Assembly: GCA_035652535.1 (NCBI GenBank)
Contig: DASRDP010000103.1
Span: 1-50,913 of the forward strand
Length of the DNA: 50,913 nt
Reading direction: 5' to 3'
Source of the DNA: Chloroflexota bacterium
Lineage (GTDB): Bacteria > Chloroflexota > UBA6077 > SHYK01
Part shown: piece after piece, positions 1 through 50,913 of the stretch
Numbering within the stretch: the first letter of the stretch is position 1
Layout: each line of letters opens with the position of its first letter
Notes under the pieces: model-generated
What the model was told of the DNA's origin: nothing
Seen by the model: the letters and a program-made list of their open reading frames with translations, nothing else
Database searches by the model: none
Position numbers and translations under genes: made by a program

Positions 1-133
1 CGGGCTGCGCCCCGGATGTTGGCATGAGCCGAAATCCGAGCGCGTAGAAGGGCAGCGTGGCGAGGCAAACGGCAGCGAGGAGAACCACGATGCTTTGCTG
101 CGTGGGGGAAAGCCCGCGATACCAGTTTTTCAT
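1..133 (-). CDS. Hypothetical membrane protein, N-terminal part (cut by left edge)
   Basis: A reading frame on the minus strand starts with ATG at 133 and is still open at the window edge after 44 codons. It reads MKNWYRGLSPTQQSIVVLL and continues with a hydrophobic stretch (about residues 13-34) that looks like one membrane segment or an uncleaved signal anchor. It lies 60 bp downstream of serA on the same strand, so it may be the last gene of the same transcription unit. Only a weak GGGACGG-like ribosome site precedes it. The family cannot be named from this fragment. Confidence 0.5.
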   Translation of the reverse strand, partial: MKNWYRGLSPTQQSIVVLLAAVCLATLPFYALGFRLMPTSGAQP

Positions 134-155
134 GATCCGTCCCGCCCAGAGAGTC

Positions 156-176
156 GGGCCGCTGGGCTCTCGGCCC
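156..176 (-). repeat. Short perfect hairpin between serA and the downstream gene
   Basis: GGGCCG (156-161) and CGGCCC (171-176) form a perfect 6-bp stem with a 9-nt loop just after the serA stop. No T-run follows on the minus strand, so it is not a canonical intrinsic terminator. It could stabilise the serA 3' end or be chance in GC-rich DNA. Confidence 0.3.
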
Positions 177-193
177 GGGCGGCACGCTCTCGG

Positions 194-1768
194 TTAGATG
201 CGGACCACCTTCACGTACTCCAGACCGGAGATCCCCCGGATCTTTTCGACGACACTGGGCGGCACCGGATCATCGACAGAGAGCAGCATCAACGCGGGGC
301 CACGGGCCCGCTCGCGCCCGACCTGCATCGATGAGATGTTAATGTCCATACTCCCCAGAATGGTCCCCACCTGGCCGATAACACCAGGGCGATCGACGTG
401 GTGGGTCACTAGCACGTTGCTGCTCGTGGGGACGACGTTGACCCAGTACTCATTGATCCGCACGATGTGCGGTTCGCCTTCGATCGTGGTGCCGCCGACC
501 GAAGAGCTTGCCCGGTCCGTCTCGACTCGCACGGTCATCAGGTTCGCGTAGGTCTCGGTCGCCGGGCTCTTGCGCTCCGTGACGTTGAGGCCGCGGTTGC
601 GCGCGACGATCGCCGCGTTGACGAGGGTCACATTCTCTTCGGAAATCGGCTCCAGCAGGCCGCGAATGACTGACGCCTTCAGCGTCGAGGTGTCGTGCTC
701 CGCGATTTCGCCGGCGTAGACGATCTCCACGCTGCGAAGCTGCCCCTCAGCGAGCTGCGTCGCGACACTACCGAGGGCTTGGGCGAGCCGAACGTATGGG
801 CCGAGCACCCGCGCGCTTTCCGTCGAGATGGGAGGCGCGTTGACCGCGAACGGGGCTGGCCGACCTTCGAGGACCGCGATAACCTGCTCCGCCAGCTGGA
901 CGGCGACGTTCACTTGCGCCTCGAGGGTGCTGGCGGCGAGGTGCGGGGTCGCCACGACTTTCGGGTGCCGAACGAGGGGATTGTCGCCGGCTGGCTCGAC
1001 AGAGAACACGTCCAGGGCCGCACCGGCGATTGTGCCCGTGTCGAGCGCCGCGAGCAGATCGCCCTCATGGATGATTCCGCCGCGGGCGCAATTGACAACC
1101 CACGCAGTCCGCTTCATGCGCTCGAGCTGCTCGCGCCGAATCAATCCTTCGGTTTGGTCCGTGAGGGCCACGTGCACGGTGAGGAAGTCGGATTCCGCCA
1201 GGAGTTGGTCGAAATCGACCAGACGCACGCCGATGCGCTCGGCGTGCTCCTCGGATACGTATGGGTCGTACCCTACGATCTCCATCTCGAATCCCTGGGC
1301 GCGGCGGGCTACCTCCGTTCCAATCCGCCCGAGCCCGAGGATGCCCAGCGTTTTCCCTCTGATCTCGAGGCCCATGAATTTCGCGCGCTCCCACCGGCCC
1401 TCGCGGAGGGCCGCCGCAGCCTGCGGGATGTTTCGCGCGGCGGCGATGATGAGGCCCAGTGTGTGCTCCGCCACGGCAATCGTGTTGCCCGCGGGCGCAT
1501 TCACGACGACGATTCCGCGCTGCGTCGCCGCGTCTACGTCGATATTGTCGACGCCTACGCCGGCGCGGCCGATGACCTGGAGATTCGAACCGGCGGCTAT
1601 GACGTCGCTGGTGACCTTGGTCTCGCTCCGAACGATGAGTCCTTCATAGTCCGGGAGGATGCCGAGGAGCTCCTCGCGGGAGAGGCCAAGCCGAACGTCC
1701 ACGGTGGTGTGAGCGGCGAGCGCGTCCACACCGTCCTGCGCAATCGGGTCGGTGACCAGGATTGCCAC
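194..1768 (-). CDS. serA: D-3-phosphoglycerate dehydrogenase (long form with ACT domain)
   Basis: Cytoplasmic NAD-dependent oxidation of 3-phosphoglycerate to 3-phosphohydroxypyruvate, the first step of serine synthesis. The 524 residues match the long bacterial type: a D-2-hydroxyacid dehydrogenase core with the GLGRIG Rossmann motif at 145-150 and the catalytic triad visible as Arg229 (NCARGG), Glu258 (FSVEP) and His276 (TPHLAAS), then an intervening domain, then a C-terminal ACT domain from about residue 450 that in this family usually senses serine. The upstream aminotransferase gene ends 9 bp before the ATG on the same strand, so the two are almost certainly co-transcribed. No phosphoserine phosphatase is present in the window. 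Confidence 0.95.
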   Translation of the reverse strand: MAILVTDPIAQDGVDALAAHTTVDVRLGLSREELLGILPDYEGLIVRSETKVTSDVIAAGSNLQVIGRAGVGVDNIDVDAATQRGIVVVNAPAGNTIAVAEHTLGLIIAAARNIPQAAAALREGRWERAKFMGLEIRGKTLGILGLGRIGTEVARRAQGFEMEIVGYDPYVSEEHAERIGVRLVDFDQLLAESDFLTVHVALTDQTEGLIRREQLERMKRTAWVVNCARGGIIHEGDLLAALDTGTIAGAALDVFSVEPAGDNPLVRHPKVVATPHLAASTLEAQVNVAVQLAEQVIAVLEGRPAPFAVNAPPISTESARVLGPYVRLAQALGSVATQLAEGQLRSVEIVYAGEIAEHDTSTLKASVIRGLLEPISEENVTLVNAAIVARNRGLNVTERKSPATETYANLMTVRVETDRASSSVGGTTIEGEPHIVRINEYWVNVVPTSSNVLVTHHVDRPGVIGQVGTILGSMDINISSMQVGRERARGPALMLLSVDDPVPPSVVEKIRGISGLEYVKVVRI

Positions 1769-1777
1769 TCGGCGGTC

Positions 1778-2884
1778 CTACGCGGTGTGCTGCGCGCCGA
1801 CAGGCCTCGATGGCGCTCGGTTCAGGCACTTTCCGAGCGCGTCGATAACAGCGTCGATGTCCTGTTCGCTGCACCAACCCAGGTGGCCGATGCGCATGGT
1901 CGTCGTCGTTGTAGCGCCCTGGCCTATCGCTACCACGGTGTCGAACTCATCCTCGAGCTTTTTGGCGATGTCGCGCGAATTGACACCTTCGGGGGTGTAG
2001 AAGGCAGTGACGGTGTTGGACGCGTGCTTCGGATCGGCGAAGAGTTTCAGCCCGAGAGAGTGAACGCCGGCGCGGCAGTGTGCGGCCACCCGAGCGTGGC
2101 GGGCGAACACCGCGTCGCGCCCTTCTTTCCTCAGCATGGCGAGGCTGGTCTGCAGCGCATAGAACACGGTAATGGCCGGTGTCCACGGCGTCTCGCCGTG
2201 TTCGAGATACTTTTTCGCGGCCGTGAAGTCCCAGTACATGCGTGGAATCGTCGCCTTCTGGTGGCGTTCCCACGCGAGCGGGCTCATCGTCGCGAAGGCA
2301 AGTCCGGGCGGAGCCATCCAACCTTTTTGGGAGCCGCTGAGGACCACGTCGAGGTGCCACTCGTCGCTCTTGACCTCGATCGACCCCACCGAGCTGATCG
2401 CGTCGACGATGAGCAGCTTGTCCCGGGCCTTGATCTCGCGGGCGAGGGCCTCCAGGTCGTTCGTCACGCCCGTAGAGGTCTCGTTGTGGGTCAGGAGCAC
2501 GGAGGTGATCGCGGGATCGGCATCGAGGCGTCGGGCGATTTCGTCTGGCTCGGCCGCCTGACCTGCGGGAAACTCCACTTTTACGACGTCCAGCCCGAAG
2601 CGGCGTGCGATCTCCGCGAATCGATCCCCAAAGTTGCCGATGGAGATCGCCATGACCCGCTCGCCGGGCGACAGGGTGTTGACGACGGCAGCCTCCATGG
2701 CGCCGGTTCCGCTCGCTGTGAGAATCAAAAGGTCATTCTCGGTCTGAAAAAAATACTTCAGCTCTCGAGTGACTTCATCGATGACCCGCGCAAACTCCGG
2801 CCCACGATGATTGATCATCTGCCGCTTCATTGCCGCGAGCACGTTGTCCGGCAGCGGCGTCGGACCGGGTATGCGCAAGTTCAT
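1778..2884 (-). CDS. Class V aminotransferase (serine/alanine-glyoxylate type), candidate phosphoserine transaminase
   Basis: PLP enzyme of 368 residues in the AGXT/PucG branch of class V aminotransferases. Visible landmarks are the PLP phosphate loop SGTGAMEAA (58-66), HNETSTG (133-139), the Asp161 that contacts the pyridine nitrogen, and the Schiff-base Lys187 in SGSQKG. Family members transfer amino groups between serine or alanine and glyoxylate or pyruvate. Because it directly precedes serA by 9 bp and no SerC is seen, I infer that it may supply the phosphohydroxypyruvate to phosphoserine step, as AGXT-like enzymes do in some bacteria and archaea. The start is ATG 2884 with GGAGG about 7 nt upstream. 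A plausible sigma-70 promoter lies at 2925-2953. Confidence 0.9.
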   Translation of the reverse strand: MNLRIPGPTPLPDNVLAAMKRQMINHRGPEFARVIDEVTRELKYFFQTENDLLILTASGTGAMEAAVVNTLSPGERVMAISIGNFGDRFAEIARRFGLDVVKVEFPAGQAAEPDEIARRLDADPAITSVLLTHNETSTGVTNDLEALAREIKARDKLLIVDAISSVGSIEVKSDEWHLDVVLSGSQKGWMAPPGLAFATMSPLAWERHQKATIPRMYWDFTAAKKYLEHGETPWTPAITVFYALQTSLAMLRKEGRDAVFARHARVAAHCRAGVHSLGLKLFADPKHASNTVTAFYTPEGVNSRDIAKKLEDEFDTVVAIGQGATTTTTMRIGHLGWCSEQDIDAVIDALGKCLNRAPSRPVGAQHTA

Positions 2885-2924
2885 TCATGACCTCCAGCGG
2901 ACTCCGAGAGAAGGTGGATGCCAA

Positions 2925-2953
2925 ACTATAGCCGTCCCGGTAGGGCGGATCAA
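2925..2953 (-). promoter_or_regulatory. Sigma-70-like promoter of the aminotransferase-serA unit
   Basis: On the minus strand TTGATC (2948-2953) is followed after exactly 17 nt by TATAGT (2925-2930). The predicted transcript would begin near 2918, giving a leader of about 34 nt with a GGAGG ribosome site. Consensus match and spacing are good; no experimental support. Confidence 0.55.
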
Positions 2954-3062
2954 CCTGACCGACGAGTGCGGCGGCCCCCGGTCACGTCGCTACAATGGAG
3001 CCCCGGCCGCCTTGCCGGATGGATGACGTGATCGACCCGGACAGAGGATCGGAGGTAGTCAT

Positions 3063-3518
3063 ATGGCAGCGGCGCCAGTGCGCGGGCTTCCCACGCAATT
3101 GAGCCACGTCGCGATCCGGGTACGGGACCTGGACCGCGCGGTCGATTTCTACACCCACGTCGTCGGCCTGAAGCTCCGCGGTCGCCGCAAAGGCGCCGCG
3201 TTCCTCGGAATCCGTGAGGACGCATCTCATGAATTGGCGCTCTTCGCTCTTCCACCCGAAGCGCCAGGCCCGAATCCCGAGGGCGTTGGCATGTACCACA
3301 TGGCCTGGGAGGTGCCCAGCTTCGAGGACCTGGAGCAGTTTCATCGGCGCCTTGTGGAGAGCGGCGCGCGCATCACCGGCTACAGCGATCGGCAGTGCAA
3401 TGTCATGTTCCTCGATCCGGACGGGAATGAGCTGGAGGTATTCTGGGAGTTGCCCCGGGATTTAGCCGAGCTGGCGGAGGGGCCCGGCGGCGTGGCGCTC
3501 CCCCGGCTGGCTCACTGA
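3063..3518 (+). CDS. VOC-superfamily metalloprotein (glyoxalase / extradiol dioxygenase fold)
   Basis: A 151-residue single-module VOC protein. It begins with the typical LSHVAIRVRDLDRAVDFY strand-helix pattern, has a second-repeat MYHMAWEV histidine, and ends with the GNELEVFWE glutamate; the two histidines and the glutamate are the expected divalent-metal ligands. The substrate cannot be told: glyoxalase I, catechol 2,3-dioxygenase-like and fosfomycin-resistance enzymes share this fold, and the DPDGNELEVFWE ending is most like dioxygenase-type members. The start is ATG 3063 with GGAGG 8 nt upstream. It diverges from the serine unit and is followed after 83 bp by an MFS exporter on the same strand. 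Confidence 0.8.
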   Translation: MAAAPVRGLPTQLSHVAIRVRDLDRAVDFYTHVVGLKLRGRRKGAAFLGIREDASHELALFALPPEAPGPNPEGVGMYHMAWEVPSFEDLEQFHRRLVESGARITGYSDRQCNVMFLDPDGNELEVFWELPRDLAELAEGPGGVALPRLAH

Positions 3519-3601
3519 ACGGCTCAATGGTCGGATATGATCGGGAACGCCTCCGAACACAAATCATCGGCGCGATGCGACGCTCGATGAGGCGACCGTA
3601 G

Positions 3602-4837
3602 GTGGCGGAGTCCGCGTCAGAGACGCGTCCCGCCACCGAGCGCGTGGGTCCTTTCGCAGCCTTCGAGAGCCCGGGATACCCCTTCTTCTGGCTCAGCTCC
3701 GTGGCGGCGAGCATGGGCGTGCAGACCCAGACCGTCATCGGCCAGTGGCAGGTATACGCGCTCACCCATTCGCCGTTCCAGCTTGGTCTGGTAGGGCTCA
3801 TGAACGTGCTTCCCATCATCCTGTTTGGCGTTTTCGGTGGCGCGTACGCGGACATGGCCGACCGTCGCAAGCTCGTCGCGCTGAGCCAGGTGGTGCGTAT
3901 CGGAGTCGTGGGTGCGCTCGGGCTGCTTACCGTCAGCGGTGCGATCGAGGTGTGGCACGTGTACGTGGGTGGGTTGATCGGGTCCTTCGCGACGGCATTC
4001 GATCAGCCGTCCCGCCAGGCCATGATCTTCTCCCTTGTACCGCGGCGCCACCTCCTCAACGCCGTGACGTGGCACAACGTCCAGCGGGATACGTCGAACC
4101 TTGTCGGTCCGGCCGCCGCGGGGATCATCATGGCCGCCGTGAGCATTGGCGCCGCCTATTTCGCGAACGCGCTTCTCTTCGTCCCCCTCATCATCGCCAT
4201 GATTCGCCTCCGCGTTGGCGGGGCGCCTCCGGCTCGGCCGAGCGCGGCCGGCCTTCTTCGCGATGGTCTGCAATTCGTCGGCCAGTCCCCCGTCATCGTG
4301 ACTTCCCTGGCGCTGGACTTCTGCCTCAGCTTTTTCGGGGCTTACCGCGGCATTCTCGCTCTCTACGCGCGCGACATCCTGCGCGTAGGGCCGGAGGGAT
4401 TCGGGTTTCTCACCTCCGCGGTGGCGGTCGGCGGCATCCTCGGGTCGAGCATTGTTCTGAGTCTCGGAGAATCCAAACACAAGGGGCGGATCCAGATCGG
4501 CGCGATGCTCGTCTACGCCGGTGGCGTGGGGGCCTTCGGCCTGTCGACCCTGTTTCCTCTGTCCCTCGCGCTCGCCGGCGTGCTCGGGTGTTGCGATACG
4601 GTCGCGGGCACGATGCGGCGCAGCATCGTCCAGCTCGCGACGCCCGAAGAGATGCAGGGACGGGTGGGCGCGCTGCAGCTCATCGTTGCACAGAGCGGCC
4701 CGGCGCTGGGAAGCGCGCAGGCCGGCACGATGTCGGGCATGATCGGCGGGCCGGCAGCGTTGAGTATCGGAGCCGTGGTGTGCGGCACCGCCGCGCTCGC
4801 GGCGGCGATGCGGAGCCGCGCGTTTCGTGAGGTGTGA
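3602..4837 (+). CDS. MFS transporter (MFS_3 / EntS-like exporter family)
   Basis: Integral inner-membrane protein of 411 residues with about twelve hydrophobic helices. The conserved loop after helix 2 reads GGAYADMADRRKLV, the classic MFS G-x-x-x-D-R-x-G/R-R-type signature, and the inner repeat RDILRVGPEGFGFL is typical of the MFS_3 branch that includes enterobactin exporter EntS and many macrolide or uncharacterised exporters. The start is GTG 3602 with a GAGG-like ribosome site about 10 nt upstream. Position 83 bp after the VOC gene suggests, but does not prove, co-transcription. The substrate is unknown. Confidence 0.85.
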   Translation: MAESASETRPATERVGPFAAFESPGYPFFWLSSVAASMGVQTQTVIGQWQVYALTHSPFQLGLVGLMNVLPIILFGVFGGAYADMADRRKLVALSQVVRIGVVGALGLLTVSGAIEVWHVYVGGLIGSFATAFDQPSRQAMIFSLVPRRHLLNAVTWHNVQRDTSNLVGPAAAGIIMAAVSIGAAYFANALLFVPLIIAMIRLRVGGAPPARPSAAGLLRDGLQFVGQSPVIVTSLALDFCLSFFGAYRGILALYARDILRVGPEGFGFLTSAVAVGGILGSSIVLSLGESKHKGRIQIGAMLVYAGGVGAFGLSTLFPLSLALAGVLGCCDTVAGTMRRSIVQLATPEEMQGRVGALQLIVAQSGPALGSAQAGTMSGMIGGPAALSIGAVVCGTAALAAAMRSRAFREV

Positions 4838-4885
4838 CGCACCGGGCTCGCGGGGCGGTCTCTCGGTCGACCGGGCGAGTTCCGC

Positions 4886-4891
4886 TAGAAT
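4886..4891 (+). promoter_or_regulatory. Possible -10 element upstream of apt
   Basis: TAGAAT sits 42 bp before the apt start in the only spacer (95 bp) ahead of the long SAM/rhamnose gene run. No convincing -35 hexamer is present at 16-18 nt, so this is a tentative call. Confidence 0.3.
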
Positions 4892-4932
4892 AGCGATACC
4901 GATGGAGTCCGGAAGCCGCGGAGGGGGTTGCG

Positions 4933-5445
4933 TTGAACCTTGCCGCCAGAATTCGTGACATCCCAAACTTCCCGGTTGACGGGATCCTGTTCAAGGACAT
5001 CACGACGCTTCTCAAAGACCCCGCCGCGTATCGCGACGCCATCGACCAGCTCTATCACGGGGTGCGCGAGCTGCGGCCCGACGTCGTCGTCGGGATGGAA
5101 TCGCGCGGCTTCATCTTCGCGGCGCCCCTCGCGTACCTGCTCAACGTCGGATTCGTTCCGGTGCGAAAGCTCGGAAAGCTACCGGCCGACACGCTGAGCG
5201 TGGAGTACGAGCTGGAGTATGGGACGAACACCCTCGAGATTCACCGCGATGCAATTTTGGAAGGGCAGCGCGTGCTGATCGTCGATGACCTGCTCGCCAC
5301 CGGGGGCACGGTTTCCGCGACCGTCGACCTCGTGCGGCAGCTGGGCGGCACGGTCGTTGGGACGGCGTTCTTGATCGAGCTGACCGACCTTTGTGGACGC
5401 GCCCATCTCGATGGCCACCCCGTGATCAGCGTGATCACCTTCTGA
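4933..5445 (+). CDS. apt: Adenine phosphoribosyltransferase
   Basis: Converts adenine plus PRPP to AMP in the cytoplasm. The 170-residue protein is the usual length and has the N-terminal [18 protein letters not shown] pattern, the flexible KLGKLP loop region near 79-84, and the PRPP-binding motif [13 protein letters not shown] at 114-126. The start is TTG 4933, supported by GGAGGGGG about 5 nt upstream. It is the first gene of a tightly packed plus-strand run; the next gene, mtnA, begins 13 bp after its stop. In this context it recycles the adenine released by MtnP from methylthioadenosine. Confidence 0.95.
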
Positions 5446-5458
5446 TGCGCGACGTTCC

Positions 5459-6517
5459 ATGAGCGACGTCCGGACGATCGCTCGGCGTGGCACAACGGTA
5501 GAGCTGATCGATCAGACACAGCTCCCGTCTGCCATGGTCACCGTGACCTGTCAAACGCACGAGGATCTCTGCGCCGCCATTCGCAGCATGCGAATTCGGG
5601 GCGCCCCCGCGCTCGGCGTCGCGGCGGCGTATGCCATGGCGCTGGGAAGCGAAGGCGCGCCGGAGCAGCCGGAGCTATTCCTCAACCACATGACCGCCGT
5701 GGCCGACGAGATTCGGGCCACGCGCCCCACGGCGGTCAATCTCTTCTGGGGTGTCGAGCGGGCGCTCAAAGCGGCGCGAACGGTTGGTGACCGCGGCGCC
5801 CCCAGCACGCGCGCAGCGCTCTGGGCCCTCGCGGACCACCTCGCCGAAGAGGACGTGGCCACGAATCGTCGCCTCGGCGACCACGGGGCAGCGCTCGTTC
5901 CCGACGGTGCCCGCGTCCTCACGCACTGCAACGCCGGCGCGCTCGCGACGGTTGGGTGGGGCACCGCCCTGGGCGTGATCCGTTCCGCGGTTCAGCAGGG
6001 AACGAACCTGCACGTGTTCGTAGATGAGACGCGACCATTCCTGCAGGGCGCACGGTTGACGGCTTGGGAGCTGGCCCAGGACCAGATTCCATACACCTTG
6101 ATCACCGACAACATGGCCGGCCACTTCATGGCGCGTGGCGAGATCGACCTGTGCATCGTCGGTGCCGACCGGATCGCCGCCTGCGGCGACGTAGCCAACA
6201 AGATCGGTACGTATGCGTTGGCGGTGCTGGCACAGGCCCATGGGATCCCGTTCTACGTGGCGGCTCCGACCACCACGATCGATCTCAGCATCGAGACCGG
6301 CTCGGAGATCCCGATCGAGGAGCGCGATCCGTCGGAAGTGGTGGCCTTCCACGGCGTTCGCGTCGCGCCTGATGGGGCCGCGGCGCGACATCCCGCCTTC
6401 GACGTGACCCCGAGTCGATATGTGACCGCCATCATTACGGAAGCCGGGATCGCGCGGTCGCCGTACGAAGAGGCCCTCGCCTGGGCCGTCAACACAGCCG
6501 CGAGCGCGTCCTCATGA
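5459..6517 (+). CDS. mtnA: Methylthioribose-1-phosphate isomerase
   Basis: Isomerises 5-methylthioribose-1-phosphate to the ribulose form in methionine salvage. The 352 residues carry the eIF2B-like fold, with IRGAPALGVAAAY near 47-58, the catalytic cysteine Cys157 in THCNAGALAT and the catalytic aspartate Asp237 in VGADRIA; these are 80 residues apart, as expected from Cys160/Asp240 in the Bacillus enzyme. The last bases overlap the ATG of mtnP (ATGA). Downstream salvage genes (mtnB, mtnC, mtnD or a DHAP-shunt aldolase) are not in the window, so the fate of its product is open. Confidence 0.95.
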   Translation: MSDVRTIARRGTTVELIDQTQLPSAMVTVTCQTHEDLCAAIRSMRIRGAPALGVAAAYAMALGSEGAPEQPELFLNHMTAVADEIRATRPTAVNLFWGVERALKAARTVGDRGAPSTRAALWALADHLAEEDVATNRRLGDHGAALVPDGARVLTHCNAGALATVGWGTALGVIRSAVQQGTNLHVFVDETRPFLQGARLTAWELAQDQIPYTLITDNMAGHFMARGEIDLCIVGADRIAACGDVANKIGTYALAVLAQAHGIPFYVAAPTTTIDLSIETGSEIPIEERDPSEVVAFHGVRVAPDGAAARHPAFDVTPSRYVTAIITEAGIARSPYEEALAWAVNTAASASS

Positions 6518-7326
6518 TGGCGCGCGAGTCCGTTGCGGAGATCGGCGTCTTTGGAGGATCCGGCTTTTACAGCTTGCTGGAGCACGCCGTTGAGCGCACC
6601 GTGAATACGCCGTACGGGCATACGAGCGACCGGGTCTCCATCGGAGAGATCGCCGGTCGTCGGGTCGCCTTCATGCCGCGCCACGGCGTCGGCCATCGGT
6701 TCCCTGCCCACCGCGTTAACTATCGGGCGAACGTGTGGGCGATGTGGCAGCTCGGCGTGAGCCGTATTCTCGGGCCGTGCGCCGCCGGCAGCCTCCAACC
6801 GGGGATTCGCCCGGGCGATTTCGTCGTGTGTGACCAGTTCGTCGACCGGACGTCCGGTCGAGCCGATACCTTCTACGATGGTCCACTCTCGGTGCACATC
6901 AGCGCGGCGGACCCGTACTGCTCCGAGCTCCGAGCACTCGCGTGCGACGTGGGGCGGTCGCTGGGAATCACGGTGCACGATCACGGGACCGTCGTGGTGA
7001 TCCAGGGCCCGCGGTTCAGCACGCGCGCGGAAAGCCAGTGGTTTACGCGGATGGGCTGGGAGGTGATCAACATGACCCAGTACCCGGAGGCGATCCTCGC
7101 GCGCGAGCTGGAGATCTGTTACCTAAACGTGTCGCTCATCACCGACTGGGACGTTGGACTGGAAGGGGTCAGCGACGTCCAGCCGGTCACCGTCGAGGAG
7201 GTGATCCGCGTGTTCAATGCGAACAACGAGCGGGTCAAGGCGTTGATCCACGAGCTGGTGCCGCGAATTCCCCGGGCGCGCAAGTGCGCCTGTGGCTCGG
7301 CGCTGCAAGGAGCCGTCATTGGGTGA
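6514..7326 (+). CDS. mtnP: S-methyl-5'-thioadenosine phosphorylase
   Basis: Phosphorolyses methylthioadenosine to adenine and methylthioribose-1-phosphate. The 270-residue protein has the PNP-family landmarks GVFGGSGFY near the N-terminus, the phosphate-binding RHGVGHRFPAHRVNYRAN, and INMTQYPEA. The substrate side (MTA versus methylthioinosine) is inferred from the neighbouring apt, which would use adenine. It overlaps the mtnA stop by 4 bp; a second in-frame ATG directly follows the first. It ends at GTGA, where the following kinase gene starts. Confidence 0.93.
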   Translation: MMARESVAEIGVFGGSGFYSLLEHAVERTVNTPYGHTSDRVSIGEIAGRRVAFMPRHGVGHRFPAHRVNYRANVWAMWQLGVSRILGPCAAGSLQPGIRPGDFVVCDQFVDRTSGRADTFYDGPLSVHISAADPYCSELRALACDVGRSLGITVHDHGTVVVIQGPRFSTRAESQWFTRMGWEVINMTQYPEAILARELEICYLNVSLITDWDVGLEGVSDVQPVTVEEVIRVFNANNERVKALIHELVPRIPRARKCACGSALQGAVIG

Positions 7327-8288
7327 ACGGCTCGCGGGTGGCGCTCATGCCTGATGCTCTCCCGGCTCTGGTGGTGGGATCGCTCGGCCTCGACAGCCTC
7401 ACCACGCCGTTTGGCTCGGTGACCGACGTCCTCGGGGGAACGACGTCGTACTTCTCCCTCGCGGCCAGCATCTACACGGACGTGCAGCTCGTCGCGGTCG
7501 TGGGAAGCGACTTCCCCGACGCGTATCGAAGCATATTCGAAGAACGTCGGATCGACCTGCGCGGCCTGCAGGTTCGTGAGGGAAGAACATTTCGTTGGGC
7601 CGGGCAATACCGATACGACATGAACGTCGCGGAGACGCTGGACACGCAGCTCAACGTCTTCGCCGATTTCCACCCCAGCCTACCGGATGACTATCGCCAG
7701 ACTGAGTATGTCTTCCTGGCCAACATTCAGCCCACCCTTCAGCTCGAAGTGCTCACCCAGATCCGGAGCCCGAAGCTCGTGGTCATGGATTCGATGAACC
7801 TCTGGATCGAGACGGCGCGAGATAACCTGACCGAGGTGATGCGTCGAGCTGACATCGTTCTTCTCAACGACAGTGAGGTGCGGCAGTACACGAGGACCGC
7901 CAACCTCATCGCCGCGGGCCGCGCGATTCTCCAGCTCGGGCCGCGGGCAGTGGTGATTAAGAAAGGCGAGCATGGCGCCCTGTTGATCTCCCAGGATGAC
8001 GGCGTATTCGTGGCGCCCGCCTTTCCCCAGGAGGACGTGCAGGACCCGACCGGCGCGGGCGATTCCTTCGCGGGCGGGTTCGTCGGGTATCTCGCCAGTC
8101 GTGACGACACGTCGCCTGAAGCGATTCGGCGCGCTATCATTCACGGCTCCGCGATCGCATCCTTTACCGTCGAGGACTTCAGCGTTCGGCGTCTGCAGCA
8201 GCTCACCAGCGCCGAGGTCCTCGAGCGCTACGCGACGTTCCGCAATTTGACGCGATTCGTCGACGAAGGGCTTGAAGTTGGGGCCTGA
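7323..8288 (+). CDS. PfkB-family kinase, candidate adenosine kinase
   Basis: A ribokinase-like (PfkB) small-molecule kinase of 321 residues. The second PfkB signature DPTGAGDSFAGGF with its catalytic Asp is intact near the C-terminus, and the N-terminus has LGGTTSYFSLAASIY, equivalent to the first signature. I place the start at GTG 7323, overlapping the mtnP stop, because AAGGAG lies about 10 nt upstream; ATG 7347 has no ribosome site. The family covers ribokinase, fructokinase and adenosine kinase. Sitting between mtnP and ahcY, whose reaction releases adenosine, it is most simply read as the kinase returning adenosine to AMP. That substrate is inferred from context only. Confidence 0.85.
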   Translation: MNGSRVALMPDALPALVVGSLGLDSLTTPFGSVTDVLGGTTSYFSLAASIYTDVQLVAVVGSDFPDAYRSIFEERRIDLRGLQVREGRTFRWAGQYRYDMNVAETLDTQLNVFADFHPSLPDDYRQTEYVFLANIQPTLQLEVLTQIRSPKLVVMDSMNLWIETARDNLTEVMRRADIVLLNDSEVRQYTRTANLIAAGRAILQLGPRAVVIKKGEHGALLISQDDGVFVAPAFPQEDVQDPTGAGDSFAGGFVGYLASRDDTSPEAIRRAIIHGSAIASFTVEDFSVRRLQQLTSAEVLERYATFRNLTRFVDEGLEVGA

Positions 8289-8324
8289 GCGCCTGGCGAA
8301 ACGGCGCCGTAAGCTGCCACGTGA

Positions 8325-10831
<2,507 letters not shown>

Positions 10832-10865
10832 TTCTGGCGTCCGTCGACGCGGCAGGCAGGTCCTC

Positions 10866-11819
10866 GTGCGGGCCCTGATCACTGGCGTCGGCGGCTTCGC
10901 GGGGCAGCACCTCGCCGCCTTCGCGTTGGCACGCGGGGATAGAGTCTTCGGCGTCGCGCGCGGTCCCGTTCAGTGGCACGTCGACGACCTGGCGCAGAAC
11001 CCAGCGTTCACGGTGATCGAAGCGGATTTGGCCGCGCGGGATGAGGCCGACCGCGCGGTGACAACCGCGGCGCCGGATCACGTGTACCATCTGGCGGCGC
11101 AGTCATCGGTCCACGACTCCTTCGCAAACCCCGTTCAGACGCTGCACAATAACATCGCCTGCACGGTGCACATCTTCGAAGCTGTCCACCGCGCCGCGCC
11201 GGGCGCCCGGGTCCTCGCCGTAAGCTCCTCGGAGATCTACGGCCGAAGCAGCGCGCCGATCGACGAGGGCGCGCCCCTGCGCCCGGAGAACCCGTACGCG
11301 GTCAGCAAAGCGGCCCAGGACTTGCTCGCCTACCAGTACGGCGTGACCCATGGATTGGACGTCGTTCGAGTTCGCCCGTTCAACCACATCGGCCCGGGCC
11401 AGAGCGACCGGTTTGTCGCGTCGAGCTTCGGCCGCCAGATCGCCGAGATCGAGGCTGGCATCCGGAACCCGAGCATCAAAGTGGGAAACCTCGACGCGCG
11501 GCGCGATTTCACGGACGTGCGCGACATGGTTCGCGCCTATCGAATCGCGCTGTTGAGAGGGGAGAAGGGGGCTGCCTACAATGTCGGGAGTGGACGAGCG
11601 ATCGCCGTTCGCGATCTACTCGACCGATTCATCGCGCTTTCGCGGGTGCCCGTGTCAGTCCAGGTCGCGGAGGACCGCCTGCGCCAGTCCGATGCGCCGG
11701 TGATCGTATGCGACTGTCGGCGCTTCTCGTCGCGCACGCACTGGGTGCCGAGCATTCCACTGAATCAGACCGTCGAGGACATCGTGACATACTGGCGCGC
11801 GGCGGTTCGGGCAGCGTGA
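10866..11819 (+). CDS. rmd: Extended SDR, GDP-6-deoxy-D-lyxo-4-hexulose reductase-like
   Basis: NAD(P)-dependent sugar-nucleotide reductase of 317 residues. It has the GVGGFAG dinucleotide loop at the N-terminus, the catalytic Ser in SSSEIYG and the Tyr/Lys pair in NPYAVSK. The run RPFNHIGPGQ and the following SFGRQIAEIEAG pattern resemble Pseudomonas Rmd, which reduces the GDP-4-keto sugar made by Gmd to GDP-D-rhamnose. The start is GTG 10866; in-frame codons upstream overlap metK and are not credible. With the neighbouring gmd, a GDP-D-rhamnose function is the best reading; a GDP-mannose 4,6-dehydratase paralogue is the alternative. Confidence 0.8.
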   Translation: MRALITGVGGFAGQHLAAFALARGDRVFGVARGPVQWHVDDLAQNPAFTVIEADLAARDEADRAVTTAAPDHVYHLAAQSSVHDSFANPVQTLHNNIACTVHIFEAVHRAAPGARVLAVSSSEIYGRSSAPIDEGAPLRPENPYAVSKAAQDLLAYQYGVTHGLDVVRVRPFNHIGPGQSDRFVASSFGRQIAEIEAGIRNPSIKVGNLDARRDFTDVRDMVRAYRIALLRGEKGAAYNVGSGRAIAVRDLLDRFIALSRVPVSVQVAEDRLRQSDAPVIVCDCRRFSSRTHWVPSIPLNQTVEDIVTYWRAAVRAA

Positions 11820-11909
11820 TTCGCTCGGGGTTGATTCGCGCGATGTCGAGTCCCAATCACTACCGCCACACGTGACGACGTTCGCGCGTGTTCGGTTTGG
11901 AGGAACTGG

Positions 11910-12947
11910 GTGCGGGTGCTCATTACCGGGCTGACGGGCATGGCCGGCAGCCATCTCGCGGAGATGCTTCTCGATCGCGGCGACGTGGAGATTTTCGGGA
12001 CGATGCGGTGGCGGAGTCGGCTCGACAACCTCGACGACATCGCTTCCCGCGGGTTGCTCAATACGATGGAGGGGCTGCAGATCCGCGACGAAGCATCGCT
12101 CAGCCAGCACGCCCGTCCCGGCATGGTCAATGTCGTGGAGTGCGATCTGTGCGACGCTACGTCCACGGTCCAGATGATTGGCGCCGTTCGTCCGGACTGG
12201 ATCTTCCACCTCGCCGCTCAGAGCTTCGTGCCGACCTCGTGGCACAGTCCGGCGCAGACCATCCAGACCAACGTCCTCGGTCAGCTCAACCTGTTCGAGG
12301 CGATCCGACGGGTGGGTCTCGAGCCACGAATACAGATCGCCGGCAGTAGCGAGCAGTACGGGCTCGTTCACGAAAGCGAGGTGCCAATTCGCGAGACGAA
12401 CCCGTTCCGACCACTGAGCCCGTACGCGGTGAGCAAGATTGGTCAGGAGATGATGGCGTACCAATACCACAAGAGCTACGGCTTTCACACCGTGGTCACG
12501 CGCGGGTTCAATCACACAGGGCCGCGCCGAGGACAGGTCCTCGCCACATCGAGCTTTGCCAAACAGATCGCCGAGATCGAGGCGGGGCTTCGCGAGCCCG
12601 TCATGGAAGTCGGAGACCTCAGTAGCAAACGGGATTGGAGCGACGTGCGGGACATCGTGCGGGGGTATTGGCTGGCTCTTGAGCACTGCAATGCTGGCGA
12701 GTCTTATAACATCGGCTCCGATCGTGCGATCGCGGTCGGGGAGATGCTGGATATCTTGCTCGGGCTCAGCTCGAAGCGGATTGACAAGCGCGTCGATCCC
12801 ACGCGCCTGCGGCCATCGGACGTCAAGCTGTTGTGCGGGGATTCGTCCAAGTTTCGTGGCGCGACTGGCTGGGCTCCCACCATCCCGTTTACAAAGACAA
12901 TGGAAGACTTGTTGAATTACTGGCGAAAACGTCTGAGGAAGCAATGA
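11910..12947 (+). CDS. gmd: GDP-mannose 4,6-dehydratase
   Basis: Extended SDR of 345 residues converting GDP-mannose to GDP-4-keto-6-deoxymannose. Features are GLTGMAGSHLAE (NADP loop), an inserted TMRWRSRLDNLDDI segment contacting the cofactor, the catalytic GSSEQYG, SPYAVSK and the FNHTGPRRG loop typical of Gmd. The start is GTG 11910 with GGAGGAAC about 8 nt before it, after a 90-bp gap from the reductase gene. Its stop overlaps the ATG of the phosphohexomutase. The product would feed the adjacent Rmd-like reductase for D-rhamnose in an exopolysaccharide or glycoprotein. Confidence 0.88.
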   Translation: MRVLITGLTGMAGSHLAEMLLDRGDVEIFGTMRWRSRLDNLDDIASRGLLNTMEGLQIRDEASLSQHARPGMVNVVECDLCDATSTVQMIGAVRPDWIFHLAAQSFVPTSWHSPAQTIQTNVLGQLNLFEAIRRVGLEPRIQIAGSSEQYGLVHESEVPIRETNPFRPLSPYAVSKIGQEMMAYQYHKSYGFHTVVTRGFNHTGPRRGQVLATSSFAKQIAEIEAGLREPVMEVGDLSSKRDWSDVRDIVRGYWLALEHCNAGESYNIGSDRAIAVGEMLDILLGLSSKRIDKRVDPTRLRPSDVKLLCGDSSKFRGATGWAPTIPFTKTMEDLLNYWRKRLRKQ

Positions 12948-14440
12948 TGAGCCAGAGCGCGCCGCTGGACAGCTCGCGAGGTGCATCGCCCGCCGCGGCG
13001 ACGCGGGCCCATACCCGAATCGAGTTCGGCACCGATGGCTGGCGCGCCATCATCGCCGAGGACTTCACCTTTGCCAACGTCCGGATTTGCGCCCAGGCGG
13101 TCGCCGACTACCTCAGGGACACTGGGCTGGTGGACCGGGGGCTCGTCATCGGCTATGACACCCGGTTCGCGTCTGAGCATTTCGCGGCCGCGGTGGCGGA
13201 AGTCGCGGCCGCGAACGGGCTGCGGGCGTACCTTTGTGGCGCGCCAGCGCCCACGCCGGTCGTTTCGTATTCGGTCCTGCACCGCCACGCGGGCGGCGGT
13301 GTCGTCATCACGGCGAGCCACAATCCCGGGGAGTGGAACGGATTCAAGTACAAGCCGGACTATGCTGGATCCGCGTCACCGGAGGTCGTGGCGGCGCTTG
13401 AGGACCGAATTCGAAGCATTCAGCGCTCGGGCGACGGCGTTCGCACGATGTCCCTCGCGGCGGCCCGAGCCGCAGGCGCCGTCCAGATCATCGATCCCGT
13501 CGCCCCGTACTCCGAGCAGATCGGGCGTTTGGTGGATCTGCGGCGACTGCGTCAGGCCGGCCTCACTGTGGTGGTCGATTCCATGCACGGGGCGGGAAGC
13601 GGGTATTTCCGTCGACTGCTGGAAGGTGGGACGACGCGCGTTGTCGAGATTCGAAGCGAGCGCAACCCAGTATTTCCCGGCATGCACAACCCTGAGCCGA
13701 TCGCACGGAACCTGGAGCCCCTCGTCGAGCGGATTCGCGCGGAGCATGGCGACATCGGGCTCGCGACTGACGGCGATGCCGATCGGATCGGTATCGTCGA
13801 CGAGCGCGGCGAGTTCATCAATCAACTCGAAACCTATGGCTTGCTGCTCCTCTACTTGCTTGACGTGCGGGGCCAGCGAGGACCGGTGGTCCGATCGCTG
13901 ACGTCGACCTCCATGGCGGACCGTCTGGGCCGGCGATTTGGCGTCCCCGTCTACGAGACGCCGGTGGGATTCAAATACGTGGGTCCCAAAATGATGGAAA
14001 GCAACGCCATCATGGGTGGAGAGGAAAGCGGCGGCTTCGGCTTCGCGGGGCATATCCCCGAGCGCGACGCGATCCTGGCCGGTCTATTCGCTCTCGACCT
14101 GCTGGTTCAGCGCGGCCGACCGTTTTCGCACCTCCTCAGCTATCTGGCCGACATGGCCGGGCCGTCGTTTTACGCCCGCATCGACTTAACGTTCGATGCG
14201 GGCGAGCGGGAGCGTATCCTTCGCCAAGTCGCCGAATTCCAGCCGGCCGTGATCGATGGAAGCCCCGTGGTCTCCACGAATGACGTTGACGGCAAAAAAT
14301 TCATGTTGGATGATGGCTCCTGGCTCTTGATCCGGTTCTCCGGCACTGAGCCGCTGCTGCGGATCTACACGGAAACCACGAGCGCAGCCCGAGTCTCCCG
14401 ATTGCTGGACGTCGGTCGTTCGATTGCGGGCGTACCGTGA
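12944..14440 (+). CDS. Phosphoglucomutase / phosphomannomutase (alpha-D-phosphohexomutase)
   Basis: Interconverts hexose 6- and 1-phosphates. All four family motifs are present in order: the phosphoserine loop VVITASHNPGEWNGFK, the metal loop DGDADRIGI, the sugar loop GEESGGFGF and the phosphate loop RFSGTEPLLRIY. Length 498 residues fits. The start is ATG 12944 overlapping the gmd stop, with GAGGAA 3 nt before it; the adjacent ATG at 12947 is equally possible. Glucose versus mannose preference cannot be read from motifs, but the setting between gmd and a phosphomannose isomerase suggests supply of mannose-1-phosphate. Confidence 0.92.
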   Translation: MMSQSAPLDSSRGASPAAATRAHTRIEFGTDGWRAIIAEDFTFANVRICAQAVADYLRDTGLVDRGLVIGYDTRFASEHFAAAVAEVAAANGLRAYLCGAPAPTPVVSYSVLHRHAGGGVVITASHNPGEWNGFKYKPDYAGSASPEVVAALEDRIRSIQRSGDGVRTMSLAAARAAGAVQIIDPVAPYSEQIGRLVDLRRLRQAGLTVVVDSMHGAGSGYFRRLLEGGTTRVVEIRSERNPVFPGMHNPEPIARNLEPLVERIRAEHGDIGLATDGDADRIGIVDERGEFINQLETYGLLLLYLLDVRGQRGPVVRSLTSTSMADRLGRRFGVPVYETPVGFKYVGPKMMESNAIMGGEESGGFGFAGHIPERDAILAGLFALDLLVQRGRPFSHLLSYLADMAGPSFYARIDLTFDAGERERILRQVAEFQPAVIDGSPVVSTNDVDGKKFMLDDGSWLLIRFSGTEPLLRIYTETTSAARVSRLLDVGRSIAGVP

Positions 14441-15507
14441 TCGACCTCGACCAGCCGCCGCAGTTCGCCGACGTTGATGGACTGGGCATGCTCGAACGCA
14501 TCCTCGGGTTGCCCGAACAGATTCGAGACGCGTGGGCGATGACGCGCGATCTCGACCTCCCCGACTCCCACGCCGAAGCGGCAAATATCGTCATCTGCGG
14601 AATGGGCGGGTCGGCGATCGGCGGGGACCTGGTCCGATCCCTGGCAGACGATGAGGCGCGCGTGCCGATCGCCGTGGTTCGAGGCTACGACCTTCCGCGG
14701 TACGTCGATGGGCGATCCCTCGTCGTCGTCTCAAGCTTCTCGGGCGCCACGGAAGAAACCCTTTCGGCGTTCGACCAGGCTCTCGAAAGAGGAGCCCGCC
14801 TTATCGCTCTGACACAGGGCGGGCCGCTCCTCGATCGCGCGCAGTCTCACGGTGTGCCAGTGGCGCGATTCGCGTTCGCGGGCCAGCCGCGCGAGGCGAT
14901 CGGGTACTCGATGGTCCTGATGCTCGGCGTGCTCTGCCGCCTGAGATACCTGAGCGATCGCGCCCCCGATGTCGATCGCGCCGCTACCACCTTGTCGCAG
15001 ATGCTCGCCACCATCGGGCCCGACGTCCCGGCGGAGTCGAATCCCGCCAAGCGTTTGGCGCAGCGGCTCTATGGCAAGCTCGGTCTGGTGTACGCGGGCG
15101 GCCTGCTCGCGGATGTCGCCCGTCGTTGGAAGGGGCAGCTCAACGAGAACGCGAAACACTGGTCGTTCTTCGAGGTTCTCCCCGAGCTGAACCACAACGC
15201 CGTCCTCGGCTATCAATTTCCCACGGACATCGCGCCGCACGTGCTCGTCGTGACGCTGTCCAGCTCGCTCAACAATCCCCGAGTCCGGGTGCGGGAGCGC
15301 GTGACGGCGGAGCTGCTGGCACGGTGGGGGGTCGCCACGGAGGTCGTCAACGCGCGGGGGACCTCCCCGCTCGAGCACGTGCTTTCGACAAGCTACGTAG
15401 GCGACTTCGTAAGCTACTACCTCGCGCTCGTGAACGACGTGGATCCGAGCGACATCAACACCATCACGTTCCTGAAGGCGCGTCTGGAGCGCGAGAACCA
15501 TGGCTGA
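14437..15507 (+). CDS. Bifunctional phosphoglucose/phosphomannose isomerase
   Basis: SIS-fold isomerase of 356 residues of the archaeal/actinobacterial/Chloroflexota PGI-PMI type, acting on glucose-6-P, fructose-6-P and mannose-6-P. Visible motifs are CGMGGSAIGGDL, the phosphate-binding SSFSGATEETL and NENAKHWSFFEVLPELNHN, which holds the catalytic Glu and His. The start is GTG 14437, overlapping the mutase stop (GTGA). It overlaps the next small gene by 8 bp. It opens the route from central metabolism to GDP-D-rhamnose; a GDP-mannose pyrophosphorylase is the only missing step in this window. Confidence 0.9.
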   Translation: MIDLDQPPQFADVDGLGMLERILGLPEQIRDAWAMTRDLDLPDSHAEAANIVICGMGGSAIGGDLVRSLADDEARVPIAVVRGYDLPRYVDGRSLVVVSSFSGATEETLSAFDQALERGARLIALTQGGPLLDRAQSHGVPVARFAFAGQPREAIGYSMVLMLGVLCRLRYLSDRAPDVDRAATTLSQMLATIGPDVPAESNPAKRLAQRLYGKLGLVYAGGLLADVARRWKGQLNENAKHWSFFEVLPELNHNAVLGYQFPTDIAPHVLVVTLSSSLNNPRVRVRERVTAELLARWGVATEVVNARGTSPLEHVLSTSYVGDFVSYYLALVNDVDPSDINTITFLKARLERENHG

Positions 15508-15748
15508 GGAACACCAGGTCAAGTGCACGCGATGCGGCGAGAAGGGACCTGGCCTACCGCGACCGCCACTCGCGGGCGAGATCGGACAGCTCGTGTACGA
15601 CAACGTGTGCCGAAGCTGCTGGGGTGAATGGTTCGAACAATCGGTCGGAGTGATCAACCATTACGGCCTCAATCCTGCGATCCGCGAGGATCGGCAGCAG
15701 CTGTACGAGGTGATGCGGGAGTACCTCGTCCTGCCGGGAAAGGCGTGA
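15500..15748 (+). CDS. YggX-like (Fe(II)-trafficking type) small protein with four cysteines
   Basis: An 82-residue protein overlapping the isomerase gene by 8 bp. From residue 24 on it matches the YggX pattern: LAGEIGQLVYDNV, then a Trp-rich helix (CWGEWFEQS), then INHYGLNP and a C-terminal helix DRQQLYEVMREYL, as in E. coli YggX, a proposed iron-trafficking protein protecting Fe-S clusters. Unlike E. coli YggX it carries two CxxC pairs, Cys9/Cys12 and Cys37/Cys40, which could bind zinc or iron. Family assignment rests on pattern resemblance, so it is moderate. It is the last gene of the SAM/rhamnose run. Confidence 0.7.
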   Translation: MAEEHQVKCTRCGEKGPGLPRPPLAGEIGQLVYDNVCRSCWGEWFEQSVGVINHYGLNPAIREDRQQLYEVMREYLVLPGKA

Positions 15749-15783
15749 CCGCGCGGGCGTGAGGGGACTGAGACCCGGATCAG

Positions 15784-15815
15784 CACAATTTGGAACTAGT
15801 TCCGAATGAATTGTG
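15784..15815. promoter_or_regulatory. Palindromic site 1 upstream of the PUA-like gene
   Basis: A perfect 12-bp palindrome GGAACTAGTTCC (15792-15803) is flanked by a second perfect pair, CACAATT (15784-15790) and AATTGTG (15809-15815). The zero-loop centre fits a dimeric repressor operator better than an RNA hairpin. The local base composition is much AT-richer than the surroundings. Confidence 0.5.
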
Positions 15816-15816
15816 T

Positions 15817-15846
15817 GACATCTGGGACGGCATGCCGTGGGATGTC
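15817..15846. promoter_or_regulatory. Palindromic site 2 upstream of the PUA-like gene
   Basis: A perfect 12-bp palindrome ACGGCATGCCGT (15827-15838) is flanked by GACAT (15817-15821) and ATGTC (15842-15846). It abuts site 1 and lies 48 bp before the next start codon. Function unknown; it could be a second operator or contribute to transcript end formation. Confidence 0.4.
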
Positions 15847-15893
15847 CGGTATCATTGGCGTGGCGCATCGGGATGGGATGACAAGGGGGGCGA

Positions 15894-16406
15894 TTGGCAG
15901 AAGAGAGCGCCGAACCGAACGCCCGTGACGCCGTGGCTCCCGGCGAAACCACTCCGCCGCTGCCCGTGCCCCACCAGTACTGGCTGCGCGTGCACGGATA
16001 TCCTTCGGATCTCTCGAATGAGGTTGTTTACTACAACGACTTCTTCGATCTGCGCGAAGGCGTGCTCGCCTCCGATCCGACCATCAATCTCAGGCCGCAC
16101 GATGTCATCATCTACTATGCTGATGGCCCTTCGATTGTTTATGGCGTTGCGACCGTGACGGGCGAGGTCGAGGGTCCGCTGCCGGACCCGCGCCGCGGTC
16201 AGCGCTGGATCGTTCCGATCCGCCGAGAGCTGCTGATCCGCGCCGTTGACAAGTCTCCGCCAGCGGCGACTCTCGCCCCGCCGAGCGGGCGTCACTTCCT
16301 CGCCCGCGTGCGCGATGCAACGTACATTCGCCTCCCGGATGAGGATGGCGAGTATCTCATCGCCCAAGTCAAGAGTCGAGCCGGTCCCACAAAAGCCGCG
16401 GATTGA
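15894..16406 (+). CDS. Hypothetical protein with PUA/EVE-like domain
   Basis: A 170-residue soluble protein starting at TTG 15894, with AAGGGGGG about 4 nt upstream. An acidic, proline-rich N-tail (about 1-27) precedes a domain with the pattern YWLRVHGY ... LRPHDVIIYYADGP ... VYGVATVTGE ... RWIVPIRRELL. This order (aromatic start, D-V-I-x-Y-Y strand, I/V-Y-G-V-A-x-V strand, W-x-V strand) resembles EVE/PUA-like nucleic-acid-binding folds, which read modified bases. That is a fold guess by eye, not a proven match. It follows two palindromes and precedes the D,D-carboxypeptidase by 39 bp. Confidence 0.65.
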   Translation: MAEESAEPNARDAVAPGETTPPLPVPHQYWLRVHGYPSDLSNEVVYYNDFFDLREGVLASDPTINLRPHDVIIYYADGPSIVYGVATVTGEVEGPLPDPRRGQRWIVPIRRELLIRAVDKSPPAATLAPPSGRHFLARVRDATYIRLPDEDGEYLIAQVKSRAGPTKAAD

Positions 16407-16445
16407 CGCGCCGAGTCCGGCGGAACAGGGGAGCATCGAGCGGTC

Positions 16446-18152
16446 ATGACCGCAGTGCGCGTACGCTCACCGTATCGGAGACTCCTTTCCTGGGCACGCG
16501 CGCTGGTCGTGCAGCCCGCGACGCGCGCCGAGCGACTCTACGCCGCGCTCGCGGCGGGGCTCTGCCTGGGTCTCCTGGCAACCTACGGTGTCGGTCAGCT
16601 CGTGGAGGGGTTCGATCAGCAACGGACGCGGGCGCTTCTGGCGGACGGGAGGGACCCGGTCCTCGGGGCCCTGCGGCAACCGGGGTCGGCGAGCGCGGCA
16701 GATCTCGGCCACCAGGGGGCGGAGCAGGCCGCGGCGCCGTTGAGCCTGCCCGCCTGGGTTCAGACGGCTCGTGGGACCACTCTCTGGAACGCGCCCAGCG
16801 GCGGTTCGTCTGTAGCGTCCCTGCCGCAGTGGCAGTATCTGAAAGTCGCTGGCGCCGAGGCGGATCGCTTTCACGTCCAGAGCGCGCCCCCTGGCGCGGT
16901 CTCGGAGGGGTGGGTTGACCTGGCGGACGTTGGGGTGTCGGGGCCGCCGGCGGACTGGGTCGCCGCCTCCAGCGACCTGACCTTGTTCGCCGGAGCGGAT
17001 AGCAGCGACCGCATCGGGACGGTTCCGGCGGGAACGAACCTGGAAGTGTCGGGGGAGGGCGCAGCGGATCGCTTGTTCGTGTATTGGCCCAGAGATCCCA
17101 CGTCACGGAGAACGGGATACGGATGGGTAGCACGCGACCAGGTCGCGCCCGCGGCGCCCCCCGCCGAGCTGGCGCTCCCTTCACCGCAGTTTCACGCGGT
17201 CGCCCGCGGGCTCCCGGGAACGTATCGAGCGCGGCTCGGGGACTCAGTCCAGAGTATCGCGACGCGGTTTGGACTCACCGTCGACGCGCTGCTTCGCATG
17301 AATGGGCTCGATTCTCCCGGGAAGGTCGTGGTCGGACTCGTTCTGCAAGTTGCCTCAGTGGACCCACCGTCGGTCCAGGCGCCAGGACCCCGCAAGGTTC
17401 GCGATCTCTCCCCCGGGCTGATCAGCGCGGAGCACGCCGTGGTCGTCGACGATGAGTCGGGGGAGATCCTCTGGGCCAAGGACGCCAATACGCCGGTCCC
17501 CCCTGCAAGCTTGACGAAGATTGTCACCGCTCTCGTGACCCTCGACCACGCGAACCTGACCGACAATGTGGTCGTGCACGTGGACAGCAGGAAGATGACC
17601 GACAGCACGGTGATGGGTCTGTACCCAGGCGAACAGTTGACGGTCGAAGATCTGCTCTATGGGATGATGCTTCCTTCTGGCAACGACGCGGCTCTCGCCC
17701 TGGCGCAATACGTGGCCGGAACCAAAGAGTCCTTCGCGGACCTCATGAACGAGAAAGTCCGGTCTTTGGGCCTCACCGGCTCGCACTTCGTAAATCCCCA
17801 CGGTCTCGACGCCGCCGGGCACGTCGCGTCCGCGTATGACATGGCCATGTTGGCGCGTGAAGGAATGCGCAATCCAGCCTTTCGGTCGCTGGCCGCGGCG
17901 CGGACCTATGACACTCCCCATGGGAAAGGCTATTCGCTCTCCAACCTCAACCAGCTCCTGTGGCGGTACCCGGGCGCCGATGGCGTCAAGATCGGGTTCA
18001 CGGACGCAGCCGGCAGAGCGATCGTGGGGTCCGCGACGCGAGATGGGCATCGCGTGATCGTCGTCGCGTTGCGGAGCGCCGACACCTACGCGGACTGCTC
18101 GGCGCTGTTGGATTGGGCCTTCGGCTCGTATTCCTGGCAAGAAGACGAGTAA
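16446..18152 (+). CDS. D-alanyl-D-alanine carboxypeptidase (S11) with SH3 and LysM domains
   Basis: Cell-envelope peptidoglycan enzyme of 568 residues. A signal-anchor helix (about 31-52) is followed by two SH3b-like modules (about 100-165 and 172-240), a LysM module (about 262-303, RLGDSVQSIATRFGLTVDAL) and an S11 penicillin-binding domain. Catalytic motifs are Ser355-x-x-Lys358 (SLTK) and Ser411-Gly-Asn413. The third motif, normally Lys-Thr-Gly, reads Lys515-Ile-Gly. This layout anchors the peptidase to peptidoglycan. The start is ATG 16446. It is convergent with the kinase-like gene downstream. Confidence 0.9.
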   Translation: MTAVRVRSPYRRLLSWARALVVQPATRAERLYAALAAGLCLGLLATYGVGQLVEGFDQQRTRALLADGRDPVLGALRQPGSASAADLGHQGAEQAAAPLSLPAWVQTARGTTLWNAPSGGSSVASLPQWQYLKVAGAEADRFHVQSAPPGAVSEGWVDLADVGVSGPPADWVAASSDLTLFAGADSSDRIGTVPAGTNLEVSGEGAADRLFVYWPRDPTSRRTGYGWVARDQVAPAAPPAELALPSPQFHAVARGLPGTYRARLGDSVQSIATRFGLTVDALLRMNGLDSPGKVVVGLVLQVASVDPPSVQAPGPRKVRDLSPGLISAEHAVVVDDESGEILWAKDANTPVPPASLTKIVTALVTLDHANLTDNVVVHVDSRKMTDSTVMGLYPGEQLTVEDLLYGMMLPSGNDAALALAQYVAGTKESFADLMNEKVRSLGLTGSHFVNPHGLDAAGHVASAYDMAMLAREGMRNPAFRSLAAARTYDTPHGKGYSLSNLNQLLWRYPGADGVKIGFTDAAGRAIVGSATRDGHRVIVVALRSADTYADCSALLDWAFGSYSWQEDE

Positions 18153-18165
18153 CGCCGAGGGGGAC

Positions 18166-18201
18166 CCGCGGCCGGCTCCCCGCCGCTGGCGACGGCCGCG
18201 G
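18166..18201. repeat. Inverted repeat in the convergent spacer
   Basis: CCGCGGCCG (18166-18174) and CGGCCGCGG (18193-18201) are perfect 9-bp arms with an 18-nt loop, placed in the 108-bp spacer between two convergent genes. No T-run follows on either strand. It may serve as a bidirectional transcript-end structure. Confidence 0.35.
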
Positions 18202-18260
18202 CGCCCTCCGGGCCCGACGGAAACGGCGGGACAGCGTGATGGCTTGGTGTCGTGCTGGCG

Positions 18261-18893
18261 CTACATGCTGCGGGCGGTCTGGCAGATGAGATCCGCTGCG
18301 AGCTCTCGACCGACGTAGCCCGCGTTGATCAACAGGTGATAGTTCTGAGGCGCTTGCCAATCCGCGTGGTAGAAGTGGCGCGCATACCGCGCCCGGGCGC
18401 CATCGAAGTCGCGGACGATGCGCTCCGCCTCCTGTCGACTCACGCCCTGCTCCTTCACGACCGAGAGCGCGCGCAGATCGAACGGCGCGTAGATGTGCAC
18501 GTGCAGCGCCCGGGGATGGTTTCGAAGGACGAACTGGCTTCCGCGGCCGACGATCACCGCGTTGCTGCTCCGCGCGGCCTCCTGAATGACCTGCTCGGTC
18601 ACCTGGACGTACGTTCGATTGGACAGGTCCATCACGTCGCCGGGGGCCTCGACGAGGTCCGGCGGCGATGACGCATCCGGATAGCTCACGCGCAGGGCGT
18701 TCACCAGCCGGCTGATCAGGGTCTCCCCGCGCTCGTCGTGCTCACTCACGACGTCCTCGGGGAGACCCAGACGCAGGGCTACCTCGTAGATGAGCTGCCG
18801 GTCGAGAAGGGGCGCGTCGAGGATCTGCGCGACGCGCTGGGCAATCTCTCCGCCGCCGCTCGCGAACTGACGGGAGACTGTCACGACGGGCAT
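18261..18893 (-). CDS. Cytidylate kinase-like family protein
   Basis: A 210-residue P-loop kinase relative of the Cytidylate_kin2 family. It opens with VVTVSRQFASGGGEIAQRVA, the family's version of the phosphate loop, which lacks the canonical Walker GxGK[S/T] lysine. Further features are LDAPLLDRQLIYEVA (the substrate side) and AVIVGRGSQFVLRNHP. ATG 18893 places the P-loop at the N-terminus as in relatives; upstream codons overlap ilvE. It begins 5 nt after the ilvE stop and is probably co-transcribed with it. The true substrate of this family is not established, so a nucleotide-kinase role is only tentative. Confidence 0.8.
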   Translation of the reverse strand: MPVVTVSRQFASGGGEIAQRVAQILDAPLLDRQLIYEVALRLGLPEDVVSEHDERGETLISRLVNALRVSYPDASSPPDLVEAPGDVMDLSNRTYVQVTEQVIQEAARSSNAVIVGRGSQFVLRNHPRALHVHIYAPFDLRALSVVKEQGVSRQEAERIVRDFDGARARYARHFYHADWQAPQNYHLLINAGYVGRELAADLICQTARSM

Positions 18894-18898
18894 GGTCG

Positions 18899-19828
18899 TC
18901 AGGCGCCGACGATCGCAGGGGCCACGGGCGTGCACCACTTTCGGTACTGCTCATTGTTGCCGTGGATGATGTCGACGTACAGGCGCTTCAGCTCGAGCGT
19001 GACCGGACCCGGGCGGCCCGACCCGATCGTCCGATGGTCGATGTCCAGGACCGGAGTCAGGTGCGCGGCCGTGCCGGTCATGAAGCATTCTTCCGCCGTA
19101 TACAGCTCCGACCTGGGGATCTGGCGTTCGACCGTCTCCATGCCCAGCTCTTTGCGCGCCAGATCGATGACCGTGTTGCGCGTAATTCCCATCAGGATGC
19201 CCTCGGCGGGCGACGGCGTCACGAGCTGGTGATCGGAGACGAGGAACACGTTCTCGCCGGGCCCCTCAGAGACGTTGCCGTCCTGAGTGAGCATGATGGC
19301 CTCGTCGTATCCATTTTCCTGCGCTTCCAGGTGGGCCAGCGCGCTGTTGATGTAGATCCCAGTCACCTTGGCGCGCCCGGGAATCGCCGTGTCGGGCACG
19401 CGCCGCCAGGAGGACGTGCAGCATCGCACGCCGTCCCCCTCGAGATAGGCTCCAAATGGCGCGACGAAGATGTTGAGGTCGCTCTCCAGATCGCGAATCC
19501 CAAGTCCGATGAACTCCGCCGACTTGTACGCGATCGGCCGAATGTACACGTCTTCCTGGAACCCGCTCATCCGGACGAGCTCCACCGTCAGATCGCACAA
19601 CTCGTCGACCGACTCATGGATGTCGATGCGAAGGATGTGGGCGCTGCGCTTGAGGCGTTCGTAGTGCTCACGCATGCGAAACAGGTAGATCTGCTCGTGG
19701 GCGTCGTTCCAGTTTCCGCGGATGCCCTCAAAACAGCCGGTCCCGTAGTTGAGGGCGTGGGTCATGATGCCTACCTTGGCCTCCTCCAACGGCACAATGC
19801 GCTTTCGGAAGTATGCATATGATCCCAC
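18899..19828 (-). CDS. ilvE: Branched-chain amino acid aminotransferase
   Basis: Class IV PLP aminotransferase of 309 residues, interconverting Leu/Ile/Val and their 2-oxo acids with glutamate. Landmarks are THALNYGTGCFEGIRG (24-38), YIRPIAYKS, the Schiff-base lysine Lys154 in GRAKVTG, the EGPGENVF loop, and the C-terminal ECFMTGTAAHLTPV. The start is GTG 19828, with AAGGAG about 8 nt upstream. It lies 100 bp downstream of the Nudix gene on the same strand; that spacer has no obvious promoter consensus, so it could be expressed from its own or the upstream promoter. Confidence 0.95.
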   Translation of the reverse strand: MGSYAYFRKRIVPLEEAKVGIMTHALNYGTGCFEGIRGNWNDAHEQIYLFRMREHYERLKRSAHILRIDIHESVDELCDLTVELVRMSGFQEDVYIRPIAYKSAEFIGLGIRDLESDLNIFVAPFGAYLEGDGVRCCTSSWRRVPDTAIPGRAKVTGIYINSALAHLEAQENGYDEAIMLTQDGNVSEGPGENVFLVSDHQLVTPSPAEGILMGITRNTVIDLARKELGMETVERQIPRSELYTAEECFMTGTAAHLTPVLDIDHRTIGSGRPGPVTLELKRLYVDIIHGNNEQYRKWCTPVAPAIVGA

Positions 19829-19928
19829 GCTTGCTGCTCCTTTTCAGTCGAAATGTGCCCACACAGGGGGCAGAATGGTCGAGCGTCCGAGGACGAAACG
19901 AGGTTCGAAACGCTCACCCGCGGCCGGG

Positions 19929-20342
19929 CTAGGAGCTGGACCAGCCTCGGCGATTGCGGATGAGCTGACGTACCTGGCCCGCTACGCGCGACCACAGCTC
20001 ACGATTGTTGTCGAATGTGAGCACGTCCCCTACCTCCGCAATCGGAAACGCAGCGGCGTCAATTCCGGCATGCTCTGCCCATTCCGGGCTATCCGTGACC
20101 CGCATGAAGAAGTACGCAACGTCGCGAGTCTCTCCGTCGGATTGATACGGTGCGGTCCCGGCTTGCCCGATGATCTCCGCTTTGACGCCGGTTTCCTCGC
20201 GCACCTCGCGGATGGCGGTTTCTTCCAGGGTCTCGCCCGGATCCACCCAGCCTTTCGGAAACACCCATTCCCCCCGAAGGGTCCGCCGGAGGACGATCCG
20301 ATCGCGCCAGACGATTATACCGCCAGCCTGAACGGGCCCCAT
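19929..20342 (-). CDS. Nudix hydrolase
   Basis: A 137-residue stand-alone Nudix protein. The Nudix box (GX5EX7REUXEEXGU) is complete, from GWVDPGETLEETAI through REVREETGV near residues 31-53, giving the metal-binding glutamates. Members hydrolyse nucleoside diphosphates linked to another moiety; the substrate cannot be predicted here. Its ATG at 20342 overlaps the last base of the preceding GGDEF gene's stop codon (TGATG), so it is translationally coupled to a cyclic-di-GMP synthase. Confidence 0.9.
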   Translation of the reverse strand: MGPVQAGGIIVWRDRIVLRRTLRGEWVFPKGWVDPGETLEETAIREVREETGVKAEIIGQAGTAPYQSDGETRDVAYFFMRVTDSPEWAEHAGIDAAAFPIAEVGDVLTFDNNRELWSRVAGQVRQLIRNRRGWSSS

Positions 20343-21418
20343 CAGTCAGGCCGAATGTAGGATCTGTTGCGTCCTCGCTCCTTAGCCTCGTAGAGGGCTT
20401 GGTCAGCAGCGGAGAGGAGCGTGGCTGCGTCGGTGTATGGCGCGGCCTGCCAAGCCCCACCGATGCTCAGCGTGAGGCGTGCGCGCGGTCGATCGGGGCC
20501 AACGGGGAAGGACAGCCGTTCGACGGCCTGCCGGACCTTCTCCGCCACCTGCAGGAGTGCAAGCTGGTCGCACCCAGGAAGGATGGCGGCGAACTCCTCC
20601 CCGCCGTAGCGCGCGACCAAGTCGGTCTGCCGCAGGTTCTGGAGAATCGTCTGGGCGATCTTGCGCAGGGCGACGTTGCCTTTCGGGTGGCCGAAGGAAT
20701 CGTTGAAGGCCTTGAAATTGTCGATGTCGGCCATGATGACCGCGATCGGGTACTTGAACCGCTTGGCCTTCTGAATCTCCTGAGCGAGAGCGGTCCGAAA
20801 CTGGCGGAGATTGAACAGTCCCGTTGTCGGATCCGTTATCGCCAGGCGGCGCGTCTGCTGGTAGAGGCGCGCATTGGCGATGGTGACCGCGGCGCTGTTG
20901 GCCATCAGATCCATGACACGGAGGTCGTCCTCGTCAAACTGCTGCTGTCGAAGGACGACGATGGCGCCGAACGATTTTCCGCGGGTTCGCAGCGGCATCG
21001 CCACGAATTCCTGGCCTTGACCACCCTGCTGGATGTGCCGCGCCATCGGTTCGTCGCCGCAGAGCGCCTCGGCCGCAAGTCCGTCGAAGAGGTCCGTCGG
21101 TGCGTCGTCGTGCGGGCGCGCAGCGACGAGCTTCAGCGCCTCGTGGTGGTCTTCGAGGTAGATCGCGCTGACGGAGTCGGGGAACAGGTCGATGATTCCA
21201 TCGGCGCAGATGCGAATGCATGCGTCAACGTTTCGAGCGCCGGCGAGGCGCGTCGCAAGAGCACTGAGCGTCGTCATCTGCTGGAGGCGGAGCCGCAGCT
21301 CCAGGTACGTGCGGTTCAGGTCCTTGGCGTAGGCGTCGAGCTGCGCATAAACGGCCTGCAGATCGCGGATCTGCGCTTCCAGCGACTCAACCCGACCGGG
21401 ATCTGCTGTTGTTGTCAC
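20342..21418 (-). CDS. GAF-GGDEF diguanylate cyclase
   Basis: A 358-residue cytoplasmic signalling enzyme. An N-terminal coiled coil (about 8-45) leads into a GAF sensor domain (about 55-195) and a GGDEF domain (about 205-355) that joins two GTP into cyclic di-GMP. The active-site signature is GGEEF in RYGGEEFAAILPG, and the inhibitory I-site RQTD stands exactly five residues before it, so both catalysis and product feedback appear intact. No membrane segment is present. I take GTG 21418 as start because it follows the upstream Nudix stop by 22 nt and begins the conserved-looking coiled coil; the ribosome site is weak. Confidence 0.9.
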   Translation of the reverse strand: MTTTADPGRVESLEAQIRDLQAVYAQLDAYAKDLNRTYLELRLRLQQMTTLSALATRLAGARNVDACIRICADGIIDLFPDSVSAIYLEDHHEALKLVAARPHDDAPTDLFDGLAAEALCGDEPMARHIQQGGQGQEFVAMPLRTRGKSFGAIVVLRQQQFDEDDLRVMDLMANSAAVTIANARLYQQTRRLAITDPTTGLFNLRQFRTALAQEIQKAKRFKYPIAVIMADIDNFKAFNDSFGHPKGNVALRKIAQTILQNLRQTDLVARYGGEEFAAILPGCDQLALLQVAEKVRQAVERLSFPVGPDRPRARLTLSIGGAWQAAPYTDAATLLSAADQALYEAKERGRNRSYIRPD

Positions 21419-21440
21419 CCGTTCGTCACCGATGGCCGAC

Positions 21441-21899
21441 CTATGACGTTGCCACAGGCGGGGGAAACCCCGTGCCGAAGCGCGCGCGTGTCCGCCGGAG
21501 TGCCCGCTCGACGATCTCGACCTCGCTGGCAAAGGACATGCGCTTGATCGCCTCGACCTCCGGCAGCCATTCGACAAAGTCATTTTCCCAGTCGTGGTCG
21601 TTGACGCTTCCGCTGATCGCATCTAGCAGGTAGAAATAGACGGTCTTGTGGTGGCGCACGCCGCGCGCGGAGAACCAGTAGGTGATGTCGCCGAGGGGCT
21701 CGAGGATCCGCACGGAGATGCCTGTTTCCTCGCGCACCTCTCGCATCGCCGTTTGTTCCAGGGTCTCACCCGCGATCGGGGTGCCCTTGGGAATGCTCCA
21801 CCGCTCCGGCCGCGCGCGCCCAACGAGGACCACCTCGAGGGTCGAACCGGCTAGTCGGGTGATCACGCCGCCGGAAGAGACGTCGCGGACGGTTCTCAC
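21441..21899 (-). CDS. Nudix hydrolase (second copy in the group)
   Basis: A 152-residue Nudix protein if started at GTG 21899; the frame stays open further upstream but that part reads through the divergent control region and lacks conservation-like pattern. The Nudix box is complete: GTPIAGETLEQTAM followed by REVREETGI, with SIPKG just before it. The ending LPEVEAIKRMSFASEVEIVERAL resembles the Ap4A/MutT-like branch that acts on dinucleoside polyphosphates or NTPs. It is the first gene of the minus-strand group that continues with the diguanylate cyclase. Substrate unknown. Confidence 0.87.
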   Translation of the reverse strand: MRTVRDVSSGGVITRLAGSTLEVVLVGRARPERWSIPKGTPIAGETLEQTAMREVREETGISVRILEPLGDITYWFSARGVRHHKTVYFYLLDAISGSVNDHDWENDFVEWLPEVEAIKRMSFASEVEIVERALRRTRARFGTGFPPPVATS

Positions 21900-21925
21900 C
21901 GATCGCCCCCATCGCAGCACTGCAT

Positions 21926-22020
21926 GCCATTGTACACTCGTGTGCCGTGGTTGGACATTCTGGTGACCGCGGGCGAGCCGTTGATCGGCGACGCTGGCCG
22001 TGCGATCAGTGTACAATGGC
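21926..22020. promoter_or_regulatory. 13-bp inverted repeat in the divergent Nudix/kinase spacer
   Basis: GCCATTGTACACT (21926-21938) and AGTGTACAATGGC (22008-22020) are perfect inverted copies, 69 nt apart, in the spacer between a minus-strand Nudix gene and a plus-strand histidine kinase gene. Each arm contains TACAAT oriented outward toward the gene it faces, so each may be a -10 element or lie on one. Neither has a good -35 hexamer, which would fit activator-dependent or operator-controlled promoters. Confidence 0.5.
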
Positions 22021-22093
22021 TGCTTGTCATAAAGGACCAATTTTGAGGCGGCAACCGTAACCGCCGTGAGCCGGCAGGAGCATCGGTCGGTTT

Positions 22094-24745
22094 ATGTATC
22101 GAGCGCGCGTCGCTGATCGCCAGGGTCGCTCCAATAACCGTCCTGCTCTCATCAGTTTGCCGGTGCGCTCGGAATACCGCCGACGCCTGCGCCGCCTGTC
22201 CTCTATCTCCGAGATCGCGTTCGGTCCAGTGCAATGGACTGTGGCGCTCCTTTTCGCAATGGTGATCGGCCGCTCGGCGGGCATTGCGCCAGGCACGATC
22301 GGAGCGCTCGCCTGCGGGCTGGCAAGCGCATGGGCCGCTCGCCGTCGCACCGATACCCAGCTCGCATGGGCGGCTGTCGCGGTGTCGTGTGTCGGCTGGA
22401 TTGTGAGCGCGGTTGCCGGTCGTCAGGGCCTCGGCAGCACCTGGGTCGAAGCCGGATTCTTCGTCTTCGCAATCGGGGTAACGGCCGGCCAGCTCGCGTG
22501 GCCGGAGCTTCGCGGGTCCACCGAACGACTCGTTGCAACGGTCGTCGACGTCGTCGCCGTCCTCTCGACCCTGGCGCTGTGGACCGTAGGCGGGCTTTCC
22601 CTGCTCAAGGTGATCGTACCGGTGCAGATGGCTGAGTCCACGATTCGTTCCGCCGATCTGGTGCTGCCCCTGGTCACGGCCATCGTGGTGGCCCCGCAGC
22701 TCGCTACCGGTCGGAGACGATGCGTGTGGGGCGTGGCGCTCGGGATCGCGTTTCTCTTTGTCGGAAACCTCTTGCCGGGCCTCGAGTCGACGAAGCTGGC
22801 AGGACTCTTCATCGCGGCGCCAGTTCTGAACGCTTTGGCATTCGCCGTCATGCTGGCATCGATCGTGAGCGGCCAGGTGAGCGCTCCCACGGCGGACTTG
22901 CTCGACCACGATCGCATCCGTCCTCCGTTCCTGTTGCCCGGGCTTCTCGGAGCGGCGGGTCTCGTGATGGCCCTGCTCGTTGTCGAAGGGGGAACCCTGT
23001 TTGTCCCGGATTTTGCTCTGCTGGTGGGAGCCTGCCTGGGCGCTCGTGAAGTGCTGCGCGTGCGTAACCGTCGCCACGCGGACGAGCGCCTGGCTGCGTC
23101 GCTCGATCTGGAGGGTCGTCTCCTCACACTGCAGGGCAACACCAGTGAGACCGTTACGCCGCAGGAGACGATGAATCGTTCGTGCAGCCTCGCGATGGAA
23201 GTGCTGCGCACCAACGCTGCCTTCGTGTGGGTCGTGGAATCGGATGTCCTCGTGCTCCGCGCCCTCGGACCCAAGCCTGGTTTGCCCGAAGGTCTCCTCG
23301 GTCGTCGCATTTCGATCACCGACCCCTACGCGCTTGCCGCTCGCATTGTCCGGACCGGCGCCTCGGAAGCGTGCGACGCCGGGTCAGCCGATTCCCGCGT
23401 CGATCGCTTCCTCGCCACGCTCCTCGACGCCGGGCCGCTGCTCGGGGTGCCAATCCTCGGGGAAGAAGCGCCGATTGGAGTGTTCGTTCTGGTCCGGGCG
23501 CGCGGAGATCGTGCCTTCAGCCACTGGGACAAACAGAAAGCTGCCCTCATCGCCGCGCAGATCGCCACGACGTTCCGGCACCTCGAGCTTCACGACGAGC
23601 TGGAGAATCAGCTTCGGGAGGCCACGCTCGTCCATCGCTTCGCGGTCCAGGCAGGCACCGCGCGGTCGCTCAACGACGTTGCCTGGTACCTGCTCGAGTC
23701 GATTCGGTCGCGAATTCCGCTGGACCGCGGGTCGGTGTACCTGGCGGACTCCGCGTCGCGGGGCTCGTACACGCCCATTGCCTACTTCCCCACCCGCGCT
23801 TTGGAACGAGATCAGGCAGGTGGGCCGGACCATGCCGACCTGCGGGTGCCGCTCCGCACTGGCGACACCCTGGTTGGACACATCGAGCTTCGGCGCAGAG
23901 AAGGCGGCCCCTTCACACCCGGCGAGACCCGCATCGCCGAAACGCTGGGGCACCAGGCGGCCATCGCCCTCCAGAACGTTCGCTTGCAAGAAGAGTCAGG
24001 AAAGGTCTCGACCTATCGCGAGTTGGACCGGCTCAAGACCGATTTGCTGAACGCCGTTTCTCACGATCTCCGCGGCCCGCTCGCGAATATCAAGGGGTAC
24101 GCGGCAACGCTCGTAGACTCCGGGAGCGACATGCCGCCGGACGAGCAGCGCTCGTTCCTCGAAACCATTGAGGAGGAAGCGGATCGCCTGCGCGACCTTC
24201 TGAATCATCTCCTCGACCTATCCAAGATCGAGGCGGGTGTGCTCAAGATCGAGAAGAACCCCCTTTCGGTAGAGCGATTAGTGCAGCAAACGCTGTCGAG
24301 CGTGCGCTCGCCCGATCACCAGTACGACGTTCGCGTTCCCCGAGAGCTTTCAATCCTGGGCGACGCCAAGCGCCTGCGTCAGGTACTGAGCAACCTTCTG
24401 GAGAACGCCGCGAAATATTCTCCGGACGGCGGAGCGATCTCGGTGCGCGCCACGGCTACCGACGCCGAAGTGGTAATCTCAGTGGCCGATTCCGGCGTTG
24501 GAATCCCCCGCCACCAATGGGATCGCGTATTCCGCCCGTATCAGCGCGCGGACACCGCGACGAGCCGGGGCATCAGCGGAAATGGATTAGGCCTGGCGAT
24601 CTGCAAGGGAATCGTCGAGGCCCACGGTGGCCGCATTTGGGTCGAGAGCGAGCCCGGCGAGGGGAGCACCTTCTCGTTCACCGTGCCTCGGGCAGCGGGT
24701 GACGCCATCGCTGGGTTCGATGATCAGGACGCGCCACAGACATGA
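22094..24745 (+). CDS. Membrane-bound GAF sensor histidine kinase
   Basis: An 883-residue kinase. The N-terminal third holds about eight hydrophobic helices (roughly 45-330). Two GAF-like domains follow (about 350-505 and 520-635), then a HisKA domain with phospho-acceptor His657 in AVSHDLRGPLANIKG and an HATPase domain with the N box NLLENAAKYSPDG, the G1 box ADSGVGIP and the G2 box GNGLGLAICK. The architecture is like KdpD-type or other GAF kinases with multi-helix sensors. The first ATG at 22094 has GGAG 15 nt upstream, which is far; the exact start is uncertain. The partner regulator begins 52 bp after the stop. Confidence 0.9.
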   Translation: MYRARVADRQGRSNNRPALISLPVRSEYRRRLRRLSSISEIAFGPVQWTVALLFAMVIGRSAGIAPGTIGALACGLASAWAARRRTDTQLAWAAVAVSCVGWIVSAVAGRQGLGSTWVEAGFFVFAIGVTAGQLAWPELRGSTERLVATVVDVVAVLSTLALWTVGGLSLLKVIVPVQMAESTIRSADLVLPLVTAIVVAPQLATGRRRCVWGVALGIAFLFVGNLLPGLESTKLAGLFIAAPVLNALAFAVMLASIVSGQVSAPTADLLDHDRIRPPFLLPGLLGAAGLVMALLVVEGGTLFVPDFALLVGACLGAREVLRVRNRRHADERLAASLDLEGRLLTLQGNTSETVTPQETMNRSCSLAMEVLRTNAAFVWVVESDVLVLRALGPKPGLPEGLLGRRISITDPYALAARIVRTGASEACDAGSADSRVDRFLATLLDAGPLLGVPILGEEAPIGVFVLVRARGDRAFSHWDKQKAALIAAQIATTFRHLELHDELENQLREATLVHRFAVQAGTARSLNDVAWYLLESIRSRIPLDRGSVYLADSASRGSYTPIAYFPTRALERDQAGGPDHADLRVPLRTGDTLVGHIELRRREGGPFTPGETRIAETLGHQAAIALQNVRLQEESGKVSTYRELDRLKTDLLNAVSHDLRGPLANIKGYAATLVDSGSDMPPDEQRSFLETIEEEADRLRDLLNHLLDLSKIEAGVLKIEKNPLSVERLVQQTLSSVRSPDHQYDVRVPRELSILGDAKRLRQVLSNLLENAAKYSPDGGAISVRATATDAEVVISVADSGVGIPRHQWDRVFRPYQRADTATSRGISGNGLGLAICKGIVEAHGGRIWVESEPGEGSTFSFTVPRAAGDAIAGFDDQDAPQT

Positions 24746-24797
24746 CTTGGACCTCGGCGGTCCATTGCGCATTTGACAGAGCGATCAGGAGGCGGAC

Positions 24798-25538
24798 GTG
24801 TACCCGAAAACCGCAAACGGGGCGTGCATAGCGATTGCTGACGACGACCCGAAGATGATCAGGCTCCTCCGAAAGAATCTGGAGCAGGCAGGCCACCGAG
24901 TCGTGTCGGCCAGCGATGGTCCCGGCGCGATCGACCTCGTCGAGACTCAGCAGCCAGACCTCTTGGTGCTGGATGTCGTGATGCCAGGAATGGATGGGTG
25001 CGAAGTCCTCACGCGGCTGCGGGAGTTCACCTGGCTGCCGGTGGTCATCCTGTCCGGCAAGGATGATGAGGCGGACATCGTTCGCGGTCTGGAAGCTGGT
25101 GCCGACGATTACGTCACCAAGCCCTTCGCCCCGCGCGAGTTCCTCGCGCGGGTCAACGCCGTCCTCCGGCGCGCGAACTTCGGGGCGGACGATCGCGGTG
25201 CCTCGGTGCTCGCGAATGGCGATCTCGTGATCGACTATGGCCAACATCTCGTGAAGCTCGGGGGCCGGGAGATCGCTCTCACGCCGACGGAGTATCGACT
25301 GCTCTCATGCCTTGGCCAGAACGTCGGGCGGACTCTCACGCAAGAGGAGATCCTGCTTCGGGTCTGGGGCAACGGCTATCAAGACGAGGCGCACCTCCTG
25401 CGCGTCAACGTGGCCCGCCTTCGGGCAAAGCTCGGTGAGAACGCGAACAGCACGAAGTACGTCGCGACTCGCCCTGGCGTCGGCTATACGATGCCGCGGA
25501 TCGACGAAGGGAGTATGACGGAGCCCGCAGCTATGTAA
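24798..25538 (+). CDS. OmpR/PhoB-family response regulator
   Basis: A 246-residue transcription factor. The receiver domain (about 10-125) has the acidic pair Asp15/Asp16, the phospho-acceptor Asp59 in LLVLDVVMPGMDG, and the Lys in YVTKPF. The C-terminal winged helix (about 145-240) carries LTPTEYRLLSCLGQNVGRTLTQ split across helix 1 and the turn, and ends with the GVGYTM wing. The start is GTG 24798 with AGGAGG 6 nt upstream. Adjacent to the GAF kinase, it is almost surely its cognate regulator; the outward inverted repeat at 22 kb is a candidate target. Confidence 0.94.
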   Translation: MYPKTANGACIAIADDDPKMIRLLRKNLEQAGHRVVSASDGPGAIDLVETQQPDLLVLDVVMPGMDGCEVLTRLREFTWLPVVILSGKDDEADIVRGLEAGADDYVTKPFAPREFLARVNAVLRRANFGADDRGASVLANGDLVIDYGQHLVKLGGREIALTPTEYRLLSCLGQNVGRTLTQEEILLRVWGNGYQDEAHLLRVNVARLRAKLGENANSTKYVATRPGVGYTMPRIDEGSMTEPAAM

Positions 25539-25629
25539 GCTGCATCTGTCGCGCGATATCGAGTTGTGATGACCTGTGGACGGCGTGTAACGGCCCCGTG
25601 ACCGATTCTGAAAAATAATTCGGCAACTA

Positions 25630-25644
25630 GACAGAAGATCTGTC
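25630..25644 (+). repeat. Short hairpin ahead of the GNAT-like gene
   Basis: GACAGA (25630-25635) and TCTGTC (25639-25644) are perfect inverted arms around AGA, 28 nt before the next ATG in an AT-richer spacer. It might be an operator half-site pair or an mRNA leader stem; nothing identifies it. Confidence 0.3.
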
Positions 25645-25672
25645 GTGGCCGGCAAAGGAATGGCAAGACACC

Positions 25673-26182
25673 ATGGCTGCGGAGGAGTTGTCGTATCGCA
25701 TCCGAACAGCGACGTTGGAGGACGTACCGGTCATCCGTCAGGCGATGGGCGCTGCGTTATCGCACCCCGAGGGGAAGGGGCGTCGGGAAAGCTATCGTGC
25801 CCCGGCCACCCGGGGCGAGTTGCTGGTGCTGGAGCGATACGACCCGCGCGCGCGGGACTGGCGGATCGCGGCGCTGGTCGACTGGCACATGCGCGTCGAC
25901 GACGTCCTTACCATCCGAGACATCGCCACAGAGGGTGAGATCGTCCATGCCGGGATGGTGAAGCATCTGATTACCGAGCTGATCCGGTCGCTTTCGCCTG
26001 TGGAGATGATCGTCAAGGCCCGAGCGGACGCGGCCCAATGGAACGACATATTTCGGAGCATCCCCGGGTTCGTCCTGGAGGGATCGGAGTATCGGCGGCC
26101 CAACTGGATCAACGTTTGGAAGTGGTCGCGCGAACTGGCCGCTCGCGCGACGCGCGCACCGGCGCCACGGTTCCGCCGGTGA
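25673..26182 (+). CDS. GNAT-like hypothetical protein
   Basis: A 169-residue cytoplasmic protein. The beginning YRIRTATLEDVPVIRQAM is typical of the first strand and helix of GNAT acetyltransferases, and the middle has a VLTIRDIATEG strand followed by a helix (VKHLITELIRSL), as in that fold. The usual Q/R-x-x-G-x-G/A acetyl-CoA loop is not clear, so an active acetyltransferase is not shown. The end is basic and proline-rich. The ATG at 25673 has AAGGAA about 12 nt upstream. It sits between the response regulator and a recombinase on the same strand. Confidence 0.6.
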   Translation: MAAEELSYRIRTATLEDVPVIRQAMGAALSHPEGKGRRESYRAPATRGELLVLERYDPRARDWRIAALVDWHMRVDDVLTIRDIATEGEIVHAGMVKHLITELIRSLSPVEMIVKARADAAQWNDIFRSIPGFVLEGSEYRRPNWINVWKWSRELAARATRAPAPRFRR

Positions 26183-26220
26183 CGCGCGGGGCGAACCGGT
26201 AGTCGCTGGGAGGTATTGCT

Positions 26221-27123
26221 GTGGCCGATGGCCTGTCAGAGCACATCGATCAATTTCTCTTCCATCTCTCGGATCAGCGTCGCGTCGCGTCGAACACGAT
26301 CGCCGCGTACGGCAACGACCTTCGGCAATTCTCGCAATACCTTCGGCTCACCAACGTCGTTGGCGTGTCTTCGGTGGCAGAGGGCTCGCTGCTCGACCCC
26401 GGGACTGTTGCTGGATTCGTCCTGCATCTTCGGGAGAAGGGATATGCCCAGGCCACGGTTGCGCGAAAAGTCGCGGCGGTGAAGTCGTTCTGTCACTACG
26501 CGGCGGAGATCGGGCTCATCTCGCACAATCCCGCCGCCGCGGTGGATTCCCCACGCGTGCATCGTGCTGCGCCGCAGGCTGTTGATCCTGAGCACGTGAG
26601 CGCGCTGCTGGACGTTGGGTGCGCTGGCGACATGCCCGACGATTTTCGCGATCGAGCCATGCTCACCCTTCTCTACCACTCCGGAATGCGCGTCAGCGAG
26701 CTTGTGGCGCTCGACGAACCGGACGTGGACTTCGACGCCTCGATCGTCTCGTGCCGCGGTCGCGCCGGGCGCGTGCGCGCCATTCCGCTCGCGGATTCGG
26801 CCCGGATCGTGCTTCAGGACTACCGCCTGAACGGTCGGCCGTATCTGGCTCGCGCTGAGGCCGCGGGCCCATCGGCGCTCTTTCTCAATCACCGCGGGAC
26901 GCGATTGACGCGCCAGGGGTTCTGGCTCATCATGCGCGAGCGGGCGCGAATCGCCGGCCTCAACGTGCCCATCACCCCACACGCCCTCCGGCATTCGTTC
27001 GCCCTCCATCATCTCGGAAATGGCACGCCGCTTCGGGACCTCAAAGAGCTGCTCGGACACGTCAATATTTCGACGACTCAGATCTACACTCTCGCGAACC
27101 GAGCTACCAAAGCACCCGTCTAG
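26221..27123 (+). CDS. Tyrosine recombinase, XerC/XerD family
   Basis: A 300-residue site-specific recombinase with the usual Xer length: a SAM-like N-terminal core-binding domain (about 5-95) and a catalytic domain. Catalytic residues visible are Arg157 (SGMRVSEL), His254/Arg257 (HALRHSF), His280 (LLGHVNIS) and the nucleophile Tyr289 (TTQIYT). The beta-hairpin that normally carries the catalytic lysine (GKGxKxR) reads CRGRAGRVR (178-186), with arginines in place of both lysines. The start is GTG 26221 with GGGAGG about 8 nt upstream. No att-like repeats or phage genes surround it, so chromosome-dimer resolution or another host role is likelier than integration. Confidence 0.88.
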   Translation: MADGLSEHIDQFLFHLSDQRRVASNTIAAYGNDLRQFSQYLRLTNVVGVSSVAEGSLLDPGTVAGFVLHLREKGYAQATVARKVAAVKSFCHYAAEIGLISHNPAAAVDSPRVHRAAPQAVDPEHVSALLDVGCAGDMPDDFRDRAMLTLLYHSGMRVSELVALDEPDVDFDASIVSCRGRAGRVRAIPLADSARIVLQDYRLNGRPYLARAEAAGPSALFLNHRGTRLTRQGFWLIMRERARIAGLNVPITPHALRHSFALHHLGNGTPLRDLKELLGHVNISTTQIYTLANRATKAPV

Positions 27124-27133
27124 CGCCCATCGC

Positions 27134-29002
27134 ATGCGATTGCCGGCCGGCGCGGTGGTCGCCCTGCTGACGGCTATTCCACTCTGGGCGCCTGCGCAAA
27201 TCACTCAGCCGGCTGCCACCCCATCCCCCGACGGTTCCCTTCGAGCGATTCAGGCCGCTGCTCCTCGTCCGCGGGACCTCAGGTCCCTCGCCACTGCGTT
27301 GGAGATCGATCCATCCCCGCGGCTCATCGCCAACGCCGATCCCCCGGACTATGCCCTAGGCCAAACCGACGAGTTCTGGATCGTTGCCCAGAACGTGCCT
27401 CGTCCCCTCCGTACAGAAGCCACCCTCCGTCTGGTGACTCGCCACGCGTACTGGTACGTCGAGCCTCAGTTTTCGGTGTCGGACTCCGATCTCAAAGGCG
27501 CGGCGGAGTTCTTCGACACGCGCATCTATCCAGAGGTCAGGCGGCTGATCGGGAACGAGGAATTCCCGGGCGTCGACAATGATCCGAGAATCACGGTCTT
27601 CAATGGTGACGTACCCGGTGTGGCCGGCTACTCGTCGTCGCTGGACTCGTACCCGGTTACGATCGCGCCCTTCTCAAACGAGCGCGACATGGTGTTCATA
27701 AACCTGCGCGTGGCTTCGATTGGGTCGCCGGACTATCTTGCCACCCTCACGCACGAATTCACCCATCTCGTCCACCGAAATGTGAAGCGATCCGAAGACA
27801 CGTGGGTGAAAGAGGGGCTCGGCTTCATGATGCCCGCGCTCGTCGTTCCGAATTGGCCGATCGCGTCCGGATCTTTCAGCGCGAACCCGGATATCCCCCT
27901 CACTTCGTGGGCTGGCGACGGTCAAGGCGCAGAGCCAGCATCGGGCCATTATCAGGCCGCCGCCTGGTTTTTGCGGTATGTGATCGATCGATTCGGCACG
28001 GGAGCGTTTTCGTGCCTGTTGCGGCTCGACGACCGCGGACTCTCGCGAAGCGGACTGGCGCCGTCCTGCGGCGTGCCAGCCCTGTTCCCCGACGTCTTCA
28101 TGGATTGGGCCGTCGCCAATGTTGTTGGCGCGCGGCCGGGCGGCGGTGTTCAGCCGTACACGGGCGATGCCCCCGACGCGCCGCGGCCTCGGAAGATCGA
28201 GCGAGTGGCGCCGGCCGAGGTGACCGCGGCCCAATTTGGCGCCGAATACTTTGATCTGCCGACTGATGGGCCTGTGACTGTTGATTTCGTCGGTGATTCT
28301 GAAGTTCCCGTCATCGGCGCCCCCCTCGGTGACCGGCCGAGCCTGTGGTACGCGGTACGCGCGGACGATTCGGTGGCGTCTTTGACGCACACGATCGATT
28401 TGACCAGGGCGACGCGCGCAGAGCTCCGCTATTCGCTATGGTTCGATCTGGAGCGCGACTTTGACTATGCGTACGTTGTCGCCTCCCGCGACGGCGGTCG
28501 GCATTGGGAACTGCTCCGGGCGAGCGACATGACGGCGACGAACCCGACTGGCTCAAATCTTGGGATCGGCTACACGGGTCAGAGCGGGTCGAACGTCTCG
28601 CCGCACCGGATCGACCAGTCCATCGACCTCACATCATTTCTCGGGAGCCGGGTGATGATCGGATTCTGGGTCGTGACGGACGATGCTGAAGTGCGCGAGG
28701 GTGTGGCGATCGACCGGGTGCGCATCGATTCGGACGACCCCTCTGCGTGCGTCGAAGAGAGCGACGCAGATTGGCGCGCAGAAGGCTGGGCGCGGATCGA
28801 TCCGATCCTTCGGCAACGCTGGTCCCTCCGCGCCGTGGAATTCTCGGGGTCGGACGTTCGGGTGGAAGTCGTCCCGGTCGACGAGCAAGGCCACGCCACG
28901 TGGACTTCCGACGGTCGAGCGGTCGATCGCCGGGTGCTGGTCGTGGCCGCGACGACGCCGGTCACGCTGCGTCGATCGCACTATCACCTGGCGATACGTT
29001 GA
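27134..29002 (+). CDS. Secreted zinc metalloprotease, immune-inhibitor-A-like
   Basis: A 622-residue exported protein. A signal peptide (MRLPAGAVVALLTAIPLW, cleavage near AQA/APAQ about residue 22) is followed by a protease domain with the zinc site His207-Glu-Phe-Thr-His211 and a likely third ligand Glu227 in VKEGLG. The C-terminal half has a beta-rich segment (LERDFDYAYVVASRDGG, then HRIDQSIDLTSFLGSRV) like the M6 immune inhibitor A accessory domain. I choose ATG 27134, the first start after the recombinase stop, because it gives a good signal peptide. It probably degrades extracellular protein; the substrate is unknown. Confidence 0.83.
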   Translation: MRLPAGAVVALLTAIPLWAPAQITQPAATPSPDGSLRAIQAAAPRPRDLRSLATALEIDPSPRLIANADPPDYALGQTDEFWIVAQNVPRPLRTEATLRLVTRHAYWYVEPQFSVSDSDLKGAAEFFDTRIYPEVRRLIGNEEFPGVDNDPRITVFNGDVPGVAGYSSSLDSYPVTIAPFSNERDMVFINLRVASIGSPDYLATLTHEFTHLVHRNVKRSEDTWVKEGLGFMMPALVVPNWPIASGSFSANPDIPLTSWAGDGQGAEPASGHYQAAAWFLRYVIDRFGTGAFSCLLRLDDRGLSRSGLAPSCGVPALFPDVFMDWAVANVVGARPGGGVQPYTGDAPDAPRPRKIERVAPAEVTAAQFGAEYFDLPTDGPVTVDFVGDSEVPVIGAPLGDRPSLWYAVRADDSVASLTHTIDLTRATRAELRYSLWFDLERDFDYAYVVASRDGGRHWELLRASDMTATNPTGSNLGIGYTGQSGSNVSPHRIDQSIDLTSFLGSRVMIGFWVVTDDAEVREGVAIDRVRIDSDDPSACVEESDADWRAEGWARIDPILRQRWSLRAVEFSGSDVRVEVVPVDEQGHATWTSDGRAVDRRVLVVAATTPVTLRRSHYHLAIR

Positions 29003-29034
29003 CGACGGCGAGCGCGGTTCCTGGTGTTTTCGCT

Positions 29035-29051
29035 CGGCCCCCGGCGGGCCG
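29035..29051. repeat. GC hairpin after the protease gene
   Basis: CGGCCC (29035-29040) and GGGCCG (29046-29051) form a 6-bp stem with a 5-nt loop 32 bp after the protease stop. There is no T-run, so it is at best a Rho-type or processed end. Confidence 0.3.
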
Positions 29052-29139
29052 CCTGGTCGGGATCAAAAAGTCAATCGGGCTGCGGACCGGCTGAGGGCTG
29101 CGCGTCGTCCAAGCGCTGGCGGAGGAGCAGCACGAGTAG

Positions 29140-29481
29140 ATGCTGACCCGACAGGCATCGACCTCCTTCGTTCGGTTCATACGCGTCTCTGTCGCCGCCG
29201 ACTTGCGGGACCCATCGATTGAGCGTGTCACAATCGCGTCAACACATTCTGGATTCCGGCACGAGGCAGCGCTCAGCGATCCAACGATCGCCGAGCTGCT
29301 CGGCGACATGGAGGAGACGTTGCGCCAGGTCTCCAGAACTCTGAGGCGGGCAACCACGAAGGAGAGGACCCTGCTCGACGGGGCACTCTCCTTGTATCAC
29401 ACGTTAGGAACCAGCAAGTCGCCCCCGAGGCAACTGATGGTGGGCCGTCGTTTCTCCTGTATGCCTGTAGCCCGCACGTAA
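29140..29481 (+). CDS. Doubtful small hypothetical protein
   Basis: A 113-codon frame from ATG 29140. The middle (about residues 44-92) reads as two amphipathic helices with DPTIAELLGDMEETLRQVSR, which looks protein-like, but the ends do not, GGAGGAG lies 13 nt from the ATG, and the opposite strand is also open. A strong hairpin (29359-29393) falls inside the frame. I do not recognise a family. It may be a real small gene or a chance frame over a structured RNA. Confidence 0.25.
   Translation: MLTRQASTSFVRFIRVSVAADLRDPSIERVTIASTHSGFRHEAALSDPTIAELLGDMEETLRQVSRTLRRATTKERTLLDGALSLYHTLGTSKSPPRQLMVGRRFSCMPVART
29359..29393 (+). repeat. Strong stem-loop in the gap before rny
   Basis: AAGGAGAG (29359-29366) pairs perfectly with CTCTCCTT (29386-29393), and inside it CCC/GGG adds an upper stem around a loop of about 8 nt. 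It is followed by TTGTAT-like sequence rather than a true T-run (the stem itself ends in TT). This could be a terminator-like element or part of an RNA. Confidence 0.45.
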
Positions 29482-29500
29482 ATGATCAAAGATGTCCCAT

Positions 29501-29538
29501 TGATATCGGTTGACAGCCACAAAAATGGACAGATATCA
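29501..29538. promoter_or_regulatory. Dyad flanking the rny promoter
   Basis: TGATATC (29501-29507) and GATATCA (29532-29538) are perfect 7-bp inverted arms, 24 nt apart; the right arm overlaps the -10 hexamer and the left arm ends 2 nt before the -35. The position is what one expects of a repressor operator on the rny promoter. Confidence 0.4.
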
Positions 29539-29539
29539 T
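29510..29539 (+). promoter_or_regulatory. Sigma-70-like promoter of rny
   Basis: A perfect TTGACA (29510-29515) is followed after 18 nt by TATCAT (29534-29539). The predicted start near 29546 leaves a leader of about 70 nt before the GTG of rny. Confidence 0.6.
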
Positions 29540-29617
29540 GCGATTGGAGTTCCACAACTTGACGATAAACGAAGATGTTCAGTTGATGAGTTTGGAGCAA
29601 CGGGGAGGCATTGAACG

Positions 29618-31150
29618 GTGGAGATCATCGGAGTCGTGATCGTGGCTCTCCTGGCGGCGCTGCTGGGCGCGGTGGTTGGGGGGCTTGCGATTCGCCGCGG
29701 GATTATCAGTCGTGCAGCTGAGCGTGAGGCGGCGGCTGCGCAAATCGTGATGGAAGCTGAGGGGAAAGGCAAAGAGCTGCTTCTCGAGGCAAAGGAAGAG
29801 GCAATTCGGGTTCGGAGTCTGGCCGAGAACGAGATTCGGTCGCAGCGCGGCGAGCTGAAGGCGGAAAGTCAGCGGCTCCGCGCCAAGGAAGAGTCACTCG
29901 ACCGCAAGCTTGATTCGTTGGATAGCCGCGAGAGCAGGCTCTCGGAGCGCGAACGGGAGATCGAAGCTCGAAGCCGGGAGGTGGACGAGCTCCGCGCAGG
30001 CCAACGCCGCGAGCTGGAGCGCGTGGCGCAAATGTCCACCGAGGAGGCGCGTGGCGTGCTGCTCGGGCAGCTTGAAGGCGAGATGCGGGAGGAGGCCGCA
30101 CGACAGGCCCGGTACATCGTCAATCAAGCGCGGGCCAACGCCGACGAAGAGGCGCGCCGGCTGATCACGCTGGCCGTGCAGCGACTCGCGGGAGATCACA
30201 TCGGCGAGACGACCGTCACGACGGTGCCGATACCCAATGAGGAGATGAAGGGGCGCATCATCGGCCGCGAGGGTCGAAACATCAGGGCGCTCGAGGCAGC
30301 CACAGGCGTCGATCTGATCATCGACGAAACGCCCGACGCGGTGATGATCAGCGGGTTTGACCCGATTCGTCGCGAGGTCGCGCGCGTCGCACTGCAGCAG
30401 CTCGTCGCAGATGGACGGATCCACCCCGCACGAATCGAGGAGGTTGTCGCCAAGGCCACCGTGCAGGTGGAGGAAGGCATCTTGGCGGCGGGCGAGGAGG
30501 CAGCGCTCGAAGCAGGCGTGCACGGGCTGCACCCGGAGGTTCTCAAAGTCTTCGGCCGGATGAAGTATCGGACGAGCTACGGCCAGAACCAGCTCCGTCA
30601 CTCGGTCGAGGCCGCCCAAATCGCGCGCATGCTGGCGTGCGAGCTCGGGGCAGACGCGGAGGTCGCCGCGCGAGCCACGCTCTTGCACGATCTCGGGAAA
30701 GTCATGACCCACGAGGTCGAGGGCCCGCACCACGTGATCGGCGCCGACTTTGTCCGCCGATTTGGCGAGTCACAGCGCGTGGTTGACGCCATCATCGAGC
30801 ACCACGATACGGATCCGGAAGCGGTGAGTCTCGAAGCCGTGATCGTGCAGGCCGCGGACGCCATCAGCGGGGCGAGGCCGGGCGCCCGGCACGAGAGCGT
30901 CGAGCACTACATCAAGCGCCTCGAGGCGTTGGAGCAGGTTGCGAACTCGTTCCAGGGCGTCGAGAAGAGCTTCGCAATCCAGGCAGGCCGCGAAGTGCGT
31001 ATTATTGTCAAACCGGAGGAGGTCGATGATCTCGGGTCCATTCGCTTGGCCCGGGACATCGCCAAGAAGATCGAGGAAACCCTTCAGTATCCGGGTCAGG
31101 TTCGTGTCACGGTCGTTCGCGAAACTCGCGCCTTCGAGATCGCTCGATAG
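29618..31150 (+). CDS. rny: Ribonuclease Y
   Basis: Membrane-anchored endoribonuclease of 510 residues that starts mRNA decay. The order is typical: one N-terminal membrane helix (about 2-24), a long charged coiled coil (about 30-185), a KH RNA-binding domain (about 200-265, with [15 protein letters not shown]), and an HD domain with His357-Asp358 in LLHDLGK. Length is the family norm. The start is GTG 29618 with GGGGAGG about 9 nt upstream. A consensus promoter with a flanking dyad lies 80-110 bp upstream. It is followed after 66 bp by a kinase/ANTAR pair on the same strand. Confidence 0.96.
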
Positions 31151-31216
31151 ACCACGCGCAGCTCTGGGGGGCCACCGTGGGCAGCATCGCTGGAGCCTGG
31201 ATACCGTACGATCGCC

Positions 31217-32698
31217 GTGGAGAGCAGTAAGCTCTTAGGCACCTACGACGGGTGCACCGACCTCGAGCCGGAGGACCGGGCCTACCTCGAGCGGATCCTC
31301 AAGGCGCTGCCGCTGCTGGCTGATATCGCCCATGCGGACCTTCTGGTGTGCGCGCGCGCCGGCGACGACGCGGTGGTCGTGTCGCATGCCGCGCCCAATC
31401 CCGTTCCGTCTTTGTATCCGCGCTCTCAGACAGGACACCGATTCTTGCGCCGCGATCGAAATCGCATCTTTCGTGTTCTCCAGGACCGCAAGGAGCACGC
31501 GCTGGTGAGCGGCACGCTGGTCTGGGGTGCGCCAACCCTCCAGGAGGTCTTCCCTGTCCGCGATCGTTCGAATCGACTGATCGCGGCAGTCAGTAGCAAC
31601 CGCAACCTTTTGGAGCACGAGCGCTTTCAGCGCCGCGATGCGCAATTTCGCTCGATGGTTGCGCGCGTGTTGGACCAGGGCTTCTCGGGCCGACTCAATG
31701 GCGCCGAGAATCTGGGCCGATTCACCGAGCACGACGGAGTCCTCACCGTCGACAATCGTGGGATCATTCGATACATGAATTCGCTTGCTGAGAACCAATA
31801 CCGGCGAGTGGGGTACGTGGACAGTCTGCTGGGCCAGCAGATTTCCGAGCTGGACACCAATGAGTACATCTGCTTTCGAAGCATGGAAAGCGGCGTGTGT
31901 CTCGAGCAGCGTGTCACCGAACAGGACCAGGTCTGGATAAAGCGAGCGCTTCCACTTCTACCCGCTTTGCCGTCTGGGCCGTGGTGGCGACATAAGCCGG
32001 TCGATACGCAGCCATCGGGCGCCGTCGTGTTTATCCAGGACATCACGGATGAGGTCCGGCGCGAGCAGGAGCTGAAGGCCAAGTCGGCGATGATCCAGGA
32101 GGTCCACCACCGCGTGAAGAACAATCTCCAAACGGTGGCGTTCCTCTTGCGAATGGCGGCGCGGCGGGCGACATCTCCCGAGGCTAGCGAAACCCTCCGC
32201 CAGACGATGGGGCGAATCCTGAGCATCGCGGTCGTGCACGAGTTCCTCTCCCGCGGGGACCAGAGCGAGATTGACATTCGCGACGTTTGCGCCCGAATCG
32301 TGGCGGAGGCGCGCGGCAGCGCTCCCGAGAGGACAAAGGGGCTGGAGATCACACTTGCGGGCGAATCGTTCTCGTTGCCAGCTCAGCAGGCCACCTCATG
32401 CGCCCTCGCGGTCAACGAGCTGTTGCAGAATGCTGTCGAGCACGCGTTTCCCGATCGCACCGACGGCCACATTCACATTTGCCTGGACGAGACTGACGCG
32501 AGCATGGTGATCAGGATCGCCGATGATGGCATCGGGCTACCGCGCGGCTTCAACCCGGCCGAAAGCTCCGCCCTCGGGCTCAAGATCGTGCAGACGTTGG
32601 TTCGCGACGATCTTCGCGGACAGCTGAACTTTTGCAGCGCGCAGGGTGTGACCGCGGCGATCTTTATTCCCAAGGACCTCTGCTCTCGGTTGCGATAG
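31217..32698 (+). CDS. pdtaS: PdtaS-like sensor histidine kinase (HisKA_2)
   Basis: A 493-residue soluble kinase. The N-terminal domain (about 10-150, with HALVSGTLVWGAPTLQEVFP) matches the GAF-like sensor of mycobacterial PdtaS; a PAS domain follows (about 170-280), then a HisKA_2 dimerisation helix with the phospho-acceptor motif EVHHRVKNNLQ (His297/His298) and an HATPase domain (ALAVNELLQNAVEHAF; ADDGIGLP). This family pairs with ANTAR regulators such as PdtaR, and such a gene follows 58 bp downstream. No membrane segment is seen, so it senses a cytoplasmic signal. The start is GTG 31217, without a strong ribosome site. Confidence 0.88.
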   Translation: MESSKLLGTYDGCTDLEPEDRAYLERILKALPLLADIAHADLLVCARAGDDAVVVSHAAPNPVPSLYPRSQTGHRFLRRDRNRIFRVLQDRKEHALVSGTLVWGAPTLQEVFPVRDRSNRLIAAVSSNRNLLEHERFQRRDAQFRSMVARVLDQGFSGRLNGAENLGRFTEHDGVLTVDNRGIIRYMNSLAENQYRRVGYVDSLLGQQISELDTNEYICFRSMESGVCLEQRVTEQDQVWIKRALPLLPALPSGPWWRHKPVDTQPSGAVVFIQDITDEVRREQELKAKSAMIQEVHHRVKNNLQTVAFLLRMAARRATSPEASETLRQTMGRILSIAVVHEFLSRGDQSEIDIRDVCARIVAEARGSAPERTKGLEITLAGESFSLPAQQATSCALAVNELLQNAVEHAFPDRTDGHIHICLDETDASMVIRIADDGIGLPRGFNPAESSALGLKIVQTLVRDDLRGQLNFCSAQGVTAAIFIPKDLCSRLR

Positions 32699-32756
32699 GC
32701 TCAGCCGCTGGCTCGCGGTCGCACGGTGACGGGTGACCGAGCGGGAAAGGGGACGG

Positions 32757-33335
32757 ATGGCGCCCACCCGAATTGTCATCGCGGAAGACGAAGCGATTCC
32801 ACGATTTGGTCTGCGTGAGATGCTCGAGGACCAGGGCTACCTGGTGATCGGTGAGGCCTCGGATGGCCGAAGTGCCGTTGACATCGCGCGCGACCTGCGT
32901 CCCGATCTCGTCATCATGGACATCATGATGCCCGAGTTGGACGGCATCAGCGCCTCGCAACTGCTTGCCGAAGAAAAGATCGCGCCCGTGCTCCTCGTAA
33001 CCGCGTACAACGACCGCGACCTCGTCGGGCGCGCAACGGAGGCCGGTGTTTTCGCCTACGTATCGAAGCCGTTCACCGAGGCGCAGCTCATCCCGCAGAT
33101 CGAGATTGCACTGGCCCGGTTTCGGGAATTTCAGGATCTCGTGGAACAAGCCGACGATGCGAAGTCAGCGCTTGAGACGCGGAAGATCGTGGATCGGGCA
33201 AAGGTTGTGCTCATGCAGACAGAGGGCCTCAGCGAAGCAGACGCCTACCGCCACATCCAGCGCACCAGCATGAACAACCGCCGGCCCATGCGCGACGTGG
33301 CAGAGTCCATCATTCAGAGCCACTCGACCGGCTGA
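32757..33335 (+). CDS. pdtaR: ANTAR-domain response regulator (PdtaR-like)
   Basis: A 192-residue regulator with an N-terminal receiver domain (phospho-acceptor Asp55 in LVIMDIMMPELDG, Lys in YVSKPF) and a C-terminal ANTAR domain (about 128-188: RKIVDRAKVVLMQTEGLSEA, then AYRHIQ and RRPMRDVAESI). ANTAR domains bind paired stem-loops in nascent RNA and prevent termination when phosphorylated. I choose ATG 32757, with AAAGGGGA about 4 nt upstream, over an upstream GTG at 32733. It is the cognate partner of the upstream kinase and is convergent with a small membrane protein gene. Confidence 0.92.
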   Translation: MAPTRIVIAEDEAIPRFGLREMLEDQGYLVIGEASDGRSAVDIARDLRPDLVIMDIMMPELDGISASQLLAEEKIAPVLLVTAYNDRDLVGRATEAGVFAYVSKPFTEAQLIPQIEIALARFREFQDLVEQADDAKSALETRKIVDRAKVVLMQTEGLSEADAYRHIQRTSMNNRRPMRDVAESIIQSHSTG

Positions 33336-33354
33336 CGATCAGCCGTCCTCCCGC

Positions 33355-33627
33355 TCAGCGACCGGGCCCAGCCCCGGGAGTCAGGACAGGGGCCGATGGG
33401 AGAAAGGGCACGTCGGCGCCGGTGAAGCGTGCAACAAGTAGCGCGACCGCCACGAACAACACGAGCATCACGATAGCCAGCGCCCCTGCAAGGATCAGCC
33501 CGCATCCAAACTTGAAGCCGTCGGCAACGCGCAGGCTCAAAGGCACCCCAGGCCACGGCAGCTCAACGCGCTGGGGCAGGGACTGTCCTTCCTCCGGTTT
33601 CTCGATGGTTTCTGTCTCCTCTGACAC
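33355..33627 (-). CDS. Small hypothetical membrane protein
   Basis: A 90-residue protein starting at GTG 33627. An acidic N-terminus (MSEETETIEKPEEG) and a proline-containing segment precede one strong membrane helix (about 39-68), and the tail is short and proline-rich, so it is probably a single-pass protein with an outside tail. No ribosome site is visible and no family is recognised. It ends 19 bp from the stop of the convergent ANTAR regulator gene. Composition and hydropathy look like a real protein rather than a shadow frame. Confidence 0.6.
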   Translation of the reverse strand: MSEETETIEKPEEGQSLPQRVELPWPGVPLSLRVADGFKFGCGLILAGALAIVMLVLFVAVALLVARFTGADVPFLPSAPVLTPGAGPGR

Positions 33628-33764
33628 CGAATAACACCAACCGGGGCGTGCGGGCGATCACCCGCGCCTTACATCTGGATTACAGTGCAGCGGGGTGTCG
33701 ACTAATGTGCGGAAGCGCCGACATTCTACGAGTCTGCAGGTCCGTCGGGCAACGCGGCGCTCGG

Positions 33765-33770
33765 TATAAT
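33765..33770 (+). promoter_or_regulatory. -10 element upstream of the GH18 gene
   Basis: A perfect TATAAT lies 31 bp before the TTG start at 33802. No good -35 is present at 16-18 nt. If used, the leader would be only about 25 nt and without a clear ribosome site. Confidence 0.4.
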
Positions 33771-33801
33771 CGCGGGTTGTGCCGATTTTGGGTTTCACTT
33801 C

Positions 33802-34989
33802 TTGACACAACTGGCGCGCCTGCTCGTCGGGCTCATTATGCTCGGCATCTCGCACGGTGGTCCGCCCCCCGAGGTGGCAACCAGGCACCACGTTCCTGGT
33901 GACCAATCGGTGCGCGCGGTCATCGCGCCGCGCGACGTCCCGGATGTGGCGCCGTCCGACGTCGCCGTCGCGGCGGAGGAGTCAGACAGCGATCCAGGCG
34001 TGTGGGCCTCGGCGGTCCGTGGGCTTCCAATGGGCCGGCCGCTTCGGCTCGCGTACTACTTCCCGCAGGATTCCGCGTCGTTCGACTCTCTCCGCGCAAA
34101 CATTCGACATCTGGACGTCGTCGCGCCGCACTGGCTCACCATCGACGCGACGGGGTCCGTTGAGTCCATCGAGGGTCCTCAAGCCGTCGCGTTTCTTCAC
34201 GGCTCGAGCGCCCTCGTCTTGCCGTCGGTTGCGCTGACGAGTAAGCGCGCCGGCCATGCGATCGTCACCGACGCGGAGGTCCAGAGCGAAGCGTTGGGCG
34301 AGCTGGTAGCCGCGGCGGAGCCCTGGGATGGCCTCGCGCTTGATTTCGAAGGCCTCGACCCAGACGATCGCGGAGCGCTATCCGATTTCATCAACCAACT
34401 TGGGACGAGTCTGCACGAGCAACGAAAACTCTTTGCCATCGCTCTTCCGGCGAAGACGCGCGACACAACGACGGGGTGGGCCGGCGCGTACGACTACGCG
34501 GCCATCGCGAGTTCGGCCGATCTCTTCCTCGTGATGGCTTACGGGTTCCGCACGGGAAGCAGCGGGACGCCCGGCTCGACGGCGCCGCTTCCGTGGGTCG
34601 ATGCGAGCATGGCTTACGCGGCCTCCGTGATCGATCCGAACCGCCTGATTCTCGGCGTCCCGTTCTACGGCTACGACTGGAACGTGACGCGCGGACCGCC
34701 GGCACGAGCACTGCGGTACCGTGACGTTCGAGATCTCCTCGATCGCACCGGCGCTGTCCCCTACATCGATCCGGAGTCCGCCTCGGCCACCTTCGAATAC
34801 TTCGATGGCGAGCAGCAGCATGAGGTGTGGTACGAGGACGAGCGGTCCCTCGCCGCGAAGCTCAACCTCGTGCGGAAGTACGCCCTGCGCGGCGTTGGGG
34901 CCTGGCGCCTGGGCCAAGAGGACCCGAAGGCTTGGGTCGTATGGGACCAGGTCATGGCGGTGCCCTTCGTCAATGCGCAGCTTCCCTGA
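33802..34989 (+). CDS. Glycoside hydrolase family 18 protein, spore-germination (YaaH) type
   Basis: A 395-residue secreted or membrane-attached protein. The TTG 33802 start gives a short hydrophobic leader (about 4-20). The catalytic segment is Asp176-Gly-x-x-x-Asp181-Phe-Glu183, the GH18 DxxDxDxE motif in its YaaH-like form with the second aspartate missing. Other YaaH-like signs are LAYYFPQ near the start of the domain, LFLVMAYGF, VPFYGYDW and the ending LRGVGAWRLGQEDP. Such proteins cut or bind N-acetylglucosamine-containing polymers such as peptidoglycan. No LysM is present. Whether the organism sporulates cannot be inferred from this gene. Confidence 0.85.
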   Translation: MTQLARLLVGLIMLGISHGGPPPEVATRHHVPGDQSVRAVIAPRDVPDVAPSDVAVAAEESDSDPGVWASAVRGLPMGRPLRLAYYFPQDSASFDSLRANIRHLDVVAPHWLTIDATGSVESIEGPQAVAFLHGSSALVLPSVALTSKRAGHAIVTDAEVQSEALGELVAAAEPWDGLALDFEGLDPDDRGALSDFINQLGTSLHEQRKLFAIALPAKTRDTTTGWAGAYDYAAIASSADLFLVMAYGFRTGSSGTPGSTAPLPWVDASMAYAASVIDPNRLILGVPFYGYDWNVTRGPPARALRYRDVRDLLDRTGAVPYIDPESASATFEYFDGEQQHEVWYEDERSLAAKLNLVRKYALRGVGAWRLGQEDPKAWVVWDQVMAVPFVNAQLP

Positions 34990-35209
34990 ATAGCGTATCC
35001 GGCCATTTAGCTTCTCGCCGCCCGCTGATGGAACGGCGCGCCGGGAGTGTGGTAAGCTGGGTGCTTGGCGCGTTTCTCCTCAACTGGTCGGGTACATCGA
35101 CTGAGCGCTCCTCGATCGGGAAGTAATTTCAAACGGGATAGGTGCGCGCTCCGGCAGACGTCCGGCTCGAATAGCGCCACGCAAATCGAGACGTTTTGTG
35201 GAGGTTCGT

Positions 35210-36136
35210 ATGAAGCTAACCATGATCGGCGCGGGCCGGGTTGGCACGACCACGGTGTTCGAGCTGCAGCAGGAGGGCGGGTTCACCGAGATCGTGCTTC
35301 TCGACATCATGGAAGAGAAAGCATGGGGCGAAGCGCTGGACTTCCGGCACGGCGCATCCCGCGCGCCCCGATGCGACATCTCCGCCCACGGCAAGGACTA
35401 CGCGGCGTCGCGAGATTCCGACATGATCATTATCACCGCCGGAATTCCCCGTGCGCCCGGGCAATCCAGGCTCGACCTCTTGAAGGCGAACGTCGAAGCG
35501 ATGGGGCCGATCCTCGCGGAGGTCGGAAAGGTCAACCGAAACGCCATCTTGCTGATGGTCGCGAATCCGGTCGACGTGCTCACGTACCAGGCGGTGAAGG
35601 CCCTCGGGTGGCCGGCCGATCGCGTATTCGGGCTGGGGAACGTCCTCGACACCGTACGGTTCCGATCGCTGCTGGCGGAGAGGCTTGGCGTCCACGGCGG
35701 CCAGATTAGCGTCTACATGTTGGGCGAACACGGCGATAGCATGCAGGCGGTCACCGCAAACGCCAGTGTCGCCGGCATCCCGCTCAAGCAGTTTCCCGGA
35801 TATTCCGATGAGATTTTGAAGGATGTGATCGAGCAAACGCGCATCGGCGGGGCGGAAGTCATTCGCACGAAGGGTGGGACCTTCTACGCCGTTGCGCCCT
35901 CGATCTGCTGGGTCGTCCAGTCGGTCCTTCGCGATAGCAAGGAGATACTGCCGATCTCCTCATTGCTCACCGGTCAGCACGGCATCTCCAACATCTGCGT
36001 GTCCCTCCCCTGCGTGGTGGGCGCTGGCGGCAGAGAGCGGGTCCTCGAGATTCCCCTTACCGGAGAGGAGCTGGCCGGAGTACAAAACTCGGCGCGCATC
36101 TTGCGCGAGTCGGCGGACGCGGTCGGGCTCCGCTGA
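35210..36136 (+). CDS. mdh: Malate dehydrogenase (LDH-like type)
   Basis: NAD-dependent TCA-cycle enzyme of 308 residues. It has the Rossmann loop MIGAGRVGTTTV, the substrate loop AGIPRAPGQSR with Arg at the position that selects malate over lactate (lactate enzymes have Gln), NPVDVLTY, and the catalytic histidine in LGEHGDS. I take ATG 35210 because GGAGG lies 6 nt upstream; the upstream in-frame GTG 35198 overlaps that site. It is followed after 66 bp by isocitrate dehydrogenase, forming a small TCA unit. Confidence 0.93.
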   Translation: MKLTMIGAGRVGTTTVFELQQEGGFTEIVLLDIMEEKAWGEALDFRHGASRAPRCDISAHGKDYAASRDSDMIIITAGIPRAPGQSRLDLLKANVEAMGPILAEVGKVNRNAILLMVANPVDVLTYQAVKALGWPADRVFGLGNVLDTVRFRSLLAERLGVHGGQISVYMLGEHGDSMQAVTANASVAGIPLKQFPGYSDEILKDVIEQTRIGGAEVIRTKGGTFYAVAPSICWVVQSVLRDSKEILPISSLLTGQHGISNICVSLPCVVGAGGRERVLEIPLTGEELAGVQNSARILRESADAVGLR

Positions 36137-36202
36137 ACCGTTGGTGGCCCGGGGGTCTGAGTTCCGACAGCCTCCCCACGAGATTGAGCACGGAGGACTT
36201 TC

Positions 36203-37288
36203 ATGGCATACCGCATCACCCTGATCCCTGGCGATGGGACAGGACCGGAAATCGTGGAGGCGACACGCCGCGTCCTGGAGGCCACCGGGGTGGCTTTCGA
36301 TTGGGAAGTTCATGAGGCGGGCGATGAGGTTCTTGCGCGAGAAGGAACTCCCCTGCCCGATTCTGTGCTCGAGTCAATTCGGAAGAACAAAGTGGCGTTG
36401 AAGGGGCCGATCACAACACCCGTGGGCACCGGCTTTCGAAGCGTCAACGTCGCTCTGCGCCAAGCCCTGGACCTGTATGCGAACGTTCGCCCATGCAGGA
36501 CCTATCGCGGTGTGCGCTCCCGATATCAGGACGTGGATGTCGTGATCGTTCGGGAGAATACCGAGGATCTGTACGCGGGAATCGAGTTCGAGCAGGGCAC
36601 TGACCAGACCAGGCGCCTGATCGACATCCTGACTGAGATGAGCGGCCAGCAGATCCGGCCTGACTCCGCCATCAGCATCAAGCCGATCTCCATCTATGGA
36701 ACGCAGCGAATCGTCCGGTATGCCTTCGATTACGCGCGGCGGAACCGAAGGCGCAAGGTCACGGCCGTGCATAAGGCCAATATCATGAAATACACGGACG
36801 GGCTGTTTCTCGAGGTCGCGACCGAGGTTGCGAAAGAGTACCCGGACATTCAGTACGAGAACCTGATCGTCGACAACATGTGCATGCAGCTCGTGCAAAA
36901 GCCGGAGCTCTACGACGTGCTGGTATTGCCCAACCTGTACGGCGATATCGTGTCTGATCTCGCGGCCGGCCTCGTGGGCGGGCTCGGCGTTGCGCCCGGA
37001 GCGAATGTCGGCGAGATCGGCGCGGTCTTCGAGCCGATCCACGGGAGCGCGCCAAAATATGCGGGCCAGAACAAGGTCAATCCCACCGCGACGATCCTAT
37101 CTGGCGCCCTCATGCTGCGGCATCTCAATGAAGTTGATGCCGCCGAGCGCGTCGAAAAGGCGATCGCGATGGTGATCGACGAGGGGAAGGACGTGACCTA
37201 CGACTTGAAGCCACGGCCTGACGATCCGAGCGCCGTGGGCACGGCGCAGTTCGCCGATGCCGTCATCGCGGCGATGCGGAAGCTCTGA
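36203..37288 (+). CDS. Isocitrate dehydrogenase, NAD-dependent-type (beta-decarboxylating)
   Basis: A 361-residue member of the isocitrate/isopropylmalate dehydrogenase family. It has the start [12 protein letters not shown], the substrate helix [21 protein letters not shown] (split: Ser-x-Asn then the two arginines) typical of IDH rather than Leu[13 protein letters not shown], the metal aspartates in [12 protein letters not shown], and [17 protein letters not shown]. The pattern is closest to the NAD-dependent mitochondrial-like group, but cofactor choice is not certain by eye. ATG 36203 has GGAGG 6 nt upstream. It oxidatively decarboxylates isocitrate to 2-oxoglutarate and is paired with mdh. 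Confidence 0.87.
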
Positions 37289-37319
37289 AGCTCCCCGATA
37301 GGTTGGCGCTAACCGGTCG

Positions 37320-37844
37320 TCAAGATGTGGCCGGGTCTCGAATCGGCTTGACCAGCTCTCGCCCCACCTCGGTGGCAGTCGCCGGCGCAGCCGAGGCAAG
37401 GGTGGGGGGCGTCCCGCAGTAGGGGCAGAGTCGCCAGCGAAGCAGAATCGGGCGCTCGCAACGCTGGCACGGCTGTCGCAAGCGCGCCTGGCACCAAGGA
37501 CAGAAAAGAAAGTCCGCTTCGACCGGCTCCTGGCAGGACGGACAAACGGGACGGTCGTTCATCGACCAGTAGAGCGCTTCTTCTTCCAGGGACTGGCTGT
37601 ACAGCTCGGCTACTGTTCGCTGCGGGCGAAGCATGAAATAGACCAGCAGCCCAGGGAAGTTGAAGACCACGACCAGAAGCGTTGCCGCGATCTGGAGGGC
37701 GACGTCCGTGGTGCGGGATCGGATGTCCTGGAACGTCCACCAGACCGCCGCGATCCACAGCGCAATGAAGTACGTGAAGAGAATCGTGAGGCCGACGCGA
37801 ACGATGCGCTCAGCTTGGATCAGGATGTCTTCAATCGGCTGCAC
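37320..37844 (-). CDS. Membrane protein with double zinc-ribbon tail
   Basis: A 174-residue protein from GTG 37844. Two hydrophobic helices (about 16-36 and 48-72) precede a cytoplasmic tail with four knuckles CPSC, CPWC, CQRC and CPYC (about 101-142), which make two zinc ribbons of the DZR type. The helical part resembles PLD-nuclease N-terminal-like anchors. The role is unknown; such ribbons serve protein or nucleic-acid contacts. It is convergent with the isocitrate dehydrogenase gene, 31 bp away, and lies 89 bp downstream of mutS2 on the same strand. Confidence 0.78.
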   Translation of the reverse strand: MQPIEDILIQAERIVRVGLTILFTYFIALWIAAVWWTFQDIRSRTTDVALQIAATLLVVVFNFPGLLVYFMLRPQRTVAELYSQSLEEEALYWSMNDRPVCPSCQEPVEADFLFCPWCQARLRQPCQRCERPILLRWRLCPYCGTPPTLASAAPATATEVGRELVKPIRDPATS

Positions 37845-37933
37845 AAATTCAAGTGTATCGCATCGTCAATCGTCGCCACGAGCCTGGTACGCACCTGTCA
37901 CGCGGCGGTTCGCCAGCGCCGAGGGCGACTCCC

Positions 37934-40348
37934 CTAGCTCGCGAGGTGGACAATGGTCGCGCCCTCGCCGCCCTCCGCGCGGTCGGCGCCCTCGTGCGAG
38001 CGAACCAACGGGTGGTTCGTCAGCAGGTCGCGCACTGTCTGGCGAACCGCCCCGGTGCCCTTGCCATGAATGATCCGCACCGTCCGGGCGCCTTCCATGT
38101 AGACGTCGTTCAGGTACCGGTCCAGACGGTACCGTGCTTCTTCGGTCGTCAAGCCGCGAAGATCGAGTTGCGACTCAATCGGTGACCAGATCGGTGCGCT
38201 CGGGCCGTCCACGTCGCCCGCCGCCAATTGACCGGCGGCGACCGCGCGCTCTCTCGGTGTCTGGACCGCCGCGCGCTCTTCGCGGCGAACGAGCTGCCGC
38301 GGTTCGACGCGGACGCGCTTCCCGCCAACGTCCACCTCGACGACGCGGCCTCCGTCGGTGACCGCTCGCACAGTGCCCCGAGCGCCGAGGGTCGTGACCT
38401 CGACGTGATCGCCGATCGAGAAACTCTCTGGCGGGGTTGGCTCGTCGCGGCCGGGTGATGGCGTTTGGCCGATTGCGCGAAGTCCGGCGATGCGCCCCTC
38501 GATCTGGGCGAGGCGCTCGCGCTCGGCTCGGAGCCCGCGCAGCTCGCGGCGCAGCTCATCCGCCTCCCGCGCCAGCTCGGAGATCGTAGCTTCCCGCACG
38601 TGCTCGGCCTGGGCGATGACGGAAGCCCGATCGCGCTCGATGGCGGCCAGTCGCGAGCGCAGCTGCTGGTTCGCCCGCTCGGCATTGGCGCGAATCTGCG
38701 CCGTTTCGGCGCGGTCCTCCCGCGCCTGGGCCAGATGCGCGTGGATCTCGGAGAGAAGCTGGTCCACTTGCCGCTCCGCGGGGTGCGTTCGATCGCGCGC
38801 ATTGGCGACGATGTCCCCTGGCATGCCCAGGCGCTCGGCAATCGCGAGGGCGTTGCTCCGCCCGGGGAGGCCAATGATCAGGCGGTACGTCGGCTGCAGC
38901 GTGATGGGATCGAACTCGACGGAGGCGTTTTCGACGCCCGGCGTCGCGTAGGCAAACGCCTTCAGCTCCGAGTAGTGCGTTGTCGCCACGGTGAAGATTC
39001 GCGCTTCCACCAGATACTGGAGGATGGCTTGCGACAACGCAGCGCCCTCTTGGGGATCAGTCCCGGCGCCGATCTCGTCCAGGAGCACGAGCGATCTTCG
39101 GTCGGCGGACTTGAGGATTTCCACGATGCGCGTCACGTGCGAGGAGAAGGTCGACAGGCTCTGCTCGATGCTCTGCTCGTCGCCAATGTCGGCATAGATT
39201 CCCGAAAAGACTGCCAGCGCCGAGCCTTCATCGGCGGGAATCTGCATTCCGGCCTGGGCCATGGCGGCCAGAAGTCCGGCGGTTTTCAGCGCGACCGTCT
39301 TGCCGCCAGTGTTCGGGCCGGTGATGAGCAGCGCGTGAAAAGCTCCCCCCAGCTCGATGTCGATCGGCACAACGTCGCCACGGAGGAGCGGATGCCGCGC
39401 CCCAACGAGATGAATCGCGCGGCGATCGTCCGCGCCTCGCGTGCTGGAATCCGTCAACGGGATCAGCGTGGGCCGCGATGCGTGCATCTCCATCCCGAGC
39501 TTGGCCATGGCGAATGCGAGGTCGATTCGGGCCAGCGACTCGACCGTCTCGACGAGGCCGAACTGGGCGGCGTGGACGCGTTCGCTGAGGGCCTTCAGAA
39601 TGCGCTCGATCTCGCGCTCTTCCTCGATGCCGTGTTCCCGCCACACGTTCGTCAGCTCGACGATGGCGAGCGGCTCGATGAACACCGTGGCGCCGCTCGC
39701 AGACTGATCGTGTACGATGCCGCGGACCCGCCCCCGAAAATCGGATTTGATGGGCAGGACGTATCGCCCGCTGCGCATGGTGACGACCGGTTCCTGCAGG
39801 GCGTCTCGGACCGTTGAGCTTGCCATCAGCTCGTTGATTCGGCGCATTAGCCGGTCGTACGCGCCACGCATATCTGATCGGATGCGTCGCAGGCGCTCGC
39901 TCGCGCTGTCGAGCACCAGCCCTTCGTCATCGATGCCCAGGCGAATGGCGTTCTCGAGTTCGTCGAGGTTCGCGATGCCCCGCGCGAATCGGGCGAGCGT
40001 TGGCGCGCGGATCTCCTGCCGTTCGACGAGATGGCGCACTGCACGGCCCGCTGCGATCGTCGACGCGATCTCCAGCAGCTCGAACGGATTAAGCGTTCCC
40101 CCTATCGCGGCGCGACGCACGTGAGCCCGGACGTCATGGGCTCCCCGCACGCCGGTGTTGGGCCGGACCTCCAGCAGGTGACGCGCCTCTTCGGTCGCGT
40201 TCTGGCGGCGCTCGACTTCCGAGGGGTCAGTCGAAGGCAGGAGATTGCTGACGAGCGACTCGCTTGCCGAAAAGGCGCAACGCGCCGCGACGAGGTCGAG
40301 GACCTTGTCGAATTCCAGGGTTTGCAGGTGGCGGGCAGACATCCCCAT
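37934..40348 (-). CDS. mutS2: Endonuclease MutS2
   Basis: An 804-residue MutS2 without the mismatch-reading N-terminal domain of MutS1. The order is an N-terminal helical core, an ATPase with the Walker A loop GPNTGGKTVALKT and the Walker B segment LVLLDEIGAGTDP, a long coiled coil (about 515-620), a KOW-like beta segment, and a C-terminal Smr nuclease domain with LDLRGLTTEEA and IIHGKGTGAVR. MutS2 suppresses recombination or rescues collided ribosomes depending on species. ATG 40348 or the ATG two codons on is the start; the ribosome site is poor. cvpA lies 48 bp upstream. Confidence 0.95.
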   Translation of the reverse strand: MGMSARHLQTLEFDKVLDLVAARCAFSASESLVSNLLPSTDPSEVERRQNATEEARHLLEVRPNTGVRGAHDVRAHVRRAAIGGTLNPFELLEIASTIAAGRAVRHLVERQEIRAPTLARFARGIANLDELENAIRLGIDDEGLVLDSASERLRRIRSDMRGAYDRLMRRINELMASSTVRDALQEPVVTMRSGRYVLPIKSDFRGRVRGIVHDQSASGATVFIEPLAIVELTNVWREHGIEEEREIERILKALSERVHAAQFGLVETVESLARIDLAFAMAKLGMEMHASRPTLIPLTDSSTRGADDRRAIHLVGARHPLLRGDVVPIDIELGGAFHALLITGPNTGGKTVALKTAGLLAAMAQAGMQIPADEGSALAVFSGIYADIGDEQSIEQSLSTFSSHVTRIVEILKSADRRSLVLLDEIGAGTDPQEGAALSQAILQYLVEARIFTVATTHYSELKAFAYATPGVENASVEFDPITLQPTYRLIIGLPGRSNALAIAERLGMPGDIVANARDRTHPAERQVDQLLSEIHAHLAQAREDRAETAQIRANAERANQQLRSRLAAIERDRASVIAQAEHVREATISELAREADELRRELRGLRAERERLAQIEGRIAGLRAIGQTPSPGRDEPTPPESFSIGDHVEVTTLGARGTVRAVTDGGRVVEVDVGGKRVRVEPRQLVRREERAAVQTPRERAVAAGQLAAGDVDGPSAPIWSPIESQLDLRGLTTEEARYRLDRYLNDVYMEGARTVRIIHGKGTGAVRQTVRDLLTNHPLVRSHEGADRAEGGEGATIVHLAS

Positions 40349-40396
40349 GGCTGATGCATCAAAGGCTAGGCGCGGCGCGTCTGCCCGATCCTCCCT

Positions 40397-40960
40397 CTAC
40401 AGACAGCGTTCGCACGCGTCCTTTGTCGAGACGGGCATCCATTCCGCGACCCTGCCGGTGATGCCCGGGAACGTCTCGGCCACGAGGGGAATGAACGGCG
40501 TGGTCTGAATCTCCAACCGCACATTCTCCCGCGCTCCGTCGAGGTATGCCCACGGCTGGTCCGTCGCGACCAGCAGCATTCCCGTGAGCTGCGCAACCGC
40601 GAGCAGCCCGGCGAAGAACCCGACGATGGCGCCCACACCCCCCTCGATGTAATTGTTGCGAACGAGGCGCGTTCGACGGTACGTGACAAGCAGGACGAGA
40701 AAGAGGACGATTGTGATCAATAGCGTGACGATGAAATAGGTGACCGGCAGGCCTCGATCGGCCGAGACGCCTGCCCACGGACCGGTGAGCCGGCTGAGCG
40801 GCCTGGAGATCGTGTTTCCACCGATGGCTCCGATCAGAATCGACGCGATCAAAAACAGCTCTTTGACAACACCTGAGCGCATTCCGAACAGAATCGCTGA
40901 GATCCAGATGAGAATGAAAAGGAAGTCCAGCGCAGTCATGGCGCCCAGGAATTCGATCAT
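40397..40960 (-). CDS. cvpA: CvpA family membrane protein
   Basis: A 187-residue inner-membrane protein with four hydrophobic helices (about 9-27, 31-50, 69-93, 107-130) and the typical CvpA start FLGAMTALDFLFILIWI ... FGMRSGVVKELF. CvpA proteins are linked to colicin V export and envelope stress tolerance, with no agreed biochemical role. I place the start at ATG 40960 because GGAGGGG lies just upstream; an earlier ATG at 40978 overlaps that site. It sits directly before mutS2, an arrangement seen in many bacteria. Confidence 0.85.
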   Translation of the reverse strand: MIEFLGAMTALDFLFILIWISAILFGMRSGVVKELFLIASILIGAIGGNTISRPLSRLTGPWAGVSADRGLPVTYFIVTLLITIVLFLVLLVTYRRTRLVRNNYIEGGVGAIVGFFAGLLAVAQLTGMLLVATDQPWAYLDGARENVRLEIQTTPFIPLVAETFPGITGRVAEWMPVSTKDACERCL

Positions 40961-41059
40961 CGTCCCCTCCGATGGCATACCGGACGTTGCCGCCAGCGAA
41001 CACGGATATTACATCTATCGGAGGCCCCGAAACCGCGAATCGTCATGTACATTCGGCCA

Positions 41060-43480
41060 CTATCGGCCGCGAATGCGCGCGCCGAGATCATTGGCCAGGT
41101 GCGATTCGATCGCGTCGACCGCGGCGTTTACGTCTGCGTCTTCGAGGGTCCGGTCGGGCGCTCGAAAGGTGAGGCGGTAGGCGAGGCTCACCGTGCCGTC
41201 CGGGATGCCGGTCCCGCGATAGACGTCGAAGAGCGCGGCCCGCTCGAGCAGGGGGCCTGCGCTCCGTTCAATCGTCGCGAGTACGCGCGCATGCTCGATC
41301 GCTTCTGGCACGATCAGGGCGAGATCGCGAGATACGGCCGGGTACCGTGGGAGCCCCCGCACTTCGATCTCCTCGCGAGCCATGGCAAGAACGGGCCCCA
41401 GGTCGATCTCGGCCGCGTTGAGCCGCAATCCACGAAGCTCGAATCGCTCCGCGACGATCGGATGGACTTCGGCGACGACGCCCACCGGCTCGGCCTTGCC
41501 CCCAATCTGGATCGAGCCGGCGCGACCGGGGTGGACCCAGGGCGCATCCGACCCGGGGACGACGTGGATGGGCACGTTCAGCGCGCTCATCGCGGCCTCG
41601 ATGGCGGCCTTGATATCGAAGAAGTCGAATTCCGACGGGTTGGCGTTCCAGTCGGCGGGATCTCGACGTCCCGCCATTGCGATGGCGAGTCGGCGCTCCT
41701 CGCGCGGAAGTGGGGCCAGGGGGGGAAGATAGACGCGAGCGATCTCGAAGATCGCAACGCGCGTTTGGTACCGCAAATTGGACGCCACGGTGGACAAGAG
41801 GCTTGGAAGCAGCGACGTGCGAAGCCGGCTCCGATCGATGCTCTGGGGATTCGCCACCGGAATCGCATCCGGATCAGGCGGCCCTTCCGGGAACGAGGAC
41901 GCTGCATCGAGCCGACTCTGGGCATAGGGATCGACGAGGGAGTAGGTGATGACCTCCTGGAGGCCCGCCGCGGCCACCGCGGAGCGGAGGACGCTCTCCC
42001 AACGGAGCGTTGGATCCTCGTGCGTGGGCGGCAGCGCGCCGGATGGCAGCACGACGGGAATGACGTCGTAGCCGACGACGCGGGCCACTTCCTCCGAGAT
42101 GTCCGCCTTGCCCTCGACATCGCGCCGCCAGGTCGGCGGCGTGGCCACGAATTCGTCGCCGTCCCGGCGGACCGCGAACCCCAGCCGGCTCAGCACGGAC
42201 TCGATTTGAGCGCCCGGATATGCGTGACCGATGAGGTTCTGAACGTCTCGGGCGCTAAAGCGGATGGGCTCCGGGGGCGGAACGTGCGCGTCCACGTCAA
42301 CCAACGCACCTTCCAGGGTGGCCTCCGCCAGCTCCGCCAACATTTCGGCGGCGCGACGCGAGGCGAGGGGCGGCAATTCCGGGTCGAGCCCCTTGTCGAA
42401 TCGCTTGGACGCCTCGGTTTGGAGGTGAATGGTTCGCGAGGTTCGTCGGATCGAGGCGGCGCTAAAGGTCGCCGACTCGAGAACCACTCGCGTCGTCGAA
42501 CCGGTGATTTCGCTCTCGCCGCCGCCCATGATGCCGGCGAGCGCGACCGGCGCCGCCGAGTCGGCGATGACGAGCATGTCGGGCGAGAGCTCGCGTTCGA
42601 CGCCATCGATGGTGGTGATGCGCTCGCCAACTCGGGCGGGCCGCACGCGGATCGTCAAGTCGCGGAGGCGGTCAGCGTCGAAGGTATGAAGCGGCTGCCC
42701 CAGCTCCAGCATCACGTAGTTACTGACGTCCACGACGTTGCTGATCGGGCGAACGCCGCAGAGATGGAGTCGCCGCTGGAGCCATGGTGGGGAGGGCGCG
42801 ACGTGGACGTTGGTCAGCAGCTGACCTGTGTACCGTGGGCACAGGGCTCGATCGTCGACGAACACCCGGAGGGGCGAATCGCTCCCGGAGCTCCCGTCGC
42901 GTTTCTCTCGCCCCTGCCAGGGCAGCCTGACCGTTGCGCCGGTGATGGCGCCGATCTCGCGCGCGATGCCGACGATTCCGAAGCAGTCGGGCCGGTTCGG
43001 AGTCAGCTCGACGTCGAAGACTTCATCGCCCAGGTACGCGGCCAGATCCATGCCGATGGGGGCATCGGGCTCGAGCACGTAGATGTGCTCGTCGTCGTCG
43101 GAGATGCCCAGTTCCGCCCCGGCGCACAACATCCCCTCAGAGGTGATCCCGCGAAAGCGCCGAGCTTCGATCACCCGCCGCTCATCGAGCTGCCCGCCAG
43201 CTCGAATGACTGGTACGACGTCCCCAGCACGAAGATTCTGGGCTGCCGTGACGAGGGTGAGGGTGGTCTCTCCGATGTCGACCCGTGCGACGAACAGATT
43301 GTCCGCCCCGCTGTGGCGAGCGATGTCGACGACGCGACCGATGACGATTCGTCGCCACTGCGCGCCGACGGAGTGGATGTTCCCGACCTCAGTGCCGGCC
43401 ATGGTCAGGCGATGCGCGATCTCCGCGGCAGGCGCGTCGATCTCGACGAACTCACGGAGCCAGCGAAGCGGCGCTCTCAT
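41060..43480 (-). CDS. pheT: Phenylalanyl-tRNA synthetase beta subunit
   Basis: An 806-residue subunit of the alpha2-beta2 enzyme that charges tRNA-Phe. The domain order is normal: the N-terminal helix, an EMAP-type tRNA-binding domain (about 40-150), the B3/B4 editing domain (about 210-390), B5 (about 400-475), the catalytic-like core, and the C-terminal ferredoxin-like anticodon-binding domain starting at PRYPAVSRDLALIVP. ATG 43480 overlaps the pheS stop (ATGA), so the two are translationally coupled. Confidence 0.96.
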   Translation of the reverse strand: MRAPLRWLREFVEIDAPAAEIAHRLTMAGTEVGNIHSVGAQWRRIVIGRVVDIARHSGADNLFVARVDIGETTLTLVTAAQNLRAGDVVPVIRAGGQLDERRVIEARRFRGITSEGMLCAGAELGISDDDEHIYVLEPDAPIGMDLAAYLGDEVFDVELTPNRPDCFGIVGIAREIGAITGATVRLPWQGREKRDGSSGSDSPLRVFVDDRALCPRYTGQLLTNVHVAPSPPWLQRRLHLCGVRPISNVVDVSNYVMLELGQPLHTFDADRLRDLTIRVRPARVGERITTIDGVERELSPDMLVIADSAAPVALAGIMGGGESEITGSTTRVVLESATFSAASIRRTSRTIHLQTEASKRFDKGLDPELPPLASRRAAEMLAELAEATLEGALVDVDAHVPPPEPIRFSARDVQNLIGHAYPGAQIESVLSRLGFAVRRDGDEFVATPPTWRRDVEGKADISEEVARVVGYDVIPVVLPSGALPPTHEDPTLRWESVLRSAVAAAGLQEVITYSLVDPYAQSRLDAASSFPEGPPDPDAIPVANPQSIDRSRLRTSLLPSLLSTVASNLRYQTRVAIFEIARVYLPPLAPLPREERRLAIAMAGRRDPADWNANPSEFDFFDIKAAIEAAMSALNVPIHVVPGSDAPWVHPGRAGSIQIGGKAEPVGVVAEVHPIVAERFELRGLRLNAAEIDLGPVLAMAREEIEVRGLPRYPAVSRDLALIVPEAIEHARVLATIERSAGPLLERAALFDVYRGTGIPDGTVSLAYRLTFRAPDRTLEDADVNAAVDAIESHLANDLGARIRGR

Positions 43481-44511
43481 GGAAACTGCTGCAGGAAGCG
43501 GAGATCATTGCCGTAAAAGAGCCGAATGTCGTCCACAGCGTGCTTGATCATTGTGATCCGCTCGGGGCCCATGCCAAACGCGAAGCCATTGACGCGCTCA
43601 GGGTCATACCCGACGTTGCGCAGGACATTGGGGTGCACCATGCCTGCGCCGAGCATCTCGATCCACCCGCTGGATTTGCACACGCGGCAGCCCTGGCCGC
43701 GACAGATCGGACACTGGACGCTCATGTCGACCCCCGGCTCGACAAAGGGGAAGTAGTCGCAGCGAAATCGCGTCTGGATCTCTGGCCAGAACATGCGTTG
43801 AGCGAAGGCCACCAGCACGCCCTTGAGGTCGGCCATTGTGAGTCCGATGTCCACGGCCAGCCCCTCCACCTGAGAGAACATCCACTCGTGAGACGCGTCC
43901 TGCGCCTCGTATCGATAGCAGCGTCCGGGAACGAGAATTCGAATGGGAGGCTGCGTCCGCTCCATGACCCGCGCCTGGTTGGGGGACGTGTGCGTCCTGA
44001 GGAGCACGGAGGGAGGATCGATGTAAAAGGTGTCGAACATGTCCCGCGCGGGATGCTCGTGCGGGATATTGAGCGCCTCAAAGTTGTACCAGTCCAGCTC
44101 AACCTCGGGCCCTTCGGTGACCTGGAACCCCATGTCACGAAAGATCTCGATGATTCGCCGCAGCGTTTGGGTGATGGGGTGGAGTCGCCCTGTGTGCAAA
44201 CGTCGGCCGGGCAGCGTCACGTCGATGCGCTCCGCTTCGAGTTGGCGCCGCAGCTTTCGCTCGCGGATCTCGGCCACACGAGTGTCGAACGCGCTCTCGA
44301 TCTCTCGCTTGGATGCGTTCGCGGCCTGGCCCGCGGCCGGTCGCTCCTCGGGCGGGAGCTGGCCGAGGGATTTCATGTGCTCGGCCAACGCACCACGACG
44401 GCCGAGGTACGCTGTGTGCCACGCCTCGAGCTGGGCGTCGTCCTCGGTCTCTCGCAGCTCCTCGAGGGCGCGCCTGGTGAGCTGCCGCAGATTGTCATCG
44501 AAGGTTGTCAC
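43477..44511 (-). CDS. pheS: Phenylalanyl-tRNA synthetase alpha subunit
   Basis: Catalytic subunit of 344 residues. An N-terminal coiled-coil arm (about 5-90) precedes the class II core with motif 2 around YRYEAQDASHEWMFSQVEG and motif 3 in FAFGMGPERITMIKHAVDD. I choose GTG 44511, with GAGGAG about 5 nt upstream, over the in-frame GTG 44535, which lies next to the terminator stem. A strong intrinsic terminator precedes the gene, so transcription from rplT must read through it or pheS must use a promoter in the short space after it. Confidence 0.95.
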   Translation of the reverse strand: MTTFDDNLRQLTRRALEELRETEDDAQLEAWHTAYLGRRGALAEHMKSLGQLPPEERPAAGQAANASKREIESAFDTRVAEIRERKLRRQLEAERIDVTLPGRRLHTGRLHPITQTLRRIIEIFRDMGFQVTEGPEVELDWYNFEALNIPHEHPARDMFDTFYIDPPSVLLRTHTSPNQARVMERTQPPIRILVPGRCYRYEAQDASHEWMFSQVEGLAVDIGLTMADLKGVLVAFAQRMFWPEIQTRFRCDYFPFVEPGVDMSVQCPICRGQGCRVCKSSGWIEMLGAGMVHPNVLRNVGYDPERVNGFAFGMGPERITMIKHAVDDIRLFYGNDLRFLQQFP

Positions 44512-44536
44512 GACCGCTCCTCGTGATTGGTCCACG

Positions 44537-44567
44537 AAAAACGCCCCCGTCTCGGAGACAGAGGCGT
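44537..44567 (-). terminator. Intrinsic terminator or attenuator between rplT and pheS
   Basis: On the minus strand ACGCCTCTGTCTC (44567-44555) pairs with GAGACGGGGGCGT (44553-44541), 13 positions with two G-U pairs and the closing pairs open for the loop, followed at once by TTTTT (44541-44537). It stands 33 nt after the rplT stop and 25 nt before the chosen pheS start. It is the clearest terminator in the window. Confidence 0.85.
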
Positions 44568-44600
44568 CTATCGCCGCCGTGGATCGGACTGGTCGTGAAG

Positions 44601-44954
44601 TCAGACCGACGCTTTGGCGCTCTCGATCAGGGCGGCAAATTCAGCCCGATTGTTCACGGCAAGCTCGGCGAGCATCTTCCGGTTGATCTCGATCCCGTGG
44701 CTCGCGAGCGCTGCCATGAATCGACTGTAGGAAAGCCCATGCTCGCGCGCGGCGGCGTTGATCCTGGTAATCCAAAGCCGGTGAAAATCGCGCTTGCGGT
44801 TTCGCCGGTCCCGGTACTGGTACGCGAGCGCGTGCAGGAGCGATTCTTTCGCAGTCTTGATCAACCGGTGGCGCGAGCCAGCGTGTCCCGCCGTCTGGCG
44901 CAAGACCTTTCGATGCCGCCTACGAGCAGTAACTCCTCTCTTAACGCGGGTCAT
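44601..44954 (-). CDS. rplT: Large ribosomal subunit protein bL20
   Basis: A 117-residue basic protein, full length for bL20, with the start TRVKRGVTARRRHRKVL, the KESLLHALAYQYRDRRNRKRDF core and the ending LAELAVNNRAEFAALIE. It binds 23S rRNA early in 50S assembly. It follows rpmI by 49 bp, the usual order. In many bacteria L20 represses its own operon by binding the leader upstream of infC or rpmI; no comparable long leader is seen here. A terminator follows. Confidence 0.97.
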   Translation of the reverse strand: MTRVKRGVTARRRHRKVLRQTAGHAGSRHRLIKTAKESLLHALAYQYRDRRNRKRDFHRLWITRINAAAREHGLSYSRFMAALASHGIEINRKMLAELAVNNRAEFAALIESAKASV

Positions 44955-45003
44955 CGTTCTCCCTTGAAATGTCTCTTAGAGAAGGAAATGGCGTCGCGGA
45001 CGG

Positions 45004-45204
45004 CTATTTTGCGTACGGAACCAACTGGCGAATGCGCGATACGTCGACGCGCGCGACCGCGTGCATCTCATCGTATTCCCGGGCCGATCGCTTCGAGCGA
45101 TTTCTGCGCAGGTGGCTCTTGCCGCAGCGCGTGCGCATCAACTTTCCGGAGCCGGTCACCTGCATACGGCGCGCGGTCGCCTTGTGCGTCTTGAGTTTGG
45201 GCAT
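45004..45204 (-). CDS. rpmI: Large ribosomal subunit protein bL35
   Basis: A 66-residue basic protein of normal bL35 length, beginning MPKLKTHKATARRMQVTGSG and rich in Arg/Lys. GAGG stands 3 nt before ATG 45204. The usual upstream partner infC is not here; queA lies 59 bp upstream instead. A -10-like TACAAT at 45223-45228 suggests a promoter in that short spacer. Confidence 0.96.
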   Translation of the reverse strand: MPKLKTHKATARRMQVTGSGKLMRTRCGKSHLRRNRSKRSAREYDEMHAVARVDVSRIRQLVPYAK

Positions 45205-45222
45205 ACATCACCTCGGCGCGTG

Positions 45223-45228
45223 ATTGTA
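45223..45228 (-). promoter_or_regulatory. Possible -10 element for rpmI-rplT
   Basis: On the minus strand TACAAT lies 18 bp before the rpmI start. A TTGGCC sequence 19 nt further upstream could serve as a weak -35. The leader would be only about 10-12 nt. Confidence 0.35.
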
Positions 45229-45263
45229 GCACGGCTGTTGCGCGGTCGGCCAAAATAACGCCC

Positions 45264-46322
45264 CTACCGGATCAGCATCGCATCGCCAAAGCTGTAGAAG
45301 CGGTAGCGTTCCGCGACCGCTTCTCGGTATGCGGACAGGATGCGCTCTCGGCCGGCGAACGCAGAGACGAGGAGCAGGAGCGAGCTCTTGGGCAGATGGA
45401 AGTTCGTGAGCATCACGTCAACGGAGCGGAACCGGTACCCGGGCGTAATGAACAGGTCTGCCCAGCCCTGGCACGGGCGCAGGTCTCCTGATGCCGCGGC
45501 ATGCTCGAGAGCGCGGACCGTCGTCGTGCCCACCGCCACCACCCGCCCGCCCTCGCGCCGCGCACGGTCCACCAGCTCTACCGTATCGGCCGGGACGTCG
45601 ATCCACTCCGTGTGGATGTGGTGCTGGCGCAGGTCCTCGACCGCGATCGGCTTAAACGTGTCCAGGCCGATGTGCAGGGTGATCATCGCCCAATGGGCGC
45701 CGCGGCTCTTGACCTGTTCGATGAGCGACGGCGTGAAATGGAGCCCCGCGGTCGGCGCGGCCGACGATCCCTCAACGTCGGCGTACACCGTCTGGTACCG
45801 GTTCGGGTCGCCCGCGTACGCCCGGATGTACGGCGGCAGCGGCACCTCGCCCCAGCGCTGGATCACCTCGTGCGCCGCCTCCGCGCTGGGGAAGTGGATC
45901 ACCCGCGCGCCTTCGACCGCTTCGCCGACCTCCAACGATATCTCGCCGTCGACGATCAGCTGCTGACCTGTACGCAGGCGATGGGCGCGGGTGAGCGCCA
46001 GCCATGCGGCCGGCGCAATGGATCGAAGGAGGAGGATCTCCACCGCGCCGCCAGAGTCCGCCTTGCGCGCGTGGATTCGACACGGGACGACGCGGCTGCG
46101 ATTCGCGACGACCACGTCCCCTGGGGAGAGCAATGACGGGAGATCGAAGACGTGGCGATGCTCGACGTGCCCGGTCGCCCGATCCAGCACGAGCAAGCGG
46201 GCGGAATCGCGCGGCTCGGCTGGCGTCTGGGCGATCAGCTCGCTGGGCAGGGCGTAGTCGTACCCGGACAATGCGTGCGCCGACAGCGAATCGGAGGAGG
46301 CGGAGGCCTTGCCGTGTTCCAT
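45264..46322 (-). CDS. queA: S-adenosylmethionine:tRNA ribosyltransferase-isomerase
   Basis: Adds the epoxycyclopentane ring from the ribose of SAM to 7-aminomethyl-7-deazaguanine in tRNA (epoxyqueuosine). The body is standard: YDYALPSELIAQTPAEPRDSARLLVLDR, the ANRSRVVPCRI strand, APTAGLHFTP and NFHLPKSSLLLLVSAFAG. The start is not secure: ATG 46322 lies 17 bp after the ruvB stop and leaves a 20-residue unconserved lead; ATG 46361 overlaps ruvB. 352 residues from 46322 fits the family. It uses SAM, made by metK in this window, and works with tgt just beyond ruvB. Confidence 0.93.
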   Translation of the reverse strand: MEHGKASASSDSLSAHALSGYDYALPSELIAQTPAEPRDSARLLVLDRATGHVEHRHVFDLPSLLSPGDVVVANRSRVVPCRIHARKADSGGAVEILLLRSIAPAAWLALTRAHRLRTGQQLIVDGEISLEVGEAVEGARVIHFPSAEAAHEVIQRWGEVPLPPYIRAYAGDPNRYQTVYADVEGSSAAPTAGLHFTPSLIEQVKSRGAHWAMITLHIGLDTFKPIAVEDLRQHHIHTEWIDVPADTVELVDRARREGGRVVAVGTTTVRALEHAAASGDLRPCQGWADLFITPGYRFRSVDVMLTNFHLPKSSLLLLVSAFAGRERILSAYREAVAERYRFYSFGDAMLIR

Positions 46323-46339
46323 GGGTCGAGACGTCCCGT

Positions 46340-47377
46340 TTACAGCAGCGGCTCTTGCCATTCATCCGCACGAGGCGATTTCGCGGGAGGCGTCCGACCA
46401 AGATGCTCATACGCCCGTCGGGTCACAACACGACCTCGCGGGGTACGCGCGAGAAATCCCAACTGGATGAGGAACGGCTCGTACACGTCCATAATGGTAT
46501 CCGCGTCCTCGCTCGTCGCCGCGGCGATGGTGTCGATGCCGACCGGTCCGCCTCCAAACTTGTCGATGACCGTTTCCAGCACGGTCCGGTCGACCTCGTC
46601 GAGCCCGATCTCGTCGACCTCCAGGCGGGCGAGCGCATCACATGCCACCGAGCCGGTGATGACGCCGTCTGCGCGCACCTGCGCGAAGTCGCGGACCCGC
46701 TTCAGCAGTCGGTTCGCGACGCGCGGGGTCCCGCGCGACCGTCGCGCGATCTCGGCGCACGATGCATGGTCAATCCTGACATCGAGGATGAGCGCTGAAC
46801 GGTTGACGATCTCGACGAGCGCGTCCTGATCGTAGTAATCGATGCGATACGTCACGCCGAAGCGGTCGCGAAGGGGTGAGCTGAGCATCGCCATTCGGGT
46901 CGTCGCCCCGATGATGGTGAACCGCTGCAGACTCAATCTGAGGCTCTGCGACGCTGCGCCCTTGCCAACGATAATGTCCCAGACGAAATCCTCCATCGCC
47001 GGGTATAGCGATTCCTCGACGATCCTGCTCAGTCGATGGATCTCATCGATGAACAGAATGTCGCCGCGATTCAAGCGCGTGAGGATCGCAGCCAGCTCGC
47101 CGGGGTGCTCGATCGCCGGCCCCGACGTGGTGCGGATGTTGACGTGCATCTCCGCAGCGATGATATTGGCGAGCGTCGTCTTACCGAGGCCGGGGGGACC
47201 ATACAGGAGCACGTGCTCGAGGGGCTCCTTTCGGGCAACGGCGGCGTCGAGGAAGATCGCCAGGTTTTCCTTGATCTTCTTCTGCCCGATGAATTCGTCA
47301 AGGCTTCGCGGGCGCAGGGTGGTCTCGATGCTCTCATCTTCGATTCGAGCATTGGCGGTCAAAAGACGGTCAGTCAC
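46340..47377 (-). CDS. ruvB: Holliday junction DNA helicase RuvB
   Basis: A 345-residue AAA+ motor for branch migration. Seen are the start [19 protein letters not shown], Walker [12 protein letters not shown], Walker [11 protein letters not shown], the sensor/Arg-finger area [11 protein letters not shown] with PLRDRFG, and the C-terminal winged helix ([20 protein letters not shown]). I choose GTG 47377, which has AGGAGG about 5 nt upstream; the frame open beyond it overlaps tgt antisense. ruvA and ruvC are not in the window. It is divergent from tgt with only 27 bp between start codons. Confidence 0.96.
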
Positions 47378-47404
47378 GCGGCCTCCTAGGACGGAAGTAT
47401 ACCG

Positions 47405-48532
47405 GTGACGCCTGCCTTCGGATTGCGCGACCTCCACGTCGCCGGCTCGGCACGCGCCGGAGTCCTGCGCACGGCCCACGGAGAGATCGACACGCCGGTC
47501 TTCATGCCCGTCGGCACCCAGGCATCGGTAAAGGGGCTGATGCCGAGCGATCTCGAATCCGCCCGCGCGTCCTGCATCCTGGCGAACACGTACCACCTCT
47601 GGCTTCGGCCTGGAGCCGAGTTGATCCGCCGCGCCGGAGGGCTGCACGCGTTCATGGGCTGGCACCACCCGATCCTCACGGATAGCGGCGGGTTCCAGAT
47701 CATGAGCCTCGCTCACCTCGTCGAGATCGACGAAGAGGGGGCCGCCTTTTGCTCCCATCTCGACGGATCGGCCAGGCTGCTCCGACCGGAGGACGCAATG
47801 GCCGTGCAGGCGCTCCTGGGGTCTGACATCGCCATGGTGCTTGACGTGTGCACGCGCTATCCGTCGCCGCGCGCGCTACTGGAGCGCGCGGTGGCGCGGA
47901 CGTTGCGCTGGGCGGAGCGATGCATCGGAATCCCCCGATCGGACGGCCAAGCGATATTCGGGATCGTGCAGGGTGGCACGGAGCCGGACCTTCGCGTTGC
48001 GTGCGCCGAAGCCCTTGCCGCGATGCCGTTCGACGGATATGGAATCGGCGGACTGAGTGTGGGAGAGCCGCGCGATCAGACGTGGCCGGCGGTGGCCGCG
48101 GCATGCTCTGCGCTACCAGTCGACCGTCCGCGTTATCTCATGGGCGTCGGCGCCCCAGTGGACCTCATGGAGGCGATCGCACGGGGAGTAGACATGTTCG
48201 ACTGCGTGCTCCCCACGCGCCTGGGTCGTCATGGCTCGGCGCTCGTGCCGGGCGGCCGATTGGACCTTCGCAAGATCACCCTCGCGCGCAGAGACGGTCC
48301 TCTCGATCCGGCGTGCGACTGTCTCGCCTGCACCAAATTTTCGGTCGGATATCTCCACTACCTGACCCGCGCGGATGCCGATCTCGCGCGCGTTTTGCTC
48401 AGTGTGCACAACGTTCGATTTCTCACGCGGCTCGCATCGGCAGCGCGAACTGCTATCCTGGATGGGTCGTTCGCCGAATTCCATCGGGTTTGGACGGCCA
48501 CGAACACTGGAGCCGCGCGCGAGGAGCGATGA
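47405..48532 (+). CDS. tgt: Queuine tRNA-guanosine transglycosylase
   Basis: Exchanges guanine 34 of GUN-anticodon tRNAs for preQ1. The 375-residue TIM-barrel protein has the start [14 protein letters not shown], the catalytic region [21 protein letters not shown], the nucleophile area around [14 protein letters not shown], and the zinc site [16 protein letters not shown]. The start is GTG 47405, with a GGAAG-like ribosome site about 9 nt upstream. With queA across ruvB it provides two neighbouring queuosine steps on opposite strands. Confidence 0.95.
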
Positions 48533-48592
48533 GTTCTGACAATCGGCGGAGGACGCACCTCTCCTCATCGCGTCGATGGAATTGAGCGCGCA

Positions 48593-49831
48593 ATGAGCGC
48601 GGCACCGACGCGCACGGCGACCGTCGCGCTCGAACGGCGGCGTGAGACTCGCATGCGCCTGCTGATCTGGCTCGCGCTTTCGTGCGCATTCGCGATCTGG
48701 CTCGCGCTGGTCGCTGTCGCCGCCGCGTGGGTCCGGGAATTTTTCCAGACGTCCGCGGCGCCCGCACCGGCCGTGCTGGAGCAGGTGGGCGGGATCGTGC
48801 TGTACCGGGAGGCTGGGGCCCGCGCCGACGTCAGCGTCGCGCAGGGGATGCAGATCTTCGACGGCGATGAGGTGAGCACAAGCCCCGGATCATCGGCAAC
48901 TCTTCGCGCCTTCGACGGGTCATCGCTTCAGATCTATCCGGATGCGCGGCTGCGAGTTGACGCGAGTACGATCGGCCGATTCACCCCCGCCGCGACCCGA
49001 GCGGAGTTTGCCCTGCTCACCGGCGCGATGCGGCTGTCTATCGCCAGCGCGGAGAATCAGGCGCATACGATGCGCATAACGACGCCGCGAGGCGCCGCGA
49101 CCTTCGCGTCCGGTGAATACACCCTCCGAGTGACCGGCGAGGCGGTGCGGATCTCCGTCTGGAATGGGAAGGCCACGGCTGATGTTGGGGGGCGCTCCGT
49201 CAATGTGGCTGAGGGGAAAAAGCTGATCGTCAGGTCGGCGGAGCCGGGCGATTACGCTGTGGTCGACGTGATGGAGAATGTGGTCGTCAATGGGGATTTC
49301 GCGCGTGGCTACGATGCGTGGGAGCCATGGGAGGACCGGGAGCAGAACCGACCGGACGTACCCGGGCATCTCGCCATCGAGCGCCCCGGGGAAGCCAGCG
49401 CCCCCTCCGTTGCGATGAGGGTCACGCGCAACAGCGAGCGCGACGCGCACAACGAGACGGGCCTTCGCCAGGTGGTGAACCGAGACGTCGCCGGCTCTCG
49501 CGCGGTGCGCGTTGAGGCGATGGTACGGGTTGACGACGCATCCCTCTCCGGCGGTGGCTATAGCGGAACAGAATATCCCCTCATGATTCGCATTCGTGCC
49601 CACGATCGCCGCGGCGGGGACCAGGTATGGACCCATGGGTTCTACTATGCGAATTCCGAAGACCGGCCCGTCCAATTTGGCGAGATCGTTCCCCAGGGAA
49701 CCTGGGTCAAGTTCTCCGCCGACCTGACACAGGCATTCAGCCAGACCGCGACGATCGATTCAATCGAAGTATTTGGCGCGGGTCACACCTTCGACGCATC
49801 CATCGGCGCGGTGAAGCTGCTCGTCGACTAA
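48593..49831 (+). CDS. FecR-domain membrane protein with C-terminal beta-sandwich
   Basis: A 412-residue protein with one membrane helix (about 22-48) and the rest probably outside. A FecR-like beta domain (about 60-215) shows GDEVSTSPGSSATLRAFDGS, the LLTGAMRLSI strand and the ISVWNGKATADV ending. The C-terminal part (about 225-412, from NVVVNGDFARGYDAWEPW) resembles a carbohydrate-binding-type jelly roll. FecR proteins often signal with ECF sigma factors, but none is adjacent, so a structural or binding role is as likely. The start is ATG 48593. Its stop overlaps the stop of relA on the other strand by 4 bp. Confidence 0.8.
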   Translation: MSAAPTRTATVALERRRETRMRLLIWLALSCAFAIWLALVAVAAAWVREFFQTSAAPAPAVLEQVGGIVLYREAGARADVSVAQGMQIFDGDEVSTSPGSSATLRAFDGSSLQIYPDARLRVDASTIGRFTPAATRAEFALLTGAMRLSIASAENQAHTMRITTPRGAATFASGEYTLRVTGEAVRISVWNGKATADVGGRSVNVAEGKKLIVRSAEPGDYAVVDVMENVVVNGDFARGYDAWEPWEDREQNRPDVPGHLAIERPGEASAPSVAMRVTRNSERDAHNETGLRQVVNRDVAGSRAVRVEAMVRVDDASLSGGGYSGTEYPLMIRIRAHDRRGGDQVWTHGFYYANSEDRPVQFGEIVPQGTWVKFSADLTQAFSQTATIDSIEVFGAGHTFDASIGAVKLLVD

Positions 49832-50913
49832 CCCGCCTCGCGCTGGACGTTGAAGACGTCTCGAACCCCTTCGATGCGCGCCATCACGCGACTCAGCTTC
49901 TCGAGGTCGGGCACGCTCAGCGTGGCGGATACGACGGCCGTTTGGTCCTTTTGAACCGCGACGGTCATGCCGTTGATGCTGAGCTTCTCGTCCGCAACCA
50001 CGGCGGCTATGTCGCGAACCAGCCCCTCGCGATCGTAGGCATAGATCCGCATCGAGACCGGAAACGACTCCGTACCCGACGTGCCCCACTGGACGGCGAC
50101 GAGGCGTTCCGGCTCGTCTTCGTTGCGAATGCTGCTGCAGCCGACCTGGTGGACCGTGATCCCGCGGCCCCGGGTGATGAACCCGATGATCTGATCGCCC
50201 GGCACAGGGTTGCAGCAGCGCGCGAGGCGCGTGAAGAGGTCGCCGACGCCGTCCACGCGCACGCCACCGGTCTTCTCCTGGATCGGCGTGGTGATCGCAG
50301 GCACCGCCGGCTCGGCTGGGGGGAGCAGCGTGCCGAGCTTCGAGGCGAGCTGCTGGGGGTGGATCTCTCCGAAGCCCATCGCGGCAAAGAAGTCGTCGAC
50401 TTTCTCGTAGCTGAAGGCGGCGGCCACGTCGTCCAGCTTGACGTCGGAGAGCCCGAGGCGCTTGAGCTCCTTGTCGACCAACTCTCGCCCATGGGCGATG
50501 TTCTCCTCGCGAGCCTCTCGGCGAAACCACTGCCGGATCTTTTCGCGCGCGTTTGCCGTTTTTGTGTATCCGAGGGCGGGGATCAGCCAGTCTCGGCTCG
50601 GCCCGCGCGACGCCTTGCTGGTGATGATTTCGACGATATCGCCGTTGCGCAGGGGTCGATCGAGGGGAACCAGCCGCCCGCTCACTTTGGCGCCGACGCA
50701 CCGATGCCCCACTTCGGTATGGATGCGGTAGGCGAAGTCAATGGGCGTGGCGCCCCGTGGGAGCTCCTTGATCTCGCCCTTCGGCGTGAACACGTACACC
50801 TGTTGCTGAAAGACGTCTGTGCGGAGCGTGTCCACAAAGGCCTGGGCGCTCCCCACGACGTCTTTCTGCCAGTCCATGAGCTGCCGGAGCCATGCGATTT
50901 TGGCGTCGAGATG
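49828..50913 (-). CDS. RelA/SpoT-family (p)ppGpp synthetase/hydrolase, C-terminal part (cut by right edge)
   Basis: The frame is open to the window edge (HLDAKIAWLRQLMDWQKD at the cut), giving 361 residues of the C-terminal half of a long Rel protein. Present are the TGS domain (VYVFTPKGEIKELPRGATPI and on), a helical segment, the zinc-finger-like region with CCNPVPGDQIIGF and GCSSI, and the C-terminal ACT domain. These parts regulate (p)ppGpp synthesis through the ribosome. The hydrolase and synthetase domains lie outside, so RelA versus bifunctional Rel cannot be told. The terminal TAG overlaps the FecR gene stop. Confidence 0.93.
   Translation of the reverse strand, partial: HLDAKIAWLRQLMDWQKDVVGSAQAFVDTLRTDVFQQQVYVFTPKGEIKELPRGATPIDFAYRIHTEVGHRCVGAKVSGRLVPLDRPLRNGDIVEIITSKASRGPSRDWLIPALGYTKTANAREKIRQWFRREAREENIAHGRELVDKELKRLGLSDVKLDDVAAAFSYEKVDDFFAAMGFGEIHPQQLASKLGTLLPPAEPAVPAITTPIQEKTGGVRVDGVGDLFTRLARCCNPVPGDQIIGFITRGRGITVHQVGCSSIRNEDEPERLVAVQWGTSGTESFPVSMRIYAYDREGLVRDIAAVVADEKLSINGMTVAVQKDQTAVVSATLSVPDLEKLSRVMARIEGVRDVFNVQREAG

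Follow-up and report, generated by a model that had tools for sequence, protein, structure and literature searches.

The window, by which we mean the whole 50,913-nt stretch of DNA that was analysed, contains two divergently oriented sets of signalling genes (Table 1). On the minus strand, the gene for a GAF-GGDEF diguanylate cyclase sits between two Nudix genes (19929-21920), while on the plus strand the gene for a GAF sensor histidine kinase, whose N-terminal part is hydrophobic as judged by eye, precedes that for an OmpR/PhoB-type response regulator. The domain content of these neighbours agrees with the setting given in the first-pass annotation, which had placed an inverted repeat between a Nudix/GGDEF operon and a GAF kinase/regulator operon. 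The start of the GAF-GGDEF gene depends on the method of calling, with the mechanical open reading frame extending to 21622 and the heuristic call lying at 21418. After the regulator comes a gene for a small protein (25673-26182, plus strand) with no Pfam or NCBIfam match at E up to 0.001; by eye, a similar protein occupies the same place in two related genomes (L063 8392-9132 in G002 and L065 8290-8808 in G003).

Table 1. Features of the divergent spacer, its flanking genes and a gene found at the corresponding place in relatives
Feature	Position	Strand	Basis or remark
GAF-GGDEF diguanylate cyclase	20342..21440	-	domain match
Nudix hydrolase	21441..21920	-	domain match; probable start GTG 21920
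Left arm, GCCATTGTACACT	21926-21938	- (outward box strand)	sequence
Centre between arms	21939..22007		69 nt; would hold both weak -35 regions (placed by eye)
Right arm, AGTGTACAATGGC	22008-22020	+	sequence
GAF sensor histidine kinase (HisKA + HATPase_c)	22094..24745	+	domain match
OmpR/PhoB-type response regulator	24798..25538	+	domain match
Urate-oxidase-N-like membrane gene in relatives	L063 3930-4544; L065 3985-4581		

The repeat was confirmed by an exact sequence check. Its two arms are 100% complementary over 13 nt, with 69 nt between them and pairing that stops at 13. Each arm does hold the outward TACAAT that had been described, at 21934-21929 (minus strand) facing the Nudix/GGDEF genes and at 22012-22017 (plus strand) facing the kinase/regulator genes, and the spacer has no other outward TACAAT boxes. 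The arms are 82 bp apart centre to centre and the boxes 77 nt apart. Because TGTACA is self-complementary, each arm also carries an inward TACACT, at 21933-21938 (plus strand) and 22013-22008 (minus strand). For the arms to be non-coding, the Nudix gene must begin near GTG 21920, as the mechanical reading frame reaches back to TTG 22040. That GTG is in frame with the Nudix domain and lies 8 nt past the left -10 box. A 40-codon ATG reading frame on the plus strand (21924-22046) spans both arms and the spacer centre; Pfam has no match to it at E up to 1, and a search of 29 genomes gave, apart from the frame itself, E 0.09 at best. It was set aside as a gene since no relatives were found, and is probably a chance reading frame.

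The rarity of the repeat was estimated by generating first-order Markov copies of the sequence and counting perfect inverted repeats with arms of 13 nt or longer and no more than 120 nt between them. Forty copies of the whole window held a mean of 0.25 such repeats, and 20% of them held at least one. When the spacer alone (21871-22093, 223 nt) was copied 20,000 times, 10 copies had such a repeat. The real genome was sampled over 450.9 kb, comprising the window and 20 further stretches, or about a tenth of the total. In this sample, 11 pairs reach an arm length of 13 nt, nine of them with both arms non-coding. Four of these nine have a loop longer than 15 nt, the pair at 21926/22020 among them; the other three lie in GC-rich repeats of two stretches, L079 and L080, and their arms overlap or are shared. 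The repeat is thus real and odd for one spacer, and it is not remarkable for a search of a whole window. Within L079, nested inverted repeats of the CCCCTCTCCCCCG type cluster in non-coding DNA at 1817-1937.

The -10 pattern of the genome was derived from its own spacers, using gene calls from a codon-position heuristic. These calls and their starts are crude: the heuristic gave 326 genes with starts, and missed both the Nudix gene and the likely start of the kinase. Across 101 co-directional spacers from the 450.9 kb, TANNNT boxes numbered 69 in the sense direction vs 35 antisense, and those with an A/T-rich core were commonest 20-50 nt upstream of called starts (219 upstream regions). A weight matrix was made from 67 genome boxes, with both arm boxes left out. 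Among all positions, the right arm ranks in the top 3.6e-5 and the left arm in the top 1.4e-5, a ranking that is indicative, given a matrix so unstable that training on half of the data moves the score of the right arm between 12.7 and 5.9. In both half-splits, the sense side of genes was richer in sites that equal or exceed the score of the weaker arm, about 10-fold in one, where the numbers are tiny (1/12,165 vs 3/377,678 elsewhere), and about 5-fold in the other (60/17,943 vs 324/469,030). Boxes of the types gTACAATggc, gTACACTggc and gTACGATggc recur among the 67. Thirty-nine other divergent spacers of this genome, 60-450 nt long, were compared, and 19 of them have an outward back-to-back TANNNT pair; the spacer of the window falls outside the 39 because its starts were missed by the heuristic.

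On balance, the arms are probably the -10 regions of two ordinary back-to-back housekeeping promoters. The left promoter would drive the Nudix gene and the genes after it, the right promoter would drive the kinase/regulator pair, and the housekeeping sigma factor would read both. The 77 nt between the boxes would leave space for two separate RNA polymerases. Both promoters are putative, with activity and start sites predicted from the DNA sequence: the Nudix transcript would be leaderless or have a very short leader, and the right promoter would give a leader of approximately 70 nt before the kinase ATG at 22094. The matching flanks (AGTG before and GGC after each box) could reflect mild sequence preference together with coincidence, or could be a trace of local history. 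They are most simply explained without a common regulator and are no proof of one, and we infer that the two operons do not share one. The divergent promoter pair proposed in the first-pass annotation therefore stands in so far as the outward boxes fit the -10 pattern of the genome, while its placing under a shared regulator is unsupported.

Besides the instability of the matrix, two observations lower this estimate. The 13/13 identity of the arms is greater than what promoters usually share and counts against plain promoters. The best identity among the 2,211 possible pairs of the 67 boxes was 11/13 (11 pairs), and across the 19 comparable divergent spacers no outward pair exceeded 9/13. In addition, no clear -35 element stands 16-18 nt upstream of either box: a scan of 21700-22300 for both promoter hexamers found no site reaching 4/6 matches per hexamer and 9/12 overall. 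Many bacterial promoters lack a good -35, and the genome's own -35 signal is faint (T at -24/-23 and G at -21). The missing -35 lowers the promoter claim without excluding it. A literature search on transcription starts in Chloroflexota found nothing usable.

Among known arrangements, the spacer resembles the divergent sigma70/sigmaA promoter pairs of head-to-head operons in that a short spacer holds two -10 boxes facing outward, but differs from them in that 13 nt around the boxes are identical and the -35 elements are weak. A second comparison is with bidirectional promoters that arise from -10 symmetry, in which, according to Warman et al. (PMC12825309), opposite starts use one common -10 element. 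As there, each arm here has overlapping -10-like boxes on both strands, and antisense starts into the spacer are possible because of these; unlike there, the two operons would use separate arms 82 bp from each other, with inward boxes that are no more than potential.

The history of the spacer was examined in related genomes. Full-length orthologous kinases are 53% (G002) and 40% (G003) identical to that of the window, and the orthologous response regulators are 70% and 65% identical, with the LLRVNVARLRxKLGE recognition-helix region kept. The spacer comparison covers these two genomes, as the kinase of G001 is cut by a contig end, its N-terminal part not being found, and the G004 contig ends 140 nt short of the kinase start. 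A scan of genome contigs returned two distant kinases only. The arm pair was not found in the G002 and G003 spacers, where the best full-arm match has 5 mismatches, so conservation of the arms, which the first-pass annotation had treated as a check, was not seen. No 8-mer is common to all three spacers, and shared 7-mers are not above chance. Local alignment of the window spacer to that of G002 gave 15 columns in the left arm region, GTACACTC-TGTGCC, which is perhaps a remnant but is not significant, 6.6% of 500 shuffles being as good. A second word that G002 has in common, TTGTCATAA, does not go beyond chance (3 shared 8-mers vs 1.6 expected), and alignments to G003 and to two pieces of G004 were at chance (0.52, 0.62 and 0.52).

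On the other side of the spacer, the neighbours differ. The kinase genes of G002 and G003 face away from a gene for a small membrane protein with a match to the urate-oxidase N-terminal domain (PF06181), which is followed by a Nudix gene. The closest relative of this protein in the window's genome, 71% identical, is on another contig (G000:C92:54941-55513). For the GGDEF gene, the four other family genomes searched yielded no match at E up to 1e-40. The Nudix/GGDEF side of the spacer thus appears to have been rebuilt in this lineage, a direction drawn from four relatives, of which two could be read to the left and right of the spacer. The inverted repeat is no ancient feature common to these loci.

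A rival reading is a private two-site operator, in which one repressor or activator bound to both arms, over the -10 boxes and perhaps with looping, would switch both operons. In its favour, the arms match better than any pair among the 67 promoter boxes, the repeat arose in few Markov copies of the spacer, and each arm contains the TGTACA palindrome. The genome search proposed in the first-pass annotation, run over 4.45 Mb with the 13-mer arm, found no copy besides the two arms at 0-1 mismatch. At 2 mismatches there were 25 sites in the genome, many simply containing TACAAT, and a reversed-pattern control gave 14 in all. With no near-copies genome-wide, an operator of a regulon with several targets was rejected; a private operator is also opposed by the lack of further copies, by the absence of the arm pair from the G002 and G003 spacers and by the local gene content, the response regulator being the one candidate regulator seen adjoining. 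We regard such an operator as possible but doubtful. It is unlikely that a lineage-specific two-site operator over both -10 boxes arose when the Nudix gene came beside the kinase promoter, and that through it one protein locks the c-di-GMP/Nudix and two-component operons into joint on/off control. If a shared operator were true, it would show how a lineage connects a diguanylate cyclase in a new place with a two-component system of longer standing. The first-pass annotation had named the OmpR-type protein at 24798 as the possible regulator, and on that view the arms would be its operators, through which the kinase/regulator pair would control its own expression and the Nudix/GGDEF genes would be controlled along with it. 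The regulator lies next to the kinase, a pairing kept in both relatives, and autoregulation is common in two-component systems. Nevertheless, the sites of OmpR-family proteins are often direct repeats in tandem, spaced by about one turn, and the arms are not tandem. Tandem heptamer pairs with at most one mismatch and a spacing of 10-12 numbered 0 vs 0.89 expected in 21897-22093, a count that weaker repeats would escape. Furthermore, the recognition-helix region is nearly unchanged in the orthologues, yet the arms are missing from their spacers. With neither tandem repeats nor retention of the arms in orthologous spacers, that proposal was not upheld, and we judge it very improbable. The likeness to OmpR/PhoB-family systems lies in the regulator of that type encoded next door, and the difference in the sites: the VicR/WalR operator, as given in PMC4168254, is a tandem direct repeat about one turn apart, whereas here there are single inverted boxes 82 bp apart.

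The repeat could also lack a function of its own, with the promoters elsewhere or with one arm alone acting as a promoter. Its frequency in Markov windows, the empty -35 scan and the lack of conservation of the arms all agree with chance; against this, the two arms rank very high as -10 boxes of the genome and are aimed at the right genes, which makes chance improbable. It is hardly credible that the arms are the ends of a miniature inverted-repeat element (MITE) or the stem of a structured RNA. The whole 95 nt does fold better than shuffles (z -3.54), but the gain comes from the arms alone, the centre giving z +0.87 and -0.81 on the two strands; Rfam gives no match at E up to 1, and the flanks, TGCAT vs TGCTT, form no exact target-site duplication by eye. 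A multi-copy mobile element was rejected, as the spacer has one copy in its own genome and the flanks differ. A DNA search of 41 genomes with 21800-22200 returned, besides the window itself, two 35-nt pieces only. The G005 piece corresponds to the beginning of the kinase reading frame (window ~22098-22134). The other, in G027, matches the spacer centre (21960-21994) but lies there within a 430-aa ParB-like reading frame, without the arms, and is taken for a GC-rich coincidence.

Taken together, the mirrored sequence is best read as part of an ordinary spacer between divergent promoters. Nothing points to a special switch common to both operons, and the case serves mainly to show that mirrored -10 regions in GC-rich genomes catch the eye. 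Another divergent spacer of the genome (L093, ~12754-12868) has overlapping opposite boxes in a near-palindrome, TGGTACAATACG, and is a candidate for a bidirectional promoter with a shared box.
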